DNA from: a virus
Reading direction: 5' to 3' (one strand)
Virus record (IMG/VR): IMGVR_UViG_3300044911_002386
Coordinates: 1-64,000 of that record
DNA length: 64,000 nucleotides
Shown here piece by piece: positions 1-64,000 of the stretch. Positions within the stretch are counted from its first letter, which is position 1; every line of letters starts with the position of its first letter. The notes beneath the pieces were generated by a model that was not told the origin of the DNA, searched no databases, and saw only the letters and a program-made list of their open reading frames with translations. The position numbers and the translations under genes were made by a program.

Positions 1-213
1 TCCAAACGGCACACCCGTATCACGGTGGTACTCAGTGAATAGATATTTGTGATTAAATTTCTCGCGGATGCCGATAAAACCATTGCTGGCCTGCACGAAA
101 ACGCCAAAGCCAAGATTTCGACTGGACAGTCTATACACCCAGCCGTTGCGACACTCGTTGAGCGGAATAGTGTTTTCTCGAATTGGAGCAGACCCGGCAT
201 CTTCCTGTGTCAT
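1..213 (-). CDS. hypothetical protein, 3' end cut by window edge
   Basis: Only the first 71 codons are visible; the gene runs off the left edge. The ATG at 211-213 (complement) is preceded by AAAGGAAG, a good ribosome site. The visible part contains NGWVYRLSSRNLGFGVF and GFIGIREKF, alternating hydrophobic and polar residues that suggest a small beta-rich domain. There is no catalytic motif. It is the last visible member of the leftward run of small genes at this end. I do not recognise a function. Confidence 0.6.
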   Translation of the reverse strand, partial: MTQEDAGSAPIRENTIPLNECRNGWVYRLSSRNLGFGVFVQASNGFIGIREKFNHKYLFTEYHRDTGVPFG

Positions 214-251
214 ATCAACTTCCTTTCTCGGGCTGCTCAATGCAGCCGTTC

Positions 252-485
252 TCACTTCGTTCTCTCCAAAAGTCCGTCAAGGACCGCCGCTATCTCGTTG
301 CATTTCACATCGTCCTCATCGGCGTAAATGTCTCGCACCTCTTGCAAAACGAACCGTTCCGATTTGGTAAGCGTGGGTTCTTCGCTGTTAATTACGGCCT
401 GTAGGCGCCGCACTTCTGCCGCGAGTAACGCTATCTCGCGATCATCAGGCCGAGATGCCTCAATTACGTCAGGGTCGATTCTCAT
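252..485 (-). CDS. small protein of the LTDEER...LLERTK family
   Basis: A 77-residue protein. I chose the ATG at 485 because it overlaps the TGA of the gene before it (ATGA, translational coupling); a longer form would start inside that gene. The C-terminus has LTKSERFVLQEVRDIY followed by LDGLLERTK, the signature shared with five neighbours at 482-1904. The N-terminal half (DREIALLAAEVRRLQAV) looks like a short amphipathic helix. The family role is unknown. It is probably a small all-alpha protein, since the shared motif reads as two helices. Confidence 0.6.
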   Translation of the reverse strand: MRIDPDVIEASRPDDREIALLAAEVRRLQAVINSEEPTLTKSERFVLQEVRDIYADEDDVKCNEIAAVLDGLLERTK

Positions 486-907
486 TTGGTTTTCTCCAGA
501 AGTCTGCTTAGTGTGATGGCCCACTCCGCACGTTGAGCAGGATTCATTGACGGCTCGCTAACCATTATTTTCCTAGCCATATTTATCGCCTCCCGCTCCT
601 CGTCGGTGAGGGCGTGTTGGCCGGAAAGGCCATCAATGATTTTCTCGCGATCCGCGTCTGTCACCCACAGCATGACGCTGTACGGTGCCTCATCACGCGG
701 AGGTGCAGGAAGACGCATCCAGTGAGTTGGCCTGCCTGACTCATTCCAGCGCAGGCCGGGTTGAGATTCATCGTCGATCTCTCGCCACGCCATGCCGTAT
801 GCGGCGTTTCCCCAGTGCTGGTCTGCATCGCGGAATCCCAGCACGGCCCCGCCCTTTTCGGGCAGGGATTCTTCAACAGAAATCCACATCGAAAGTAATG
901 TCCTCAT
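482..907 (-). CDS. DUF551-like domain fused to LTDEER...LLEKTK tail
   Basis: A 141-residue protein starting at the ATG that overlaps the preceding TGA (904-907). The N-terminus WISVEESLPEKGGAVLGF and the later HWMRLPAPP are the hallmarks of DUF551, a small phage and prophage domain of unknown function (HW.LP.PP ending). After about residue 95 comes ALTDEEREAINMARKI and RLLEKTK, the motif of the neighbouring paralogues. This is therefore a fusion of DUF551 with the local family domain, which suggests the tail is a mobile module. Function unknown. Confidence 0.6.
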   Translation of the reverse strand: MRTLLSMWISVEESLPEKGGAVLGFRDADQHWGNAAYGMAWREIDDESQPGLRWNESGRPTHWMRLPAPPRDEAPYSVMLWVTDADREKIIDGLSGQHALTDEEREAINMARKIMVSEPSMNPAQRAEWAITLSRLLEKTK

Positions 908-1104
908 TTCGTCCTCTCCAGTAGTGCGCGGAGCGTAGCGGCTGCGCTGTCTGCGCGAATGTATTTCATTTGGTTGATCGCAAACTTCAGAGAATCCCGT
1001 TCCTCGTCGGCGAGTGTCAAGTTTTGCTGCGACGAATCTGGACAAGGCCCCGTCGCCCAGAGCGTTTTTCGCCACTCGGCCATCTGGTCGTCGAAGTCGC
1101 TCAC
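904..1104 (-). CDS. small protein of the LTDEER...LLERTK family
   Basis: A 66-residue protein with LTLADEERDSLKFAINQMKY and LRALLERTK at the C-terminus. The N-terminal 25 residues (SDFDDQMAEWRKTLW) are unlike those of its neighbours. Both ends overlap adjacent genes by four bases (ATGA), so it sits inside a coupled operon. It is one of the shortest forms of the family, so the shared motif itself is only about 35-40 residues. Function unknown. Confidence 0.6.
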   Translation of the reverse strand: MSDFDDQMAEWRKTLWATGPCPDSSQQNLTLADEERDSLKFAINQMKYIRADSAAATLRALLERTK

Positions 1105-1364
1105 CTTGCGCCTCCAAGCCGCTCCAGTAGGCCCCGCAGCGCGTCGGCCATTTCCTCATGTCGCTTGATATGCTCCGGCCCTTCCGCGAACATTCCGATT
1201 GCCAGCCAGACGGCTTCCCACTCATCGGCGGTGAGCGCGGGCTGCGGTGGATGAACCAGCGGGCCTCCTGCACCGCCTGACAAGGACGCCCGCAATGACT
1301 CTCGCTGCTCGTCTGTGAGCGTCACGTTTATTTGCGACGGAACTTGACATTGTGTTTTAGTCAC
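1101..1364 (-). CDS. small protein with two LTDEER-type motifs
   Basis: An 87-residue protein carrying the local family motif twice: LTDEQRESLRASLSGG near residue 16 and LTADEWEAVWLAIGMF near residue 44, the second completed by LRGLLERLGGAR. The ending GGAR in place of TK is atypical. The internal duplication suggests unequal recombination between neighbouring family members. Four-base overlaps with both neighbours. Function unknown. Confidence 0.6.
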   Translation of the reverse strand: MTKTQCQVPSQINVTLTDEQRESLRASLSGGAGGPLVHPPQPALTADEWEAVWLAIGMFAEGPEHIKRHEEMADALRGLLERLGGAR

Positions 1365-1690
1365 TTCGTTCTCTCTAGTAGGTTGCGCAGCGTGTCAACG
1401 CGATCAAACTCTTCGCAGTTTCCAGCGAGTTCTTCCGCCCACTCCACCGCCTCCCGCTCCTCGTCGGTGAGCGTGGGCTGAAAAATCCTCGCAATCCTCC
1501 GCGCCGCAAGCCTCGCCCTGTCTTCGGCGTAACTGTTGCCGCCCTGCCACTTCTTTGTGGTGCCCTCGCGATACCACCGCATGGCGCAGTGGACGATTTC
1601 GGCACCCCGCTCCAGTTGGGATTCCCCGTGAGAACCAGCGGATGCAGGAGACATCGCCTTGTCGTCCTGCGGTGTAGTTTCGTCACTCAT
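1361..1690 (-). CDS. LTDEER...LLERTK family protein with longer N-terminal domain
   Basis: A 109-residue protein. The last 40 residues (LTDEEREAVEWAEELAGN and LRNLLERTK) are the shared family module. The first 70 (EIVHCAMRWYREGTTKKW, RARLAARRIARIF) form a separate, basic, probably helical region. It overlaps the next gene by four bases at 1361-1364. It supports the view that one C-terminal module has been attached to different N-terminal domains within a single operon. Function unknown. Confidence 0.6.
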   Translation of the reverse strand: MSDETTPQDDKAMSPASAGSHGESQLERGAEIVHCAMRWYREGTTKKWQGGNSYAEDRARLAARRIARIFQPTLTDEEREAVEWAEELAGNCEEFDRVDTLRNLLERTK

Positions 1691-1715
1691 GCGATGCTCC
1701 TGATCCTGCGTGTTC

Positions 1716-1904
1716 TCACTTCATTCGCTCCAGCAGCCCCCGCAGCGTGCGTATCTCGGCAACGCAATCGGTGGCTGAGTGCAAGGCCATCTCCACGCAC
1801 CACTCCACCGCCGCCCGCTCCTCGTCTGTGAGCCGCAAACGCTCAACTTCGGCGAAAAAAAAACCCGCGCGCGCTTCGACAATCAGTTTTTCTTTGTCAT
1901 TCAT
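1716..1904 (-). CDS. small protein of the LTDEER...LLERMK family, first of the array
   Basis: A 62-residue protein from the ATG at 1902-1904, the promoter-proximal member of the array. It has LTDEERAAVEWCVEMALHS followed by LRGLLERMK, nearly the minimal form of the family. The short N-terminus (DKEKLIVEARAGFFFAEVE) could extend the helix. A gap of 25 bases separates it from the next member, unlike the ATGA overlaps further down. Function unknown. Confidence 0.6.
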   Translation of the reverse strand: MNDKEKLIVEARAGFFFAEVERLRLTDEERAAVEWCVEMALHSATDCVAEIRTLRGLLERMK

Positions 1905-1913
1905 TGTTGCTTT

Positions 1914-1994
1914 TTATTTCCTGTTCAAAAGCCACAGTATCACTAACAGCCCGCCCGCTGAGATACAGCAGTGCGTCACGTCAACCAATGTCAT
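1914..1994 (-). CDS. 26-residue single-span membrane peptide
   Basis: A very short ORF, ATG at 1992-1994 and TAA at 1914-1916, preceded by GCGAGG as a possible ribosome site. The peptide begins MTLVDVTHCC and continues as an almost uninterrupted hydrophobic stretch (GGLLVILWLL) ending NRK, a classic one-helix membrane peptide with a positive C-terminus. It lies between the tRNA genes and the LTDEER array and reads the same way. Small membrane peptides are common in phages, but existence as a gene is inferred only from ribosome site, length and composition. Confidence 0.4.
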   Translation of the reverse strand: MTLVDVTHCCISAGGLLVILWLLNRK

Positions 1995-2033
1995 ATATGC
2001 CTCGCGATCATAACTAAAACGTCAGCCTCCGAA

Positions 2034-2103
2034 AACTAGTGGCGGGAATCGAACCCGCGACCTGCCGATACAATCCGGCGCTCTACCACTGAGCTACACT
2101 AGT
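2034..2103 (-). tRNA. tRNA with a shortened anticodon arm (identity uncertain, perhaps Thr-UGU)
   Basis: The acceptor stem ACTAGTG/CACTAGT (7 bp), U8-A9, the D-arm GCTC...GAGC and the T-arm GCGGG-TTCGATT-CCCGC are all intact. The anticodon arm is one base shorter than standard: GCCGG, loop ATTGTA, TCGGC, which gives either a 6-base loop or a 4-bp stem. TGT (Thr) and GTA (Tyr) can both be read from the loop. A second, normal tRNA-Thr(UGU) lies at 33950-34022, so this copy may be diverged. CCA is not encoded. Confidence 0.75.
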
Positions 2104-2199
2104 TGTGCCGAGAACTGCCCTACCATCACCGCCGTCACGTATTTCGCCAGTAGGGTGTCAGTCATTAGACGGGACCGTGTTTAGAACACCATCGGCTTA

Positions 2200-2272
2200 A
2201 TGCCCGGGTAGGATTCGAACCTACAACCGAGGGAACCAAAATCCCTTGCTCTGCCAGTTAAGCTACCGGGCA
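2200..2272 (-). tRNA. tRNA-Gln (anticodon TTG)
   Basis: A complete cloverleaf: acceptor TGCCCGG/CCGGGCA, U8-A9, D-arm GCTT/GAGC, anticodon arm AGGGA-TTTTGGT-TCCCT with anticodon TTG, T-arm GTAGG-TTCGAAT-CCTAC. The weak U1-A72 first pair is typical of bacterial tRNA-Gln. CCA is not encoded. It is separated from the other tRNA by about 96 bases in which I see no gene. Confidence 0.93.
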
Positions 2273-2277
2273 ACCGC

Positions 2278-2670
2278 TTATTTTTTACAACAACTGTCGC
2301 ACTGCGTCACAATCCAACCACCAGATCTTTGCTTGCCGGGGTTGCCGCATACCTCACAAGTAACTAATGACATCTCGTGGGCCATGCTTAGCACGCCAAA
2401 AATATACTCGTCAGAATATCCGTCGTGGTAGAGCCGCAATCCGCCAAACTTCTCTTTAATTTGAGCCCAGACAAATTTTGCGTCTGGATTTTCCTGCTGC
2501 ACCTTATTCATGTGCAGGCTGATTAACTCTGACGTGGCGTTAATCAGGCCATACCAGCCGTCGCCGCATTCGCAGCCGAAGCACATCAGGCTTTCTGTCG
2601 GCGGTAATTCCGTAGTCGCGAACAACTCGGGATACGACATTACAAGTTCGTGCTCAAGTTCTGACTTCAT
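2278..2670 (-). CDS. phage protein with C-terminal zinc-binding cysteines
   Basis: A 130-residue protein. The start ATG at 2670 (MKSELEHELVMSYPELF) overlaps the exonuclease gene by 17 bases. It has CECGDGWYGLINATSELI, then AQIKEKFGGLRLYHDGYSD, then CEVCGNPGKQRSGGWIVTQC. This order, with the KEKFGGLR(F/L)Y core and two Cys pairs, recurs in many phage and bacterial hypotheticals; the cysteines probably hold a zinc ion. The role is unknown. Co-transcribed with the DnaQ-like exonuclease upstream. Confidence 0.7.
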   Translation of the reverse strand: MKSELEHELVMSYPELFATTELPPTESLMCFGCECGDGWYGLINATSELISLHMNKVQQENPDAKFVWAQIKEKFGGLRLYHDGYSDEYIFGVLSMAHEMSLVTCEVCGNPGKQRSGGWIVTQCDSCCKK

Positions 2671-3235
2671 TTGGCAATAACTCCAGAAACTTCTTGGCGA
2701 CAGCGATCGTAGCAAGGTTGTCGTTTTCTGCGTTATGGGCCGTGCCGGTTTCAATGTTGAAAAGCGTGCGCAAATGCGGCAAACCACACCCGCCGGAAAT
2801 CATACGTGCTGTCATTAAAAACCGGGCCACAGCACAAGTGTCGAGCGGCGGGTGAGTAAAGTAGTCGCGCCACGCCTTGTCCGGCATCACATAGGCATGC
2901 ATGAACTTCATGTCAAAAGGCACGTTATGCCCTGCCGGCACAAGTTTTTTGACGCCGCTCATAGAAATGGCTTCTTTGACAAACGCCAGAAAAATTTCTT
3001 GGGCCTCTGCCACCGTAAAACCATGCTCATCGTTGTCAGCCAGTTTGATCTGGTTAACTTCCATGGCTCTCGGATGCGTCACGTATTCGGCGTGTTTGAA
3101 CCGCAGGTACACACCTGGGTCAAACCCGTGCGTTGGCACAATGTTGAACTTGCCATCCGTGACAATTGCCGACAGCGTAAGCAGACTGTAGTCAGGAGTC
3201 AGCCCGCCAGTTTCCGTGTCGAAAAACAGATACAT
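2654..3235 (-). CDS. DnaQ-like DEDDh 3'-5' exonuclease
   Basis: A 193-residue protein. Exo I is at the very N-terminus (FFDTETGGL, catalytic Asp and Glu), Exo II near residue 102 (GHNVPFDMKF) and Exo III with the general-base His near residue 165 (AHNAENDNLA). The H...D spacing puts it in the DEDDh branch with DnaQ/epsilon and RNase T. It would remove nucleotides from 3' ends of DNA or RNA, as a proofreading or degradative nuclease. There is no polymerase or BRCT part, so it is free-standing. ATG at 3233-3235. Confidence 0.88.
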   Translation of the reverse strand: MYLFFDTETGGLTPDYSLLTLSAIVTDGKFNIVPTHGFDPGVYLRFKHAEYVTHPRAMEVNQIKLADNDEHGFTVAEAQEIFLAFVKEAISMSGVKKLVPAGHNVPFDMKFMHAYVMPDKAWRDYFTHPPLDTCAVARFLMTARMISGGCGLPHLRTLFNIETGTAHNAENDNLATIAVAKKFLELLPNEVRT

Positions 3236-3237
3236 GC

Positions 3238-3498
3238 TTACTCGAATTCGTTTGGGTGAAAACTGACAAATTGTCCGCCGTCATTGTCGAACAGAATGCC
3301 AGGAGAACCGCCGTTCGTTTCAGCCGCCCGCATTGCAATGCGCTCAAGTTGCCGGTAGATAGTTTTACCCTTTTTTCCGAATTTAAGGGAGAGGAAACCA
3401 AAAACCGTCAAGTGTTTCTCGACACCGCCAAGATCATCTGTCATCTCGTATCGGTTGTCGTCGTCGATATGGCCTTCAAAATCAAAGTTGGGCGTCAT
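3238..3498 (-). CDS. hypothetical protein, 86 residues
   Basis: Its ATG shares a base with the TAA of the gene before it (TAATG), so it is probably translated by re-initiation. It has an acidic N-terminus (DFEGHIDDDNRYEMTDDL), then HLTVFGFLSLKFGKKGKTIY, and ends with ILFDNDGGQFVSFHPNEFE. No known motif. It lies between an uncharacterised 371-residue protein and the exonuclease. Real by its coupling and tight packing; function unknown. Confidence 0.6.
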   Translation of the reverse strand: MTPNFDFEGHIDDDNRYEMTDDLGGVEKHLTVFGFLSLKFGKKGKTIYRQLERIAMRAAETNGGSPGILFDNDGGQFVSFHPNEFE

Positions 3499-4613
3499 TA
3501 AAATATCCTTAATGCAATGAGCTTATCTTGAGTCGGAAATAAATAAATGCCTTGTACCGCGAGTTCACGCGGTTGGTCGTTTCTTAGCAGCACCTCGTCT
3601 GTCTGCTGATCAACTAGCCGAGAAACTATGTAGCCACCTGTATGGCCGTAGTCGGCGTGCAGGGCTACTGCCATGTTCGTACCAGGAACCGGGAGCCGTG
3701 CCGTCGTGGCCGCGGTGACATGTGCCACCATGCTATCTGCTGTTTTAGACGTGTCAACTATTGCCTGTAAAAAGTTAACTGGCGGCTTCGCGGCAAAGGT
3801 TGAAAAAGGAATAACTTTGACGTCGCCCGAAAACGCACCAAGTGCACCGCCGATTACAACACCTTCTGGGTCAATTACAGCCCCAACATTTTCTAAATGA
3901 GCAAACGCCAGGTAGACGTATGCCAGCAGTACTGCCGGTACAGACGTGTAATCCTCGGGCGTTGTGAGCGACGTAATACCGGCCTCAGCCTGCGGAAGTT
4001 GCAGATATTCGCCGGTCTCGAGGATTATGTGCTGCGGGTCAGACCCGAACGAAGCACCCCGAATTTGCGGGCCATGCGGCGCCTTATACAGAACAAGCCG
4101 CATACCCAGACTGCGGCAAATTTTTTCATCGAGCGGTTTTGCTTTGAAGATCTTACTGATGTTCTGCGGCTGAAACAATGCAGTTGCTGTACCCTCAATA
4201 GCCGGCGCGTTCCAATGCGTCTCTATTAGCTCGCTCACTACAGCTTCAAATACTTCGGCCGTCGCTTCTTCGGGTGCGTCTGCAAGGATGTCACTAAAGA
4301 CAGCAATAGCCTTTAACAAGACGAGCATAAGTTTGTCGGCGTCCGCGGGTTCTTTTACGTGCTGTGCTATTGCCTTCTGACAACTTGTGCTCACAGCCTG
4401 CGTGAAAGAGAACTGCAGTTTTTCCCAAGCGACGTCGGGGACCTTGGACGCAAAATTGGCAATAGCCGTGGCGGCCCGTTTGTCCAGCAACTGTGCCCGA
4501 CGCAGCAGTTCGATTACCGCCGCAATAACGAATACCTTTTTTTGCAACTCGTTGGTTTGAATATTTTTAATGAGTTTCGTTACGTGGTCAGAAACAAGAT
4601 TTTTCTCCGACAT
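3498..4613 (-). CDS. hypothetical protein, 371 residues
   Basis: The N-terminal 160 residues are alpha-helical and rich in Ala, Leu and Lys (KVFVIAAVIELLRRAQLL, LMLVLLKAIAVFSDILAD). The C-terminal 200 look like a mixed alpha/beta domain (VVIGGALGAFSGDVKVIPF, GHTGGYIVSRLV). Two glycine-rich turns (GVVIGGALGAFSGD) could bind a ligand, but there is no Walker or Rossmann signature. It ends in a TAATG coupling with the 86-residue gene. I do not recognise the family. Confidence 0.6.
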   Translation of the reverse strand: MSEKNLVSDHVTKLIKNIQTNELQKKVFVIAAVIELLRRAQLLDKRAATAIANFASKVPDVAWEKLQFSFTQAVSTSCQKAIAQHVKEPADADKLMLVLLKAIAVFSDILADAPEEATAEVFEAVVSELIETHWNAPAIEGTATALFQPQNISKIFKAKPLDEKICRSLGMRLVLYKAPHGPQIRGASFGSDPQHIILETGEYLQLPQAEAGITSLTTPEDYTSVPAVLLAYVYLAFAHLENVGAVIDPEGVVIGGALGAFSGDVKVIPFSTFAAKPPVNFLQAIVDTSKTADSMVAHVTAATTARLPVPGTNMAVALHADYGHTGGYIVSRLVDQQTDEVLLRNDQPRELAVQGIYLFPTQDKLIALRIF

Positions 4614-4616
4614 AAC

Positions 4617-5729
4617 CTATTTTCCTATGTATGCGGCGTCGCACGCCGACACTAATTTGCAAAAAGCATCTGAATATGTGCCATCAATAAATACGGTCTG
4701 CCAGCCAGACGGAATAGATGCCAACAATTCTTTAGAGTGTTGCTGTGCCCCAAGCACAACAACCATTCCGCCGGCCGCATTGTCTGGCATACAAGACTGT
4801 AACGTGCGTACGGTCTTGTGTAGCAGACGCAAAGCCCTGTGTGGCTCACCAAGCACGACGAGCACGCCGCCAGGCGGTAAGCATGCCTGTCGCAACTGCT
4901 CGGTCATCACTAACAGATCCACGTACGCTGCTGCGCCGACCGAAGCCCCTAACTCAGCGCCGCGGATTGCCGGTGCTGTGTGCGCCGCAATCTCACCAAT
5001 CTCGGCTTGCACGGTAAGCGGCTTCCTGGCGTGAAAACACGTATGCATGAGATAATCGTCAGCCCAGCGCCCAATGGCTTCGCCGTAGCCGATGCCGTGT
5101 GCCGCCGCAAACTTCGCCATGTCGGTTAAGTCCACGTCAGGGGCTGCGGTCGCCACCGCCGAAAGCGTGACAGCCAAACTAGTCACGTAATCTGTCAGCA
5201 TAAACTCGCGCACGGCTTTGGTGCCGCAATCGGCTACGCCGTCGACACCTAAGAAAAAGCACACCGGTTTCCCGGCAAGCCGGGCCCTGTAAATCGCAGT
5301 CCCGGCGGTGTGTGCGTCATTGCTCGGGGACTTACTGGCACGACGCTTGCACGGTTTAGCGACGGCCGGAACAGTTAACGTGTCAAAGACGGGAAACGAA
5401 CTAGCAAGCGTTGCCGGAAACGTAATGGGTAGCCCGGCCGGTAACTGCTCCGGCTCAAGAACCATCGGCCCTATACCGAGCAAGAGCCACTCTGCTTGCA
5501 CATTCGTATGTGCGGCTATTTGTGCCAGCATCCGTACCGTGATGGTTTTTTTAAACTTTATGCATACGTACAAGTGCCTGTAGTTCACATTTGTGGTGGC
5601 GGCCAGTTGTTTCAGGCTGCCACCAAAAAGAACGTCCGCAACGTGCTGCACGCGAGCACGGTAAACCGACGACTCAGACAGCAGGCGTTGCACCTGCCGG
5701 GCCAGTGAGAGTTTTTTTGGCGAGGGCAT
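4617..5729 (-). CDS. phage-repressor-like HTH N-terminus with unknown alpha/beta domain
   Basis: A 370-residue protein. Residues 30-95 resemble the HTH of phage CI-type regulators: LAATTNVNYRHLYVCIKF as the recognition region and NVQAEWLLLGIGPM, the N..AEWLL.G.GPM ending common in that class. A basic linker (KPCKRRASK) follows, then a domain with GKPVCFFLGVDGVADCG, HGIGYGEAIGRW and PPGGVLVVLGEPHRALRLL, which faintly recalls deoxyhypusine-synthase-like folds. I give that comparison little weight. A regulator that senses a ligand is a reasonable guess. It overlaps the next gene by 56 bases. Confidence 0.55.
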   Translation of the reverse strand: MPSPKKLSLARQVQRLLSESSVYRARVQHVADVLFGGSLKQLAATTNVNYRHLYVCIKFKKTITVRMLAQIAAHTNVQAEWLLLGIGPMVLEPEQLPAGLPITFPATLASSFPVFDTLTVPAVAKPCKRRASKSPSNDAHTAGTAIYRARLAGKPVCFFLGVDGVADCGTKAVREFMLTDYVTSLAVTLSAVATAAPDVDLTDMAKFAAAHGIGYGEAIGRWADDYLMHTCFHARKPLTVQAEIGEIAAHTAPAIRGAELGASVGAAAYVDLLVMTEQLRQACLPPGGVLVVLGEPHRALRLLHKTVRTLQSCMPDNAAGGMVVVLGAQQHSKELLASIPSGWQTVFIDGTYSDAFCKLVSACDAAYIGK

Positions 5730-6729
5730 CGTTTTTTATTTCGCGCATGTATGGTATGAGTGCCCGGCCGGTTTTTGCCAGCAACCCTGTGCCGCTCACC
5801 AACCGCAAACCGTGTGCTGCATGCAGGTACGCCGACGTTAGTTCCGCGTAACCAGTAAGCAACTCCAGAGGATAGCGGCAAAACTCTCCGAAGAGTTCGA
5901 AAAAGTCCGTAGCGAAATCAGGCCGAGTAGCGTCCAATTTTACGCTCTTTAAGTACGTTACTTTTGCACCTCGAATACGCACAACCGGCAATCGGATATT
6001 AGGCCGGCAAATGAAAAACTGCCGCACTTCAATGTTCCAACCTGCTGCGTCAGGAATAACAACCAGCCGCCACAATGATCCACGCGTCGATCGTGCTAAT
6101 TTTTTGCCATCAATTAATTGACGGTAGTTTTGTTTTTGTTTAACAAGCACTCGTCGCAGCAGCCGGGCGTGTTCTTGGATTTGCTTGTGGTCTGTTCCAC
6201 GTATTGGATTAAAACCAGGAGCGGGTACATACCAGCGAACAACGCGACATACGCCCACAAAATTGGAATCATGTTTTAACAACCTATTGATGGCGTGTTT
6301 GACGTACACATAGTGTGCCGTTACTAGGTTGACCGTGCAAAACGGACAAATGTGCGTACGCCAGCACGGCCGTAACTCAACCTGATGCCCATCAGGCGAC
6401 TGATAATGAGCACACGACGGCCGGCAAAACATGCACCGCCGATACGCGCTCTTAAACTTTTTCAAGTCAAAATTTGGATCGTACGGCGACAACCAGCGCT
6501 GCTTTGTAGGCAACCACATTTCGCGGGTGGTCATCTCTTGCAGACGCCAAATCCATAGCCGCCGAAATCGGTTTAATCTACGAGACAGGGTAAAAAGCGA
6601 TTTGCTCTTCATTCCGAGCACGAAGTGCATAGCAAAAATTTTGCTGATGCGTGTGCCCGCCCTGTCTATCCGCCACCGACGATACCTAAAATTTTTGACG
6701 TATTGCGGGAAATCAAATTCAAACGTCAA
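5674..6729 (-). CDS. rolling-circle Rep-like protein lacking an obvious HUH motif
   Basis: A 351-residue, very basic protein. The Cys cluster RRCMFCRPSC ... RPCWRTHICPFC near residues 92-135 could bind zinc, as in plasmid rolling-circle Rep proteins. The region STRGSLWRLVVIPDAAGWN aligns with where such proteins carry GW-H-x-H, but here it continues IEVRQFFICR, so the two metal histidines are absent. The C-terminal YLHAAHGLRLVSGTGLL resembles the Rep ending. The start is TTG, overlapping the previous stop (TTGA). It may be an inactivated or repurposed Rep; assignment is tentative. Confidence 0.5.
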   Translation of the reverse strand: MTFEFDFPQYVKNFRYRRWRIDRAGTRISKIFAMHFVLGMKSKSLFTLSRRLNRFRRLWIWRLQEMTTREMWLPTKQRWLSPYDPNFDLKKFKSAYRRCMFCRPSCAHYQSPDGHQVELRPCWRTHICPFCTVNLVTAHYVYVKHAINRLLKHDSNFVGVCRVVRWYVPAPGFNPIRGTDHKQIQEHARLLRRVLVKQKQNYRQLIDGKKLARSTRGSLWRLVVIPDAAGWNIEVRQFFICRPNIRLPVVRIRGAKVTYLKSVKLDATRPDFATDFFELFGEFCRYPLELLTGYAELTSAYLHAAHGLRLVSGTGLLAKTGRALIPYMREIKNDALAKKTLTGPAGATPAV

Positions 6730-7232
6730 TGGTCTTCGCCTGTTCCTTGGCTAGTGGTTTCCTGACCGCCCTGAATGGCGTCCAGCGTTTCCTGTGCCGG
6801 AGTTAACTCGCCAGCACGTCCGTACTCGATACGCTCGCGCACAAGCTGCGTTGCTATTTCAACATCAACTTCAACGTACGGAATTTTTTCCTTAAGCAAT
6901 TCAAGTTTTGTCGGGCCAACTCCGGCCACATTAATTTCGCCAGGGTTTTGGTCGGCAAAGTCTTCAAGCCTGGCGACCTGCAGTGCGTCTTCGTAAGTAT
7001 CAAATAACAATGCCCGATTGTCTTTGTCAGCAAAAAAACGAACGCCGCTTGGATCGCAAATTACCCAGCGCACAGGACTCTCGCCAGAGTCAATAAACAG
7101 CGGTCGTCGGGGGGCCGCCTGCACTATTGCCGGCGCTTCTGGCGAGCAACAGAACTTGAACTTCTTGCCGCTGTTGCAGGGGCAACGGTCATTGCGACGA
7201 ACGATCATGCCGCCGCGGGGATTGGCAACCAT
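6726..7232 (-). CDS. SEC-C zinc-motif protein
   Basis: A 168-residue protein. RRNDRCPCNSGKKFKFCC at residues 12-29 is a SEC-C motif (CxC...CC), the zinc module of SecA tails and of many small accessory proteins. The rest (RWVICDPSGVRFFADKDN, FDTYEDALQVARLEDFAD) is a separate alpha/beta region. The start at 7232 is supported by AAGGAGG six bases upstream. A 235-base leader with a possible pseudoknot precedes it. The target of the motif is unknown. Confidence 0.75.
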   Translation of the reverse strand: MVANPRGGMIVRRNDRCPCNSGKKFKFCCSPEAPAIVQAAPRRPLFIDSGESPVRWVICDPSGVRFFADKDNRALLFDTYEDALQVARLEDFADQNPGEINVAGVGPTKLELLKEKIPYVEVDVEIATQLVRERIEYGRAGELTPAQETLDAIQGGQETTSQGTGEDH

Positions 7233-7275
7233 ACTGGCCTCCTTGCCGGTCGTTGAGAGGACGAAAGCATATCCA

Positions 7276-7337
7276 GTCGCTCAAAAACGTCAAGTGGCCC
7301 AAAACTGCATACCCCCTTGAGCGACAAAAATTTGACG
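7276..7337. other. possible pseudoknot in the leader of the SEC-C gene
   Basis: Two inverted repeats interleave here: GTCGCTCAA (7276-7284) with TTGAGCGAC (7317-7325), and CGTCAA (7288-7293) with TTGACG (7332-7337). The A-B-A'-B' order is that of a pseudoknot rather than nested hairpins. On the minus strand it ends 43 bases before the SEC-C start codon, so it could be a cis-regulatory leader. Seen by eye only; no folding energy was computed. Confidence 0.35.
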
Positions 7338-7407
7338 CAAACCATTGCACCACAATGAGATCTGACAAGCCACAAAAAAAATCTTGTCCGAAGTACGCTA
7401 TCCATGT

Positions 7408-7426
7408 GTATTTCCTTCGGAAATAC
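7408..7426. other. perfect 8-bp hairpin, GTATTTCC-TTC-GGAAATAC
   Basis: A perfect inverted repeat with a three-base loop in the 235-base gap between the genes ending at 7468 and starting at 7232. It has no adjacent T-run on either strand, so it is not a standard intrinsic terminator. It may be an operator or an mRNA-processing stem. The rest of the gap (7233-7467) holds no convincing gene; it does hold the interleaved repeats at 7276-7337. Confidence 0.4.
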
Positions 7427-7467
7427 AAGGAGTGTAGTGAAGATTTTTTGAGTCGGGGTGTACGTTA

Positions 7468-7917
7468 CTAAACATTTTCAAGCACGGTAGTGACTGATTT
7501 TTGGTTCAACAGATTTGTTTTGACGGTCATTGGTCCAAAAGATCTATTCCAACTTTCTGCTGCCCAAGTTAAAACTCTGTGGTGTTGTGTTTCTATAACG
7601 GGATAATTCATTCGAATACTCCACCTATTGGTGCCCTCTATTTCTACAGTAAAAAATCCACAGGCTTTAATCTGCTGGGCTAGCTTGTAACTACCTGTGA
7701 ACAATACGTAAAAACCATTTGGGTGTCCTTCGCAGCTGAATTGTGGTTTTCCGCCAAGTTTTTCGATCATTAGCACAAAGAAATTTACACCGCGTTCTAG
7801 TTCTTCTAACTGCCCTGTAAGCGGTGAGACGCGCAGCAATTTTAGTTTTGCCGCTTGTTTCCATGTGCTAATTTTTACAGATTTTTGTCGACTTTTTGCT
7901 GACTTTGTAGCCGCCAT
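7468..7917 (-). CDS. hypothetical protein, 149 residues
   Basis: The N-terminus is basic (MAATKSAKSRQKSVKIS). The core is ELERGVNFFVLMIEKLGGK, then FSCEGHPNGFYVLFTGSY and CGFFTVEIEGTNRWSIRM. The SCEGHP.GFYV.F segment with the later NRWS looks like a conserved small fold and I believe it recurs in other phages, but I cannot name the family. The start overlaps the membrane-protein gene upstream by 50 bases, so a later start is possible. Confidence 0.6.
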   Translation of the reverse strand: MAATKSAKSRQKSVKISTWKQAAKLKLLRVSPLTGQLEELERGVNFFVLMIEKLGGKPQFSCEGHPNGFYVLFTGSYKLAQQIKACGFFTVEIEGTNRWSIRMNYPVIETQHHRVLTWAAESWNRSFGPMTVKTNLLNQKSVTTVLENV

Positions 7918-8167
7918 ACTTTTGATCGCGTTGTTGATTTAACAGACTTGCCCGCAATAATTCTGCGGGTGTAAGCGCTATACGTACCGGCTGTTTAAGC
8001 AAATTGTTTACTTGTCGTTTTTGGTAAATAACAGTACCAAGCAACGCAAGAACACTAAGGCAAACGCAGACTGAGACGTGTTTGCTGACGGTTTCATGAT
8101 GTACTCCGCAAAGTGTGGCGACCCAAAATAAAAAGGCGTTCTGCCAGTGATAAATTGTGTCAATCAT
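7868..8167 (-). CDS. small membrane protein, 99 residues
   Basis: The hydrophobic segment VSVCVCLSVLALLGTVIY (residues about 32-49) should cross the membrane. Before it is a mostly hydrophobic N-terminus (NAFLFWVATLCGV) that may be a second span or lie in the interface. The C-terminus is basic and hydrophilic. The ATG at 8165-8167 is preceded by AACAGGA and, 32 bases upstream of the start, by a promoter with TGCTATAAT. First gene of its transcription unit. Confidence 0.6.
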   Translation of the reverse strand: MIDTIYHWQNAFLFWVATLCGVHHETVSKHVSVCVCLSVLALLGTVIYQKRQVNNLLKQPVRIALTPAELLRASLLNQQRDQKYGGYKVSKKSTKICKN

Positions 8168-8205
8168 TGTAAATCCTGTTTACATAGGCCAGTTGTTCTG
8201 GCACA

Positions 8206-8214
8206 ATTATAGCA
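8206..8214 (-). promoter_or_regulatory. extended -10 promoter, TGCTATAAT
   Basis: On the minus strand the sequence reads TGCTATAAT, a perfect sigma-70 -10 hexamer with the TGn extension that lets RNA polymerase work with a poor -35. No good TTGACA lies 17 bases upstream. The predicted start point would give a leader of about 30 bases before the membrane protein at 8167. It lies in the second largest gene-free gap near this end. Confidence 0.6.
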
Positions 8215-8309
8215 TCGTTAAATGCACTCTTCCTTGAGATCCCGCCATCCGATTTGCGCAGATACGCCGTGGATTATGAGCCCACAGCGGCACTAAGCCC
8301 GGGATGTTA

Positions 8310-8360
8310 GTCTGTTTTCTGGTGACTTAGGCCAGCACGTATAACAGACAAGTGAGTCAC
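8310..8360. ncRNA. possible structured RNA with interleaved stems
   Basis: GTCTGTT (8310-8316) pairs with AACAGAC (8343-8349), and GTGACT (8322-8327) pairs with AGTCAC (8355-8360). The stems interleave with 5-base loops on both sides, the layout of a pseudoknot. A further hairpin (GCCGTGG...CCACAGCGGC, 8266-8291) lies beside it. The whole gap 8215-8400 has no gene. It could be the 3' end of the 8401-9066 transcript or a separate small RNA. Strand undecided; found by eye. Confidence 0.35.
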
Positions 8361-8400
8361 GCTTTACCGGATTAAGAGGCTGCGTAACGAGCACTGTGAA

Positions 8401-9066
8401 TTAAGGGACGAACGTGCCCTTGTTGTTGATGATGTTATTCATGATCGCAACAAGGCGCTTTTGGTCGTCAGGGAGCTTTTCTTCCCAGGAAACGACTCTA
8501 AGGGCTTTCGTATTGGACATTCTATCTGTATCAAATGCACCGTAACCGCCTTCAAACGCAATCTCGATCAGCTTCAACTGCGCACGCGAGAAGAAGCCGG
8601 TCAGCCCGTTTGTAAACTTACCGTCCTCAACTGTTTCTTGAAAGTCAAGAATGACCTCTTTCGTGAAATCATTTACGGTTGTTTGATTGTTGTAGAGCGT
8701 GCAGCTCATAAACAGCGCCCCAAGGGCACAGCACTCACAGGCCGGGATCTTCTTTTCCAGGAATAATTCCCGGACCGGCGCTGTGCCGTTGAACTTGATA
8801 TCCAGTTCTATGTTCTCTGTGTTCTTTTCGTTGACGGGATTTACCCAGACGCCAGCCTTGGGCCTGAACCGCTTGGCTTTGATCTGAGCAATGATGTCTT
8901 CAGCGATCAGCACACGCTTTCCAGCCGGCGTGGCTTTTGCGAACAGTCTATTACGCCTTGCGACCTCGGCCGCGACGTCGATCGGCTTTTTTGCTGGCTT
9001 TTTTACGGCCGCCTTTTTGGCCACCCGCTTGGGGCTGGCTTTCTTCTTTTTTGCCTTCGTGGGCAT
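8401..9066 (-). CDS. lysine-rich protein with CxCCALGALF motif
   Basis: A 221-residue protein. I chose the ATG at 9066 because AGAGGA sits just upstream. The first 30 residues are a histone H1-like tail (MPTKAKKKKASPKRVAKK, AVKKPAKKP) likely to bind DNA or RNA. A domain with KRVLIAEDIIAQIKAKRF and CECCALGALFMSCTLYNN follows; the Cys cluster at about residue 120 may bind metal. This core occurs in other phage hypotheticals as far as I recall, without a known role. Confidence 0.65.
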   Translation of the reverse strand: MPTKAKKKKASPKRVAKKAAVKKPAKKPIDVAAEVARRNRLFAKATPAGKRVLIAEDIIAQIKAKRFRPKAGVWVNPVNEKNTENIELDIKFNGTAPVRELFLEKKIPACECCALGALFMSCTLYNNQTTVNDFTKEVILDFQETVEDGKFTNGLTGFFSRAQLKLIEIAFEGGYGAFDTDRMSNTKALRVVSWEEKLPDDQKRLVAIMNNIINNKGTFVP

Positions 9067-9292
9067 TTTGTTCCTCTTTGTGAAACGGTAAAAACACGGC
9101 TTCAAATCCGGCGCCGAGGATTACAAACGAGAATCCCCAGCCCCATTCGTACGTGTAATACGTGCATTCTGTGGTCGGTTGAAATCGAAACCCGTACTCA
9201 CGCACATCGCCGTACGTACGGAAACCGACAAACGCAATAGGCCAGTACCACTTGATGCTGGTCGGCCAATAGTCGTTAATTATTCTTAGCAT
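8951..9292 (-). CDS. hypothetical protein with tryptophan/tyrosine-rich N-terminus
   Basis: A 113-residue protein whose ATG overlaps the stop of the gene before it (ATGCTAA), a coupled start. The first 70 residues (WYWPIAFVGFRTYGDVREY, TYYTYEWGWGFSFVILGAG) look like a real beta-rich or membrane-associated domain. The last 45 are encoded across the start of the Lys-rich gene in another frame and are low-complexity (KKEESQPQAGGQKGGRKK), an unusually long 116-base overlap. The true stop could be tested by comparing relatives. Confidence 0.5.
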   Translation of the reverse strand: MLRIINDYWPTSIKWYWPIAFVGFRTYGDVREYGFRFQPTTECTYYTYEWGWGFSFVILGAGFEAVFLPFHKEEQNAHEGKKEESQPQAGGQKGGRKKASKKADRRRGRGRKA

Positions 9293-9786
9293 TTGGCAAA
9301 TAGCTTGCGGACAGCATCACGCCGCAAAACATAAGGCTCAATAAGGGCCCGGTCGAATTTCCCGCCATAACCCAGCAGCGGGTCAAACCAGCGATCGAGG
9401 CTGTAGCCGCGCCAGGCGATTACGACAGTCTTTTTGTTGACTTTGGTAACGACATACCACGCGTAGCCGTCGCCCCGCGGGATACTAAAAAGTTTGCCGA
9501 CGAACAGCCCGTCGGGAAGTGCGTCCGACAACGTCCGTGCCGCTTCGGCTTCATTGTTTACGTAGTTGTCGTATTCGCTGCCAAAACTCGTAGGGATTTC
9601 ACGGACGTCTGTTTCTTTTACAAGATACGTCTTGCCGGTAATAGCGTCTGAAATTGTCAACAATTTATGGTCGTTGTAGTTTGCAATCGCTGCACCGCCG
9701 TAGCGATCCAGAATGCCGTACACCGTGTGACCGGCAACACCCGGCAATTGAAACTTGACTTGATAGTAGTCGGGAATTTTACTCAT
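9286..9786 (-). CDS. hypothetical protein, 166 residues
   Basis: Starts at MSKIPDYYQVKFQL, whose ATG lies across the methyltransferase stop (GATGAGTAA), so translation is coupled. The sequence alternates strand-like segments (TVYGILDRYGGAAIANYNDH, SIPRGDGYAWYVVTKVN, KKTVVIAWRGYSLDRWF), which suggests a small beta-rich fold. No catalytic motif is evident. It lies between the cytosine methyltransferase and a W/Y-rich protein; a link to the methyltransferase is inferred only from operon order. Confidence 0.55.
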   Translation of the reverse strand: MSKIPDYYQVKFQLPGVAGHTVYGILDRYGGAAIANYNDHKLLTISDAITGKTYLVKETDVREIPTSFGSEYDNYVNNEAEAARTLSDALPDGLFVGKLFSIPRGDGYAWYVVTKVNKKTVVIAWRGYSLDRWFDPLLGYGGKFDRALIEPYVLRRDAVRKLFAKC

Positions 9787-10783
9787 CGAACATTCCTTGT
9801 GCGTTTTGTACGATGTGCTGTATGACGTCAATAACGACGCTATTGCCAAATTGTTTTATGGCTTCGGTAGTGCGGGCGTGAGGCTCGAATGTTTCTGGGA
9901 ATCCGTTGAGGCGGGCACACTCGCGGGGCGTCAGCCGGCGGACAGCCTTGTGAGCGTAATACATGCCCGTCTTGGCCCCTACGCCGCCGCCAGAGGCCGA
10001 TATGGTGACCGCGTGGCCGTCCACATGGTATATCCGCTCTCCCTGCCGCCCTAGGCCAACCTGGCCGATCCTGACGGGTTTTGGGGTGCCGGGTTTTACC
10101 TTGGTAAGCACGTTGACGACTGGCGGGTATTTAACCTCGTCAATATGCATGTCTTCTACGCCCGGAAACTTTGCGGGCTGTAGGATGTCGCGGACTCGAA
10201 TTGTTTTATTAACAGGTTCTGGCCATTCGTAACGATGGCACCGGAACGGGCGCTTTCGGTCGAAGCCCAGGATGTAAATACGTTCTCGTTTTTGCGGGAC
10301 GCCGTAATGGCTGGCGTTTAACACGCGCCACGTTACGTCGTACCCAATGCCAACCAGCGTGTTGAGGATCGTGGTCAGCGTGCGGCCGTTGTCGTGGGCC
10401 GCAAGGTTCTTGACGTTTTCCAGCAACAGCAAGCGGGGCTTGTGGTGCTTGGCTACGCGCACTATCTCGTGAAAGAGTGTGCCGCGGGTCAGATCTGCAA
10501 AGCCTTCTTGTTGGCCTGCAATAGAGAACGGCTGGCAAGGAAACCCAGCACACAGGATATCGTGTGCTGGGATTTCCTTGGCCGCAATCTTGGTGATATC
10601 GCCCGACGGGCACTCACCGAAATTGTTTAAATACACTTCCCGGGCGTTGGCGTCGATGTCAGAAGAAAATACACACTTCCCACCAAACGACTCCAAGGCG
10701 AATCGAAAACCACCGATCCCGGCAAAAAGGTCTATAAACGTAGCGTTACGCAGAAACCTTTTCTTCGGCTCGATAGTGATCAC
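9779..10783 (-). CDS. DNA (cytosine-5) methyltransferase
   Basis: A 334-residue protein with the ordered motifs of C5 methyltransferases: I FIDLFAGIGGFRFAL (residues 17-31, AdoMet binding), IV GFPCQPFSIAG (catalytic Cys near residue 80), VI LLLENVKNL, VIII QKRERIYILGF, IX RLTPRECARLNGFP, X FGNSVVIDVI. It would methylate C5 of cytosine in a target set by the 200-260 region. No partner endonuclease lies beside it, so it is an orphan enzyme, probably protecting phage DNA from host restriction. GTG start with AAGGA eight bases upstream. Confidence 0.95.
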   Translation of the reverse strand: MITIEPKKRFLRNATFIDLFAGIGGFRFALESFGGKCVFSSDIDANAREVYLNNFGECPSGDITKIAAKEIPAHDILCAGFPCQPFSIAGQQEGFADLTRGTLFHEIVRVAKHHKPRLLLLENVKNLAAHDNGRTLTTILNTLVGIGYDVTWRVLNASHYGVPQKRERIYILGFDRKRPFRCHRYEWPEPVNKTIRVRDILQPAKFPGVEDMHIDEVKYPPVVNVLTKVKPGTPKPVRIGQVGLGRQGERIYHVDGHAVTISASGGGVGAKTGMYYAHKAVRRLTPRECARLNGFPETFEPHARTTEAIKQFGNSVVIDVIQHIVQNAQGMFDE

Positions 10784-10804
10784 GGGTGCTTCCTTGCATA
10801 GGTA

Positions 10805-11206
10805 CTACCGGGTGAATTTGGTTCCGGTAGCGAACGGGCGCCGACCAGCGGCCCCCGAATGCGGCAGCGTACCGTGCTTTCGGCTCCTGTGCAACAACTG
10901 CCAGACGTGAAAACCCGTCATATGCAGGTTGTGCATTGAGTTTAGGTGATTGACGGTCCTATCCATCAACGGCGTATACGGCCAGTGATCGCTGGGGACC
11001 GCCGGACCAGCCGCGTAAAGAAGTTCAACGCCGGTTAAGACGTCAAATAACTTGTCGTTGTCAGCAATGCCGACTTCGAGCAGCGTATTGGCGCCCATTG
11101 CACTGGCAACGGCGTCAATATGCTTACGCATCAACGTTAAACTAGCTTCACGTTCGGCTTTAGTTAACTTTTTCTTGGTAGACACAACACTATCCTTTTT
11201 ACTCAA
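10805..11206 (-). CDS. hypothetical protein, 133 residues
   Basis: The start is TTG overlapping the TGA of the ParB-like gene (TTGA). The N-terminus is basic (SKKDSVVSTKKKLTKAERE), then LTLMRKHIDAVASAMG and LLEVGIADNDKLFDVL, helical in character, with a His-rich stretch MHNLHMTGFHVWQLLHRSRKH near residue 90. No family recognised. It lies between a ParB-like protein and the methyltransferase. Confidence 0.55.
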   Translation of the reverse strand: MSKKDSVVSTKKKLTKAEREASLTLMRKHIDAVASAMGANTLLEVGIADNDKLFDVLTGVELLYAAGPAVPSDHWPYTPLMDRTVNHLNSMHNLHMTGFHVWQLLHRSRKHGTLPHSGAAGRRPFATGTKFTR

Positions 11207-12126
11207 AGACCTGGAATATTGCCCGTTAAAAACTTTTTGCTACCGACGCGGTTGTTGTACAAGTCAAGAAAACACTTCGCCGCTACTTTGTAACGGTCGC
11301 CGCTTTTCAGTTTTCTTAGGCTTGTCTTTGACTGCCCCTCGATAGCGTCGACCACCTTTTCGGGCGTAACTCGTTTCATTCTTTTTAAAAGGTGATGCAG
11401 GTTTACGCGGTCATCAAAAACTGTCAAGAAGTACGACAGCCCGCGCGGAATATCGTCCTGCAGTGCTTCTTTTTTTCCGGGCCACGCGTCGTGAATGAGA
11501 TCTAAGACGGTTTTAAGTTGTGCAATCCCGCCGTCGCTGACGATGTTTTGCACCGCCTTCACGGCCCGAAAATTCGGGTAGCCCGTCTTGTTCGACAGGC
11601 ATGTAAAATCAAAGCCACAACTACGCACAGTCTTGAGCACCGATATGGCGTGCGGGTCTTTTTTTGCCAAGTCGGCAATAAACAACTCCTGAGCCCCGAC
11701 GTTAACCCGGTTTTTATTTATGCGGACAAAGACCTCGGCTTCATGAGCAACCCCTTTCGACTCAAACATAATGCAACGCGCCATGTTGTGCTCGTCGGCG
11801 TTTTCTGGGTCTTTTTCAGCCATAATTTGTTTGGCCGTAATGCGCTGTTGACCGTCAACACCCCACCGTGTCCCATCCTCCCGTACGCCGATAATCGGTG
11901 CGCCGAACGACACCGGACAATAGTTCGCTACGATCTCGTTAATCACTTTGGGTTTTAAAACCCGCTGATACACTTTTCCAATTCTTGTTGGATGTTTGTC
12001 GTCAAAGATATAATCCCTGCAAAATTGCACCGTTGTTAGGTCTATATTCTCAACCCGAGTATTAACACCCAGTATTTTTGAGTGGACAACGGGCGACGAC
12101 TTTAACCGAGCAGTTGTTGCGACCAT
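11203..12126 (-). CDS. ParB-superfamily protein with DGQQR motif
   Basis: A 307-residue protein from the ATG at 12126 (TTGGAG upstream). The key motif is RWGVDGQQRITAKQIM near residue 95, the DGxxR signature shared by ParB/Srx-like and DGQHR-type proteins, where the Arg/Glu cluster binds nucleotide or a metal. FVRINKNRVNVGAQELFIADL follows, as in other phage DGQQR proteins. True ParB DNA-partition domains are not evident. It lies directly below a second ParB-superfamily gene. The family includes CTPases, nucleases and regulators, so the exact role is open. Confidence 0.7.
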   Translation of the reverse strand: MVATTARLKSSPVVHSKILGVNTRVENIDLTTVQFCRDYIFDDKHPTRIGKVYQRVLKPKVINEIVANYCPVSFGAPIIGVREDGTRWGVDGQQRITAKQIMAEKDPENADEHNMARCIMFESKGVAHEAEVFVRINKNRVNVGAQELFIADLAKKDPHAISVLKTVRSCGFDFTCLSNKTGYPNFRAVKAVQNIVSDGGIAQLKTVLDLIHDAWPGKKEALQDDIPRGLSYFLTVFDDRVNLHHLLKRMKRVTPEKVVDAIEGQSKTSLRKLKSGDRYKVAAKCFLDLYNNRVGSKKFLTGNIPGL

Positions 12127-12177
12127 TCTCTTTTCTCCAAGGAATACCGCTACATAGCGGCGTAATATCGACAAAAA

Positions 12178-13527
12178 TCAACGCACGATGTCGGAGTGGG
12201 TTTTGGCAAACCAGTAATCCGCCATCTTTTTCTTAGCAAAGAACTTCCGCAGGTGCATGAGGTCAGACGCTTTGTGCTCGTCCTTGGAGTAGTACAGGTC
12301 CAGGGCGTCCTTGAACTTCGGGGAGAAGTTTTCAGACGGCCGCCTAGCCGGCTTGAACAACTCCTTGACCATCTTCACAACCGCACAGCAGTTCTTGACG
12401 AACCGAGCCTCTTGCGACGTAAAGCCCTTTGAGCCGGGGCATACTTCAAAGCCCATCAGCCCGTCGCACGCTTCACGGCTAATGTCTGACGCGAGATTCT
12501 CGATCAGCTCAGGCGGTGTGGTCTTCAGCAGATGCCCGGTCATGCTGCTGTGAATAAACCCAGGCCGCTCAAACACGTCGACGTACATGCACCAGCCGGC
12601 CAGCGAGTCAGCCGTGATTGCCGACGTATGGCCGTTCCACTCGGGGTAGGCCGGATCGCCAAGCAACTCTAGCACACGCCCGAGCACTTCCGGCCCGTAA
12701 CGGTAATAGAGCTTTTCGACCGTCTGGATCGCCGTAATCTCGAAGCGGCTACTGCGAGTGCCGGCGTGCGTGGAAAACTTGAACCCGTGATGCTCCACCA
12801 GCTTCACGATTTCCTCAAGCCGCTCGTCCTTCTCGGCGATGCGGGCCCGATAAATATCTCGCTTTGCGTGAGCACGGCGGTTGTAGTTTTCGTCCTTGTA
12901 GATCTGTGCTTCGTCGCGCATTTCTTCCACGATGAGCACGGTGGCCCGTACATGCGTGAAGCCCAGTTCCTTTAACGCTACGGTGCGGTGTACGCCGTCC
13001 GTTAAAGAAATAACTACGGACTGCAGTTTTCCGTTTGCCGCAAAAACCTTACGGAACGTAATCTTCGGCAGCGACAGCGAGCCTGGGTTAAAGTCCACCA
13101 CGATCTGTGCGACGTGATTCCAGTCAACTTTTCGTTGCCGGCACCAAGCCTCATCGACTGTAATGAAACTGATTGGCACAAGCCCAATAATTGTGCCGCC
13201 GTTGGTTTTGATGCCCTGCTCTTTCTCTAACTTAAGCAGCGCTTCGTTAAGTTCTTCCAGTTCGTAAGCAACCATGTCGTACAGGTCGCTTTTTTCCTTG
13301 AGCGATCCTTCGCTCTCGGTGAACATGTCCGGGCCTTGGCGGGCAGAAGTAAAGTTCTTGAACGTATACTTCTGCTTGGTGTTTCTAGTCGCAACGGTAA
13401 ACGGTCGCGACTTTGTTGCCGTGCCTTCGGACTCGTGCTCGTCCGAGGACGTGCTTTCTTCGTGCGGGATGATGTTGTCGTCGTTTTCGTCGTTAATAGC
13501 GTCCACGTGCTTTGCGTGTCCTTTCAT
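12178..13527 (-). CDS. ParB-like protein with DGVHR motif
   Basis: I take the start at the ATG at 13527 (MKGHAKHVDAINDEND), 15 bases after the upstream stop, giving 449 residues. After an acidic N-terminus, residues about 130-240 form the ParB/Srx core, with VVISLTDGVHRTVALKELGF as the DGxHR nucleotide-binding signature. A long helical C-terminal half (IAEKDERLEEIVKLVEHHGF) follows. No ParA ATPase is near, so a classical partition role is not shown. Proteins of this shape are common in large phages. Confidence 0.7.
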   Translation of the reverse strand: MKGHAKHVDAINDENDDNIIPHEESTSSDEHESEGTATKSRPFTVATRNTKQKYTFKNFTSARQGPDMFTESEGSLKEKSDLYDMVAYELEELNEALLKLEKEQGIKTNGGTIIGLVPISFITVDEAWCRQRKVDWNHVAQIVVDFNPGSLSLPKITFRKVFAANGKLQSVVISLTDGVHRTVALKELGFTHVRATVLIVEEMRDEAQIYKDENYNRRAHAKRDIYRARIAEKDERLEEIVKLVEHHGFKFSTHAGTRSSRFEITAIQTVEKLYYRYGPEVLGRVLELLGDPAYPEWNGHTSAITADSLAGWCMYVDVFERPGFIHSSMTGHLLKTTPPELIENLASDISREACDGLMGFEVCPGSKGFTSQEARFVKNCCAVVKMVKELFKPARRPSENFSPKFKDALDLYYSKDEHKASDLMHLRKFFAKKKMADYWFAKTHSDIVR

Positions 13528-13541
13528 GGAGCGTTGTGATA

Positions 13542-13853
13542 CTAGTCGACCGCAGCGGGCACAACTTCCCGCGTCGGCATCGGCGGCAATTTTTCGAACA
13601 ACTCGCACGGGATGTCGAGAAACAGCCCGCGAAATAGGTCTGACGCTGGATGCAAAATTTGCAACGAGCATCGGAGGTGCGGATCTACGGGTTTTCCGGC
13701 CGCATGTTCGTGAATCATGATTGGCGACACAGCCACAATGACGTCATCGGGCAATCGTTCTATTGCCTCCGGCACGACTTGCCGGTTGTAGTTCATGTGG
13801 TTTGCAGCCTCGTTCAGTTTTGCCAGGAGCTTTTTGTCAGCGAGTCGAATCAT
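13542..13853 (-). CDS. hypothetical protein, 103 residues
   Basis: Begins MIRLADKKLLAKLNEAAN with NYNRQVVPEAIERLPDDVIV next, and ends ELFEKLPPMPTREVVPAAVD. It reads as a small alpha/beta protein rich in prolines. Its stop lies 15 bases before the ParB-like start, and its ATG lies just after the stop of the membrane-anchored gene, so it is part of the same message. No known motif. Confidence 0.6.
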   Translation of the reverse strand: MIRLADKKLLAKLNEAANHMNYNRQVVPEAIERLPDDVIVAVSPIMIHEHAAGKPVDPHLRCSLQILHPASDLFRGLFLDIPCELFEKLPPMPTREVVPAAVD

Positions 13854-13855
13854 TT

Positions 13856-14128
13856 TTACCTGTTTTTTCGTTGCTGTTGTGCTTCGTGAAACCGCATCAC
13901 TGCGTCAGCCGCTTGGCGAGATTCAGCGGCGTTGTAGCCTTCTTGCTTGAATCGCTCTTGCACATACCTGTGCTCGAAAGAACCGCTGCTTGCGGGTGGC
14001 GTTGTAGAGCTCGAGTTGGAGCTCGTGCTGCCGCCACCGCCGACTAGTTGGCCAAGCATAGCAATGCCAAATACGATGGCAAGTACCACCCAAAATCCGC
14101 CGTTATTTCCGTTATTTTGTGCTGTCAT
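13856..14128 (-). CDS. single-span membrane protein
   Basis: A 90-residue protein from the ATG at 14128 (AAAGGA upstream). After a short Asn-rich start (MTAQNNGNN) comes a transmembrane helix GFWVVLAIVFGIAMLGQLVG, a Gly/Ser linker (GGGSTSSNSSSTTPPASSG) and a helical, charged tail (RYVQERFKQEGYNAAESRQ). The layout is an N-terminal anchor displaying a short helix. It could tether a complex at the membrane. Function unknown. Confidence 0.6.
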   Translation of the reverse strand: MTAQNNGNNGGFWVVLAIVFGIAMLGQLVGGGGSTSSNSSSTTPPASSGSFEHRYVQERFKQEGYNAAESRQAADAVMRFHEAQQQRKNR

Positions 14129-14151
14129 GATTGTCCTTTCTGCGTTTGAAA

Positions 14152-14721
14152 TCAGTCCCACCACATCGGATAGTGCTGGTTTATGATGGCAAAAAACCAA
14201 CGAGCCTCTCTGGCCTGCGTGGCTTCGTCGGCGTCAATTGCCGCCATGAATTCTTGTCGTTCTTGTTCTGCGGTGGCCGGTGTCACGTTTTGTCGCTTGG
14301 TCACCATTACGGCCCCGCCTCGGCCAGCAAACTTTCCGTTTTCAAACTTTCCGGCTGGCTCAAACGTTGTTTCTGGTTCGCCCCACTTTTTGTTGTGGCA
14401 GTTCATTGCTTGGTCGTAGTTCTCGCGGCTAAGGCGTTCGCCCAAGCGAATGGCGACGCGTAAAGCCTGCAAAGTCTTTGCGTCGTGCTTGCACACAGAG
14501 TCGTTAACTAAACAACGTTGAATGCGTTTTAATTTAAACACTATCAACGCAATTAAATATGCGCCGTCAAAGTCGTAATTTTCTCGCCCGAACATTGCAA
14601 ACGCCCACATACGCTGCACTTGTTTTCGGGTGCGGTATTGCCAATTACGCACGGCGCGAAACGGCTTGAAGAACCAATGGTCTTCAAACAATATCAATGC
14701 CTCTTCCCACCATTTCGTCAT
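14152..14721 (-). CDS. conserved phage-type hypothetical, MTKWWEEA...WWD
   Basis: A 189-residue protein. The start at MTKWWEEALILFEDHWFF fits what I recall of relatives. It has KQVQRMWAFAMFGRENYDFD then LIALIVFKLKRIQRCLVND, RVAIRLGERLSRENYDQA, and ends FFAIINQHYPMWWD. This Trp-rich, strongly patterned sequence is seen in other large phages and in environmental bacteria, to my recollection, with no assigned function. It overlaps the upstream gene by 38 bases. Confidence 0.65.
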   Translation of the reverse strand: MTKWWEEALILFEDHWFFKPFRAVRNWQYRTRKQVQRMWAFAMFGRENYDFDGAYLIALIVFKLKRIQRCLVNDSVCKHDAKTLQALRVAIRLGERLSRENYDQAMNCHNKKWGEPETTFEPAGKFENGKFAGRGGAVMVTKRQNVTPATAEQERQEFMAAIDADEATQAREARWFFAIINQHYPMWWD

Positions 14722-14905
14722 GCAAGTGTCGTCGTGCGGCTTCAAGGGCTTCGTTAGGTGTTGTATATTCATGCCCGTACTTAAGTGCGTTTCGTAACCA
14801 CAGGTCAATACTTTCGACAGTCAGCTTCCAGTCCATGCCATGTATGGCGGCCATCATTTCGCTGTGGTCTTCACTGCTGTCGAACTCAAGAATGGTCTTC
14901 GCCAT
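14684..14905 (-). CDS. small hypothetical protein, 73 residues
   Basis: Starts MAKTILEFDSSEDHSEMMAA, with WKLTVESIDLWLRNALKYG and ALEAARRHLHDEMVGRGID. The D.SED..EM..A/LK.W...D.LR..LKYG layout is one I recall from phage and prophage hypotheticals. Both ends overlap neighbours (20 and 38 bases). Probably helical; function unknown. Confidence 0.6.
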   Translation of the reverse strand: MAKTILEFDSSEDHSEMMAAIHGMDWKLTVESIDLWLRNALKYGHEYTTPNEALEAARRHLHDEMVGRGIDIV

Positions 14906-15137
14906 CGCGCATTTCTTTCGTAATAACGTCCCAGCCAATTTGTGCAAAGACACGCTTTGTGGCTATGTAGTCTTCGTCAGTTTCGGTGCCGGTGACGAGA
15001 ATAAGACGTTGATTCTTTTTGTCAATTTTAAAGGCTATCCCTGAGCGCGGAATGCCCCATACACCGCCGTCTTTCAGCGTTTGCGTTAAATTTCGGCACC
15101 ACTGTAAAACGTGTTCGGGTTCTTTTGGTTCCGTCAC
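14886..15137 (-). CDS. small hypothetical protein, 83 residues
   Basis: GTG start. The core GGVWGIPRSGIAFKIDKKNQR followed by LILVTGTETDEDYIATKRVFAQIGW reads as beta strands then a helix, like a small ferredoxin-fold or PAAR-sized domain. No catalytic residues stand out. It is translated between the second methyltransferase and a run of overlapping small genes. Function unknown. Confidence 0.55.
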   Translation of the reverse strand: MTEPKEPEHVLQWCRNLTQTLKDGGVWGIPRSGIAFKIDKKNQRLILVTGTETDEDYIATKRVFAQIGWDVITKEMRDGEDHS

Positions 15138-15145
15138 GAAAACTG

Positions 15146-15829
15146 TTACCTCGTTATAAATGCCGCCAGTTGTTCGCCGATGTGTTGCGTATACGCGGGC
15201 GGCAATCCTTCTTTAAGTTCGTTCCACGTTACTTTACGTGTAACGCCCATAGCCCACATGCCTTCTTCCAACGTCTTGGCTGTTGAGCCGCCAATGACCA
15301 GTTTGCCTGTTTTCTTGCACACGCCTTTGCATGTGTCGCCCATGACGTGGTACACGCCAATAGGCTTTCCCTGCTCTTTGTGGCGGCACGGGAGCCGCAC
15401 GAGGGGTACGGCGTCTGAAAGAAACAGGCGATGCCGGCGAACCTTCAAAGCATGTGAAGATCCGCATTCGATAACCGCGGCCTCCATTCCTGGAGCGCCG
15501 GGAACATTTTCAACTACCCATGGAATTTTCAACTCACGCAACAGAGCAAGTGCGGGAGTAAGCAGGTCGCCTGCTTTACTTTTGCCGCCTTGTGCGTCCC
15601 GCAAATGCTTGGCCCGGGTATGGGCTTGGCACGGCGGACTGGCGTGAATACCGTCGAACTGCTTAAGAAACTCTTTGTCTTTTAAAAGTTCTAGTGCGTC
15701 GGTCTGTATAAATTTGTGCGGGTAATTAGGCTGTGGGCGAATATCCACTCCGGTGACTTTAAAACCTGCGGCTGCATAGCCGTCAGAAGCAAGCCCGGCA
15801 CAGCAAAATAAATCTAATAACTGCAGCAC
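15146..15829 (-). CDS. phage DNA cytosine methyltransferase (short form)
   Basis: A 227-residue protein. The motifs are LLDLFCCAGLASDGYAAAGF (AdoMet site), IHASPPCQAHTRAKH (catalytic SPPCQ), WVVENVPGAPG (ENV) and VRRHRLFLSD (motif VIII-like). This compact form, without a large target-recognition domain, is common in actinobacteriophages and other phages. It may methylate short targets or modify DNA to block host restriction. It is the second cytosine methyltransferase here and is unlike the first in length and motif spelling. GTG start with GGA upstream. Confidence 0.88.
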   Translation of the reverse strand: MLQLLDLFCCAGLASDGYAAAGFKVTGVDIRPQPNYPHKFIQTDALELLKDKEFLKQFDGIHASPPCQAHTRAKHLRDAQGGKSKAGDLLTPALALLRELKIPWVVENVPGAPGMEAAVIECGSSHALKVRRHRLFLSDAVPLVRLPCRHKEQGKPIGVYHVMGDTCKGVCKKTGKLVIGGSTAKTLEEGMWAMGVTRKVTWNELKEGLPPAYTQHIGEQLAAFITR

Positions 15830-15859
15830 TGTAAAATTCCTTTACAACAGCGCCCGCCG

Positions 15860-16255
15860 CTACGCGACGAGTTCTATCTCTTTCGTGTCGTTCTCGGGTG
15901 TCGGCGGTTCAAGCAATTCTTTCTCAAGGCTTTTACGGTTGCCGTACATCCAACTCTGAACCGCGATGTGGCGAAACCAGTCGTTGATCGACGGAATACG
16001 CCCCAAATCTTCTTGTACGTGTTGTTCGCCGATATAGCGAACCATTACCTCGCGTCCGGCAGAATTTGTAATAGTGTGGCCGAAAATCCTTTCCGCCATA
16101 AAGATACCTTCTGAATGGTGCCGCAGGGCTCGATGCCGGAAATCTGCCATGTGGCTTTTAGACTCATCGAACCAGTCGTGAATGGCTTGATAGTCTTCGG
16201 GTTTGCCGCCCCATTTTTTGACGCTTGAAAGTGCGTGATGGTAAGGGTGGGCCAT
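15860..16255 (-). CDS. DUF6915-like protein
   Basis: A 131-residue protein. It opens MAHPYHHALSSVKKWGGK and continues DYQAIHDWFDESKSHMADFR, RHHSEGIFMAERIFG, and YIGEQHVQEDLGRIPSINDW. This matches my recollection of the DUF6915 family in phages and bacteria (HA.SS.RKWGG...IH.W.D.SK..MAD.RHRALRHH). The clustered His and Asp/Glu residues look like a metal site, so a hydrolase is possible but unproven. Confidence 0.72.
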   Translation of the reverse strand: MAHPYHHALSSVKKWGGKPEDYQAIHDWFDESKSHMADFRHRALRHHSEGIFMAERIFGHTITNSAGREVMVRYIGEQHVQEDLGRIPSINDWFRHIAVQSWMYGNRKSLEKELLEPPTPENDTKEIELVA

Positions 16256-16480
16256 TTAATCCCCGTTTTTCTCGTCTGTTAAAAGAGATTCTAGGCAATA
16301 AAGAATGTCGTCGTGCGTAGAAGACCAGTCAAACTTGTCGTCAATTTGCTCGACGTCGGCAGCCCACGCTTCGTCGTCTTGCCGGTCAAACATATCAGCG
16401 TTCCACCACGCAAGAATAATGCTTTTTACGCCCGCGGCTTTTTCAGCTTCTAGTAGTTTAATGGCTTCGTCAATCGTCAT
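16256..16480 (-). CDS. small acidic hypothetical protein, 74 residues
   Basis: MTIDEAIKLLEAEKAAGVK is followed by SIILAWWNADMFDRQDDEAW and DDILYCLESLLTDEKNGD. An acidic, helix-rich small protein; the pattern of an early phage accessory protein, possibly a protein mimic. It directly abuts the DUF6915-like gene and overlaps the one before it by 11 bases. Function unknown. Confidence 0.6.
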   Translation of the reverse strand: MTIDEAIKLLEAEKAAGVKSIILAWWNADMFDRQDDEAWAADVEQIDDKFDWSSTHDDILYCLESLLTDEKNGD

Positions 16481-16697
16481 TTTCTACAGCCTCGCGCATG
16501 AATGCGGCATCAGCGTCAAACGCGTAGCAACTAGCCAGCGCGTCGCAATCCTCGCAGTCGACGGCGTAGATATCGACAATAACGCCCTCGTCTGTCTTTT
16601 TAATGTAAACAGAAAAGTCTTTCGTACCGACCCAGGTGCTTTCAGCCAGGTCGTCTATAACGGCGTCTGATTCTTCGTCTAGGACAGGCCTACTCAT
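16470..16697 (-). CDS. small acidic hypothetical protein, 75 residues
   Basis: Starts at MSRPVLDEESDAVIDDLAES, whose ATG overlaps the previous stop (AATGAGTAG). It contains WVGTKDFSVYIKKTDEGVIV and DIYAVDCEDCDALASCYAFD. Strand-helix pattern with an acidic N-terminus and four cysteines in a short stretch. It may bind metal, but the spacing is not a standard zinc site. Function unknown. Confidence 0.55.
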   Translation of the reverse strand: MSRPVLDEESDAVIDDLAESTWVGTKDFSVYIKKTDEGVIVDIYAVDCEDCDALASCYAFDADAAFMREAVENDD

Positions 16698-17271
16698 TTT
16701 CTTCCTCATGACAGAGCTGCTCGTACAAATTAAAGTCTTCGCAGATTTTGTGGGGGATGTGCTCTTCGAGCCACTGCACGGTGTTGTCAAAACCTTCTAG
16801 TGACCACTCTACGTCCACCCCGTAATTAAACTCACCAACATAGCCCATGCTAAGTTCGCAGTATGTGGCAGCAACACCAAAACCAAGTGCCGTCATTTTT
16901 GAGTAAAACTCAACTGGCGGTGACCACGCAGACCGAAAACTTAGCGTAATTTTCTTGTCATTATTTGTGACAACTACATCAGGTGCTCCCTCATGTCGTG
17001 CAACGCCCCATTTAGTGCCCCAGTTAGCGACCTGCCAGTCGTACCAATTCGCATGACCGTAAAGTTTGACGTTTATTTTTTCGCGCTGCTCTTGAATAAA
17101 TTTCTCGGGGGTATTGCTGGGATAGTGGGCTGACGGCGTATTTTTTACATCTTCTGGGCACGGCACAAATGTCTCCATAAGTGCGTTGTTGTTCCAGGCC
17201 TCTGCTACGCGTCTAATCTGCGTGGGGTCGGAATGTGTGAATGTGACTACGTTATCGCACCAGTTTGGCAC
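16690..17271 (-). CDS. YubB/Api92-like ferredoxin-fold protein
   Basis: A 193-residue protein with a GTG start. The opening MPNWCDNVVTFTHSD is the hallmark of the phage Api92/YubB ferredoxin-like family, and YDWQVANWGTKWGVARHEG with SFRSAWSPPVEFY are its conserved middle blocks. The family is widespread on phages and plasmids and has no settled biochemical role. The acidic C-terminus (LCHEEENE) overlaps the next gene. Confidence 0.82.
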   Translation of the reverse strand: MPNWCDNVVTFTHSDPTQIRRVAEAWNNNALMETFVPCPEDVKNTPSAHYPSNTPEKFIQEQREKINVKLYGHANWYDWQVANWGTKWGVARHEGAPDVVVTNNDKKITLSFRSAWSPPVEFYSKMTALGFGVAATYCELSMGYVGEFNYGVDVEWSLEGFDNTVQWLEEHIPHKICEDFNLYEQLCHEEENE

Positions 17272-17290
17272 AGCATCCTCGTAATTAAAA

Positions 17291-17770
17291 CTAATTGTCG
17301 TTGTATTCTTCTGACTCGTAGTCGTCGTGATCGTTGTAGTTCTCGTTGAAATCGATAACTACGGGATCTGTTTTGTGGTACTGAGCCAGTGGCGTAAATG
17401 TAATGTGACCATACGCGCCGGCGTCTATTTCCCAGCCGGCGTGCTTTGTTTCTAGGAGCAGTTCCGCTACGTCAACCACAAGTTCTACGAGCGTTAGCGG
17501 TTTCTTTTTGAAATCGCGGGGTTTGATTGCACCGCCCAAGTAACTGTCGTCGAAATAGGTGTGCGACAGGTCCTCGTTGGCGACGTCTGTAAACACAATT
17601 GTTTCTAGTGACTGGTGCGACAGTTCAACGTCGTCAATAGTTTTAGCGTGCACAGATGACACGCAGCCGCTGTCACCTGAGCCGTCAAAATACGCAATGG
17701 CGTATTTGATTTCGTGATACCGCAGTTTTTCCAGTAGAAAATCTAAGGTAGTTTTTGTTTTACTTGTCAT
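17291..17770 (-). CDS. DUF6878-like protein
   Basis: A 159-residue protein. AYFDGSGDSGCVSSVHAK near residue 27, then LVELVVDVAELLLETKHAGWE and DAGAYGHITFTPLAQ, the GSGDSG...GWEI..GAYG pattern I associate with DUF6878 and related phage proteins. A second, related gene lies at 18156-18542. The C-terminus is acidic (YNDHDDYESEEYNDN). The ATG overlaps the DUF3085-like stop (ATGA). Confidence 0.62.
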   Translation of the reverse strand: MTSKTKTTLDFLLEKLRYHEIKYAIAYFDGSGDSGCVSSVHAKTIDDVELSHQSLETIVFTDVANEDLSHTYFDDSYLGGAIKPRDFKKKPLTLVELVVDVAELLLETKHAGWEIDAGAYGHITFTPLAQYHKTDPVVIDFNENYNDHDDYESEEYNDN

Positions 17771-18156
17771 CGCGGTTTCCGGAAATAAATGTCGAACGCG
17801 GCGTCGCTCACGTCGATACAGAACTCTTCATATTTTTCTAGAGAACTTTTCCAGTTCTTTGGCACGGCGATAAACTCACCAAAATCATCGCCGCCGACGA
17901 GGGCTCGGGCAGTCTCCCACCACTCTTCGTCAATTGCCGGATTGCAGTCTTGCGCGTAAGCACAGTAGGACGAGTCAGTGCCGGCAACTAGATCTCGCGG
18001 GTTGCCGTTCGACATTAAATAAACGCCTTGGTCGTGCACGAACAGAAAGCCTGGCTGGGCAGGTGCGTCCGACCACGCCATGTTCCAGTGTTTTGACATC
18101 AAGGCGTGTTCAACACATCGGCGTATGGCTGTTGTTTTAAAAACACATAGCCCCAT
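17767..18156 (-). CDS. DUF3085-like protein
   Basis: A 129-residue protein. HALMSKHWNMAWSDAPAQPG then FLFVHDQGVYLMSNGNPRDL is the central signature of DUF3085 (H......PGLWLV.D.GVYLMSNG), a family found on phages and plasmids. The end IDVSDAAFDIYFRKPR fits a small compact fold. Its ATG overlaps the stop of the previous gene (TAATG). Function unknown. Confidence 0.75.
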   Translation of the reverse strand: MGLCVFKTTAIRRCVEHALMSKHWNMAWSDAPAQPGFLFVHDQGVYLMSNGNPRDLVAGTDSSYCAYAQDCNPAIDEEWWETARALVGGDDFGEFIAVPKNWKSSLEKYEEFCIDVSDAAFDIYFRKPR

Positions 18157-18542
18157 TAGTAACGCCTCACATCACGGCTAGACTCGGTGTAATAGGTCGT
18201 ATGGTCAACAACTATCCGGCCTGTTTTAGTTGTAATTTTGATAGTGCCTTCGCCGCCTTCGTTGTTTTCGAATCCAACGGGCAGCAGTTCCCACAATTCA
18301 CGCTCGACGTCTTTAAGCGTAAAACCGCCGGTGAACACGGTCGTCACGTCCGAGAAATGAAATTCTTCTTCTTCGTTGGCGATAGAAAATTCAAAGTCGC
18401 TGCAGCTGTCGCCGGAACCTGAGTATGTTACGCACATACTTTTCCATCCGGCAGCGTACAGCTCTTTGCAGTATTTTTTGATTTTCTGCGCGTGGTCTAT
18501 AGCCGGAGCTTTGCCGATTATTTTACGCAGTTCAAGCTCCAT
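18156..18542 (-). CDS. DUF6878-like protein, paralogue of 17291-17770
   Basis: A 128-residue protein if read from MELELRKIIG (ATG, 18542); a longer form would need a TTG start. The core VTYSGSGDSCSDFEFSIAN, ELWELLPVGFENNEGGEG and DHTTYYTESSRDVRRY follow the GSGDS...LP.GWE.N.GG.G pattern of the family. It shares GSGDS with the 159-residue protein two genes downstream, so the pair is probably an old duplication. Function unknown. Confidence 0.62.
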   Translation of the reverse strand: MELELRKIIGKAPAIDHAQKIKKYCKELYAAGWKSMCVTYSGSGDSCSDFEFSIANEEEEFHFSDVTTVFTGGFTLKDVERELWELLPVGFENNEGGEGTIKITTKTGRIVVDHTTYYTESSRDVRRY

Positions 18543-18561
18543 ATCCCGTTCGGTGCCCTTT

Positions 18562-19092
18562 TTAGTAGGAGGCGAGGACGGTGCAGGGCTCTCCAGTTTC
18601 TTTTTCTTTTCTTTCGGCAAGTGCGACAAACTCCCTAAACGATTTTGTAACTTCGTAAATATAGTCTTCCCCGTCTTCCGGGTAGAGCGAATTGCAGCGC
18701 AGGCGAATCGCCTCCTCGACAGACATAGGTGCGGTGTGTACGTTTCCGCTGTGGGCGCCAGAGATTGTTACCGGTTCTTTATCCTCGCTGCCGTTGTGTA
18801 TTTTTTTGAGCAGTTCCGGAAGCAGCATCGCTAGCATGTCACCGCCCTCGACGCCCCGGGCTGGCTCTGTGACGCATTTGAGCCGCATCCGCATCGTGGC
18901 GGCAGGGATCTGGGCTTCGCATTCGCTAGCCTCAAACGCCTCACGCACCAAAATCTTTGTCGCATATGGCCCGCCGTGATAGGCCTCTCGCAGGTAACCG
19001 ACGTTGCCAGAAGTTGTGGAGTAGCCCGTTATTTGATTTTGCTTCTCTTCATCAGTCATACCGGGCCACTTTAAATAGATGTCAATTCCCAT
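18562..19092 (-). CDS. conserved hypothetical, MGIDIYLKWPGM family
   Basis: A 176-residue protein whose ATG overlaps the previous stop (GATGGGAATTGA). MGIDIYLKWPGMTDEEK, VGYLREAYHGGPYATKIL and AFEASECEAQIPAATM are blocks I recall from phage and environmental bacterial hypotheticals. The Gly/His/Tyr-rich REAYHGGPYAT segment is the most conserved and may bind a ligand. No function is known to me. Confidence 0.62.
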   Translation of the reverse strand: MGIDIYLKWPGMTDEEKQNQITGYSTTSGNVGYLREAYHGGPYATKILVREAFEASECEAQIPAATMRMRLKCVTEPARGVEGGDMLAMLLPELLKKIHNGSEDKEPVTISGAHSGNVHTAPMSVEEAIRLRCNSLYPEDGEDYIYEVTKSFREFVALAERKEKETGEPCTVLASY

Positions 19093-19333
19093 CAGTTTTG
19101 CCCTCGTTATTCTTGGCTTCAGTTTCGCGGGCACAGGCCTCAAGCCAGCCTTCGCGCGTCGCCTCGCTCACGTCTACAGACGCACCTACGTCTTCTCGTA
19201 GAAACTTGACATTTTCGGGTGTGCCGCCGTGGAGTCGTTCAGCGGCTGCTCGCTTTGCGTCGTCAGCGTTGGCCGCGATTACAACAAGTTCTTGGCTGTT
19301 CTGGTTGCTGACGCGGACATGGTAGTACTTCAT
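19082..19333 (-). CDS. small hypothetical protein, 83 residues
   Basis: MKYYHVRVSNQNSQELVVIAA opens with a beta strand; DDAKRAAAERLHGGTPENVK and ASVDVSEATREGWLEACARE follow. The beta-alpha-beta pattern ending in an acidic tail (AKNNEGKTDGN) is like small single-domain phage proteins. It is the first gene of the 15.1-19.3 kb run and lies after the terminator at 19371-19398. Function unknown. Confidence 0.6.
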   Translation of the reverse strand: MKYYHVRVSNQNSQELVVIAANADDAKRAAAERLHGGTPENVKFLREDVGASVDVSEATREGWLEACARETEAKNNEGKTDGN

Positions 19334-19360
19334 TGTTCAAAATCCTTAACATTGTGGGTG

Positions 19361-19398
19361 TAAAACAAAAAGGGCGTCGAGTACATACTCGACGCCCT
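19361..19398 (-). terminator. intrinsic terminator after the secreted peptide gene
   Basis: On the minus strand AGGGCGTCGAGTA pairs with TACTCGACGCCCT (13 bp, tight loop), followed by TTTTTGTTTT. A GC-rich stem with a U-run is a textbook rho-independent terminator. It ends the transcript of the gene at 19432-19758, so the small-gene run below 19333 must have its own promoter or rely on read-through. Confidence 0.88.
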
Positions 19399-19431
19399 CC
19401 TTAGCGCGAACTTGTTAGTTGCCCGCCGAGA

Positions 19432-19758
19432 TCACTGGCAGCGACCGGCAGCACAGCAGCCGCGACGAACGCGAACCGCCCGAGCCGGAGCCGTCACAAC
19501 CTTGACAGGCACCTCAACAACCGCACGCGTAACGGTACGCGTCCGCTCGATCGTGCGACCGAACAGACCTGGACGGCACGTAGCACGGGTCGAACTTTCC
19601 GCACAACACGTACCTTGAGCACAAGCATTGCAGTCTGTAGCTGGAGCAGCGACGACCACGGGGGTCGGCTCCGGCGTCTTGACGAGAACACTTTCCTCGC
19701 CGGCGAGGCCGCAAGCGCAGAACAGAGCGAACGCAAAAGAAGCAATACAGGTCTTCAT
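19432..19758 (-). CDS. secreted Cys-rich basic peptide
   Basis: A 108-residue protein from the ATG at 19758 (AAGGAG upstream). MKTCIASFAFALFCACGLAG is a clear export signal. The mature part has CNACAQGTCC, then RTIERTRTVTRAVVEVPV and RRGCCAAGRC: many Cys and Arg, no enzyme motif. Secreted peptides of this kind are frequent in planctomycete genomes, which hints at host origin. It has its own terminator, so it is expressed apart from its neighbours. It could act at the cell surface during infection; inferred only. Confidence 0.7.
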   Translation of the reverse strand: MKTCIASFAFALFCACGLAGEESVLVKTPEPTPVVVAAPATDCNACAQGTCCAESSTRATCRPGLFGRTIERTRTVTRAVVEVPVKVVTAPARAVRVRRGCCAAGRCQ

Positions 19759-19893
19759 TACTAGAAATCTCCTTGAAAAATCGAACAACAAGGTGCACGC
19801 GTCCGTTGCGTGAACCGATCTTCTAACACAAACACACCGGGCGGTCCAGAGTGGGCTGAAAAATTTCAGCCCACCCCAGACTACCTAGTTTCC

Positions 19894-22800
19894 TTAGTCT
19901 CCGATCCCGACCAACTTCCGTTCTTGCTGCATTGCGTTTCTGAGGAAACGCACAATTTGCGGCAAGCACTTCGCGACATCGTTGACAAACACAACGTGCT
20001 TGTCGCCATACTGTCGCTTAAAAGCACCCTGCTGCGTACCGTGCACGCCAACAGCGAACGCATATGTGCTGATCTTGAGGCGCTCACGTGTGAATTTGCA
20101 CACGCTCGTGACATGCTTTTCAGCAGTTTCACCGCCGTAGCCAGAACCAGCTGGCAAACCGTCGGCAATTACAAACAAGTACTTCTTTTTAGCCTGATCC
20201 TCTGACAGCCGTTTTGCTACATCTTTGATAGCGTAGCCGTCGTAATTGTTGGAATGTGCACGAATACCGCCGAGCCTGGTTAAATTTTCACCGTCGCGCG
20301 GCGTATAGTGCTCAAAAATAGTCATTGAGTCGGCACCAAACTCATTAGCAGTGTGACCGTAAACATACAAACGCACTCCCGCGATCTTTCTGACCGCCTC
20401 GGCGAGCATAATGCAGATGTCACGGGCACTGTTGATTTTGGGGCCTGACATGCTACCAGACTGGTCAACGAGTAAACCGACTGCCACGTCGGGCAGTTTG
20501 CTTATCGTCTTTTGCGACCAGATATGTTCGCAGTCGTAATCCAACTTATGCAGGCTGCCCTCGTCGAGATCGCCGGACAATAAGCCGTGAACTTCAACGC
20601 TGCGGCGGCCCGCCTGGAACTGCAATGCACTCCGAATACGTGCAATAGCGTTTTTGTTTTTCGTACGTACGATTTGCACAGTCTTTTGGCTGTCACCGAG
20701 GCGACCACTTTCTTCGCGCACCCGTGCCTTTGGTTTTGTAGAATCGCTGTTGTTTAAATACGCAACATACTCTTCTTCTTGGGCGTTGCTGGCCTCGTCA
20801 TTAACGTGACCGATAGCGTCGCCAGTCAAAACCTTGGTCTTAGCCTCAACCTTTTCGCCGAACAAACCACCGTCAACCGGACTAAATGCCGCATGTGCGG
20901 CCCCCATCTTTTCATTAACGTTTTCCGCGGTCTTTTCTGCAGCACTGCTGTCTTTGGCGGAACCCCTGAGCGTATTCAATGCCCGAATTAACTTTTCCAT
21001 CGTATCTAGGTCGAGCTTGGGCGCGGCTATCGCGTTACGGCGCTCTATCGGTTCCAGCCCGCTTAACTTTGACAGAAAGCCGCCCGACAGCGTCTCAAGC
21101 AACTGTGCGAGAAATCCAACGTCGGAGATTGCCTCGTGGCCCATGGTATTTTCTACGGCCACGGGCACAGCCGCTGATTTAGGCAGGTCATCATGTTGCA
21201 TCGCCTGGCTCAACTCGCGAACCAAGTTCCGCAGCAGTCCACTAGTGTGCAACTCATAGTTGTCATAAAACGTATGTGCAGCACGACTATTAAGTGCCGA
21301 CATTACGGATCTGACTGCGTTAAGCTGTGTTACCAGTTTGTCTGACGTACGACACTCCGCGACAAGATTCTCAGAATGCTCGATGCGCGGCAGATTGTCT
21401 TTGATTGTCTGAATATAAGTGGAAACACCCTCAATAAGTTTATTTAACAACGCTGTTGCACACACTTTTTCGCCGTGTAACGTGGGGCCGGCCGCAACGT
21501 CATTTCGCAGTTTTTCAAGTTTTGCTTGAATCTCTACGAACTTTTCTCGCTGGGTTTCAAAATGAGTTTTTGCCCCGTGAATTGCCTCTTGAACTTCTGT
21601 CTTGTTTGGGCCGTGAAGCGTCTTAGCTGCGGCTTTTGCCTTTTTAACAAGATCTTCTAGCAGGCTTTGGACTTTTTCGACGTCCTTTTCGGTCGGCGCT
21701 GTACTCATTAATTCGGCGTGCAGTTTATCGAGATTCGGTACAAACTCGCGAGCTTCTGCCACACCCGCTTTTTCCAAAGCCTCTATTGCCTGCGGCCGAG
21801 CCTGCAGCGCGTAGGCTATTTGATGCCGCAGCGTGTCAACGGTTGAACGCTTGGCGGCGGGGGTGAGATGCTCGTCGGCACAACTAGACTTAACACTTTC
21901 AAGCTGCTTATCGAGCGACTTAATCGCTTTGATTAACTGCTCAATAGACTGCTCACCACGCGCCTTGCTGCCTGCCCGTGCCAACAATTCTTCTTGCTCG
22001 TTGCTTTTTGCCAACCCGTTGCGCTGCTGCTCTGCAATATCGCCCATACCCTCGCCGAGACAGGTCAGCATATCCTTCATTGCACTGGCACCAGTACTCG
22101 TCTTACTCTGCTCTTCTTGTGCCTGCTTGAACATATCCTGCAGGGCGTTTTCAATATCGCCTGCGGGGGCATCTTCGTTTTCTTTATGCAACAAATCGCT
22201 GATGTCGTGTACAAGCTTCTGACACGTCTCAAGCAAGTTTGCCGGCTCGACCTCGGCACCCAAATGCTTTGACGCGAGTTCGGCTACTTGCTCTGGAATG
22301 GCTAGCGGGTCCTCATCAGCGATCATGTTGTAAGCCAGCCGGCCTACAATCGCTTCTAACGACGGTTCTGCCTTTTCCAGGTTTTCACGTACCGTAATAA
22401 ACTTTTTCGCGTGACGCACGAAGTAGGGCGCGAAACCACCCCAGTCTGACACCACCGTACGGCGAGCCAGCCGCGTGAGCATGCTTTTTGCAAGCATTCC
22501 AGCCAGGTAGTACTCGGTTGTAGCGAGTGCCATTTTCTTGGCGTCTAACTTGCTAAAATTTGCGTCATTTGCGAAAAATTCTTTGGCCGCGTGAAAGCCA
22601 ATCAATTGCAGACCTGTGCCGTTAATTGGTCCCAGCACGTCAGGAGTGATATCCTGCGAAATCTGCACACGAAGCAATACAAACCCTGTAAGTGCGTCGA
22701 CAATCGCGTCTTCGACTTCGGCCGTATCGCTCGCCAGCAGGTCGTCGGGCGACACAAAAACGACACGCTGTTTGTTGTCGTTTAATGCGTCGGTGACGCC

Positions 22801-23316
22801 GTTGCTGTCAGAGCCCTGGCTAAACTGCACAGCAAATGACGTCTTATTTTGACCAGTCTTATCGACAATCGTATTGGCACTGCGTGTCAGGTTGCGCAGT
22901 GCACGGATCGCCTTGTTCTGTGCGTCGCTGTCTGTACCGTAAGCAAATGACGTACGACTAGAAAACGTCGAACGAAACAAGCTAGAAGGCGAGTAATCGA
23001 CATTGCGACTATATCGAAAACTGTTTCGGCGATACCAGTCCATGTCCGAATCGTCAAACGACTCGCTGTAACTGTAGCCGCTGTATCCGTATCCGCCGTA
23101 ATCAGAACCCGCGCGATCATCGGCAGCATAATCGCCGTAAGAGGAATAACCGCCTGACTTTTCAGTGTGAAAACCAATTGGTCCGTGTTCGTCGCCGTCG
23201 TCTTCAATAGATCGATAATCTGGATTTGGCCGAGGACCGCGAGGCTTCTTAGCCTCGTCGGTATCCTTTTCGGCTTCGTAGTTGCCCCACAGAGACTTCC
23301 ACTTTTTATCTGCCAT
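19894..23316 (-). CDS. CobT-like protein with C-terminal vWA domain
   Basis: An 1140-residue protein. Residues about 940-1130 form a von Willebrand A domain with the MIDAS motif LLVDQSGSMSGPK and a later FVIADGLPAGSGYGG, the arrangement of CobT in cobaltochelatase. The long N-terminal part is low-complexity (SDYGGYGYSGYSYSES), then coiled-coil-like helices. No cobalamin genes are nearby; in large phages CobS/CobT pairs are thought to act as an AAA+/vWA remodelling machine. It starts three bases after the CobS-like stop, so the two are made together. Confidence 0.82.
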   Translation of the reverse strand: MADKKWKSLWGNYEAEKDTDEAKKPRGPRPNPDYRSIEDDGDEHGPIGFHTEKSGGYSSYGDYAADDRAGSDYGGYGYSGYSYSESFDDSDMDWYRRNSFRYSRNVDYSPSSLFRSTFSSRTSFAYGTDSDAQNKAIRALRNLTRSANTIVDKTGQNKTSFAVQFSQGSDSNGVTDALNDNKQRVVFVSPDDLLASDTAEVEDAIVDALTGFVLLRVQISQDITPDVLGPINGTGLQLIGFHAAKEFFANDANFSKLDAKKMALATTEYYLAGMLAKSMLTRLARRTVVSDWGGFAPYFVRHAKKFITVRENLEKAEPSLEAIVGRLAYNMIADEDPLAIPEQVAELASKHLGAEVEPANLLETCQKLVHDISDLLHKENEDAPAGDIENALQDMFKQAQEEQSKTSTGASAMKDMLTCLGEGMGDIAEQQRNGLAKSNEQEELLARAGSKARGEQSIEQLIKAIKSLDKQLESVKSSCADEHLTPAAKRSTVDTLRHQIAYALQARPQAIEALEKAGVAEAREFVPNLDKLHAELMSTAPTEKDVEKVQSLLEDLVKKAKAAAKTLHGPNKTEVQEAIHGAKTHFETQREKFVEIQAKLEKLRNDVAAGPTLHGEKVCATALLNKLIEGVSTYIQTIKDNLPRIEHSENLVAECRTSDKLVTQLNAVRSVMSALNSRAAHTFYDNYELHTSGLLRNLVRELSQAMQHDDLPKSAAVPVAVENTMGHEAISDVGFLAQLLETLSGGFLSKLSGLEPIERRNAIAAPKLDLDTMEKLIRALNTLRGSAKDSSAAEKTAENVNEKMGAAHAAFSPVDGGLFGEKVEAKTKVLTGDAIGHVNDEASNAQEEEYVAYLNNSDSTKPKARVREESGRLGDSQKTVQIVRTKNKNAIARIRSALQFQAGRRSVEVHGLLSGDLDEGSLHKLDYDCEHIWSQKTISKLPDVAVGLLVDQSGSMSGPKINSARDICIMLAEAVRKIAGVRLYVYGHTANEFGADSMTIFEHYTPRDGENLTRLGGIRAHSNNYDGYAIKDVAKRLSEDQAKKKYLFVIADGLPAGSGYGGETAEKHVTSVCKFTRERLKISTYAFAVGVHGTQQGAFKRQYGDKHVVFVNDVAKCLPQIVRFLRNAMQQERKLVGIGD

Positions 23317-23319
23317 TAA

Positions 23320-24783
23320 TTAGGCTCCCTTGCTGGTCGCCGCCGCCTGGGCCGCGATCAGGTCACCAAACTTGCCCTGAATAATGCTCTGCACCTTGAC
23401 GCGCTCGGAATCGTCGTCGCCTTCGGGAGAGAAATGGTTTGTGATTGTAAACTGCAGGGTGTCAACGCCGCCCAGCACAAAGTCGTGGGCTGCCGCGATC
23501 AACTGCCGGGTAGACAGGCTTTCCGTCAGCGTAGCCGACAGTCCAGTCGAATCTTGCCGGATCTTGTTAGCCATCTGTACGAGCCGCGACGCAATGTCCT
23601 TGGTTACGCCAGTACGGTTAACAAGCAACTTTACCTCGTCGCTTTCGGCAAGATACGTCAGTTCGACGGCACGCGGGAAACGATCTCGAATCGCACGGTC
23701 GAGTGCCGACGTACCGGTATAGCCGGCGCCCTCGTTCATCGACGCAAAGAACACCGTACCCGGCCCGACGATGATCTTGTCGCCCTTCTCCTCAAGGTAT
23801 GTAAACCGGCGGGCGTCCAGAATCGGCATCAACGTATTGAGCAGATTCGGATTTGCACGGTTAAGCTCGTCGAGCAGGATGACGTGGTTGCCGTTCTGCA
23901 CCGCACGCACAAACTGCGACTCATGCCAGAACACGGTGCCCTCGCGGGCAGACTTGTACCCGAACCAGTCGCGAGCCTCACGGAGATTAGCGCAGTCCAT
24001 GATCAGCAGCGGCCGATCGTGTCGGGCTGCAAACTGGATGGCCAGTTCAGTCTTACCGCAACCATGTGGTCCGATAAGATTAACATTTTGCGGGCACTTT
24101 TTGCTGGACGTTTCCAGAATTCCAAACAGGCGCTCGATTTGCGGGTTAATGATGTACGTCGTGTCAGACTTCGGATAAAAGACGCCGTGCTCTTCGTCCT
24201 TTTCCTTTTCGGCTTCCGCACTAACCACACCGAGCTTTGGAGACTCCTTGGTCATCCGGGCGAAGCCGTAATCGTTACCCGCAACCGGCGTTCCAAACGA
24301 CATTTCGGCCGCCTTCTCTGCGGCGGCAATTGCCTTGGGGTGACCGTTAATGAACCAGCCGTACTTTCGCTCGTTCATGATCGAGTTCACAGCCCGCTTG
24401 TTCAAGTTAATAACAGCCACTGCACGACCCATCCAGTCAGAACCTGGGCAGCCGTCGGCAGCGTTGAATTCGTCTACAAGTGCCTGAAGGGAGTTACGCT
24501 GTTTCTCCCACATCGAGCCGGACAGCGTATCGATCATCGCGACGAGCACGCCATAGGCGACCGATTCGCCGGACACTGCGTCGCTATCAGAGGCAGACCC
24601 GTTCTCGATTACCCAGTCCTTTAACTTCTTGGCAGTCGTGCCTTCAGCGCTGATAAGTTCGTTTGGAACAACGCTGACAGCCACTTCAATATCTTCGCGG
24701 TTATAGTGATTCGCGGCCATACGACCACGGTTGCTCGGCATAAAACCAACAGCGTCAGCGTCTTCGTTCACGTACAGGTACAT
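23320..24783 (-). CDS. CobS-like MoxR-family AAA+ ATPase
   Basis: A 487-residue protein. Walker A LIGPHGCGKTELAIQFA near residue 240, Walker B HVILLDELNRANPNLLN near 300 and sensor 1 FFASMNEGAG, with an arginine-finger region LDRAIRDRFPR near 355. This is the CobS/MoxR pattern, an ATPase that remodels partners together with a vWA protein. The 230-residue N-terminal extension has no recognisable domain. It sits directly upstream of the CobT-like partner. Substrate in phages is unknown. Confidence 0.88.
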   Translation of the reverse strand: MYLYVNEDADAVGFMPSNRGRMAANHYNREDIEVAVSVVPNELISAEGTTAKKLKDWVIENGSASDSDAVSGESVAYGVLVAMIDTLSGSMWEKQRNSLQALVDEFNAADGCPGSDWMGRAVAVINLNKRAVNSIMNERKYGWFINGHPKAIAAAEKAAEMSFGTPVAGNDYGFARMTKESPKLGVVSAEAEKEKDEEHGVFYPKSDTTYIINPQIERLFGILETSSKKCPQNVNLIGPHGCGKTELAIQFAARHDRPLLIMDCANLREARDWFGYKSAREGTVFWHESQFVRAVQNGNHVILLDELNRANPNLLNTLMPILDARRFTYLEEKGDKIIVGPGTVFFASMNEGAGYTGTSALDRAIRDRFPRAVELTYLAESDEVKLLVNRTGVTKDIASRLVQMANKIRQDSTGLSATLTESLSTRQLIAAAHDFVLGGVDTLQFTITNHFSPEGDDDSERVKVQSIIQGKFGDLIAAQAAATSKGA

Positions 24784-24786
24784 GCG

Positions 24787-25095
24787 TTATTTCTTTTTCT
24801 TGTTTTGTTTATGCTCTTGAATGGCACAAACAATAGTGTTTTCAAAATCTTCCGGCGCAATGTAGTCGGCGCCGTTGAAATAATCTAAGACGTGTTGTGC
24901 CGTTTCTCGGTCAAACATGTCTTTAAACAACTTTACACCGCTGGCGGTTTCCAGGCGGTATTCGGTGATGTCGTGGAGGGTCACGACCTCTGGAATAGCG
25001 ACAACGTCTTTGTACGCCTCACGCAATTGAAATAATGCGTCTAAGGCGTCCAAAATACGTTCTTTGTCCTCGACGTATTTTTGGTCTGTGCTCAT
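24787..25095 (-). CDS. small hypothetical protein upstream of CobS/CobT
   Basis: A 102-residue protein. KERILDALDALFQLREAY, then VVTLHDITEYRLETASGVKL and LDYFNGADYIAPEDFEN, ending in a Lys-rich tail (HKQNKKKK). Alpha/beta in outline, with no motif. Only three bases separate it from CobS, so it is probably an accessory of that pair. The 118-base gap 25096-25213 upstream is GC-rich with complementary segments (GGCCAGCA at 25120-25127 and TGCTGGCC at 25161-25168) but has no gene. Confidence 0.6.
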   Translation of the reverse strand: MSTDQKYVEDKERILDALDALFQLREAYKDVVAIPEVVTLHDITEYRLETASGVKLFKDMFDRETAQHVLDYFNGADYIAPEDFENTIVCAIQEHKQNKKKK

Positions 25096-25213
25096 TTAAT
25101 GGGCGGCACGGCCGGCATCGGCCAGCATAGCCGAAGCGAGAGAGAACCTCAAATACCGCGTGCTGGCCGGGCATAAACGCCTCGACCAGCGACGCGGCTT
25201 TGGGCTAAGAGGC

Positions 25214-25993
25214 TCAGAGAACGTCGGTCAGCTGCTGGTGCAGCTCCAAGACGTTACGTGCCTCTTCGTACGAATCGCCGCAGGCGGCGATAAATGCCTT
25301 TGCCGCTCGCAGATGAGCGACAGGCAGGGAGTCAGTGGTGTCGGCCGCGGGACGCACCTTATTGGCTGGCCGCTTCAGTTCCACGCCTTTGCGTGTGCTT
25401 ACGGCAGCACGGTGCTGCTCGGCGGTTTCAGCCGCCTTGGTCTTCCGCGGGTTACGACCCTTGGCACTAACGCCCGCCTTCTTTAAAAGCTGGCTTACTT
25501 GTGCTGGGCTAACCTTAACGCCCTTCTTCGTGAGTGCGTTAACAATGTCAACGCCGCGGAGAGATTCGCCAGCGGCGTTGCGCCGGTCAATCTCGTCACG
25601 GACGTAATCGGACATGCTCTTCTTCTTCTTATCAGCCATGGCAGTAACTACCCTCGTGGTCTTACTTGGTTCTTCGTCGGCGTCCACAGCGGAGTCGACC
25701 TCTTCGTCATCTTCCTCGTCGGCGTCGTCGCCGGTTTCGGAATCGAATCCGTCAGCGTCGTCATCGGCGCTGTCGTCTTCAACGTCATCACTTACCGCGG
25801 AACCAACAAGCTCAGCATCAGTGGGCTCGTCTTCGAGTTCCGCGTCGACGTCCGAGTCGATCTCATCATCAGGCAACATCCGTGTTTCCTTTTCCTTTGA
25901 AGTTTTTAGGGCTGGCGCCGGGCGGTTGCCAAGCGGTTTTCCCCAAAGATTTGCCGGGTTAATAATTTCTCCGGCTTCTACCTTTTTGGACAT
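25214..25993 (-). CDS. acidic protein with small HTH-like module
   Basis: A 259-residue protein. Residues about 40-110 are almost wholly Asp/Glu/Ser (DDEIDSDVDAELEDEPTDA), a disordered acidic arm. Residues 125-175 (MSDYVRDEIDRRNAAGES, VDIVNALTKKGVKVSPAQVS, QLLKKAGVSAKG) resemble the small HTH modules common in planctomycetes. DNA binding through this part with an acidic arm that mimics DNA or binds polymerase is plausible. Good ribosome site (AAGGAG). It may regulate the genes after it. Confidence 0.6.
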   Translation of the reverse strand: MSKKVEAGEIINPANLWGKPLGNRPAPALKTSKEKETRMLPDDEIDSDVDAELEDEPTDAELVGSAVSDDVEDDSADDDADGFDSETGDDADEEDDEEVDSAVDADEEPSKTTRVVTAMADKKKKSMSDYVRDEIDRRNAAGESLRGVDIVNALTKKGVKVSPAQVSQLLKKAGVSAKGRNPRKTKAAETAEQHRAAVSTRKGVELKRPANKVRPAADTTDSLPVAHLRAAKAFIAACGDSYEEARNVLELHQQLTDVL

Positions 25994-26085
25994 GACTACT
26001 CCTTGTTGCCGTCGGCAATGCCGACAACATCTACAATAGACCCAGAAAAACAGAAATCAATAGCCGACAAATTTTGCCGACTAGA
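25994..26085. promoter_or_regulatory. intergenic repeats of CCGAC, possible operator
   Basis: This 92-base gap upstream of the acidic HTH gene contains GTTGCCGTCGGCAATGCCGAC and two more CCGAC copies (AGCCGACAAATTTTGCCGAC), three in one direction and one inverted. Regularly placed copies of a short word upstream of a DNA-binding-protein gene suggest autoregulation. No perfect -10 hexamer was found. Inference only. Confidence 0.35.
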
Positions 26086-26565
26086 TTAGCGATTTGAAGC
26101 AGCAACAAGGGCTCTAAGTGCTTCAAACGTACTGGTCGTTTGCACTACTTGTTGCTGCGGTGGCGGTACGGGCGTTGGTACCGGAAGGTTAGACGCCGTC
26201 GGTGCCCGACTGGCGGCGACATTCGGCGGGGCACCGCAATTTTCTGTACGCAGCAAGTCTTTGTTCAGATGCGGCCACAGTTCCATTGAGTGGATCGCCC
26301 CGAGCAGATTCCAGGCTGCATGTGCCAAATGTTCTTCACTGCGGTCACCGCCAAGAAAATTGTATATGTGTGCGATTGCGTGATTCAGCATGTCAGTAAC
26401 CGGCATGCCGTTCTCCCAGTTGCCGGCCCCAAATTTTTCCGCACCTTCAGCATACGTGCGTGCTAGAGCCCGCAGCCCAATCGGCGAAATCAAATCGTAG
26501 CGTACGTTATCGCAATCAGCACTTCGAACAGCGCCGGTGTCGTATTCATGACGATTATTGCTCAT
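26086..26565 (-). CDS. MazZ/DUF5664-like dATP/dGTP diphosphohydrolase domain protein
   Basis: A 159-residue protein; the ATG overlaps the stop before it. RYDLISPIGLRALARTYAEG then EKFGAGNWENGMPVTDMLNH and EEHLAHAAWNLLGAIHSMEL match PF18909 (dATP/dGTP diphosphohydrolase N-terminal, formerly DUF5664), with E...NW...D..NH...HLAHAAWN as the metal/nucleotide site. The Pro-rich C-terminus (VPTPVPPPQQQVVQ) is a flexible tail. In some phages this family clears dATP or dGTP to favour 2-aminoadenine; most carriers have no PurZ, and none is in this window. Nucleotide-pool control is likely. Confidence 0.75.
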   Translation of the reverse strand: MSNNRHEYDTGAVRSADCDNVRYDLISPIGLRALARTYAEGAEKFGAGNWENGMPVTDMLNHAIAHIYNFLGGDRSEEHLAHAAWNLLGAIHSMELWPHLNKDLLRTENCGAPPNVAASRAPTASNLPVPTPVPPPQQQVVQTTSTFEALRALVAASNR

Positions 26566-26863
26566 CGTGAGTCTCTGCGACGAAGGAGAAATAAAACCTG
26601 GGTGTATCAAGAAACAGCACTGTACCACGCTGGCCGTCTTTTTTACGGATTACGTAAACGTACGGTGCATCGAAAAAGGCGACCTCGAATATTTTTAGCA
26701 GTTCTTCGTCGGTCCACACTTCATCGGCGTACGCGTTTTCCAGCAGTGTCCGTATTTCGCCGCGCTCATACCTGCCGTATTGATGCGCCAGTATAGTTAC
26801 AAGTGCCTCGCGAGAACCGGTGAACGGAATAGATATTTTTTCCGGACATTTTTTATTGCTCAT
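26555..26863 (-). CDS. hypothetical protein, 102 residues
   Basis: MSNKKCPEKISIPFTGSREA, then ALVTILAHQYGRYERGEIRT and VWTDEELLKIFEVAFFD, ending with RGTVLFLDTPRFYFSF. The TDEELLKIFEV segment suggests a helix and the C-terminus a beta strand. No recognised motif. Both ends overlap adjacent genes by 11 bases, so it is part of one coupled message with the nucleotide hydrolase. Confidence 0.6.
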   Translation of the reverse strand: MSNKKCPEKISIPFTGSREALVTILAHQYGRYERGEIRTLLENAYADEVWTDEELLKIFEVAFFDAPYVYVIRKKDGQRGTVLFLDTPRFYFSFVAETHDEQ

Positions 26864-27254
26864 TACGCTGTTGTTCGTCAGTGGGCTGATTTAATGCATT
26901 TAATTGATCGACTCGATCTTTAATGCGTTCTGCGAGCTCGGCGGCATACCGATCGAACATTTGCAATTGATTTACAAAGTCGCGTTGCACGTCTACGCTG
27001 AACGCTGCAATGCGTTTTAATAACGCTAAGAGGCCTGCGATGTACGGCGGCTGTTGCTGCCGCAACCGCAACAGACCCGCGGGCAAGTTTTCGGGTTGGT
27101 TTGTCCAGATTGGAATGATCGCCACGCCGGCAAGTTCTGGCACTGCCGTGAGGGCTTCGACACAAAAATCATCGCAACGCTTATAGAATTCGGCGTCAAA
27201 AGGCAGACGGGCTGGTTCTATCTGATTACTCTGATCGGGTGTCGGCTGACTGTC
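26853..27254 (-). CDS. hypothetical helical protein, 133 residues
   Basis: The ATG at 27254 has GGAG eight bases upstream. ALTAVPELAGVAIIPIWTNQ, then LLALLKRIAAFSVDVQRDFV and YAAELAERIKDRVDQLNAL: mostly helices with a coiled-coil-like C-terminus ending QPTDEQQRNEQ. No enzyme motif. It overlaps the DUF1360-like gene by 29 bases. Could be a small structural or scaffold protein. Confidence 0.55.
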   Translation of the reverse strand, partial: DSQPTPDQSNQIEPARLPFDAEFYKRCDDFCVEALTAVPELAGVAIIPIWTNQPENLPAGLLRLRQQQPPYIAGLLALLKRIAAFSVDVQRDFVNQLQMFDRYAAELAERIKDRVDQLNALNQPTDEQQRNEQ

Positions 27255-27621
27255 CATGATTGTCTCCAAAAGGGTCTTGTACATATCGCATACGGGCTGG
27301 TAATAAGCCGTCTACGATGTTGCTCACGCGTGTTGCGGCGAGGCTGTAGATAATTAATCGTGCCGCCGCGGCCATCGTATCACCGAGCCAGACTCCCGCC
27401 AAGAGGGCGATGAAAAAATAGAATGGTACGTGATAACTCTTGCAAAACGGGCAATTCAGCAACTCAAGTAATTTGCCTTTTATCGAGTCTGGCGCTGTGA
27501 CGTCTTGCACAGCCTGCGAGTACGCCCGCAAATGGTCGAATATCGAGCCTTTGTGCCAGACCTCGATCACCGCACCAGTGGCGAAAATGACAGCAATAAA
27601 ATCGAGAAGTGTGAATGTCAT
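27226..27621 (-). CDS. DUF1360-like membrane protein
   Basis: A 131-residue protein. Three hydrophobic segments (LLDFIAVIFATGAVIEVW, FYFFIALLAGVWLGD, AAARLIIYSLAATRVSNIV) surround LLNCPFCKSYHVPFY. The LL.CPFC..YH motif between membrane spans is the signature of DUF1360 (sporulation protein YjcA/YngL-type). The Cys pair may bind metal or form a thiol site. The ATG overlaps the stop before it (ATGA). It is in an operon with another small membrane protein. Confidence 0.68.
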   Translation of the reverse strand: MTFTLLDFIAVIFATGAVIEVWHKGSIFDHLRAYSQAVQDVTAPDSIKGKLLELLNCPFCKSYHVPFYFFIALLAGVWLGDTMAAAARLIIYSLAATRVSNIVDGLLPARMRYVQDPFGDNHGQSADTRSE

Positions 27622-27806
27622 TGGCGTTTCTTTTGCCGGGCTTTCTTTTCGCCGCGGCTGATAGCGTTTGTGGCGGTAAGCATGAAGTACATGGCGACAT
27701 AAATAGGAATTACAGCACCAGCACCAAATACCGGCCCGCACACCAAAGACGCCAGCAGCATTAGACCAGCGAGCGTAATAAACGAATTGGTGGGACTAGA
27801 GCTCAT
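27618..27806 (-). CDS. two-span membrane protein, 62 residues
   Basis: FITLAGLMLLASLVCGPVFG and AGAVIPIYVAMYFMLTATNA are two hydrophobic spans; the C-terminus is very basic (SRGEKKARQKKRQ), so it should face the cytoplasm. Size and layout resemble small phage membrane proteins such as holins, but no lysin is near, so a holin call is not justified. Co-translated with the DUF1360-like gene. Confidence 0.58.
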   Translation of the reverse strand: MSSSPTNSFITLAGLMLLASLVCGPVFGAGAVIPIYVAMYFMLTATNAISRGEKKARQKKRQ

Positions 27807-27816
27807 TTAATTTGTC

Positions 27817-28059
27817 CTAGGGCGCATTGGCATCTCCATTTGGCCAGGCTTCAGTTAGGTTTGAAGTATTAACAATCGGGCTGTCGGTAACGCAGTCTAT
27901 TTCTACTGGTTTAGGTGCCGGATACGGCGCCGTCAGCGTAATGTGATGCACCGGATTATCAGGGAGGTACACTTGAGGTTTCGGGCCACGGGACGTTCCC
28001 GGAAACTCGGCCTGCCGGCGATCCTGATATAGACGTGCACTTTTTCCAACTTGAGCCAT
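27817..28059 (-). CDS. hypothetical protein, 80 residues
   Basis: MAQVGKSARLYQDRRQAEFP then RGPKPQVYLPDNPVHHITLT and APYPAPKPVEIDCVTDSPI. Pro-rich and probably disordered. The ribosome site is strong (GAAGGAG), and a 43-base stem-loop lies just upstream at 28077-28119. Function unknown. Confidence 0.58.
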   Translation of the reverse strand: MAQVGKSARLYQDRRQAEFPGTSRGPKPQVYLPDNPVHHITLTAPYPAPKPVEIDCVTDSPIVNTSNLTEAWPNGDANAP

Positions 28060-28076
28060 GCTATACTCCTTCGATT

Positions 28077-28119
28077 AAGTAGGCAGCGGGTCACCGTTTA
28101 GTATACCCGCCGCCTACTT
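28077..28119. other. stem-loop immediately upstream of the 28059 gene
   Basis: AAGTAGGC-A-GCGGGT (28077-28091) pairs with ACCCGC-C-GCCTACTT (28105-28119): 8 and 6 bp around a single mismatch, 13-base loop. There is no T-run, so it is not an ordinary intrinsic terminator. It sits about 10 bases upstream of the ribosome site of the 28059 gene, so it may govern translation, mRNA stability or protein binding. Confidence 0.6.
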
Positions 28120-28130
28120 AAATACTCGGT

Positions 28131-28313
28131 CTACTGCTTACACAAACTTCGGTACGCATACACCGGCAACATAAGCACACCGAAAAGCACGGTCAGGATT
28201 AAGCCTCCTGTTATTATGCATAGTTCGGTGGCTATGTTTTCGAGCCACTGTAGTTCGACCGGATCTGAGTCGTGCCGAGACGACCGATTAAACCTACGCC
28301 TACGTTTGCACAT
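28131..28313 (-). CDS. single-span membrane protein divergent from terminase
   Basis: A 60-residue protein with IITGGLILTVLFGVLMLPV as the membrane span and a basic N-terminus (CKRRRRFNRSSRHD), followed by YAYRSLCKQ. Its ATG abuts the terminase ATG back-to-back in CATATG (28311-28316), leaving no spacer. One of the two starts may therefore be wrong. No good ribosome site is visible. Low confidence. Confidence 0.4.
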   Translation of the reverse strand: MCKRRRRFNRSSRHDSDPVELQWLENIATELCIITGGLILTVLFGVLMLPVYAYRSLCKQ

Positions 28314-30242
28314 ATGGCACCAGAAAAAATAATGCAGGATGGTAGCCTGCACGAATCAACAGCGGTTGAAATTCCAGACGCAGGAGTTCAATCGCTGTTA
28401 CAAGAACTGCTGTCAATTAACACGGCCGACCAAGCGTCCGTTACATCGCGGACGGCTGTGTTGAAAGAACTGGCAACAAGATGCGCGTTTCCGTCGCTTG
28501 AGCCAATTCTTCCGCTTGTATTGAATTTAAATGGTAAGCCGTACAGTATTAAAGATCATTACCCGTTCGGCCCATTATTCAGAGTATTAACACCCAAAAA
28601 TCAAGTGTGGAAAACCGGGCGTCAGTTAAGTAAATCTACGTCGCTCGCGGCGCATGGAATTGTAGTCGCTAACTCTATTCCATTTTTTAAGACGTTGTAT
28701 GTCACGCCGCTGTACGAGCAGATTCGCCGTTTTTCCAACAATTACGTGCGACCGTTTATCGACCAGTCGCCTGTCAAGTCTCAGTGGTCGAGCAGCGAGA
28801 CTGAGAACTCTGTGTTGCAGCGCAGCTTCAAGAACAAGTCTTTAATGCTGTTTTCTTTTGCACTGCTTGACGCTGACCGTGTCCGCGGTGTGTCGTCTGA
28901 TCGAATGTGCATCGACGAAGTTCAAGACATGGACCCTGACCACATTCCAATTATTCAAGAGACGATGAGTTATTCGCGTTACGCGATTTCTCATTTTACG
29001 GGGACGCCAAAATCGACTGATAACCCGTTAGAGGGGTTGTATAAAAGGAGCAGTCAAGCCGAGTGGTTCATTCCGTGTTACTCGTGCGGCAAGTGGAACA
29101 TACCGTCTATCGAGCACGATCTTGATGCCATGATCGGGCCCATGAACATTCACATCAGCGAGAAAAACCCTGGTACTGTATGTGCAAAGTGTCGCAAACC
29201 GATTAGCCCGCGGCATGGGCGGTGGGTGCATAGACACCCTGACCGCCGCTGGCAATTTGCCGGGTATCACGTGCCGCAATTAATTTTGCCGCTGCACTTC
29301 TCAGATCCTGAAAAATGGAACACGCTGCTACTGAAGCGCGAAGGTTACGGCAACATGACGCAGGCACAGTTCTACAACGAAGTCATGGGCGAATCTATCG
29401 ACGCCGGTCAAAAACTTATTAGCGAAACAGAACTACGTGCGGCGTGCCTGTTGCCATGGGAAAACAAAAAAGAACCCGTACGTGAAGTGTTTGAAAATTT
29501 GAATGATTACCGCTCACGCGTGCTGGCCATCGACTGGGGCGGCGGTGGCGAAGAGGGTATTTCGTTTACTGTGTTGACGGTTCTTGGTTTTCGTCACGAC
29601 GGCACAATTGACGTCCTCTGGGGGAAACGTCTGCTCATCGGCGGCGATCACTTAGCAGAAGCCGTTGAATGCATGAAATACTCTGATTTATTTCAGTGCG
29701 AATTTGTGGCTCACGATTACACCGGGGCCGGCACGGTACGTGAAACCGTTATGGTGCAGGCGGGGTTTAACCTAGACCGCGTGCTAGCGATGCGTTTGGT
29801 GCGGTCAGCGTCGCAGGATCTTATGGTGTACAAACCGCCGACAGCGATCAACCACCGCGCACATTACAGCCTAGATAAAACACGTTCTATTCTTTACACG
29901 TGTCAGGCTATCAAATTAAAACAAGTCAGGTTTTTCCAGTACGACTGGGCTTCGCAGGACTCGCCTGGTTTGATTTCTGACTTTTTAGCGCTGGTAGAGA
30001 ACAAAGCAGAATCACGCATGGGCGGCGACATTTACACCATCACGCGAAACACGCTTCTTAGCGATGATTTCGCGCAGGCTGTAAACATCGGCTGTGCCGC
30101 GTTGTGGCACATCAACGAAGCCTGGCCTAACTTTGCCCAGTTGGCCGGTCTCGGCCGCATTACGCAGCAGCAGGCCAAAAACGAACTTGAAGACGACCAC
30201 TGGGCAGACGACGCTACGGCAGATCGTTTTTTCGGCTATTAA
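28314..30242 (+). CDS. terL: terminase large subunit
   Basis: A 642-residue protein, the DNA-packaging motor. The ATPase part has a Walker A-like VWKTGRQLSKSTSLA near residue 100 and Walker B RMCIDEVQDMDPD near 200. A zinc-ribbon-like insertion follows (PCYSCGKWN near 260 and VCAKCRKPISPRHG near 290). The nuclease begins at VLAIDWGGGGEEG near 405, with a second acidic site HDYTGAGT near 475. This is the large-phage TerL type with a Cys insertion. Reads rightward, alone among minus-strand genes. GTG at 28272 and ATG at 28332 are alternative starts. No small subunit is recognised next to it. Confidence 0.92.
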   Translation: MAPEKIMQDGSLHESTAVEIPDAGVQSLLQELLSINTADQASVTSRTAVLKELATRCAFPSLEPILPLVLNLNGKPYSIKDHYPFGPLFRVLTPKNQVWKTGRQLSKSTSLAAHGIVVANSIPFFKTLYVTPLYEQIRRFSNNYVRPFIDQSPVKSQWSSSETENSVLQRSFKNKSLMLFSFALLDADRVRGVSSDRMCIDEVQDMDPDHIPIIQETMSYSRYAISHFTGTPKSTDNPLEGLYKRSSQAEWFIPCYSCGKWNIPSIEHDLDAMIGPMNIHISEKNPGTVCAKCRKPISPRHGRWVHRHPDRRWQFAGYHVPQLILPLHFSDPEKWNTLLLKREGYGNMTQAQFYNEVMGESIDAGQKLISETELRAACLLPWENKKEPVREVFENLNDYRSRVLAIDWGGGGEEGISFTVLTVLGFRHDGTIDVLWGKRLLIGGDHLAEAVECMKYSDLFQCEFVAHDYTGAGTVRETVMVQAGFNLDRVLAMRLVRSASQDLMVYKPPTAINHRAHYSLDKTRSILYTCQAIKLKQVRFFQYDWASQDSPGLISDFLALVENKAESRMGGDIYTITRNTLLSDDFAQAVNIGCAALWHINEAWPNFAQLAGLGRITQQQAKNELEDDHWADDATADRFFGY

Positions 30243-30478
30243 GTGCCTGCAGCGGCGACTGGCTGCGTAATAACCTCAATGATATCAGGCGGGCAGATAC
30301 ACGACAGCCCGCGACCGTTATCCCACTTTACGTGCAATTGCGTGAACTTCTCTCGTGCCCAGCCCGCGTTAACGTGTGTCACATCTTCGATAGTACCCTC
30401 GGTGCCGGGCGGGATTGGCTGTGGGTCATTAGGCATAAAAACCATGCGAATGCGGTCACCCGGCTTGTACATCGTCAT
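30239..30478 (-). CDS. DUF4314-like protein
   Basis: A 79-residue protein from the ATG at 30478 (AAAGGA upstream). MYKPGDRIRMVFMPNDPQPI, PPGTEGTIEDV and VKWDNGRGLSCICPPD follow the DUF4314 pattern (GDRIRL..M.DDP.P...GT.GTV..VDD......V.WDNG). This is a small KOW/SH3-like beta barrel seen on phages and mobile elements. Its stop overlaps the terminase stop region from the other strand. Function unknown. Confidence 0.78.
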   Translation of the reverse strand: MTMYKPGDRIRMVFMPNDPQPIPPGTEGTIEDVTHVNAGWAREKFTQLHVKWDNGRGLSCICPPDIIEVITQPVAAAGT

Positions 30479-30968
30479 CGTCCTTTTCAAATAGACTTCT
30501 GTGGTTGGCAACAAACTGACGGCCATTGTCGTTTACGGAAAACGCAAAACTATCATTGTCAGAATCGAAAGAGACATCAATAAGATCTCTGCTGACGCCT
30601 GCTGAAATGACGTTTGACATGATTCGCGTAAACAGTGCTTCCATCAACTTATGCAGTTGCTCCATGGCTGCCTTCTTGGAATTGCCACCGACAGCAAACA
30701 GCGCTCCGTTATCCGCGGCACTGAAGTCGCGCACGATGGTTTCGGTTTCCTGCAGCGACAGAAACGCGCATTTTTCTTCAAACGACGCGCTGTTGGCATC
30801 GACTGCTATGCCGCTTTGCTCGGCAATGTAGTGATCGAACAACTTGATCGCTGAGTCTCGCAAACATTCCATAGGCAGAACTGGGGCGCCTGGGTTTTCA
30901 AAGTCCGGCTGCCCGTCAGAACTACGATGGAAAAATTCGTCTAGTGGGCTGGTGTCTTCGTCAAACAC
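30456..30968 (-). CDS. hypothetical protein, 170 residues
   Basis: GTG start at 30968 overlapping the stop before it (GTGTTTGA). VFDEDTSPLDEFFHRSSD, then ECLRDSAIKLFDHYIAEQSG, LQETETIVRDFSAADNGALF and VSFDSDNDSFAFSVNDNGRQ. Helical first half, strand-rich second half. I see no catalytic motif. It is translated between a 104-residue helical protein and the DUF4314-like protein. Confidence 0.58.
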   Translation of the reverse strand: MFDEDTSPLDEFFHRSSDGQPDFENPGAPVLPMECLRDSAIKLFDHYIAEQSGIAVDANSASFEEKCAFLSLQETETIVRDFSAADNGALFAVGGNSKKAAMEQLHKLMEALFTRIMSNVISAGVSRDLIDVSFDSDNDSFAFSVNDNGRQFVANHRSLFEKDDDDVQAG

Positions 30969-31275
30969 GGGAATCCTCCTGCAGTCGGGCCGCGGCCAGG
31001 CTGGCCTCGTAGTTACCGCGGGCAAGAATACGGGCACGGACAGCGTTACGCATGTCGGCAAGGTAATCCTGATACTGCACGTCAGTGTTTACGATCGCTT
31101 CTGCAGACGAATACGAGTGCGGCTTGCCCGTCAGTGCATTGTCGCCGCTAGCCATGATTCTTTCAATAGCCGCCAACTTTACCGCGATCCGGTTATCTTC
31201 GAGTCGCATTTCAGCGAGCGTGGCATCAGCGAGATTAGAGGCTGTTACTTCGATGTTACGCACAAAATCAGTCAT
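30961..31275 (-). CDS. hypothetical helical protein, 104 residues
   Basis: NIEVTASNLADATLAEMRLE, KLAAIERIMASGDNALTG and YLADMRNAVRARILARGNYE: long amphipathic helices rich in Ala and Arg, likely coiled coil. No motif recognised. It lies nine bases after the stop of the CHPEK-family gene and is translationally coupled to the 170-residue gene. It could be a small scaffold or nucleic-acid-associated protein. Confidence 0.58.
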   Translation of the reverse strand: MTDFVRNIEVTASNLADATLAEMRLEDNRIAVKLAAIERIMASGDNALTGKPHSYSSAEAIVNTDVQYQDYLADMRNAVRARILARGNYEASLAAARLQEDSRV

Positions 31276-31283
31276 TTTTTTCT

Positions 31284-31529
31284 CTAAGTGGTTTCGTAAT
31301 CTTTGAAGTCGTAATTTGACTTCTGTTCTTTAATAGTCAGTTGCCGTTTGGGGTATTTTTCCGGGTGGCATACCTGACAACGAGCTCGGGCGCAGCCAGC
31401 ACAACGTAAAGACTTTCTGAATCGACCGGCTTCTACTTCTGGCCAATTTCCGATTAAAGACCAAAGTAAGTGCCGGCGCAACTTAGCGCGATTTTCTAGA
31501 ATGTGCTTTTCTTCGTGATAGCGTTTCAT
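31284..31529 (-). CDS. phage protein with CARARCQVCHPEK motif
   Basis: An 81-residue basic protein from the ATG at 31529. MKRYHEEKHILENRAKLRRH at the start and GRFRKSLRCAGCARARCQVC followed by HPEKYPKR. The C.GC..ARCQ.CHP.K.PKR block is one I recall from many phage hypotheticals and probably binds zinc. The high Arg/Lys content suggests nucleic-acid binding. Function unknown. Confidence 0.68.
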   Translation of the reverse strand: MKRYHEEKHILENRAKLRRHLLWSLIGNWPEVEAGRFRKSLRCAGCARARCQVCHPEKYPKRQLTIKEQKSNYDFKDYETT

Positions 31530-31578
31530 TTTTAACTCCGTGTACAAGTAACTACATAGTTATTGTAACACGCGGGAA

Positions 31579-32271
31579 TCAGACCTTGACGAGCGACTTC
31601 GAAGCACGACGCTTCTTCATCGCAGCCTCAGTGGGCTCTTCGCCGTACACGGCACTCATGCCAGGCGTGAGGCAATCAGCCGTGAAGCGCCCGAACCTAG
31701 GCCGCCACTCGCACAGGCCGCACATCGTGCCCGCTTTCTTGATCCAGCGATCAAGTTGGGCAAAATTGATGATTGAGTCCTCGAACGAAATCGACACAAC
31801 AGCCGACCAGTCATGGAAGATTGGCCGAGTCGAGACGACGCGAGACTGCTGCCGCGCCACCAGCGTGGTGAACCGGAAACCTTCGGCTTCCGGAGTCGGG
31901 CGGGGCGACGTGTCTTCAAACATTGCTTCCGGCTCGCGCGGACCGGCGTACTCTAACTTAAAGAATCCCGGGGGCGCCGCGAACACAGCGCACTTGGCGA
32001 GCTGGCCTTCCTTGGTCTTTCGAGCCGCGGCGTTAATCGCTGCTACGATGGTCGCACCGGGCAGTACGGGACCCAACTCCTCGTGCATATGCAGGCTGCC
32101 GAGGAACTCAATATGCCCCATCTCGATGTGGTCGGCGTCGGTCTTGACGCGCTTCGAACTGACGCTCTTGAGCGCCTTAGAGAACTTGTTCAGCGGGTTT
32201 GCCATCTGAACGTTTTTCACAACCATCGGGCCGTCCCCGGTGATCTTGTAATCAACATTAACCCAACTCAT
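31579..32271 (-). CDS. hypothetical protein, 230 residues
   Basis: The ATG overlaps the stop of the HNH gene (ATGA). MSWVNVDYKITGDGPMVVKN, HIEFLGSLHMHEELGPVLPG, VVSISFEDSIINFAQLDRWI and GTMCGLCEWRPRFGRFTADC. Mixed alpha/beta. The last block, GLCEWRPRFGRF, resembles a phage family with a G-L-G/C-x-W/F-R-P-x-F-G-R-F ending; I cannot name its role. Co-transcribed with the HNH protein. Confidence 0.58.
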   Translation of the reverse strand: MSWVNVDYKITGDGPMVVKNVQMANPLNKFSKALKSVSSKRVKTDADHIEMGHIEFLGSLHMHEELGPVLPGATIVAAINAAARKTKEGQLAKCAVFAAPPGFFKLEYAGPREPEAMFEDTSPRPTPEAEGFRFTTLVARQQSRVVSTRPIFHDWSAVVSISFEDSIINFAQLDRWIKKAGTMCGLCEWRPRFGRFTADCLTPGMSAVYGEEPTEAAMKKRRASKSLVKV

Positions 32272-32585
32272 TGATCTATGTCCTTCCGTTGATGAATCGT
32301 GGGAACAATGTAATTACAGCCCAAGTCTTTGTTTTTGTAGCGACGAGCTCGTATTACATTTGTTATTGCTTCGTGACACTCGCTGCATAGCGTAATTAAA
32401 TCTTTTTCGACATCCTCTTCGCCAAACCGTTCATACGTCTTGTGATGCACTTCGAGCTGATATACAGATCCGTCGTGCAAACACGTTTGGCATTCATAGT
32501 TGTCAATCACTAGACGTTGCGTGCGCTTTTCACACCAGTCATATCTGGCCATGCGCACGGCATAATTTAACGTCGTTGAATCCAT
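32268..32585 (-). CDS. HNH endonuclease-like protein
   Basis: A 105-residue protein. CQTCLHDGSVYQLEVHHKTY then DLITLCSECHEAI: two Cys pairs (CxxC...CxxC) around LEVHH with the LITLC..CH ending, the compact HNH layout with structural zinc and metal-binding His. It should nick or cut DNA. Free-standing HNH proteins near terminase genes often take part in packaging or mobility. Its leader (32586 onward) begins at the end of the pentamer array, so it may be expressed through that array. Start ATG with AGGGGT upstream. Confidence 0.82.
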   Translation of the reverse strand: MDSTTLNYAVRMARYDWCEKRTQRLVIDNYECQTCLHDGSVYQLEVHHKTYERFGEEDVEKDLITLCSECHEAITNVIRARRYKNKDLGCNYIVPTIHQRKDIDQ

Positions 32586-32645
32586 TTGTTACCCCTGGTT
32601 TATGTGTAGTTTCCGCAGCACATAAAACCGCAACCTACCCTAATT

Positions 32646-33457
32646 GTTTTGAAAGAAAAAACCAAACCCAACGTCACCCTGCGTTACCTTACCGGACGTT
32701 ACCCGACCTTACCGGACCATATTTTGTTTGAAAGAAAAAACCAGACCTGACCAAACCCCAGCTTATGCCACCCCACCGAGCCAAACCCTATTTTGTTTGA
32801 AAGAGAAAACCAGACCTTACCGTGCCTGACGTTACGCTACCGAACCAGACCGCACCCTAAATTGTTTTGAAAGAAAAAACCGAACCAAACCCAATAGCGC
32901 CATGCGTTACCGAACGAAATCAAACGTTGCCAAAACAGACACTACCGAACCGTACCGGACCTAACGCAAATTATTTGAAAAAACCATACCGAAAGCTACC
33001 GGACAAAACGCAACGATACCGGACCTGACCGCAAAATTTTGAGAAGAGAAAACCAAACAAAACCGAGCCTAACGATACCCTGCCGTACGCTTGTTGAGAA
33101 AAAAACCATACCTGACCTGATCCCGCCATACCGTACCATGCCGTACCGGACAAGACCCTACACGACGTTACAACACCTTATATGTTTGAAAGAAAAAACC
33201 AGATCTGACCAAACCCCAACTTACCCTGCCCCACGCTACAGTTTTGAAAAAGAAAAACCCTGCCACACCGTACCAAACCTAACCCGACGGCATTCGACCG
33301 AAGCTAACCACAAAGTTTTGAAAGAAAAAACCATACCCGATCGAACGTTACAACACCTCACGTCACCAGACCCGACCTAACGATAAAGTTTTGAAAGAAA
33401 AAACCTAACCTTACGCCGCCATACCGAGCCGGACCTGACCTTACGCCAGCCGACCAT
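32646..33457. repeat. phased ACCNN pentamer array with 11 A-rich spacers
   Basis: Eleven copies of a spacer close to GTTTTGAAAGAAAAAACC start at 32646, 32726, 32795, 32864, 32971, 33036, 33091, 33184, 33241, 33315 and 33388. Each is followed by 8 to 18 consecutive five-base units that begin ACC or a one- or two-base variant (ACG, GCC, ATC) and then any two bases. By hand I count 124 units, about two thirds with CC in positions 2-3; the register does not slip within any tract. The other strand reads NNGGT with T-rich spacers. There is no gene inside. The function is unknown; origin, centromere-like or protein-binding array, and a structured RNA are all possible. Confidence 0.9.
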
Positions 33458-33464
33458 AAGTATG

Positions 33465-33914
33465 TTATTTAGCGCTGTCGCCAAGAATGACGTTGCGACA
33501 GCCGCACGATGTTGCGAGAGGAAGCACATCATCTGCATAGCCCGCGACTAGTTTCTCTTTGTCGAGATAACCAGTGCTGATAAGTGCCTGCAAGCCTAAT
33601 CGAGCAAAGCCCCGCCGCCGGAACGCCGGGTCGACAAAGCATTCCACCGTCTGCACAGCGACAAACGTGTCTTTTACATGCTCGCGCCATGGGCGTGTGC
33701 CCACCCAGCCGACTAAAACACCTTTAAGCCACACGAAGGCTATTGCCATGTTGGGGTGCGGGCCTGGCTGCGGGTTGAGGTAACGCTTATCCAGTTCTTT
33801 TTGAATAGAGCTCGCACTGCCTGAGTCTGGCCACGAAAGCCGCGAACAAATAGCAGCGACATCAACCGGCCGCAATTGATTGATGTCTTTGATGTAAATG
33901 TTAATCTCGTCCAT
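33465..33914 (-). CDS. GNAT-family N-acetyltransferase
   Basis: A 149-residue protein. The ATG at 33914 has GGAGG six bases upstream. The acetyl-CoA motif A is at VECFVDPAFRRRGFARLGLQ (R/Q-x-x-G-x-G/A variant), preceded by the strand FVWLKGVLVGWVGTR. The C-terminal CGCRNVILGDSAK fits motif B. The substrate cannot be read; phage GNATs modify host proteins, small molecules or DNA bases. Its stop lies just after the last pentamer tract, so the array is downstream of it. Confidence 0.75.
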   Translation of the reverse strand: MDEINIYIKDINQLRPVDVAAICSRLSWPDSGSASSIQKELDKRYLNPQPGPHPNMAIAFVWLKGVLVGWVGTRPWREHVKDTFVAVQTVECFVDPAFRRRGFARLGLQALISTGYLDKEKLVAGYADDVLPLATSCGCRNVILGDSAK

Positions 33915-33949
33915 ATAGGCCTCCATACCTGGCACACGAGTTTAACTAT

Positions 33950-34022
33950 AGCCGGCGGCGGGAGTCGAACCCGCAACCTACTGATTACAAATCAGTTGCG
34001 CTGCCAATTGTGCCACGCCGGC
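33950..34022 (-). tRNA. tRNA-Thr (anticodon TGT)
   Basis: A complete cloverleaf: acceptor GCCGGCG/CGCCGGC (7 bp), D-arm GCAC/GCGC, anticodon arm ACTGA-TTTGTAA-TCAGT with anticodon TGT, T-arm GCGGG-TTCGACT-CCCGC. CCA is not encoded. It sits between the GNAT gene and a DUF3846-like gene on the same strand. Confidence 0.95.
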
Positions 34023-34034
34023 GATCCGCACAGT

Positions 34035-34400
34035 TTACCCAAAATCGATGGCGCTAATAGCCGCAAATTGTCGCATGGTCATGAATTTAACGCGTTCGCG
34101 GTAAAAAGCCGCGTCGTGATGAGCACTGATTGATTCGCCCTCGTTATCATTGCCAAGAACTAAACCGTAACCCGCCAGCGGTTGCGGGTAGTCGGGCAGT
34201 GCAAAAAACTTAGTGCTGGGCTCGAGTTTGAGTAAGCCTTCGTCGTCAACAAAGACGTCATCGTCATCAGCCAGACGCACCAACGCAAAACAATCGACCT
34301 TGATGTGCTCATAGATTTGCTTGTAGTCGCCGTTATACGTGACGTCTGTGACTTCTTCTTTGTACGGGTCAATCAGGACAGCCTTGTGTTCAGCAGTCAT
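34035..34400 (-). CDS. DUF3846-like protein
   Basis: A 121-residue protein; the ATG overlaps the stop before it (ATGA). ALVRLADDDDVFVDDEGLLK then FFALPDYPQPLAGYGLVLGN, the DD..YVDDEGLL...FF.....P.PLAG.GLVLG pattern of DUF3846, common in phages and Firmicutes. The acidic YVDDEG loop and the PLAGKG-like turn are the conserved part. Function unknown. Confidence 0.75.
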   Translation of the reverse strand: MTAEHKAVLIDPYKEEVTDVTYNGDYKQIYEHIKVDCFALVRLADDDDVFVDDEGLLKLEPSTKFFALPDYPQPLAGYGLVLGNDNEGESISAHHDAAFYRERVKFMTMRQFAAISAIDFG

Positions 34401-34858
34401 ACGGGCTCCAGTTTTGTAGGCCATACGTACGGCAGGTAGATCTCTTCCATCCAGCCAAATTTGGAATAGTGCGCGTAATCTTTACGCAAGAGATTGCCGC
34501 GGTGAGACGCATGAAAGTCATCGTCGCCAAACCACGGCGGGTAATTATTTGCTTTTATTGTCGGTCTAATAATTGAGTACCGATGTTCAAATTCCCGGCA
34601 TAGATTGTCTGTAAACTTGCGGCGGCGCCACTCACGGCACATGACGATGCTATAAACAAGCAGGGCTGTTTCATAGCCTGCCCACATTTGCACCGCCGGG
34701 TGGTTACGCCAGCGAGAGACGCTTGGCATATGGGCACCAATCGGCACGCCTAGGCACAGCAGTATTTGTTTACACTCTACGCGCTGTTTGCCTAGACGCT
34801 TATTGTCCAGCACCGCCGCCGACCGCCGAAAACTCGGCAGGGGCAGAAATGTTTGCAT
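34397..34858 (-). CDS. pyrimidine-dimer DNA glycosylase-like protein
   Basis: A 153-residue protein. MQTFLPLPSFRRSAAVLDNK, RLGKQRVECKQILLCLG, NHPAVQMWAGYETALLVYSI and YPPWFGDDDFHASHRGNLLR: the QTFLP.P.F..SA..LD..RLGKQR...HPAV.MW.GYE blocks match the MSMEG_6728/T4 endonuclease V-like family. Members excise UV pyrimidine dimers; the catalytic N-terminal amine (exposed after Met removal) and the RLGKQR arm fit. A DNA-repair role in a large phage is reasonable. Good ATG start. Confidence 0.78.
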   Translation of the reverse strand: MQTFLPLPSFRRSAAVLDNKRLGKQRVECKQILLCLGVPIGAHMPSVSRWRNHPAVQMWAGYETALLVYSIVMCREWRRRKFTDNLCREFEHRYSIIRPTIKANNYPPWFGDDDFHASHRGNLLRKDYAHYSKFGWMEEIYLPYVWPTKLEPV

Positions 34859-34863
34859 GTTAA

Positions 34864-35205
34864 TTAGTCATCGTAATCGTCGGAATCAAAGTCGTGCTCG
34901 TACTCGGGCTCTTCTTCGTCTTCGTCTTCGTCGTCTTCGTCTTCGTCATTCCAGCTAAATGACTCTTCGTCATCTTCTTCTTCGTAATCCTCGTCTTCGT
35001 AATCCTCATCTTCGTCTTCGTCATCTTCGTCGGCGTACCAGTCGACATTTGGCTTGTATAAGACGTCGTCATCGTCGTCATCGTCATCGTCATCGTTGTC
35101 GCTGACGAACTGCCACTCTTCTTCAATGAAATCGTCGTCCAACCCGTCGTCGTGGTCTTTTTTGCTAAAAATGGATTGTTCAGCCCGTCGACGATCATAT
35201 GCCAT
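34864..35205 (-). CDS. highly acidic low-complexity protein
   Basis: A 113-residue protein. Residues from about 25 on are Asp and Glu in long runs (SDNDDDDDDDDDDVLY, DEDDEDEDEDYEDEDYEEED) broken by Tyr and Trp. The DNA reads as imperfect GTC/TTC/GAC triplet repeats, so length is likely unstable. Such proteins can mimic DNA or bind basic host proteins; that is inference. It lies between the primase-like gene and the glycosylase. Confidence 0.6.
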   Translation of the reverse strand: MAYDRRRAEQSIFSKKDHDDGLDDDFIEEEWQFVSDNDDDDDDDDDDVLYKPNVDWYADEDDEDEDEDYEDEDYEEEDDEESFSWNDEDEDDEDEDEEEPEYEHDFDSDDYDD

Positions 35206-35210
35206 AGACG

Positions 35211-37841
35211 TTATCCAATTTCTCTTGCAGGAATCTCGTTGTTTGTCCAGTAGTTATCACACCACGGCGTACTGACTAAAATGCCCGGCATACCTTGGAC
35301 GGTTTCTTCTCCGCCAAACACGCCGTCATTAATTAGCAAGTTTATAACACCGAGCCAGTTTGGCGGAATATTTTTATCGTTTGTGAAATAGTTATCTATG
35401 GCCCGGCGATTTAACCACCAAAACTCTTTGCGGCGGAGCAGGTAATTTTTTGGCTGCATTTTTCGCCGGGGCCTAGGAATTACGTCTAATTTTTCGTGGT
35501 GCACGCCGCGAACTATTTCTTGGATTAAAGCCTCGTGGGCACGTTCCGACACGCCAAATTGCTGGAGCGTTTGGGGTAAATGAAACGTGGCGCCGTAAAC
35601 CTCGTCGAGCCATGTGTGCAAATCTGTTAAAACGCTGATGACCAAATTTGGTGACTTGGCGACCAGATTCATGCGGCTAAGCAGGGTATGGCGGATATAG
35701 GCCGGCAGTACATAACGCAAATCGCTAAAATCGTTTAGCGTGTCGGGCGCTACGCCGGTGCTTATTTTGTTCCAGCCGTAACCTAGTGCGGCAACCGCCC
35801 CGGACTCTGGCATGCGCACGATTACCGGTCTGTTATGAATATGTGTAATGCTAGGTGCTGTGTCGGCGTCGTTGAACTCACTGGCTAGAAACACCGGCCA
35901 GAGTAAATCGGCCGAGTTTTTACGCAAGAAGTCGGCGACGCTGGCGCGGTGCAGTGTGGATGTCACCCGCTGCTGGCAACCAAGTGCTGCCCCGATTCGA
36001 GCGGCGGTATTAAACGCGACTCCAGATATAGCCGTGGCGACGCAATCTTTTCTGACAATTGGTGCAATTAAATTAGCGGCTATGGTGCCAAAGACGCCCC
36101 AGACAAACGCGTTCTTATTTTCTGCTGTTAGAAAGCGCCGCACGCCAATCGGGCCGGCATCGAGCGGCTCTGGGAAACTAACCGCCTGTGATTGTTTAAT
36201 TATCGCCGGCGTGTTTATAGTTTCCCCGGCATTGGTGAACGCATAGTCACGGAAACGAAACATGCTCGCCTGCTCGTCCCAGCCTGTTTTTGTGGAAACA
36301 AGCGTGAGCACGGGGCTGTGCAGTTGTATAGAAATAAGGTGGCTGCGCTTATTCCAGGACCTGTCGTAGGTGATGAGTTTCCCGTGAGGGGCGGCGATGG
36401 CGGCTGCATAAGCAAGAAGCCCCATGTGCTCGATTCGTCGTGCGTTTTCTGTGAACGTTATCTCCCAATCCCGCATGCAGACACGCCCGGCGTAAATTTT
36501 TTCACCGTCGTCTGCCTGCATAATTTGCGTGATTACCACGCGGGCATTGCACACCTGCTGCCCGACATGGTTCCACCACGCATTGTCCTGCTCGACCAAA
36601 ACCCATTTTTTATGCGTTCTTGTCGGCGCTGTCGGGGCCAGATCTATTGTCTGCAGTACGCGTTTCACAAAGTCTTCAGAGAATTGATCGCCGTGGTTTT
36701 TAAAGAACAACTGTAGCCGGCTATGTTCGATAGCCAGTTTTGTCGCAAATGAGTACGACGTCATCTCGTTGTGCCCGGCGAGCGTTTTATTCAATACGCT
36801 TTGCCAAGTATCCGCGGCACTACATATTTTTGCGAGACACTGCAGCGTATACCGGCAACTAGGCCGGGCCGCGACGTCAGGAGCCACGACGCTTACGTAG
36901 CCTTTTCCATTGGCCGCCTGACTCAGTAATTCTGGTGTAGCGGCATTGCCCTGAAAAAATCTGGGCGTGGGTGGCAGGGCGCTCCAATTAGTGCCGTAAC
37001 TAATCGCCTCCGGCCCGGCGTACCCGGCGACGATGGGCAGTGCGGGTAGGCCGTACTTAAATTGCCGGCACTGCTCTTTTAATGCCCACAGCTGGTCCTC
37101 TACGACAAACTGTTTGTTTTTTAGCACGGTCGGTGGCGGCAATAAAAGATTCGGCAAGAAGCAATAACCGGCATCAACGCGTTGGCGGTCATACCCGCTG
37201 ACCGGGATAAATGTTTTACGCATTTCTGCGTCAGCGGAGTAATGGAGCAATAAGAAACCAGACAGGCGGCCCGGAAGCGTGTAATACGGCAGCACAAGAC
37301 TAGAGCCGTCTTTACGGGCTAGACGTGGCTTTGCTCGCCCGAGTTCGCGACACAACTTTAATACTTGATCAGGATGTGCGGCTCCGACAAGGTTTGTTAC
37401 GTCATACTCTGGTTTTAAACCGATGTCGTAGATCCGGCAGGCTAGCAAATCGTCGCTGTGATTCCAGAGTTGACTTGCCGCTGCCGTCCAGAATGTTTCA
37501 GCCGCTTTTTGACGACTAAACGCCCGGTCGTAATCAGCCGCTGCTTTGTCGGCTTCGGACGGCGTTATTACCCCTAGTTCCGCCATTTTTGACAGGGCAT
37601 GCGGTAAACTTGTATTCCAGATTTGAGCCCCAAAGGTTATGATATCTCCATGGGCTAAACACGAATTACAGTGCAGCCAGATACCGTCAGTGACAATATC
37701 GTCAAACAAATGTAGGGTATTTTCCTGACATAATGGACATAGAACCACAGCCGGAAACGCAGGAGTTTCCGGGGCTACCCCAAGAGCCGACAGGGCGCGA
37801 ATGTGGTTATGTCGGCGAATTAAACAGGTAGGTAAACCCAT
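35211..37841 (-). CDS. primase-like protein with N-terminal zinc ribbon
   Basis: An 876-residue protein. VLCPLCQENTLHLFDD and WLHCNSCLAHGD at residues 35-61 form a CPxC...CxxC zinc ribbon like those of DnaG and DnaG-type phage primases. LVLPYYTLPGRLSGFLLLH near 195-215 recalls the primase inter-domain region. A toprim signature is not clear, and the C-terminal half has no sure Walker A. A primase or primase-helicase that has diverged is my best reading. The ATG overlaps the start of the rightward gene in CATG (37839-37842), so the true start could be a few codons further in. Confidence 0.6.
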   Translation of the reverse strand: MGLPTCLIRRHNHIRALSALGVAPETPAFPAVVLCPLCQENTLHLFDDIVTDGIWLHCNSCLAHGDIITFGAQIWNTSLPHALSKMAELGVITPSEADKAAADYDRAFSRQKAAETFWTAAASQLWNHSDDLLACRIYDIGLKPEYDVTNLVGAAHPDQVLKLCRELGRAKPRLARKDGSSLVLPYYTLPGRLSGFLLLHYSADAEMRKTFIPVSGYDRQRVDAGYCFLPNLLLPPPTVLKNKQFVVEDQLWALKEQCRQFKYGLPALPIVAGYAGPEAISYGTNWSALPPTPRFFQGNAATPELLSQAANGKGYVSVVAPDVAARPSCRYTLQCLAKICSAADTWQSVLNKTLAGHNEMTSYSFATKLAIEHSRLQLFFKNHGDQFSEDFVKRVLQTIDLAPTAPTRTHKKWVLVEQDNAWWNHVGQQVCNARVVITQIMQADDGEKIYAGRVCMRDWEITFTENARRIEHMGLLAYAAAIAAPHGKLITYDRSWNKRSHLISIQLHSPVLTLVSTKTGWDEQASMFRFRDYAFTNAGETINTPAIIKQSQAVSFPEPLDAGPIGVRRFLTAENKNAFVWGVFGTIAANLIAPIVRKDCVATAISGVAFNTAARIGAALGCQQRVTSTLHRASVADFLRKNSADLLWPVFLASEFNDADTAPSITHIHNRPVIVRMPESGAVAALGYGWNKISTGVAPDTLNDFSDLRYVLPAYIRHTLLSRMNLVAKSPNLVISVLTDLHTWLDEVYGATFHLPQTLQQFGVSERAHEALIQEIVRGVHHEKLDVIPRPRRKMQPKNYLLRRKEFWWLNRRAIDNYFTNDKNIPPNWLGVINLLINDGVFGGEETVQGMPGILVSTPWCDNYWTNNEIPAREIG

Positions 37842-39009
37842 GACGAATATTCCGCTGGATCACGCACACGACGTCAGTGGTCGCGAAACGCACCGTTTAA
37901 CGTCGCTGTATGCCGCGCCCGACTTTGTTAAAAATGCATCCGAGGATCGACTGGTCGGTACAGACCTTCCGCGTCATTTATACGCTGACCAGCACAATAA
38001 ACTTTACCCGTGTCACACCGGTCCCGCAACATGGATGTCTGCGTTATTCTTCGCGGACAAGCAGGCTGAGTTTAACGAAAAGGTTGCGGGTGAGATCCGG
38101 CAACGTATTAATACCGCCGCAGAATACTTCGGTATTGCCGGGTTGGTACGCGGGCTGGAAGAGAAGGTAGCCGCCTCGAACGCCTCCGATCTGACAACGC
38201 TGCCCGATTCTGATTTCGCTATTGTGTGGGCTAGCGAGGGCGGGGCTGTTCGCCAGTGGCCGCTGCGTAACGCCACTGAAGTTAAATTTGCCGCGGCGCA
38301 TTTTAAAAAGTACCGTGACGAGTTTACGTTTAACGACCGGCACGTTATTGCCACAAAAATCTTAAACAAAGCGGCGCAGTATGACGCCGACGTTAGCGAG
38401 GCCGACGATACGCTGGCACTCGCGGCTGGCCTGGGGGTTTGTGCTTCCAAGGTTGCCAGTGACATGCTCAAAGATCGCGTAAGGCTTACTCAGCGCAAGT
38501 ATCATGACTTGGCGGGTGAGTTGTCCAAGTTAGCCGACGCTATCGACCAAAACCCTGAACGGGCCCGGTCGGTCGAGGTGCGTCTTAAGTTGGCGAGCGC
38601 GGTCGACACTTTTGATAGGAATACGCATCTTAATCGCCTGTACGATTCGGGCGGGCTGTCCAGGCCTGAAGAGGTGCTCTTTGCTATCACGGAAAAGGTC
38701 GCTCGGGCGTTTATGGCCGACAACGTCGAAACCACAACTGGTAATGTTTACTCGTTATCCGATCTTGAGAAACTGGCGGTTGAGGACGTCCGGGAATGGC
38801 TGGGTGATGACTTCGTAGACGCTGTCAGTGCTGGTGGCGTGTACATGGACCGCGACAAGCTCGCGGCGATTATCCCCACACTTGATCGCGGCATGGCCAT
38901 GACTTTAGACCGGCTGCTGCAAGAAAGCGGTGCGACGGCCGTCGTGAAACAAGCCTCTGAAGATTCACTGCTTCCGTTGGCCAAACTGTACGAACTGGCT
39001 AACAGTTAA
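37840..39009 (+). CDS. rightward hypothetical protein, 389 residues
   Basis: From ATG 37840 with AGGTAGG upstream. LVGTDLPRHLYADQHNKLYP and CHTGPATWMSALFFADKQAE near residue 50, then GLVRGLEEKVAASNASDL, FIDAVSAGGVYMD-like FVDAVSAGGVYMDRDKLAAI, and a helical C-terminus (LAKLYELANS). I recall similar sequences from other large phages as virion-associated or head proteins but cannot prove it. It ends at a strong intrinsic terminator. It is one of three rightward genes here. Confidence 0.6.
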   Translation: MTNIPLDHAHDVSGRETHRLTSLYAAPDFVKNASEDRLVGTDLPRHLYADQHNKLYPCHTGPATWMSALFFADKQAEFNEKVAGEIRQRINTAAEYFGIAGLVRGLEEKVAASNASDLTTLPDSDFAIVWASEGGAVRQWPLRNATEVKFAAAHFKKYRDEFTFNDRHVIATKILNKAAQYDADVSEADDTLALAAGLGVCASKVASDMLKDRVRLTQRKYHDLAGELSKLADAIDQNPERARSVEVRLKLASAVDTFDRNTHLNRLYDSGGLSRPEEVLFAITEKVARAFMADNVETTTGNVYSLSDLEKLAVEDVREWLGDDFVDAVSAGGVYMDRDKLAAIIPTLDRGMAMTLDRLLQESGATAVVKQASEDSLLPLAKLYELANS

Positions 39010-39036
39010 CCTTGGTCCCGATAGGGACTAACCTTG

Positions 39037-39082
39037 ACCCGCCGGGTGTGGCTACGAGCGTGCCCCGGCGGGTTTCTTTTTT
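39037..39082 (+). terminator. intrinsic terminator after the 37840-39009 gene
   Basis: ACCCGCCGG (39037-39045) pairs with CCGGCGGGT (39065-39073), followed by TTCTTTTTT. A 9-bp GC-rich stem and U-run on the plus strand fit rho-independent termination. The stop of the minus-strand gene (39052) lies inside it, so the two convergent genes share this segment. Confidence 0.85.
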
Positions 39083-39576
39083 ACAGTCTTCGGCCGGCGA
39101 AGTGTCGCCGTATCGCGAAGCAGTTTCTTGAGCCGCTTTAAAACAGTTGCGGCCGGAACGTCATGCCATGCAACCTTATCCCACGCAATACGCTCGTCAA
39201 CGTTGCGCCTGCCGGCTTCGGCGTGCAGCTTGCGAGCGTACTTTGGATTTATCCAGCGATATGCCTGCTGCCGCCGAGACTCACGATTATCTACGGCCGT
39301 TATTTCGCAGACTTGCTGGTCGGTAAGGCTAATGACCGCCTGCGCAGAGCCAAGGCTTAAAGCTATATCAACGTCAAAGAATGACGCCTTTGGGCCGTAG
39401 CACGACCAGCAATACCGACTAACTTCGTTTAGATTAAATTCCGCAGCAGCGAAAAAGTCGGCCGGTGTTGGGGCTGGCGGCACAGCCGGGGCTTTTGCTG
39501 CTTTCTTTTTTACAACTGTCTTTGCGGTTTTCTTTGCGGTCTTCTTTTTGGTGGGTGATCGTCTTGACTTCGTCAT
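39052..39576 (-). CDS. lysine-rich protein with C-terminal helical domain
   Basis: A 174-residue protein starting MTKSRRSPTKKKTAKKTAK. The Lys/Ala/Pro tail (AKTVVKKKAAKAPAVPPAP) is histone H1-like. Residues 40-170 (VSRYCWSCYGPKASFFDVD, AVISLTDQQVCEITAVDNRE, YRWINPKYARKLHAEAGRRN) look like a folded domain of unknown type. The first 140 bases overlap the 39434-39781 gene in another frame. A nucleic-acid-binding role is suggested by the tail. Confidence 0.6.
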   Translation of the reverse strand: MTKSRRSPTKKKTAKKTAKTVVKKKAAKAPAVPPAPTPADFFAAAEFNLNEVSRYCWSCYGPKASFFDVDIALSLGSAQAVISLTDQQVCEITAVDNRESRRQQAYRWINPKYARKLHAEAGRRNVDERIAWDKVAWHDVPAATVLKRLKKLLRDTATLRRPKTVKKKPAGARS

Positions 39577-39781
39577 GTGTTTCAATCCATACACGAGCGC
39601 CGCAGTCGAGCGGCTCTTTGGGCTGGTATACGACCCTACACGGGCCAGAGATTATGACTTCGTGGCATTTAGTGTTGCTGTTATACGTCTTGACAGTCAG
39701 CGGCGGTTCCAGTTGTCCCGCTGTCGCATTCTTCTTGATGATGTGTTGGTTGACGTGAATTATCGTTCGCTTCTTTCTCAT
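39434..39781 (-). CDS. conserved-looking protein overlapping the Lys-rich gene
   Basis: A 115-residue protein beginning MRKKRTIIHVNQHIIKKN, with HEVIISGPCRVVYQPKEPLD and CGARVWIETHDEVKTI. The KKRT.IHVNQH.I..N block and the C-G-A-R-V-W-I-E-T ending recur, to my memory, in phage hypotheticals. The last 45 residues (KEDRKENRKDSCKKESSKS) cover the start of the Lys-rich gene, and the first 100 bases overlap the gene before it; both overlaps are unusually long. Function unknown. Confidence 0.55.
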   Translation of the reverse strand: MRKKRTIIHVNQHIIKKNATAGQLEPPLTVKTYNSNTKCHEVIISGPCRVVYQPKEPLDCGARVWIETHDEVKTITHQKEDRKENRKDSCKKESSKSPGCAASPNTGRLFRCCGI

Positions 39782-39974
39782 TGCTCTCATCGACTATGTC
39801 GGTCAGTCGTCGAATGTCGTCTTTTGATATATTCTGGGACGAGATGCCCGCATTGGCTTCTGCTTCATCTAACTGGCTTTCAAGGTAGGCGCACCAGTTT
39901 TCGTAAGAGTCGCGATCGTCGTTGTTCTGTTCAGGCCAATACGGATCTTCAAACAGTCGATCGTTCCAACCCAT
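39681..39974 (-). CDS. acidic small protein, MGWNDRL family
   Basis: A 97-residue protein: MGWNDRLFEDPYWPEQNNDD, RDSYENWCAYLESQLDEAEA and RLTDIVDESNEKEANDNSRQ. The MGWNDR....DRE.YE.W..YLE start is one I have seen in phage and bacterial hypotheticals. Its C-terminal half overlaps the next gene by 101 bases in a different frame, so one of the two ends may be over-extended. Acidic and probably helical. Confidence 0.58.
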   Translation of the reverse strand: MGWNDRLFEDPYWPEQNNDDRDSYENWCAYLESQLDEAEANAGISSQNISKDDIRRLTDIVDESNEKEANDNSRQPTHHQEECDSGTTGTAADCQDV

Positions 39975-39983
39975 AAAGCACCT

Positions 39984-40664
39984 TTAGGCTGAGCGGCCGA
40001 GACTATTTTGCAGTAGTTCTGCAACTTGCTTTGTCTTGCCGTTTTTAAGTTGCAGTGCTGCTAATTGCGCGGCCAGCAGTTTTGTACGCAATACAATCGT
40101 GTGGTTGATGTCTTCTGTCTTGCCCGTCTCCAAATCGTAGACGGCATTGAACATTGTAGGGTCGTCCGAGAAGTCGCCAATTGTCGGCGAGACTCGGGCG
40201 GCTCTGAGGGCAATCCGCAAGACATCAGGCGGATTGATGATGCCCTCGCTATCCAGCACGGCACCGATGTAGGCCCGTATCTCGTCCGTGAACGGCTCTG
40301 GGTCGTCGTCGTCAGGCGGGCTGATGAGGACACTTTCCGTAATCCCCCACGCCACCTCTTCGGCATCCGCCGGATTGAACACGTCCGGGCGGTACTCGTC
40401 GCCGCTCAGGACGTTGCAGAACATGATGAAGTCGGGCAGGTTTTTGTAGAACCTGTCGGTAGTCAGGATCTGAATTGCGGCAATTAACTTGTCGAAAGTT
40501 TCTTGCGGCAAGTCGACGTTAAACTCCTCTTCGACCTCAAGCGCGATGGTCGCGGGGTCCCAGGTGAGTGCCTCGGTCCCGAAGGCGTCAAGAAACAGCG
40601 TTAGCAGAACGGCTGCAAACGTCTCCTGACTTGTCCACGCTTCCTGCATTATATTTTTGACCAT
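39984..40664 (-). CDS. virion-associated hypothetical protein, 226 residues
   Basis: The ATG at 40664 has AGGAAC upstream. LLTLFLDAFGTEALTWDPAT, LPDFIMFCNVLSGDEYRPDV, AEEVAWGITESVLISPPDDD and YIGAVLDSEGIINPPDVLRI. I recall proteins with this order in the structural regions of large phages. The helical pattern with an acidic middle (PPDDDDPEPF) fits a tail-assembly or neck protein, not proved. It overlaps the gene before it by 77 bases. Confidence 0.58.
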   Translation of the reverse strand: MVKNIMQEAWTSQETFAAVLLTLFLDAFGTEALTWDPATIALEVEEEFNVDLPQETFDKLIAAIQILTTDRFYKNLPDFIMFCNVLSGDEYRPDVFNPADAEEVAWGITESVLISPPDDDDPEPFTDEIRAYIGAVLDSEGIINPPDVLRIALRAARVSPTIGDFSDDPTMFNAVYDLETGKTEDINHTIVLRTKLLAAQLAALQLKNGKTKQVAELLQNSLGRSA

Positions 40665-41115
40665 GGAATCCGTTCCTGTTTTCGAGCATTAGAACACCCT
40701 GCCTATACAGCTCGCTTAAATTGTACCCGATTGAGATGACGGGCACGGCGGGCATACAGGTAACGTTTTCGCCGCTCTGCAGGTCAAGAAAGCCCGTATA
40801 GCCGGTCCACGTGCTGTACCGGTTGTCGGCAAACAGCAGGTGTATTAAATCCGTAGCCGGGTCAGCATTAAACACCGTACGCAATTCTGTTAAAAGCAGC
40901 GTGCGCTGTTCCGGCTGCAGAGCGGATATCCGTTCTAAGGCGTCAGCCACGAGCAGGCAAAACAAGTCTTCTTGGGCTATTTCGCTGGTATCGGCAGGCA
41001 TTGACTTTTGTAGTATTGTCGTGAAAATAGTCCTCACCTGTAACTTGCTGAAATTCAAACCAGCTGTTACCATACCCAGAGTTAACTTGTTTCTTTCTTT
41101 GGAGGTTTCTTCCAT
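40588..41115 (-). CDS. hypothetical protein upstream of 39984-40664
   Basis: A 175-residue protein, start uncertain: the ATG at 41115 overlaps the ATG of a rightward gene in CATG (41113-41116) and lacks a ribosome site, so ATG at 41073 is possible. LQVRTIFTTILQKSMPADTS, LLVADALERISALQPEQRTL and WTGYTGFLDLQSGENVTCMP. The GYTGFLDL block recurs in related phage proteins I believe. Function unknown; perhaps works with the 226-residue protein. Confidence 0.5.
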   Translation of the reverse strand: MEETSKERNKLTLGMVTAGLNFSKLQVRTIFTTILQKSMPADTSEIAQEDLFCLLVADALERISALQPEQRTLLLTELRTVFNADPATDLIHLLFADNRYSTWTGYTGFLDLQSGENVTCMPAVPVISIGYNLSELYRQGVLMLENRNGFHGQKYNAGSVDKSGDVCSRSANAVS

Positions 41116-41389
41116 GGTCTCAATTCTCGAGGATATTTCGGTCGTCACGAACGGGCGAGCAGAATTTGTTGTGTCGGGCGCCAGCATCAAGGAACTGATG
41201 GCCGGCGACACGTCACACATCGTACTGCAGAAAGCGGCTGAGCTTGGATTAAATCGTCCCGGCGTTTCTAGCGCAAGTGGCCCGTACCCGGTAGACGCCG
41301 CCGGCAAGACCGACGATGACCTGTTAATGGGCAAGCGTGGTCCGATCAGTGGTTATCGCCGGGACTTTGTGGTGCTCGCGTCGATCTGA
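41114..41389 (+). CDS. rightward hypothetical protein, 91 residues
   Basis: The ATG at 41114 has GGAGG eight bases upstream. MVSILEDISVVTNGRAEFVV, SGASIKELMAGDTSHIVLQK and KTDDDLLMGKRGPISGYRRD. The sequence is compact alpha/beta without a known motif. It sits between two minus-strand genes, its start sharing four bases with the start of the gene on the other strand. Good ribosome site supports it. Function unknown. Confidence 0.55.
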   Translation: MVSILEDISVVTNGRAEFVVSGASIKELMAGDTSHIVLQKAAELGLNRPGVSSASGPYPVDAAGKTDDDLLMGKRGPISGYRRDFVVLASI

Positions 41390-41394
41390 CCGCC

Positions 41395-41736
41395 TCACTT
41401 TTGTGCCCGCTGTTTTTCAAGTTGCGCCCGAATGTGGGGATGCTTGAGGGCGTGCGGCAGAAGTGCGGGCGGCTGCATTTCTTTTTTGCCCGTCTCGATG
41501 TTCTCTGTGTAGATATGCATCTTGTAGCCAAGAGCGTGAAACATCTTGGCGATGTCGAAGAGCGTGGGACTACCGCCCATGATATCTTCGATGTGCTTGG
41601 TTGTAAGGCGCATCTTTCTAGCCACGATGCTGTTTGACATCTTTGTGTTTAACTGCAACGTGGCAAGCCAATCAGTCGCAGTGATTTCGACGCCTACGGC
41701 ATACGTATCGCCGTCTGTAGTCGGATTACGCTTCAT
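41395..41736 (-). CDS. HTH-like DNA-binding protein
   Basis: A 113-residue protein starting MKRNPTTDGDTYAVGVEITA; the ATG overlaps the stop before it. SIVARKMRLTTKHIEDIMGG then PTLFDIAKMFHALGYKMHIY fits an XRE-type helix-turn-helix (MR.T...IE.I..G....L.DIA...HALG...). A small regulator is likely. It ends six bases after the rightward gene ends on the other strand (convergent). Confidence 0.65.
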   Translation of the reverse strand: MKRNPTTDGDTYAVGVEITATDWLATLQLNTKMSNSIVARKMRLTTKHIEDIMGGSPTLFDIAKMFHALGYKMHIYTENIETGKKEMQPPALLPHALKHPHIRAQLEKQRAQK

Positions 41737-41920
41737 CGTCTTCCTCCTCAAGCGGATCGCTATCAACCACTGTGTAGCGTGCCTCTCCGCCGCATTCCTC
41801 ACAGAAGGTGTTGTCGTACGGGCCGCCGGCAACAGCACCGCCGAGATCAACCCATGCATCGAACCACACCTCGCCGCCGCATTCGTCGCACCTGGCCCAC
41901 TGTCGTTTGCTGTCACTCAT
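41726..41920 (-). CDS. small double-zinc-ribbon protein
   Basis: A 64-residue protein starting MSDSKRQWARCDECGGEVWF, with TFCEECGGEARYTVVDSD after it. Two CxECGG knuckles about 29 residues apart form a zinc ribbon; the acidic end is DPLEEEDDEA. The ATG overlaps the stop before it. Small zinc-ribbon proteins are usual in phages and may bind nucleic acid or a polymerase; no direct evidence. Confidence 0.62.
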   Translation of the reverse strand: MSDSKRQWARCDECGGEVWFDAWVDLGGAVAGGPYDNTFCEECGGEARYTVVDSDPLEEEDDEA

Positions 41921-42395
41921 TTTCTTCTGCGCCAAACTTTTCAATGTGAGCTAGCCGGGCAGCATAAAATTCCGCTACCATTCCGCTTACGGCACGGAAC
42001 CGCTCTAAAATATCAGTCATAACCCGCTGCTCGAATACGGCCATAACGGTCTTGTTGAACTTTTTAATAGCTTCGGTCGAGTAACCAGCACTCTTTACTT
42101 TTTCCGCGCCTGCTCGAATTGCCGGCTCTGCGTCGAGCAGCATCTGCACGTAACCAGTGCATATGAAGTCTATATTGTGCCCGTAGATATTTCGCGTCTC
42201 TAAACTTGTCGGGACGGTAAACACATACGGCCCTGGCCACGGGTCGGTATCTTTTGGATCTGCGTTCGGGTCTTTGTGCCGCAGTTTACCCAGTGACCAG
42301 CCGAACGCCTCTGCATCATCGTTGGGTGGCGGCATAACGTATGCGGCTGCCGGCTTTTTTTCTGCGTCTTTCTTTTTGAGCGTATGCTTTTTCAT
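41913..42395 (-). CDS. hypothetical protein, 160 residues
   Basis: MKKHTLKKKDAEKKPAAAYV (basic), GWSLGKLRHKDPNADPKDTD, PYVFTVPTSLETRNIYGHNI and FEQRVMTDILERFRAVSGMV. The RNIYGHN segment and the helical C-terminus (AEFYAARLAHIEKFGAEENE) stand out. It is the last gene before the structured gap at 42396-42522. Function unknown. Confidence 0.58.
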   Translation of the reverse strand: MKKHTLKKKDAEKKPAAAYVMPPPNDDAEAFGWSLGKLRHKDPNADPKDTDPWPGPYVFTVPTSLETRNIYGHNIDFICTGYVQMLLDAEPAIRAGAEKVKSAGYSTEAIKKFNKTVMAVFEQRVMTDILERFRAVSGMVAEFYAARLAHIEKFGAEENE

Positions 42396-42444
42396 TTGCT
42401 GATATCTAAGGAAAAGGCCCGATAGTTAAACACACATACCCTAC

Positions 42445-42510
42445 CTAGTGGCGGACGACCAGAGCACTGCACCTTTTTGGGGTGGAGTGTCCGGGCGTCA
42501 TCGCCACTAG
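42445..42510. other. long structured hairpin in intergenic gap
   Basis: CTAGTGGCG (42445-42453) pairs with CGCCACTAG (42502-42510), continued by GACG/CGTC with a two-base bulge. Inside, CACTGCACC (42465-42473) pairs with GGTGGAGTG (42481-42489) with one mismatch and a TTTTTGG loop. The whole 66 bases fold as one long stem. It could be a terminator or processing site between structural genes, or a small RNA. The rest of the gap has nothing I can name. Confidence 0.6.
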
Positions 42511-42522
42511 ACAGGGATTGTT

Positions 42523-42927
42523 CTACGTCAAAGACGCAACTGACGCCACGTAGGCGTCGTAGGCTGCTCGCGCGTGGCCGCCGTACAACGGAATCGTGGG
42601 GCTGTCGTCGTCATCGGACATCGCCATCTCGCCTCGGATAGAGGCTGCCACGTACTCGTGAAAGTACACGGCGAAGAGACCGCGTTTGTTGTTCTCGACC
42701 GATTCGAGAACTTGCTCTTTCCAGAAGTGCACGCGGCACTTCTTATCGGCGAGAGAGTTCGTCGACCAGCGATCGAACGCTTCGTCGTGATTGAGCATAA
42801 TGACGCTTTCGATGGTATGGATGGCATCTTCCGCCACCACCTGAAAGGTCGGATGTCGGCCGATTCGTCCTTGAATCGCCGCCCAGGTCTGTTCAACTTC
42901 CCTGTTATCCAAAACGAGATGAGACAT
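42523..42927 (-). CDS. hypothetical protein, 134 residues
   Basis: MSHLVLDNREVEQTWAAIQG, RIGRHPTFQVVAEDAIHTIE, DEAFDRWSTNSLADKKCRVH and AVYFHEYVAASIRGEMAMSD. Mainly helical with an acidic DDDDS stretch. ATG 42925-42927 with GGGAG upstream. It is the last gene of the virion-block transcript before the hairpin at 42445-42510. Function unknown. Confidence 0.58.
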   Translation of the reverse strand: MSHLVLDNREVEQTWAAIQGRIGRHPTFQVVAEDAIHTIESVIMLNHDEAFDRWSTNSLADKKCRVHFWKEQVLESVENNKRGLFAVYFHEYVAASIRGEMAMSDDDDSPTIPLYGGHARAAYDAYVASVASLT

Positions 42928-43026
42928 CACACTCTCCCAGTGAGATGAGAACCGAACAATGCCCGTTGATACCGAACAACGGGAACAATTAATATGCCGC
43001 GATTCTGGGAGAAATTTAGCGGCGTA

Positions 43027-43329
43027 CTAGAAGGTCAACTGCACGGTTTGCCCGGCACCGTTGACGTAAAGAATGCGCACTTGCTGTGCGTCTAACTTTT
43101 GCCGGATAAGTGCTTTCTTATCCGGGCTTAAACCTGAAAGGCACGTTTTTATCGTTGCCATTTCTCGGCGGTATTTTTCTTGTCTTTTACGAGCACACGA
43201 ACTGCACCCGCCGGCTCCGGGCCTGAACACTTCTCTCTTGTTGTATAAGCACGGAATCTGCGTAGAAAACTCTACGTCATTAACTAATGACATAATCAGA
43301 CTGTCGTCGAGTACAACGAGCGGGCGCAT
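43027..43329 (-). CDS. hypothetical protein with Cys pair, 100 residues
   Basis: LYNKREVFRPGAGGCSSCARKR around residues 27-48, then SGLSPDKKALIRQKLDAQQ and VNGAGQTVQLTF. Short alpha/beta protein, basic in the middle; the CSSC may bind metal. It sits just after the fibre and appendage genes in the virion block. Function unknown, perhaps a tail accessory. Confidence 0.55.
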   Translation of the reverse strand: MRPLVVLDDSLIMSLVNDVEFSTQIPCLYNKREVFRPGAGGCSSCARKRQEKYRREMATIKTCLSGLSPDKKALIRQKLDAQQVRILYVNGAGQTVQLTF

Positions 43330-43339
43330 GTGTTGAATC

Positions 43340-43759
43340 CTACGGTGGCGGGTTTCCGATCCACGTCATTCCGCCCGGTAACAAATTATCCGAGACGTCC
43401 AGTGTATCCTTCAACGCGTTTACGTCGGCCGTGACGTCGCGAATAAAGGCGTCTACTTCTTCCCTAGACCGCAACAACACATCTACGTACGGCAGCCGAA
43501 ACCAGGCTGGCCGCACGTTGGGGATCGGGTCATCCTCGGGGTACTCTTCCAGATCCACAGCCGAGCACACATGATCGAACGCCCCGACGCGAAAATCGTC
43601 GCCCGGCCGAACTGGCATCAGCATGTAAGCGAATATCTTTGTTGGCATAAGGTTCGCATTGCTGGCAGTAATGCGTACGCGAATACCGTTGCCGTCCGTA
43701 GAACTGGCGTAATATCGGCTCACCTGCCACGTTAATTTAATTCTGCGTGCTGTAGGCAT
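43340..43759 (-). CDS. virion-block hypothetical protein, 139 residues
   Basis: MPTARRIKLTWQVSRYYASS, IRVRITASNANLMPTKIFAY, DVLLRSREEVDAFIRDVTAD and NLLPGGMTWIGNPPP. Predominantly beta in the first half. No recognised motif. Packed between two small genes in the structural operon, it is likely a tail or fibre-associated protein. Inferred from position only. Confidence 0.55.
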   Translation of the reverse strand: MPTARRIKLTWQVSRYYASSTDGNGIRVRITASNANLMPTKIFAYMLMPVRPGDDFRVGAFDHVCSAVDLEEYPEDDPIPNVRPAWFRLPYVDVLLRSREEVDAFIRDVTADVNALKDTLDVSDNLLPGGMTWIGNPPP

Positions 43760-43761
43760 CG

Positions 43762-44136
43762 TTAGGCTATGAACTCGTATTTTTGCGGATTAGTTTCGCC
43801 GGCTTTGGCAAAATAGATGCTGACGCATGTTTGTTGACCGGGCAGCACCGGCCGACCGTTAACATATTCTACAAATGTTTGCACCACGCCGACGTCTGTG
43901 GTTTTTGCCTGCTCTAAAAGCATTATAAACTGTTCAATGCACGGCAGCATGTGTTGAATGTTTCCGCCACAGCCACAACTACTTTTTTGTTTTGACTGCG
44001 CGTATTGCTCGCGACAAGTTGCCACATCTGGCAACAATGGCTGGAAGCCTGGATTTTTTTCGTAGAACGAGTCATCCAGTAAATACCGTAAAATGTTGTC
44101 GCGGGAGATAGAAATGCTTGTGGTTATGTGTGACAT
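43762..44136 (-). CDS. virion-block hypothetical protein, 124 residues
   Basis: I chose the ATG at 44136 (MSHITTSISISRDNILRYLL) with AGGTG six bases upstream. SSCGCGGNIQHMLPCIEQFI in the middle and CVSIYFAKAGETNPQKYEFI at the end. The CGCGG knot may bind metal. The gene lies just below the 1370-residue fibre gene, 62 bases away, and is probably co-expressed with it. Function unknown. Confidence 0.55.
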   Translation of the reverse strand: MSHITTSISISRDNILRYLLDDSFYEKNPGFQPLLPDVATCREQYAQSKQKSSCGCGGNIQHMLPCIEQFIMLLEQAKTTDVGVVQTFVEYVNGRPVLPGQQTCVSIYFAKAGETNPQKYEFIA

Positions 44137-44198
44137 TTTTGGCACCTAGTGGGGATCAAATTTTGTCGGCAATTTGCCTGCCTGTCAACGCAGCCGCA

Positions 44199-47100
44199 TC
44201 AAACGTTGCGGATAGCAGTCCGTAATGCCGCATTCGTATTAATTGCGACAATTAACTGCGCCAAGAAATCCGCTGTTAACATTGCTCCGCCGGTGGGACC
44301 TGTAGACCCGGTAATACCCTGCTCGCCTGGGGCACCGGGAGGCCCGCATAAACCTGTCGGCCCAGTCACGCCAGTTAAGCCTGTGACGCCTGTTGTGCCT
44401 TTGTCGCCCTTTGGACCCGTCAGCCCTGTTACGCCCGTTACGCCTAATCCTGCAGGCCCTGTGGCTCCTGTAACGCCCGTCAGCCCAGGCACACCCTGCA
44501 GGCCTAATCCTGACGGTCCGGTAGCCCCGGGCGAGCCAGACGGGCCTGTAGACCCTGGCGGGCCAGATGGGCCTGTAGCCCCTGTACGACCAGTTGGGCC
44601 GGTGCTGCCAGTAACACCCTTTTCGCCCCTGTCGCCCTTTGTACCCCTATCGCCTTTGGAGCCGCTTGGGCCTGTACCGCCGCTGGCGCCGCTCGGGCCA
44701 CGCCCGCCGCTTGGGCCTGTGCCGCCGGTGGCGCCGCTTGGGCCGTCTGGCCCCGTAGGTCCAGTTGGACCTGTGACGCCTGTAATACCTGTAACACCCG
44801 TGACTCCTGACGGGCCTTCGGCGCCGGTTGGGCCTGTAACCCCCGTCATCCCCATAAGGCCCGGAGAGCCGTCGAAACCGCGTGGGCCGCCCAGACCAAT
44901 AGGGCCGCTGGGGCCGCTAAGACCTGTAGCGCCCGTTACACCTGTCATGCCGCTCGGGCCGGTCATGCCCGTCATACCGTCTAAGCCGTTATTACCCGGC
45001 TGCCCGGGTGGCCCCTGAAAACCTGTTACGCCGGTTACACCGGTAATACCAGTCGGACCTGTAACGCCGGTAATACCTTTGTCGCCCTGCTCACCTTTTT
45101 CTCCCTTCGGCCCCGTCGGTCCCGTAATCGGCTCCGGACAATCGCCGCCACTAGAACCACCACCGCTACCACCACCGCTACCGCCACCGGTGTCGCTGTC
45201 AGGTTCCGGGCAAGTCGTAGTTTGAAAATTTAAATCTAAGTCAATGAAAGTCATGCCGCTTTCTTCGACAAATTTTATTTCACCAGTACCGATACCCTCT
45301 GGAGTTATTGTGACTTTCCCGCCACGTAATGCCTTTGGTTTAATTTTTAACTTTGGCTTATACGTTAACGAATTGCCGCCGCCACTGCCGCAGCCGCCGC
45401 CATCAGTCGTGGCCTCTAGTTTGATGTACTCGACTGGGTTGTAAACGCCGCCGACAAGCCCCGTCCCGCCGCCGATCTGGTAACCCACATATTCAGTTTC
45501 TTGCGGCTCAAAAACTGGAAGTTCAATATTTAATCTGATGTACGGCGCAATCCAGTATTTGCACTTGTCATACTGGTCACGCACGACGGCGATTGCCGCT
45601 TTATGCTGCCCGCCGGGAGACGCCGAGCCTTTTTTGTGATAGCAAATAACGACGCGCTGGTTCTCTGGCCCGACGCCGGTTTTCTGCCCTGTGAAGTCGT
45701 ACTCAATTGTCGTTTTGCAAAACGGCAGATTAAGTTGCAGACCAATGTTGTAGTTGCAGTAATATCCTGGATTGGTGGCTGACGTTACTGTCAACTGGCC
45801 TGTCGGATTTTGGTCCGGATCAATTTTTCTGATTATGACCGGCCCCGGCGAGATAGTCGGGCACGGCGGCTTCGGAATGCGAATGTCTATCGACAAGTAG
45901 AAATCAAAGTTGCATTCGTCTACTTCGCAGTCTTTGACGATAGGTCGTTTGACAATTCGAAAGTCTAGGTTTGTGTTATTTTCATACGACGCGTTAAGCC
46001 GACTTGAAATAACGTTTAACGTCGGGCACGGTGGTTTTGGCAAGGCAATGGATACACCTAGACCAAATTCAAATACGCAGATCGGCGGTGTTTTGCACGT
46101 GGCGGGAATGTTGCGGGATACGATGTAAAACGCTGAAGCATTACCGTTGCCAAAACTTCTGGCATTCGGTAATGACATAACCGCTGATTGGTTTGCCGCC
46201 GCGCATGTTGAGCCTGCATATGCACCGGCGGCAAAGTTTGACGACACTACAAACGCGGGGCACACCGGCCCGATCAGCGGAATGTATATCTCTAATTCAA
46301 TATCAAAAATACACTGCCCAGGATCATTACAGGTGGGCTCAGTGTGGTTTGGCGTAATCGCGAATTTGTTTTGTTTAGTAATGCAGCCGCCGTAATTTAC
46401 GTAGCCGCTGTCCACGCTAAATTTTTTGACGTTTAACTGCGGGCATCGTGGCACCGGAATAGGTATGTCAATAATAAGTTCGACGTCAAACGTACACTGA
46501 CCCGGCCCATCACACGTGGGCTCAGTGTGTCTTGGTGTAATTGAAAATTTAGTGTTCTCTTTTTTGCAACCCGGTTTATTGAAATACGAATTTACCTTGG
46601 CGGGCAAGACATTAAATTGCGGGCATGGCGGCAGCGGTATCGGAATGTCGATGACCAGCTCGACCTCGAAATCGCAACGGCCCGGGTCGTCGCATGTTGC
46701 CGGACTTTGCCGGACCGGATAAATGCGAAACTTGTTTTCTCTTACCGGGCACTCTGGCCGGTCTATATGCGGATTTACAGTAAACTCTGTAACGGTTATT
46801 TCGGGGCACGGGATGCGTGGAATTGGTACGTTGATGTAGACTTCGACATCAAAGATGCACGCGTTTGGATCTTTACAACTTGAGGCAGTTGCTGGACTAA
46901 ACGTGGCGGCATCTGTCCCGAGCGTAAAGTTTTCAACAACGTTTAACTCGAACAATTTTGATTTGTTCGTCAGTCCGTCAGCGACTAAAAACTGGCGATA
47001 GTTGTTCGTTAGAAAATCTGCTGAACTATTTAAATACTCTACACGTGTTATGACGTTAAACGGATCACCGCCAGTTGCTTTTGTATAATCGACAACGTAT

Positions 47101-48311
47101 ACGCCGGCTCTGTGGTTGTCGCTAACGACTGTGCCCGCGCCGCCCGGGTTTGTGTTTTTTGGCGTCCAGATAAACACTTCGTCTTGATTTAAAACAACGC
47201 CATCGGCCGTTATTTTATTGGTGACATTATTAAGCAGGTAGACGCTATCTTTTGCTTTAACTGGTGTCGCGGTGGCGGCTGAGCCGCTATTGCGGCGTGC
47301 AATGCTAAATTTGTTTTCTTTAATCGTGCAACCAGTAACCGAGTCATCACCGACAAAATATGTGCTGACGCCGAAATCAAGAAGATTGAACTCAGGGCAC
47401 GGTATCCGCGGAATCGGTACCTCGATGACCAGTTCGACATCAAATATGCACTGGCCGGGGTCGTTGCAATTTTGCGGTTCAATGTGCCGAGGAATGATTC
47501 GAAATTTGTTGTTGTTAGCGCCGCTACCACAAATATCGTCTGGGTCGTTCGGGTCATAAAAATATGTGTCAACGTTGAACTCTGTGACCGAGATTATCGG
47601 GCACTTAATTCTCGGAACCGGGATATTGATAGCGAGCTCAACGTCAAAAATACATCGACCCGGGTCGTTACAGTTTTGCGGCTCTTCATGCCGCGGCGTA
47701 ATAAAGAAGACGTTATTAATTTTGCAGGCGTCAGAATTTTCGTCTTCAAAATACGTATTGACCCTGAACCGATTTAAACTGAACTCAGGGCATTTGAGAC
47801 GCGGAATAGGTATGTTGATGTCCAACACAATGTCGAACGTGCATTGCCCGGGGTCGCTACAGGTAGGAGGCGTGTGCCGTCGGTTAATTGTTAGCGTGCT
47901 TGTCTTAGCCGGGCAATTTGAGTTGTCAACGAAGTAAACCGACTGCGACGTGGGAGCGATATTAATCTGCGGGCACGGAATGTTTGGTACCGGAACATTG
48001 ATGTCTAAGTTAATTTCATATTCGCACGGATTTGTTTCTTTGCTCGGTCGCGTAATTGTGAGCAAAGCTCGCGGAGTATTGTCGCACCCAGCTGCGGCGG
48101 TCGCGACGCGAATCGTAGATTCGGCTGTAAATTCTGGGCATTGGAAATCAGGCGTACGCGGCACGATTGGCAACACGCACTCAAAGATCGGCGGCGGTGT
48201 CGGCGCGATACGACAATCTTGAATAAAGTCAAAATTGACTTTTGGTACCGGCGCCACTTGGCAGTCGGGATCAGACTCTACAAAAAGATTGTCGGATGTG
48301 TTGTCAGCCAT
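44199..48311 (-). CDS. collagen-like tail fibre with Cys-rich bead repeats
   Basis: A 1370-residue protein. Residues 60-850 contain about a dozen repeats of 50-60 residues, each with FxV-x-SYF, a RH-x-EP block, [13 protein letters not shown] and IPIPRCP: a new-looking bead module with conserved cysteines. One repeat (near 340-450) carries an inserted module with [13 protein letters not shown] and [13 protein letters not shown], like the VDGVTL..GDRVLLKDQ module of other phage fibres. Residues about 1050-1340 are collagen Gly-X-Y repeats (GVTGPTG, GATGPSG). It is a long, flexible receptor-binding fibre. It is cut off by an ATG-proximal neighbour at 48315. Confidence 0.88.
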
Positions 48312-48314
48312 GAT

Positions 48315-49229
48315 TTAACAGTTGCCGGCGTTATTGATATTTCTTGTGATCGTAATTTTTGGTGGATCAGTTTGCGTGGCAATATTTATACCTTGCCCAC
48401 CAAGAAGTGTCACGTTGGGACCACTTAGGCCGTTTAAAGTAAAAATCAAATCGTCACACGCCGGGCCATTAGTAAAAAACTTACCTGTGGCTATCTCGCC
48501 CGCGAAAAGCGGCAACTCACTGCCGTTAGCGCATAACTCTGCGTCTGTCGGCATTCCGGCGCCTATGGCGGCACCAATTCTTAACTCGTTAGTCCAGCTC
48601 GGCTGACGAATGCTGCAATTGTAACCCTCTTTAAATTTTACATCTCCGGTGAGGCAGAGTTTATTTAGTACCACGTCCGGGACAGGCGCGGTATCGTCGT
48701 CGCCGCACGCCGGGATAAATGTCCGCTCGTAGTTCCCGACGTTTATTGTGCGGACATAACCTTTGTTTAAGTTCTGTATTCGCGCGGGCTCTATTTGCTG
48801 TTCGTTTTGTGCAAATGTTTTAACGCTATCGACGGGCACATCGGCCGCGAGTGCTTGCAACGGCCCCGTAACGATAAAGCCTTCCCAGACTGGGTCATAA
48901 TTTTCTTCACACGATACGGCGTTGTCCGCCGTGCGGGCCAAGCTCGCACTTTCTCCGTACACAATAGCCCACTCGTTGCTGCTGCTCGGGCATGTGAACG
49001 TTAGTGGGGTGGCATGCGCGTTCGTCCGGAACGTAAACGTAAACTGCATTGCGGTGCGGGCCACTTGGGCGAGCCACACAGTATGCAAAGATTCTTCGAA
49101 CTGGCTATCAATTCTCATGATAAAACCAGCATCAACGACTGCACTTTCCGGCAGCCTGGGTTCGCCGGGCCTAAAAATAAATGGGTAAGCCCGATGCTCG
49201 TTGTCGTTGTAAAAACCTGGTTGCGGCAT
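48315..49229 (-). CDS. appendage protein, paralogue 1 of five
   Basis: A 304-residue protein. The N-terminus NDNEHRAYPFIFRPGEPRLP has the AYPF core shared with the four genes upstream. NKLCLTGDVKFKEGYNCSIR near residue 190 corresponds to the INGxxPDxxGNF block of its relatives, and VTLLGGQGINIATQTDPPKI near the end looks like a fibre-type beta segment. Several Cys residues could form disulfides. Likely a virion surface protein. Starts at TAATG with the gene before it. Confidence 0.65.
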   Translation of the reverse strand: MPQPGFYNDNEHRAYPFIFRPGEPRLPESAVVDAGFIMRIDSQFEESLHTVWLAQVARTAMQFTFTFRTNAHATPLTFTCPSSSNEWAIVYGESASLARTADNAVSCEENYDPVWEGFIVTGPLQALAADVPVDSVKTFAQNEQQIEPARIQNLNKGYVRTINVGNYERTFIPACGDDDTAPVPDVVLNKLCLTGDVKFKEGYNCSIRQPSWTNELRIGAAIGAGMPTDAELCANGSELPLFAGEIATGKFFTNGPACDDLIFTLNGLSGPNVTLLGGQGINIATQTDPPKITITRNINNAGNC

Positions 49230-50059
49230 TAGCTCACCTGCGGACCAACGGTGTCAAAATTAATGGCGTCGCCCGTGGGGTATATCCGAACAACTGTATG
49301 CGGGTTTTTCTCGCTCGCCACATGCGAGATATTACCCGTGGCTGTAAACGTAAAATTACCGTACTCGTCAGCGCCGCAACCGTTGATAGTGCGTAAAAAC
49401 TTTTTTGGCGGAAAAGACGTCAGCGGGGCACACACAAAACGTTTAAATAACGGCACGCCTACGACATCAACACGAATTGTGTTAGCACCCTCAACACGCA
49501 GTACAACGCCAGCGTTACCAATCAGCCATACGTCGCCAGTGCTTATCTCGGGTGATGACGACGCTGTGATAGCCCGTACGCCGGGTTCTTGTGCCGGCAC
49601 TGATACGCTGGCAACAAACTCTGCTGTTGCGGCATTAAACCTGTGCTCGCCAGCCGGCCACGCCGCGAGGTCTACAAGTGGCGTCACTTCTTTTATGGTG
49701 CCGGCCGCGTCACGAACCGTTGGTGCCGCCACGAGCAAGCCCGCAGGCCGCCCGTACGTGTCGACAAAATTTAATACCCCGCTGTCCGGTGGCGAGGCAG
49801 AGGCATAGGTCGCAGTAAATTTTCTATCAGCACCGCTGTCGCCTATTGTGACGGTGACTGTTTGCGTCGTAACGATTACTGCAGATAAATACAGCCCGAC
49901 GTTCGTGCCAATACCAAAAAAAGACGCGTCTAAAAACAAATCGGTCGGCAGTCTAATGCCGGTGTTTATTGCAAGCAGTGTGACGTGATCGGCAAACGGA
50001 TACTTTGAATCCGCCTGCTCGTCCCGAAACTGTGGGAATAGAATACGTGCGCTAGACAT
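49229..50059 (-). CDS. appendage protein, paralogue 2 of five
   Basis: A 276-residue protein. RDEQADSKYPFADHVTLLAI at the N-terminus matches the YPF core of its relatives, then FLDASFFGIGTNVGLYLSAV. FLRTINGCGADEYGNFTFTA near residue 225 is the INGxxPDxxGNF block. Mostly beta strands, as expected for a trimeric tail appendage. Function inferred from order and similarity within the cluster. Confidence 0.65.
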   Translation of the reverse strand: MSSARILFPQFRDEQADSKYPFADHVTLLAINTGIRLPTDLFLDASFFGIGTNVGLYLSAVIVTTQTVTVTIGDSGADRKFTATYASASPPDSGVLNFVDTYGRPAGLLVAAPTVRDAAGTIKEVTPLVDLAAWPAGEHRFNAATAEFVASVSVPAQEPGVRAITASSSPEISTGDVWLIGNAGVVLRVEGANTIRVDVVGVPLFKRFVCAPLTSFPPKKFLRTINGCGADEYGNFTFTATGNISHVASEKNPHTVVRIYPTGDAINFDTVGPQVS

Positions 50060-50064
50060 TGGTT

Positions 50065-51876
50065 TTACGTAATGGTGAATTTATTGAAGTAGGTGTACGC
50101 TCGGCTTGTAAATAAGCCCGCCGCCCCGGTAAATGCACCGTAATTTGCGGCGCTAATATTCACAACAATGTTCGCGGTTGCCGGACTGTTCAGCGTCATC
50201 TCCTCGACAATAGCGTTGATAATGACGTTATTACCGTTGATGTTGGGCGTGGCGGATAACCGGTACCACGTATTTGTTTTTATGCGGACATTTACGGTGC
50301 TTTCTACCGTAACTGAATTATTAGTGTACCGCAGTACGCGCAACTGGCTTTTAGATGCATCTATGACGATGGCAATGTATGTCGTATAGACGAGTTGCAG
50401 AGCGCTTAAATCACGACGAAAGTTTAAGATTAATCCGCCGTTACGCTCTATGCCCGCTGAACTTATTCGTAGTTCAGTTGTGACCGTCTGCCCGATGTTC
50501 CAGTTAGTCGCACAATTTTTTAGCGTGGCTATATTTACATTGCCGCTGTCAGTCGCGGCATAGGTATTGTGCGCAGACAGTGTGTAGTTGTCTGATAAAA
50601 AGTTAGCGGGGTTTGGGGGAAGCGGGTTGCCGCTTGCGTCGCAGTAGGCACACGGCGGAGGTGCCGCAATACTGGCAGCAAAAAATGTACCGGACTGCGT
50701 GTTAAAAGCAGGTGCGGCGCCGTTACACGTGTTGAAGTCGACGCAAAATGGTACGGTAAGGCATGGATAGTTCGCGATGGGCGGAAGTTCCTCTGCGATA
50801 ATGTCTGGTATTTTATCGGTGGGATCGGGCCACCCGCAGTACTCTTCCGACTCGGCGGCTGTCCATGTGATCAAATCTGCATTAAGCGTAAATCGATTGT
50901 TTGTGTCTTTAGTTTTTACAAGCATTCCGGCGGTGCGATTGGAAGACGGTATTGTGTAAATGTCGGCTTCCCGCTCCACCTCAAGATCTGGACTGCAGCA
51001 ATTGTCTTTGAAGTTGCGCGGCGGATTAACTGTGCCGCACACTGACGGCAAGTCAACGTCGGTAAGCACGTCGACGCCGCCGCACGCGTCAAATAATTTC
51101 CCAGTAAGCCCGCCAAAGTCGATGGCTATATTGCCGTTGCAATCAGGCAATATGCCGTTAATACTTTCAATGGGTGTTTTGTCGCAGGTGCCGCTTTCTG
51201 GTCGCTGCCCGCACGGCCCAAGAAACTGTTTTAACGGATTGTATTCTGTCGTGATCTGAGTAGTGTCGAGTTCTATGACAATTCCGCTTGCCGCGTTTTT
51301 AACAACTGTTTTTGTGCCAGACGTCATGTCGACGATTCGACCGACGTTGGCAACGCGGCTAACTTTTATGGGCACGTCGCCTACAATGTTAATAACGCCC
51401 TCAAGCCCTGCACTGACACCATCCTTCCGCAAAGATGTGACGCCGATTGGTCGATAACCGCGGCCATTCCTCGGTGCGACCAGTGTTTGGCGCGGGCTGC
51501 CGTAACGCCCCGTAAAATTTGTCAAAATACCAGGACCAAAAACGACCCAGCCGCTTACACCTGGCAACATAGCCGTGACAGGGTAATTAACATACGGCAC
51601 TACGGGCTTCGGTAGCGACAGCACGGCGACCGTTGGGCCAGTTGCCGCGGCTAGTTCGCTCACCGCTCCGAAGAGCACTGTTACAATGCCAGTCGAAACA
51701 GTAATGCCTTGCACATATAAATAACGCCCGACTGCGGCTGGAAACTTTATATGGCAGTCGACGAGAATGTCGTCTCGAATAAGTTGCCCGTCGTCAGAGA
51801 TACCCGTGCTATTTTCATCTAGCGGATATCGCCGAGTCGACTGCAGGTTATACCAATTGTGATTTCTAACGCTCAT
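50065..51876 (-). CDS. appendage protein, paralogue 3 of five, longer form
   Basis: A 603-residue protein. YNLQSTRRYPLDENSTGISD opens with the YPL core, and SINGILPDCNGNIAIDFGGL near residue 220 is the INGxxPDxxGNF block. Residues 370-560 have FCVDFNTCNGAAPAFNTQ and a long beta-rich, jelly-roll-like part (NRNGGLILNF, FTGAAGLFTSRAYTYF) that may bind sugar. The longest of the family, it may be the receptor-binding member. Virion surface protein by context. Confidence 0.65.
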   Translation of the reverse strand: MSVRNHNWYNLQSTRRYPLDENSTGISDDGQLIRDDILVDCHIKFPAAVGRYLYVQGITVSTGIVTVLFGAVSELAAATGPTVAVLSLPKPVVPYVNYPVTAMLPGVSGWVVFGPGILTNFTGRYGSPRQTLVAPRNGRGYRPIGVTSLRKDGVSAGLEGVINIVGDVPIKVSRVANVGRIVDMTSGTKTVVKNAASGIVIELDTTQITTEYNPLKQFLGPCGQRPESGTCDKTPIESINGILPDCNGNIAIDFGGLTGKLFDACGGVDVLTDVDLPSVCGTVNPPRNFKDNCCSPDLEVEREADIYTIPSSNRTAGMLVKTKDTNNRFTLNADLITWTAAESEEYCGWPDPTDKIPDIIAEELPPIANYPCLTVPFCVDFNTCNGAAPAFNTQSGTFFAASIAAPPPCAYCDASGNPLPPNPANFLSDNYTLSAHNTYAATDSGNVNIATLKNCATNWNIGQTVTTELRISSAGIERNGGLILNFRRDLSALQLVYTTYIAIVIDASKSQLRVLRYTNNSVTVESTVNVRIKTNTWYRLSATPNINGNNVIINAIVEEMTLNSPATANIVVNISAANYGAFTGAAGLFTSRAYTYFNKFTIT

Positions 51877-51877
51877 G

Positions 51878-53437
51878 TTAACACGGCATATCTGTATCGC
51901 CGTTATCGTCGCAGTACAGTGCCTGTGTCGTTTCGGCTACTGCTACGATACGGTCAGCTTCTGGTGTTTCGGCAGCACAGCCTGTTTTTAGCGGTGCCCC
52001 GACCGGCGAATCTAGTGTACCCGTGAGTACGCCCTTTATGGCGAAATTCAATCTCGGTGAAAACTTGAGCCTAAATTTTAAATAAGCAGACGAGCCTGAA
52101 TTAATTGACGGCATTTTAAAAGTTGCTGCCGTAACATTGCCGTTTGCGGTCACAGTTATACCGACTGACTGGCCGTTGATCCCTGGTGCGAACAACGCCG
52201 TGTAACCGCAAACAAGTTCGGCTGATACCGTGCCCGGCTGATTCACTGGGGTTAAAGTTAACTGTAACGTGCTTCCGCTAAGGCAGCTATCGCATGGGTT
52301 GCAAATCATGGCAACCACGTCCATAAACGGACAACCTTGCGGAACCAAAATAAGTTTTAATGGGTTACCCAGCGAACAATCACGCTTGTCGAGCCATCGG
52401 TCAATGTTAGATTCGTGAATGCCCTTTATGTTTTCTACACGAGTGCCGACAAGTTGATAGCGGCTACCAACGCTATTCATGTACAGTGCGGCTGCCACAT
52501 AATCGTCGCACTCGCAGCACGGCGGACAGTCGGCGCCCATTTGCTGTTTATGCACTGGATCTGGATAAAGACTGTTCGCTGTAGGCCGCACAGTCGGTCT
52601 GCGGAGATACAAACAATCGCCAGCCGACAGCAGGAAGTCGCCGGATGCGTTGGGCGCCGCGCCGTTAATTGTCCTGATTGGTTGCGGCGGGCGCGGGCCG
52701 ATGCCCTGATCAAAACCGTCACCGCAAACCGGGTAATAGCCAGCGCCGGAACCTGCGACAGCAGACAATCTAACTTCTGTATTTTTTAGGTAATTTGAAA
52801 CGCTGCTCGTCGCAGTTATTTCTGTGTTGTAGCCGTTTTTAAAAACTACGTTACCGGTGTACGGGCCTAGCACGGTTGTGCCGCTGCGTTGCTTTACGCG
52901 CAGGGAAAGCAATCTTTTTGGCAGCTTATACACAACTCGGGCGTCAAGCGTGCCGTTTGCCGGCGCGATATACCGGTCATAATGCCTAGGGGCTGGTTCA
53001 CCAGTCTTCCAGTTTGTGTGAGCGACGAGATGACACGTGCCAGCGGCAGTTGTCCATTTATAGATCGTGTAGTCTGTGTTCCACGGTGTTGCGGTGTAAG
53101 TTACCGTCGCCGCACCAGTGGTGTCGAATACCACGTTGTTATTTATGTCAACAATGACAATGTCAGCCTCGTTGCCGCGCGGGGCGGGCGCCCCAGCAGG
53201 CAAGGCATTCGGATTGCAACCGACGTTGTATAAATACTTCACACGATATGGCGGCTGCCGCTCGGCTGTGCCTGGCACGGCCACTGCCGGGTCGTCAAAC
53301 GCTACATGCAGGTCAGCAACAAGAAAACGGATATCCTCCGACGGCGCCACGAATGGGTAGTCAAGACCGCTCTGCGGCTGGCAGATCCCGATACCTTCAC
53401 GGCCATGCGGTGTAAATGTGAAACCGGGGCAACTCAT
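51878..53437 (-). CDS. appendage protein, paralogue 4 of five
   Basis: A 519-residue protein. CQPQSGLDYPFVAPSEDIRF gives the YPF core in a slightly diverged form. RTINGAAPNASGDFLLSAGD near residue 260 is the INGxxPDxxGNF block, followed by CPPCCECDDYVAAALYMNSV. Cys-rich CNPCDSC near residue 375 may be a zinc or disulfide knot. Beta-rich throughout. Likely part of the same tail appendage complex. Confidence 0.65.
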   Translation of the reverse strand: MSCPGFTFTPHGREGIGICQPQSGLDYPFVAPSEDIRFLVADLHVAFDDPAVAVPGTAERQPPYRVKYLYNVGCNPNALPAGAPAPRGNEADIVIVDINNNVVFDTTGAATVTYTATPWNTDYTIYKWTTAAGTCHLVAHTNWKTGEPAPRHYDRYIAPANGTLDARVVYKLPKRLLSLRVKQRSGTTVLGPYTGNVVFKNGYNTEITATSSVSNYLKNTEVRLSAVAGSGAGYYPVCGDGFDQGIGPRPPQPIRTINGAAPNASGDFLLSAGDCLYLRRPTVRPTANSLYPDPVHKQQMGADCPPCCECDDYVAAALYMNSVGSRYQLVGTRVENIKGIHESNIDRWLDKRDCSLGNPLKLILVPQGCPFMDVVAMICNPCDSCLSGSTLQLTLTPVNQPGTVSAELVCGYTALFAPGINGQSVGITVTANGNVTAATFKMPSINSGSSAYLKFRLKFSPRLNFAIKGVLTGTLDSPVGAPLKTGCAAETPEADRIVAVAETTQALYCDDNGDTDMPC

Positions 53438-53440
53438 GGG

Positions 53441-54385
53441 TTACTCCGGTGTGCAGGCTGCGTAATCGGAAAAGCGGCTACCCAGTACGACCAGGCTCAT
53501 TTGCGTGACCTCAGAGCCCAGGCGCGTTACAAAGTTTTGGAGCGTGGTCACGCCATCGCCAAAGCGGTCAATCTGCGTGTTGATTGCGTCTAACTCATTG
53601 CAACCACAGCACGGCGACGCGCACGTGTCAGTAAATGATAAGCCGTTTGTGATCTGTGAAATTTCTACGCATGCGTCTTGTGCAAACGTGAACGTCCCGT
53701 CGTCCGAGCAGACACCGTTAATGCAACGAATACATTCTCCGCTTGGCGGTACGTTGCAAAGACAGTCTTGATTTAGATTTGCACCAGAGATGGCATTGAA
53801 CACGATCTCTGTTTGATTGCCGCTCGTCTGCACGTCTATACGTACATTGGTGCCGGCTACTAACGTGACATGGCCGTAAATCGGGTCACTGTATTCATTG
53901 TTGTTTAAAATTTGCAGACGCTGCACGGCACGCAGCATCGGGCGTATGGCGTCGGGCTCTACGGCGCCGCCTGCTGGTGTAAAGGTATAAAATCCGGGGG
54001 CCAAGCGGTCGATATCGTCAAGCACGCCGAGCACAATAGTTCCAATAGAATCATCAAACTCGTCTATGCCGCCAAGGGCGTACGAACGGTTTGGCACGTG
54101 TGTGCCACGCACGACGTTAGCACTGGCTACGTCAATATTGCTTATACCGTCGCTGTAGCCGAGCGTGATTGCAAAGCCAGTTGGTGCAATCATCAAACTC
54201 TTAATAAAAAAGTTTGTTGGCAGAAAATTGCCGCCGGCGTGCGTAGGAAAATAAAGACCTACAATAAAGTTATCTGGAATTATGACGGTGTTCGTAATGT
54301 CCGTCTTGGTAGCGGCCTCTGTCAGCGGATAAGATCGCTGCGAGTTGTGGTTAAGCCACTGTAGATTCCAGTTACCGATTGGCAT
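53441..54385 (-). CDS. appendage protein, paralogue 5 of five
   Basis: A 314-residue protein. LNHNSQRSYPLTEAATKTDI opens with the YPL core. NFLPTNFFIKSLMIAPTGFA then GFAITLGYSDG follow. IRCINGVCSDDGTFTFAQDA near residue 215 is the INGxxPDxxGNF block. A helical C-terminus (INTQIDRFGDGVTTLQNFV) may form a coiled coil that assembles the trimer. First of the five paralogues in transcription order. Confidence 0.65.
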   Translation of the reverse strand: MPIGNWNLQWLNHNSQRSYPLTEAATKTDITNTVIIPDNFIVGLYFPTHAGGNFLPTNFFIKSLMIAPTGFAITLGYSDGISNIDVASANVVRGTHVPNRSYALGGIDEFDDSIGTIVLGVLDDIDRLAPGFYTFTPAGGAVEPDAIRPMLRAVQRLQILNNNEYSDPIYGHVTLVAGTNVRIDVQTSGNQTEIVFNAISGANLNQDCLCNVPPSGECIRCINGVCSDDGTFTFAQDACVEISQITNGLSFTDTCASPCCGCNELDAINTQIDRFGDGVTTLQNFVTRLGSEVTQMSLVVLGSRFSDYAACTPE

Positions 54386-54394
54386 GATAATTCG

Positions 54395-56299
54395 TTATGT
54401 AAGCGATAAGATTCCGGCTACACGTAAAACGCCAACCTCCGGATATGTGTCACCTGCTGTGCGGCCGATAGTGACAAGCACTGTGTCGCCAGCGGTTACG
54501 CTAAACGCCTCGCTATCACGAACAATGGCGGCGTTCGCACTGACTGCTAATGCTGTATCAATGTTAAGCGGCGTGTCAGTATTCAGCAGAGATATCGCCG
54601 TCGTCGGTGTAGTGCCGGGTTTCTGCAGTTTGCGGTACGACATATAAAGCGCTGGCATGGTCTGCGTGCCCTTGCCAAACAATTGCAGCCGCACACGCAT
54701 TAAAACACCCGTGCCGATGTTTGCGTCCGGTACATTAAATCGCAAACGCATAGACGACGCCTGCCCGGCAGGAAAGCCCAGATACGGAATGTCATTGTAA
54801 AGGCGTTCAACTGTGTCGTTCAGGCGGATAATTTGAGGCGTCAGTTCTTTATCTGCTAACACGTCAAAATTCAATTTCACGAGGCCGCGATGTAGTTGCA
54901 CAGTGGCCCCGGTAGGCAGGGCGAGTGCTGTTTTTTCAGCCGTCGTCAAGTTGCGCTGATTCGTACTTGATACTGACACTTGCGGTAAATTGTGGGCGAC
55001 AATTCCGCCGGCCACCCAGCCGCGCTGCAACCGCCGACCAGATGGCGTCTTACCGGTAACAATTAAACCTTGTTCTGCCGGCGTGTTAGCGTCATCGCGT
55101 GCGTCGTTATCCACGGCGTACTGAAGGCTAAGATTTAATTCAAGGTCGCCTGTGCCTGGGTTTGCCGCGGTTGCCGGCAGGCCTGTGGCGCACGTAATGA
55201 TTTGCACGGGGCTGTCTGTGCCAGGAATTAAACTAGTCACCAAACTGCGATCGTTGCCGACGAGCATTCGGATGAATACCACGACGACGCGCATGCTCTC
55301 GGCACGCGGACATTCTGTTTCCGTAATAACAGTGTCTTCTTCCGGTGTGCCGCTGTAGTTTTCAGGCCAGGGCACATCGCCGCGACAATCGCTCATCCAC
55401 CAGATGCCGTGCAGATCGCAAATAACGAGGCCGTCGGGACCTGTTGGGACCTCAGTAGCCCCGGCGTAACTCGTTGCCTTATCGACTAGCACGGCCACTG
55501 ATTGCACTGGCAGTGGCGGCCACACGCTGTTCAGTGCCGGGTGCCGAGACAAGTTGTAACCAAAAACAGCGCCAGCCGGAGCCTTACCGTTAAACACGGC
55601 ATCATCAAATGGAAGCCAGCCGGGCAGATCGCTGTCGGCGTTGCCGATTTCGTGGCGCTCATTGCTGTCACCATCTACGACGATTTGATTGTTACCGGCC
55701 GGGCGGGCAACTAATTCAAAACGATAATGTGTGTGCTCGTCAATTAACTCGCGCGTGTTCGGCATAACAACGACGCGCGGTGCTGGGTTACACGTGTCTG
55801 TAGCACCCTGCACATAGCACACGCTGACAGTAACGCCCGGTTTTTGTTTTACGAGTTTTCCGGGCTCAGCGGCCGACAAGTAATAGCGGCCCGGCGTGAG
55901 TGTGCCGACCACGCTATTAGCAATTTCCGGCAAAGTGACGATACCGTTTAACACAATATCGCCGAGCGTCTCGTTGATTTTGCGGCAACACAGCCCGACG
56001 CAATCAGACGATGGCAGTACGGTATACGTCTGGCTTTCTTCGTTTAACTCTACGGCGGCCAGTGCCTTCTCATATTGTTTTGTTGTGTAGTTCCAGTACA
56101 CGGCGTGGCCGGGCTGCACGTCGGGCGCAACGGTGGCACCCGTGTCGAAAATGGCTTTGCCAAGTTCGGCGGCGTCTAAGCGCTGCCGCAAATATTCAGT
56201 TCTGTCTTGCAGGGCCTGGTCAGGTCGACTTACGACGCCTGCCTGTACCGGCTCGCCCGGCGTCACATGTTTAATGTTGTACAGCCAATTTTCGGACAT
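54395..56299 (-). CDS. tail fibre/adhesin-like protein
   Basis: A 634-residue protein. The N-terminus YNIKHVTPGEPVQAGVVSRP then DQALQDRTEYLRQRLDAAEL is a pattern I recall from phage tail fibres that attach to the baseplate. Residues 150-460 are beta-rich with NGIVTLPEIANSV and TPSGRRLQRGWVAGG. The C-terminus has RLRFNVPDANIGTGVLMRVR. It lies between baseplate genes and the appendage cluster. Likely attaches fibres to the virion. Confidence 0.68.
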   Translation of the reverse strand: MSENWLYNIKHVTPGEPVQAGVVSRPDQALQDRTEYLRQRLDAAELGKAIFDTGATVAPDVQPGHAVYWNYTTKQYEKALAAVELNEESQTYTVLPSSDCVGLCCRKINETLGDIVLNGIVTLPEIANSVVGTLTPGRYYLSAAEPGKLVKQKPGVTVSVCYVQGATDTCNPAPRVVVMPNTRELIDEHTHYRFELVARPAGNNQIVVDGDSNERHEIGNADSDLPGWLPFDDAVFNGKAPAGAVFGYNLSRHPALNSVWPPLPVQSVAVLVDKATSYAGATEVPTGPDGLVICDLHGIWWMSDCRGDVPWPENYSGTPEEDTVITETECPRAESMRVVVVFIRMLVGNDRSLVTSLIPGTDSPVQIITCATGLPATAANPGTGDLELNLSLQYAVDNDARDDANTPAEQGLIVTGKTPSGRRLQRGWVAGGIVAHNLPQVSVSSTNQRNLTTAEKTALALPTGATVQLHRGLVKLNFDVLADKELTPQIIRLNDTVERLYNDIPYLGFPAGQASSMRLRFNVPDANIGTGVLMRVRLQLFGKGTQTMPALYMSYRKLQKPGTTPTTAISLLNTDTPLNIDTALAVSANAAIVRDSEAFSVTAGDTVLVTIGRTAGDTYPEVGVLRVAGILSLT

Positions 56300-56324
56300 C
56301 CTTGTCCTCCAGTCAGACGGGCGA

Positions 56325-56957
56325 TTATTCGAACGAGATGTCCCACGTGATGCCGATTTGCGACGACGCCTCTTTTGTTACTTGGTTGGCCGACGAAAAA
56401 ACTGTTCTGGCAAAAATTACGTCTTTGGTGCGGTCACTAAACACAGGTGCGGCTACCAGTGCCGCGGCAAACACTTTGCTGTTTACCGTGTCATTAAACG
56501 CACGTCCGTGTGCGCCCACGGCCCCAGACGTCTGCACGAAAAACGTTAGTTTGTTGCCTTGTTGATTAACATCCAGATATGACTCAAAACCGGTCGAGAC
56601 ACCGATGGCCGGTTCAACAATGATTGGTACACGTAAGAAGTCACGATTTGTAGAACTACCTAAAGAGTTATAGTAATTGACACTAAGTGTGCGGGGGAAA
56701 TTTGACGCCTCAGATACCGCAAGTTCAGGATCTGACTGATTCTCATATTCAATGTACATTGCGGAGATACTGTAGTCAGGCCTATCTGGCTGAGCACGAC
56801 GACCAAGCTGCTTGGCGGCAACAAACCCCCATGAATACTGAATCTGGTTTAGCTGCGAGCAGACAGGCAGTTTTAAACCAGTCGCCTCATCGACAGCCCA
56901 CAGCGTCACATGGCCACGCACGCCGAACTGCTCTGGGCTAATGTTGTCAGCAAGCAT
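56325..56957 (-). CDS. tail/baseplate protein, 210 residues
   Basis: ATG 56955-56957 with AAGGATTACTT upstream. RGHVTLWAVDEATGLKLPVC, SQLNQIQYSWGFVAAKQLGR and MYIEYENQSDPELAVSEASN. Beta-rich with an acidic C-terminal strand (ITWDISFE). Located between a 570-residue baseplate protein and the adhesin-like gene. Structural by position. Confidence 0.62.
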   Translation of the reverse strand: MLADNISPEQFGVRGHVTLWAVDEATGLKLPVCSQLNQIQYSWGFVAAKQLGRRAQPDRPDYSISAMYIEYENQSDPELAVSEASNFPRTLSVNYYNSLGSSTNRDFLRVPIIVEPAIGVSTGFESYLDVNQQGNKLTFFVQTSGAVGAHGRAFNDTVNSKVFAAALVAAPVFSDRTKDVIFARTVFSSANQVTKEASSQIGITWDISFE

Positions 56958-56966
56958 AAGTAATCC

Positions 56967-58679
56967 TTATTGGCACGTGCCGGATATCAGACGGACGGTT
57001 ACGCCGCGATCGTTAATTTGATTGCTGATTGTATCGCTTACGGGTGCCATACCTGTAAAAAAACTAGTACCCTCGGTCAACTGCCGATCGCCGCGAATCC
57101 TGTCTTCTGGTGCGTTTAATTCAAATACCAACAACATTGCGGTGCCAGGCGGCAGCAACTGACGCAGGTGTCTAATATTGTACAAACCCAGCCTATTTTG
57201 CCCTAGGGCGCTTATGTTGATTCTGACAACAAAAACATTGTTACGGAGCACGTTTTCAACAACAAATTTCAGGGGGTTTATAGTTTTCGGCAGATGTGTC
57301 GCATCGGGCTCGCTTAGCGGGTTTTTACGCCGGTCGAGCCACTGGGCAAGCGTGTGTCTTTTATATCCTGGCGGACACGGTGCCGCTGCCTGTGCCGCGA
57401 GAACACCCCGGTAGTGAATCTCGTCAAAAAACCGCTCTACGTCCGCCGGCAAACCGACGACTGGAAAACTAACATACGTGTAATCTGTTACATGATTTGT
57501 GTTGACATGTACCGGCACTTCTTTGTTCTCAAATACTAGGTCGCCGTAAAAGCAGGCAGACAAAAAGCCACGATCAAGACTCAAAGCCGCTAACGCCTTT
57601 CGGCCGTAGCAGCTCTGCAGATTTGGGTCTAGTAAAAGATCTTCGTCTGTTTCAGTGAGCAAGTCGTGGTAAGCATTGGTAGCCAGTAAAAGATTTGGTG
57701 CCGGGCAGCAGATCAGTTCATCGTCTGGCGGCGGACCATACGTGCTACCTACAAAAAACTCGTCAATCTCAAAGCCGCGCACCAACTGTGAGCCGGCCTT
57801 AAGTTTTTGGCCGACGATTACAACAGGTACTGCTGTTGCGGCAAAGCGGTATAGGTTTTTATCCGTGCTTATGAATACGCCGTGCGTATCACTGTCAACG
57901 ACTTCTACTGTCTCGTGGTTATCGAGCGTTACCGGAATTCCGCAGATAGCAGATAGTGCCAGATCCAAATCTGCGGCAGACGCACCGCCATTAATTAAGC
58001 CGTTGAAAACGGCATTCATTAAATCTTTGTAACCTTGACTGCTCTTTAGCCGGATACCCAGTGCGTACGCAAACTGCTCAAAAACGTAGTTATAATCAAA
58101 CTGCCCGCAGAAACCCCACAGTACAATTTCTTCATCCGGCTGTCCGCTGGTGACTGCAGCACGTTTCAAAATAGCCGGGTTATCGAACGGGTTTTCAGAG
58201 AAGACGATAGCACTAGATTTTGTATCAATGATGTAGTCGATGTGTTCGAGCAGGGCGACAGTCGGAAAAATAATCTTGTTGAAGATTTGCCCGACACCGA
58301 CTAAGTTTTTTGGCGCCGGGGCGTAAAACAACTCAGTCTGTGCCGATCCGTCAAAGACCGCAGTTGTCTGATTAAACTTATCTGCAGTACCATCAAAAAA
58401 ATTATTAACTAAGCGCTGGCCGTTGATGTCAGATTTTTTAATGACAATCGGCACCCAGTATTCGCTGTGGAACACTGGCACGTCAAAACGGCTAACCGCG
58501 GCGACAGCCTCTAGAATATTTCGATACGTCTGTGCTACGAGCGTCGCAGTCGCGTCCGCATAAGATGTCAGTTGATCTTTGGCGGAATAAATGCGGGACC
58601 AAAAACTACCCAGCATCGCCAGCATGTTTCTGCTGCGATCAATATCTGATCCCGGGTAAATAAAAGTGCGCTTGTACAT
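56967..58679 (-). CDS. baseplate/tail structural protein, 570 residues
   Basis: MYKRTFIYPGSDIDRSRNML, SRIYSAKDQLTSYADATATL and NILEAVAAVSRFDVPVFHSE, then RFFDEIHYRGVLAAQAAAPC in the C-terminal half. The order after the J-like gene and the size fit a baseplate wedge protein, though I cannot match it to a known gp. The ATG overlaps the stop of the J-like gene (TAATG). Confidence 0.62.
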   Translation of the reverse strand: MYKRTFIYPGSDIDRSRNMLAMLGSFWSRIYSAKDQLTSYADATATLVAQTYRNILEAVAAVSRFDVPVFHSEYWVPIVIKKSDINGQRLVNNFFDGTADKFNQTTAVFDGSAQTELFYAPAPKNLVGVGQIFNKIIFPTVALLEHIDYIIDTKSSAIVFSENPFDNPAILKRAAVTSGQPDEEIVLWGFCGQFDYNYVFEQFAYALGIRLKSSQGYKDLMNAVFNGLINGGASAADLDLALSAICGIPVTLDNHETVEVVDSDTHGVFISTDKNLYRFAATAVPVVIVGQKLKAGSQLVRGFEIDEFFVGSTYGPPPDDELICCPAPNLLLATNAYHDLLTETDEDLLLDPNLQSCYGRKALAALSLDRGFLSACFYGDLVFENKEVPVHVNTNHVTDYTYVSFPVVGLPADVERFFDEIHYRGVLAAQAAAPCPPGYKRHTLAQWLDRRKNPLSEPDATHLPKTINPLKFVVENVLRNNVFVVRINISALGQNRLGLYNIRHLRQLLPPGTAMLLVFELNAPEDRIRGDRQLTEGTSFFTGMAPVSDTISNQINDRGVTVRLISGTCQ

Positions 58680-60322
58680 TAGTAAGCAAAGCCCGCAACA
58701 ACAGTAGATACGGTGACGTCTTCGGGTCGCGTCATGAATGCGGTTGTGCGGCCTGTTATTAAATGCCCGGGGTCATTGGGGATCTGCAGGATCGCCGAAT
58801 CACGCACGTAGATGTTTTTACCGTCAGGCCGTCTAATCCGGCCAAACATGTCGATGGGGCCTAGACCCTGTTTGCCAGACAATAACTGCTGTGCAACAGA
58901 TGAAATGTGGGATGCGTGCAGTTGCCCGGAAAACCCAATTGTGCTGATTTTATTACTGACCGCCTGCTGAATGGCCGCGATATCTGGATCTAAGTCGTTC
59001 GCATCTTTGCGAATTTGAAACGAGATCTTTGTAAAGCACGGCAGTGCGGCACGCACAAGCACGTCAGTTGTACGTGAACGATTTTCGCGGGCACTGAACA
59101 TGTCTTGCACATCTGAGATCAGGGGCATGCACACGGCTTCTACGTCGTACTTTGCTTTGCTCTGATTAGCCACAAGATTAATAATCGATGTATCGGTGTC
59201 CTCAAACTGAATCATGACGGTCTGATACCGCGTGTATGCGCTTTCATGCATGTATTTGATTGACGGCACAAATGCTAATTCTGAAAAATTGACGCCGCGG
59301 TACTCGTTAACAATTTTGTAGCCTGTCGTTGTTAACGCGTTCGGCTTCGCTACGCGTGAAATCTCGTACAGCGCGGGAAACGTATCGCGATCTAGTATGA
59401 TCTGCCACCGACCACCTGTAACACCGGGACCGATGTACGTCGCCTCCAGCAGTTGTGTTTGTGTCTGCGGGTACGGGTAACTCTGCAAATAAATGTCAAC
59501 TTTGCCGCCGCCCGATATTGGAAACAAACCGTGCTGATCACGTTGCTGCTCAACGTCGCCAGCACCGATAATTGAAATGTGCTGGATATCTGCGAACGCT
59601 GCATTGGCCCTGATTGCGGCGACGTAACTCTGCCGCCCGCCGATTGTTTTCGCTGCTAGGGCCGGAGCAAGTTTTGAAATGTAATTTTCGTTTGTCGCTA
59701 CATCGCGCCCGTTTACGAAATCTACAGTGGCGTAAATTTTGCTAACGTTAACAGGTTGAAAATCTGGTACTAACTCTGTGCCCTTATTTATGTTGCCGCT
59801 GGTGCCAACTTCTTCAGCCTGCACCGTTATTGTCGCTACATATGTGCCGTCACCGACGGGCTGCATTACGCGCTCTGTGGCAAGCGACGCTGTGCTGCCC
59901 GGGGCTAAAATAATGAATGTGGCTGTTGGCCGGAATATGGCGACGCCGGCAGTCATGCGCGTCTCAACGGCAACAGTGGTCTGGGCAGCGAGAGGCAGGA
60001 CGAGCGTTATGGTTCCAGACGCTGCACGCCCCTGATCCCGCGAGAGCCCGTAGTTAGACAGCACCTGGTCGACAAGTTCCGGCTCGGCTAAGGCCGGGTT
60101 GGCCGATATGCTGAGTAAACTATTGCTTTGTCGGACGCGGTCTACGTTTTCCTGGATGGCCGCGTTAAGTACGCCATTAAAATACAGCACTAAGTCGTGA
60201 AATACACCCCGAGTTAATTCTACCTCCGGGTGGCGCTCCTGCATTAACTGGCTCAAAGTGTTAAACATGGCCTCGATTTTTTCGGGAGCCAGTTCTTTTA
60301 GACTTGTAATTTCAATAGCCAT
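58679..60322 (-). CDS. baseplate J-like protein
   Basis: A 547-residue protein. SLKELAPEKIEAMFNTLSQL, HDLVLYFNGVLNAAIQENVD, RVRQSNSLLSISANPALAEP and ARAASGTITLVLPLAAQTTVAV-like beta blocks mark the baseplate_J fold seen in myovirus gpJ and T4 gp6-type wedge proteins. A helical C-terminus follows. Wedges build the hexagonal baseplate. Its stop overlaps the next ATG (TAATG), and it follows a gp25-like gene as in other myoviruses. Confidence 0.82.
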   Translation of the reverse strand: MAIEITSLKELAPEKIEAMFNTLSQLMQERHPEVELTRGVFHDLVLYFNGVLNAAIQENVDRVRQSNSLLSISANPALAEPELVDQVLSNYGLSRDQGRAASGTITLVLPLAAQTTVAVETRMTAGVAIFRPTATFIILAPGSTASLATERVMQPVGDGTYVATITVQAEEVGTSGNINKGTELVPDFQPVNVSKIYATVDFVNGRDVATNENYISKLAPALAAKTIGGRQSYVAAIRANAAFADIQHISIIGAGDVEQQRDQHGLFPISGGGKVDIYLQSYPYPQTQTQLLEATYIGPGVTGGRWQIILDRDTFPALYEISRVAKPNALTTTGYKIVNEYRGVNFSELAFVPSIKYMHESAYTRYQTVMIQFEDTDTSIINLVANQSKAKYDVEAVCMPLISDVQDMFSARENRSRTTDVLVRAALPCFTKISFQIRKDANDLDPDIAAIQQAVSNKISTIGFSGQLHASHISSVAQQLLSGKQGLGPIDMFGRIRRPDGKNIYVRDSAILQIPNDPGHLITGRTTAFMTRPEDVTVSTVVAGFAY

Positions 60323-60330
60323 GGCGGCAC

Positions 60331-60795
60331 CTACGGCAGGGTATTGATCGGCATAATTGCGGCCCGCGACGTGCCTGCAACGCTCTCAATCATAACATGT
60401 AACGATAAATATCCCGGATAAAATGTAACAGACGTGAGCGTCGCCGATTTAAACTTTTCGTCGTCGGGCATGTCGGCGTATTCTTCGTTTTTCAAATTGC
60501 GTGTAATGTCGATATCAGCCGATAAAAACGCCCATATTATTTCTTGCTCTGTACGAGCCGTCTGCGTTCGGACGGCTGCCATGAACTCGCAGCCGCGCTC
60601 GGGCAGGCCGGGCATTGACCCCACCTCTGTAAGAAACTCGAGTGCCCAGCGCTGCGCCAGTTTTTGTACGCCAACGCAAATCTGACCGGAACTATCTTCG
60701 CTGTACAACGCCAGCCCCAGTTGCCGCTCGCCTCGCGGGGCGACGTTTCTAAAACCTAGAAAGTCGTATTTTCGTCCTTCATATGCTGTTGCCAT
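60331..60795 (-). CDS. gp25/W-like baseplate wedge protein
   Basis: A 154-residue protein. YDFLGFRNVAPRGERQLGLA, GVQKLAQRWALEFLTEVGSM and LPERGCEFMAAVRTQ, with YADMPDDEKFKSATLTSVTF. The small size, GxQKL..R...ELLT..G..P..P..G block and place directly before the J-like gene are those of gp25/W-type wedge proteins. Probable, not certain. Confidence 0.68.
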   Translation of the reverse strand: MATAYEGRKYDFLGFRNVAPRGERQLGLALYSEDSSGQICVGVQKLAQRWALEFLTEVGSMPGLPERGCEFMAAVRTQTARTEQEIIWAFLSADIDITRNLKNEEYADMPDDEKFKSATLTSVTFYPGYLSLHVMIESVAGTSRAAIMPINTLP

Positions 60796-60803
60796 AGCTC
60801 ACC

Positions 60804-61265
60804 TTAACTGCTTACACGACCGGCATTGATAATGCTGTCAATTGAGTTTAAAACAAACGAAAACACGCCGCGGTCTTTTTTGCCGTACCCGTCCAAGCGG
60901 CCATGTGCCATAGCAGCACATCGGGAGTAAGTTGCGTGGCGTAATCTAAACGCACGCTCCTCGACGGCCATGAAATCGATTTGCGATTTGACACCGATGC
61001 AGTCAGCTACGGTACCGCCAGCATCACCCGGACCCGCGAGCACCTGCGAGCAATACATCTCGTTTAATTTGTTGCGGTCCCAAGCAGGGTTATGCAGCGA
61101 TGGCACGTCTAGAAGATCTTTCACTTCTTTTGGCGTGCACCACTTTAAATACGTAGAGTAGCCATCGCGAAAAGCGTCCGCTGACGCCTGCGCCGCTTCT
61201 TCTAAATGCCGAATGCGCTTTTCAAATGTGCTGTCTATGCTCGCACGGGAAACGCCGTTTGCCAT
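60804..61265 (-). CDS. baseplate-region hypothetical protein, 153 residues
   Basis: ATG shares a base with the sigma-factor stop (TAATG). ASIDSTFEKRIRHLEEAAQA, YLKWCTPKEVKDLLDVPSLH and GKKDRGVFSFVLNSIDSIIN. The helical N-terminus may be a coiled coil. No known motif. Lies between a sigma factor and the gp25-like gene, so likely a tail or baseplate part. Confidence 0.58.
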   Translation of the reverse strand: MANGVSRASIDSTFEKRIRHLEEAAQASADAFRDGYSTYLKWCTPKEVKDLLDVPSLHNPAWDRNKLNEMYCSQVLAGPGDAGGTVADCIGVKSQIDFMAVEERAFRLRHATYSRCAAMAHGRLDGYGKKDRGVFSFVLNSIDSIINAGRVSS

Positions 61266-62089
61266 TAAAAGCCTCCGTAGTCAAAACGTTTATCGAGCAT
61301 TTGCTGTATCTTTGCCGCACGCTGACTGACCGCCCCGGGCGTTATTTTTAATCGCGCTGCGATATCTTGCGTCGACGCACGTCGTCTACCGTTCCTGCCC
61401 AGCGTCATGTCCATGATCATTTTATCGGTCGGTCCGAGATCGTCGTATACGAAGTTCATCCACGCATCTGTTCCACGGTTGCTGCCTGGGATGTGACTTG
61501 CAACATCGCCACCGGCTGACTCTTCTGTGACACGAGAAACAGAACCTTCTGCAAGCGGCTGATTAAACGCACGAATCTTACGAATTCGCCGTGTAGACAA
61601 ATTGGTGTGATCGGCTAGTTCGTCGTCTGTCGGATCGCGGCCAAGTGCATCAGTAAGCTCACTTTCAGCTAGCGTCAATTTTTGAAAATCTAGCCCTACT
61701 TGTTCTGGCAGGCTAATGATGTGTTGCTCTTTTGCTGACAGCCGCCGCAGGCTTTGCAACTGAGACAACAAATGCGTGCGCACATTGCCTCGTTTGGGGT
61801 CATATGTGTCAAGCGCTTTAAGAGCCATGAGTTTGGCACGAGACTTAAGATTTGGAGTAGCGTTGGCGCCACCGTATGACGAAACAGCGGTGTCAATAAC
61901 CGGCTGTAATGCGGCTAGCACCTTGGTGTTGTTTTCTGGCGTCTTTGTCGTTTGCCAGGTCGTGTACAGGTCATCAAATTCCGGCGCGACGCCGGTAATA
62001 GATCTTGGTGCCGAATATGGCGGCGTGACGTCGCCCAGAATGGACGGCATACCTTTTGGGCTATTCGTTTGCGGCATGTTTGGTTTCAT
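61265..62089 (-). CDS. RNA polymerase sigma factor inside the baseplate operon
   Basis: A 274-residue protein. A region 2-like part is at NLKSRAKLMALKALDTYDPK followed by GNVRTHLLSQLQSLRRLS (residues about 80-125). Region 3 is clear: SLPEQVGLDFQKLTLAESEL, TDALGRDPTDDELADHTNLS then TRRIRKIRAF. Region 4 is RRASTQDIAARLKITPGAVS then QRAAKIQQML, with the helix-turn-helix that reads -35. It would redirect host polymerase to late phage promoters. The ATG overlaps the hub gene stop (ATGA), so it is made with structural proteins. Confidence 0.85.
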   Translation of the reverse strand: MKPNMPQTNSPKGMPSILGDVTPPYSAPRSITGVAPEFDDLYTTWQTTKTPENNTKVLAALQPVIDTAVSSYGGANATPNLKSRAKLMALKALDTYDPKRGNVRTHLLSQLQSLRRLSAKEQHIISLPEQVGLDFQKLTLAESELTDALGRDPTDDELADHTNLSTRRIRKIRAFNQPLAEGSVSRVTEESAGGDVASHIPGSNRGTDAWMNFVYDDLGPTDKMIMDMTLGRNGRRRASTQDIAARLKITPGAVSQRAAKIQQMLDKRFDYGGF

Positions 62090-63753
62090 GTGTATTTAAT
62101 TTTTGAGGAGAGCGGGCCGCCGGCCCAGCGTTCATTGTATAACGGCGGCGTGTCGGACCCAGCGATTAAACGATCGTCGTTTTCAGCAGGTGAACGAATA
62201 TGTGATACGGAAAACGCCGTACCTGCGTTTGCGTTTTCAGCGTTAATGGAGAACGAAACTTGCACGACAGTTGCTATCATGTCCGTGTTATCTGACAACT
62301 GCGGCATGTTTTCTGTGGGTGCTTTAATTTTAATGACGCTGCCCGGAGCTATATCAAAGCGTAACTTGCCGGAAAACTCGCCGTAACGCTGCTGCAGTAA
62401 TTCTGTTTTAAACCACTGTTCGGCAAACCTGTCTAACACCGGACTGTCTTTTATATTTTGCTGCAGTTCAGATTCTTTTTTTGCTTTTTCTGTAGCGTCG
62501 GCACCTTTGCTGGCGTCGTTATTAGCGCCTAGCACGCTACCGCTTAACCCGGCCGTCCGAGATGTATTCGATATTTTGCTCATGATGTTGCCGAACCAAC
62601 TCGGTGGTTCTTTTACAAGCACAGTGCCCGGCCGCGTTTTGCGGGCTTCATGTGACGGAAAAAGACCTGGCGGGTCGCAAAACGACGGCGGGCGATAATC
62701 GTTCTGTACCGGCGTGCCGGCGACTAAACCAGAGCCAAAACTTGCAGGCCAGATAATGTCTATGCCGCCAAGTGTTTGACGGGTGTTGCCCATAAAATTA
62801 GCGTAGCCGTACTCGTCAGCGTAAACGACTTTGTCGCCGTCGCGCCACTTTAACCCGCCGAAGACAGGCACGACTTGTGCAAAGTCAACTCCGGGCGACA
62901 GTGCGAACAAAAATTGCGGTGCGTATTCGCCGGTAAGTTTGCTCCAAAAAGTTGAGTAACTAAACGCTTGCACGCCAACTTTTGTTAAAGCATCGTTGAC
63001 GGAATCTCTAATGAGATCTCCCGTAAGCCCGCCGGGGCCGTCAAGGTTTAAGCCAAGTTTTACTTTGTTCGGTGCGGAGCCAGGCATCTTCTCTAAGGCC
63101 GCTTTGATCTTTTTTTCATGCTCGGTGTCTACGCCTGTGGCGCACTTATTCGTGCCCCAACCAGCAATAACTGTTAGAACAGGCTTCAGCACATCGCCCC
63201 ACAGGTCGTTCGTGATATTTGAATACGTTATGATTTGATTGTCAGGATCAATTGCCGGGGCCATTACAAAGCCAGAGCCCTGTGCCTGGTTCGTCGCCGT
63301 GTAGTAGCCCGCGTTATCGGCTACGTTAAACGGCGCCCCGGGGAACCACTGCCCGTTTAACATCGAGCCTATGTTTAAGTCATCGAGCCAGTGCACTAGG
63401 TGCAGCGTGTAATTTGCATTATTGTTCGAACGCTGAAAACCAAACCCCGCATAGTATCCGTCAAACACCATGAACGTTTTTTCGCTCGGCATTTTTTCCT
63501 TGTAGCCATCGGTCGTGTCTACTTCTAAGTACACGGACACGCGAGCACGTGACTTTATTTTGCCCATAATTTTTGAGTGGGCACTGGCCTGCGCGTTCGT
63601 TGTAGCGTTAATACCGCAAGCCAAAATGAGTGCAGCTGTTGGAATCGTGTTTAACGCAAAGTTGCCGGATATGGCGACAATATCGTCTACACGCCCGATG
63701 TCTTCTATCATGGCGTAAAGTTTAAACTGCGAGAATACGTAATTGTCAGGCAT
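62086..63753 (-). CDS. baseplate hub-like protein
   Basis: A 555-residue protein. DDIVAISGNFALNTIPTAAL then YLEVDTTDGYKEKMPSEKTF, beta-rich, with HLVHWLDDLNIGSMLNGQWF and FDIAPGSVIKIKAPTENMPQ near the end and ATVVQVSFSINAENANAGTA, in the manner of gpD/gp27-type hub proteins. The first of the visible baseplate genes in transcription order except the partial gene at the edge. Assignment by pattern and position only. Confidence 0.62.
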   Translation of the reverse strand: MPDNYVFSQFKLYAMIEDIGRVDDIVAISGNFALNTIPTAALILACGINATTNAQASAHSKIMGKIKSRARVSVYLEVDTTDGYKEKMPSEKTFMVFDGYYAGFGFQRSNNNANYTLHLVHWLDDLNIGSMLNGQWFPGAPFNVADNAGYYTATNQAQGSGFVMAPAIDPDNQIITYSNITNDLWGDVLKPVLTVIAGWGTNKCATGVDTEHEKKIKAALEKMPGSAPNKVKLGLNLDGPGGLTGDLIRDSVNDALTKVGVQAFSYSTFWSKLTGEYAPQFLFALSPGVDFAQVVPVFGGLKWRDGDKVVYADEYGYANFMGNTRQTLGGIDIIWPASFGSGLVAGTPVQNDYRPPSFCDPPGLFPSHEARKTRPGTVLVKEPPSWFGNIMSKISNTSRTAGLSGSVLGANNDASKGADATEKAKKESELQQNIKDSPVLDRFAEQWFKTELLQQRYGEFSGKLRFDIAPGSVIKIKAPTENMPQLSDNTDMIATVVQVSFSINAENANAGTAFSVSHIRSPAENDDRLIAGSDTPPLYNERWAGGPLSSKIKYT

Positions 63754-64000
63754 GTTTATTCTTCCGCAATTCTTCCGTACGATAGATCAGGGCCATGGTC
63801 AGGCCGGCGAGGCGATACACCGGCGAATTATGGTCGCGCCATAAATTTCTAAACGTGGCGTAGGGTTCTTCATCCCCCAGCCCAAATAAGCCCAACATAA
63901 TTGGCTCGCCGAGCAGTTCGATCGTCGGAATGCCGGTTGTAATAATTGGCGATGGGACAGCACGTACAGTGACAAACCACTGGGCGATAACTTCCGCGAT
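63746..64000 (-). CDS. C-terminal part of a structural protein cut by the window edge
   Basis: The last 84 codons and the TGA (63746-63748) are visible; the N-terminus is beyond the right edge. It reads VIAQWFVTVRAVPSPII, IELLGEPIMLGLFGLGDEEP, then NLWRDHNSPVYRLAGLTMAL. The stop overlaps the start of the hub-like gene by eight bases. Being upstream in the baseplate operon, it is probably a tail or baseplate protein. Too short to assign. Confidence 0.6.
   Translation of the reverse strand: MAEVIAQWFVTVRAVPSPIITTGIPTIELLGEPIMLGLFGLGDEEPYATFRNLWRDHNSPVYRLAGLTMALIYRTEELRKNKHA

Follow-up and report, generated by a model that had tools for sequence, protein, structure and literature searches.

The closest described counterpart of the locus reported here is VIPR (Viral Interference Programmable Repeat), presented in a 2026 preprint, not peer reviewed, as a phage relative of CRISPR that is used by viruses against rival viruses and is proposed as an ancestor of CRISPR (PMC13142463). 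The system combines a RAMP-family protein, Vipr (a single-RRM RAMP with a G-loop, ~20 kDa), with vrRNA guides consisting of 9-16 YNNGG repeats and an invariable 3' tail, in which GGY is conserved and NN is hypervariable (PMC13142463). DNA is read as NN pairs with one base skipped, the skip falling mostly at the wobble position; the guides lie on the vipr strand in the intergenic DNA flanking vipr, the accessory genes are termed vap (vap1-6), and the SUSP1 clade has a conserved structured (pseudoknotted) vrRNA tail (PMC13142463).

The locus under study lies in a window of 64,000 nucleotides (the whole stretch analysed, positions 1 to 64,000 of IMG/VR virus record IMGVR_UViG_3300044911_002386) and was recognised from its repeat anatomy alone. 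It is read as the VIPR system of a large tailed phage, comprising an 11-guide array, vipr and an HNH neighbour, with a probability of about 0.94. An earlier note on this DNA had called the array an undescribed repeat system, a description overtaken by the report of VIPR (PMC13142463); since the preprint cites IMG/VR, the window locus may be among those that it covers. The Vipr of Escherichia phage SUSP1 (NC_028808, PDB 36pp, type II VIPR) belongs to the same 21-row clade as that of the window, and the two loci are alike in being phage-borne, in carrying (NNGGY)n guides beside vipr and on its strand (in SUSP1, three such tracts of 11-15 units flank its vipr), and in the presence of a 3' tail on each guide. 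They differ in guide number (11 in the window, all on one side of vipr, versus 4 in SUSP1), in the tail (short and T-rich in the window, unlike SUSP1), in Vipr itself (only ~32% identical), and in the neighbouring genes (an HNH nuclease gene upstream of vipr in the window; instead, a downstream phrog_5926 gene in SUSP1). Class 1 CRISPR-Cas systems, built on a Cas7/Csm3 backbone, share the guide-RNA logic, and the predicted fold of the window Vipr is nearest to Cas7-type RAMPs; however, the window locus has neither identical repeats nor contiguous spacers, and no cas1 or cas2 was seen near the array. TRAP is a ring protein that binds a (G/U)AG triplet plus two spacer bases, as in the (GAGNN)11 of the trp leader. 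The likeness lies in a triplet and two free bases per RNA-binding subunit, while TRAP belongs to another protein family and, in the window system, the free bases carry information.

The guide array and its neighbouring genes

The features of the locus, all on the minus strand, are as follows.

31579..32271, minus strand: vipr, 230 aa, RAMP-family guide-RNA-binding protein homologue of SUSP1 Vipr (from sequence, profile and predicted fold)
32268..32585, minus strand: HNH endonuclease gene, 105 aa, directly upstream of vipr and overlapping the vipr start (Pfam HNH, 2.6e-8)
32646..33457, minus strand: vrRNA array, 11 guide RNAs, (NNGGY)n plus T-rich 3' tail (GGTTTTTTCTTTCAAAAC type)
32646..32720, minus strand: vrRNA 1, 12 units and tail
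32725..32789, minus strand: vrRNA 2, 10 units and tail; similar to vrRNA 8
32794..32858, minus strand: vrRNA 3, 10 units and tail
32864..32968, minus strand: vrRNA 4, 18 units and tail; the longest
32972..33032, minus strand: vrRNA 5, 10 units and shortened tail
33036..33091, minus strand: vrRNA 6, 8 units and variant tail; the shortest
33092..33179, minus strand: vrRNA 7, 15 units and variant tail
33183..33242, minus strand: vrRNA 8, 9 units and tail
33241..33311, minus strand: vrRNA 9, 11 units and tail
33315..33384, minus strand: vrRNA 10, 11 units and tail; the sole window guide with a candidate target
33388..33457, minus strand: vrRNA 11, 11 units and tail

Parsing of positions 32646-33457 yielded 11 tracts of 12, 10, 10, 18, 10, 8, 15, 9, 11, 11 and 11 units (total 125, mean 11.4), with one A-rich spacer at the start of every tract, which confirms the earlier count of 11 spacers each starting a tract of 8-18 units; the extremes of this range are slightly beyond the published 9-16. 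Among the 133 parsed units, column 1 is A or G in all 133, column 2 is C in 112 and column 3 is C in 92, columns 4-5 are approximately free, and off-consensus units (ACG, ACA, ATC and others) form a sizeable share. The period-5 information at the array peaks at 55 bits per 60 bases, compared with a window mean of 9.7 (s.d. 4.5). The five-base register does not slip once within the array, as the earlier note had said, although its wording (the register "never slips") fails for arrays elsewhere (e.g., the phage locus L028, with occasional 4-base units). A CRISPR-Cas array was considered and rejected, given that the units vary in NN and no identical direct repeats separate unique spacers; the initial view that the array is neither a microsatellite nor CRISPR is thereby upheld. 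Searches of Rfam, including ribozymes, gave no match over the array (only the neighbouring tRNA), and no sigma-70-like promoter was matched beside it, a negative that carries little weight if the promoters of the host depart from that model.

Read on the minus strand, the tracts become (NNGGY)n and the A-rich spacers become T-rich 3' tails, in agreement with the earlier suggestion that the other strand matters and that an RNA might be involved. The tails are approximately identical in 7-8 of the 11 guides and similar in the related loci L025 and L026; they are short and lack a strong conserved fold, some predicted folds showing no more than a weak hairpin of 5-6 bp. Retention of the spacer word and register by relatives had been proposed as a test of the array, and L025 and L026 keep both tail and register, indicating a real element. 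Other IMG/VR records with numbers of their own (L002, L012, L119, L125) contain an identical copy of the array, which makes the assembly artefact raised as a concern unlikely. Within the array, the first seven NN pairs of vrRNAs 2 and 8 (32740-32789 and 33198-33242) are mostly in common, and these may be either a diverged duplicate guide or two guide versions against one target.

The gene at 31579-32271 lies on the same (minus) strand as the array, ~0.4 kb away, and several lines of evidence identify its product as a Vipr homologue. The product matches SUSP1 AVU07_agp039 with 32% identity (E 3e-29, tblastn), both proteins are in phrog_4652 (function not assigned in that library), and a Vipr family profile built without SUSP1 retrieved PDB 36pp, "SUSP1 Vipr protein" (E 1.9e-41). 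The AlphaFold model (pLDDT 92.5) has as its best solved Foldseek matches Cas7-type CRISPR RAMPs (Csm3, type VII, type IV), and the G-loop residues are conserved (invariant G185, R190 and G194 in GLxxxRPxxGRF). Phylogenetically, the window Vipr falls within the 21-row clade that includes SUSP1 (support 96/90), a placement by which it is type-II-like. This identification bears on an explanation in which a TRAP-like ring protein takes a triplet every five nucleotides and regulates or sequesters RNA, with NN as mere spacer. The geometry is alike (three bases read, two free) and the modal tract length is 10-12, but no TrpBP/TRAP homologue was found in the phage genome by a search whose control recovered TrpBP in Bacillus subtilis, and the partner protein of the array is a Cas7-like RAMP instead of a ring protein. 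Furthermore, NN is not neutral, as guides in sister phages spell rival-phage coding sequence (see below), leaving a TRAP-like system very improbable.

Homologues of the HNH gene among the loci (L025/L026, L135, L158, L212) are in every case directly upstream of vipr on the same strand and represent several lineages, while the gene is uncommon beside other VIPR loci. From its sequence and position, it is a candidate accessory (vap) gene.

By analogy with the preprint system (PMC13142463), expression, complex formation, DNA binding and repression would be expected of the window locus. The minus strand would give up to 11 vrRNAs, expected to end in GGTTTTTTCTTTC, and each GGY would be gripped by one Vipr subunit, with the subunits forming a RAMP filament that coats the RNA and the NN bases of each unit remaining available for DNA pairing. 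Jointly, the NN pairs would spell a target as NN-x-NN-x with one base skipped, and the complex, by docking at such matches on the double-stranded DNA of mobile elements that compete with the phage, would shut down their genes. The neighbouring HNH nuclease may contribute cleavage, and this suggested partner could convert binding into cutting.

Distribution and insertion site

A scan of viral contigs for exact matches to eight RCCNN units recovered at least 120 loci. Long arrays with free NN account for 96 of the 133 viral rows among the matches listed versus 5 of the 124 bacterial-genome rows, nearly all of the latter being ordinary tandem repeats, a contrast that is qualitative only because the pattern length differed between the two scans. 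The array unit varies with base composition, with ACC tending toward AT-rich phages and GCC toward GC-rich ones. In iterated HMM searches, vipr was found in 73 of the 87 viral loci with free-NN arrays among the matches listed, whereas no vipr was detected in the 72 sister loci lacking an array or in the 47 controls, which had been retrieved solely through their spacer word. The array-less tally leaves aside three more sister loci that fell short of the array threshold but contain vipr; inspection showed arrays in at least one of them, L025. The array loci without detected vipr are partly short contigs. A few free-NN arrays in the bacterial collection also have vipr (L322, L263, L268 and L334, in MAGs including Alphaproteobacteria, Fibrobacteres and Patescibacteria), and these may be prophages or phages binned with the MAGs. 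BLAST of the window array against annotated phages gave no match, while the GCC-type array of L200 led to similar arrays in mycobacteriophages. Matches to such arrays come from phages of Mycobacterium (27 records) and Gordonia (2 records), among them NC_028751, NC_028889, NC_051636 and NC_031249, where they are frequently annotated as hypothetical proteins; possibly, these annotations represent non-coding vrRNA arrays called as genes.

Comparison with sister phages delimits the element. The insert at 31548..33464 corresponds exactly to the HNH gene, vipr and the array, filling a gap of 1,920 bp between the genes at 31284-31547 and 33465-33935. Both genes belong to the core set of the sister phages, and they lie no more than 27 bp apart in 29 of the 44 records measured. 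The same hotspot in sister phages also holds another VIPR branch (L073, and L028 by position), and in L075 it contains two tracts with no vipr visible on a short contig:

14000-14660 of L028: other-branch VIPR locus at the hotspot
13279-13600 of L066/L073: other-branch VIPR locus at the hotspot
3306-3505 of L075: array only, at the hotspot

Loci of this other branch (L028, L066/L073) are inserted between the same pair of phage genes as the window locus, while their Vipr is ~20-23% identical to the window Vipr, their arrays are of the GCC type with 4-base slips, and they have neither T-rich tails nor a homologue of the window HNH gene. In sisters without VIPR, unrelated ORFs occupy the hotspot, which is bounded by the small conserved gene on one side and the GNAT gene on the other (L052 14247-15865, 530 aa; L054 14986-16115, 371 aa; L062 7353-7818, 154 aa), and these are possible conflict genes of other kinds.

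The pattern of presence and absence also bears on the origin, packaging-site and G-quadruplex readings offered in the earlier note, in which the array would be a DNA site read every half-turn (a replication origin, a centromere-like or packaging site, or stacked G-quadruplexes). The five-base phasing, the intergenic position and the GG per five bases on one strand are all compatible with such a site. However, the array is missing from most sister phages that have the same terminase and neighbours, which argues against an origin or pac site of essential function, and since array and vipr are gained and lost as a pair in these sisters, a half-turn binder, a packaging site and G-quadruplexes were set aside as highly unlikely. 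The vipr strand is also the GGY strand in 79 of 80 loci, and G-quadruplexes require neither a conserved Y nor vipr; these readings leave the conserved Y beside GG, the free NN and the near-constant vipr unexplained.

Guide targets and turnover

Guides were decoded with the published one-base-skip rule (NN-x-NN-x). A 12-unit guide of L026 matches 22 of 24 letters of an AAA+ gene where it encodes the Walker B motif (DAMAPC[VI]LF). The match recurs in 27 sister-phage loci, among which the wobble bases differ, and its score was reached by 0 of 400 shuffles. A 10-unit guide of L066/L073, from the other VIPR branch, matches 18 of 20 letters in the same AAA+ gene, ~240 bp from the L026 site (1 of 400 shuffles reached 18). 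In both matches the skip falls on the third (wobble) position of each codon, and other skip lengths gave no comparable excess for these guides. When all guides were tested over mixed loci, no excess was seen at any skip length; the excess is confined to the sister-phage set. Sister-phage DNA represents independent support for the one-base-skip code and indicates sister phages, beyond satellites and prophages, as VIPR targets. The carriers of the L026 and L066/L073 guides have no full-length homologue of the AAA+ target in available sequence; at most, they show 35-38% identity to the AAA+ gene over ~40 residues inside a different ORF (499-554 aa), and otherwise nothing matches it.

For the window guides, vrRNA 10 has a weak candidate target in sister phage L030, within a small gene (19 of 22 letters, in codon register), a score reached by 1 of 400 shuffles and corresponding to ~0.03 after 11 guides, whereas for the other 10 of the 11 the 2.4 Mb of sister DNA searched offered no convincing target. 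Partial exact-match scans of IMG/VR, using vrRNAs 7, 9, 10, 2 and 11, returned 2-11 matches each, in which the remaining units did not extend convincingly; these were treated as chance and rejected as targets. The scarcity of targets in the DNA searched, together with the numerous off-consensus units, would fit an array that was formerly functional and is now decaying or orphaned, with most guides having no living target. On the other hand, vipr is intact, with a high-confidence predicted fold and conserved G-loop residues, the register is perfect over 125 units, and competitor phages are thinly sampled, and a decaying array is therefore considered unlikely relative to a functional VIPR system.

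Guide content differs even between near-identical phages. The flanks of L025 and L026 are 93% identical and their vipr genes 96% identical, yet whole guide cassettes have been gained and lost, and the guides that they share differ mostly by T/C at the Y of GGY, the pattern predicted if either pyrimidine will serve at Y while GG and NN are the letters that count. Taken together, the observations suggest, as a tentative picture somewhat more apt to be wrong than right in its entirety, a nuclease-armed, type-II-like VIPR and HNH operon directed against close relatives in the same host, with swapping at the hotspot, exchange of guide cassettes, and escape of carriers by means of a non-orthologous version of the target.

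Two other features of the window were observed. An ORF at 34864-35205 (113 aa) is a very acidic Asp/Glu repeat that may encode a DNA-mimic-like protein or be no more than a low-complexity gene, and positions 44512-44744 contain tandem repeats of 27 bp that are possibly collagen-like in the coding frame.
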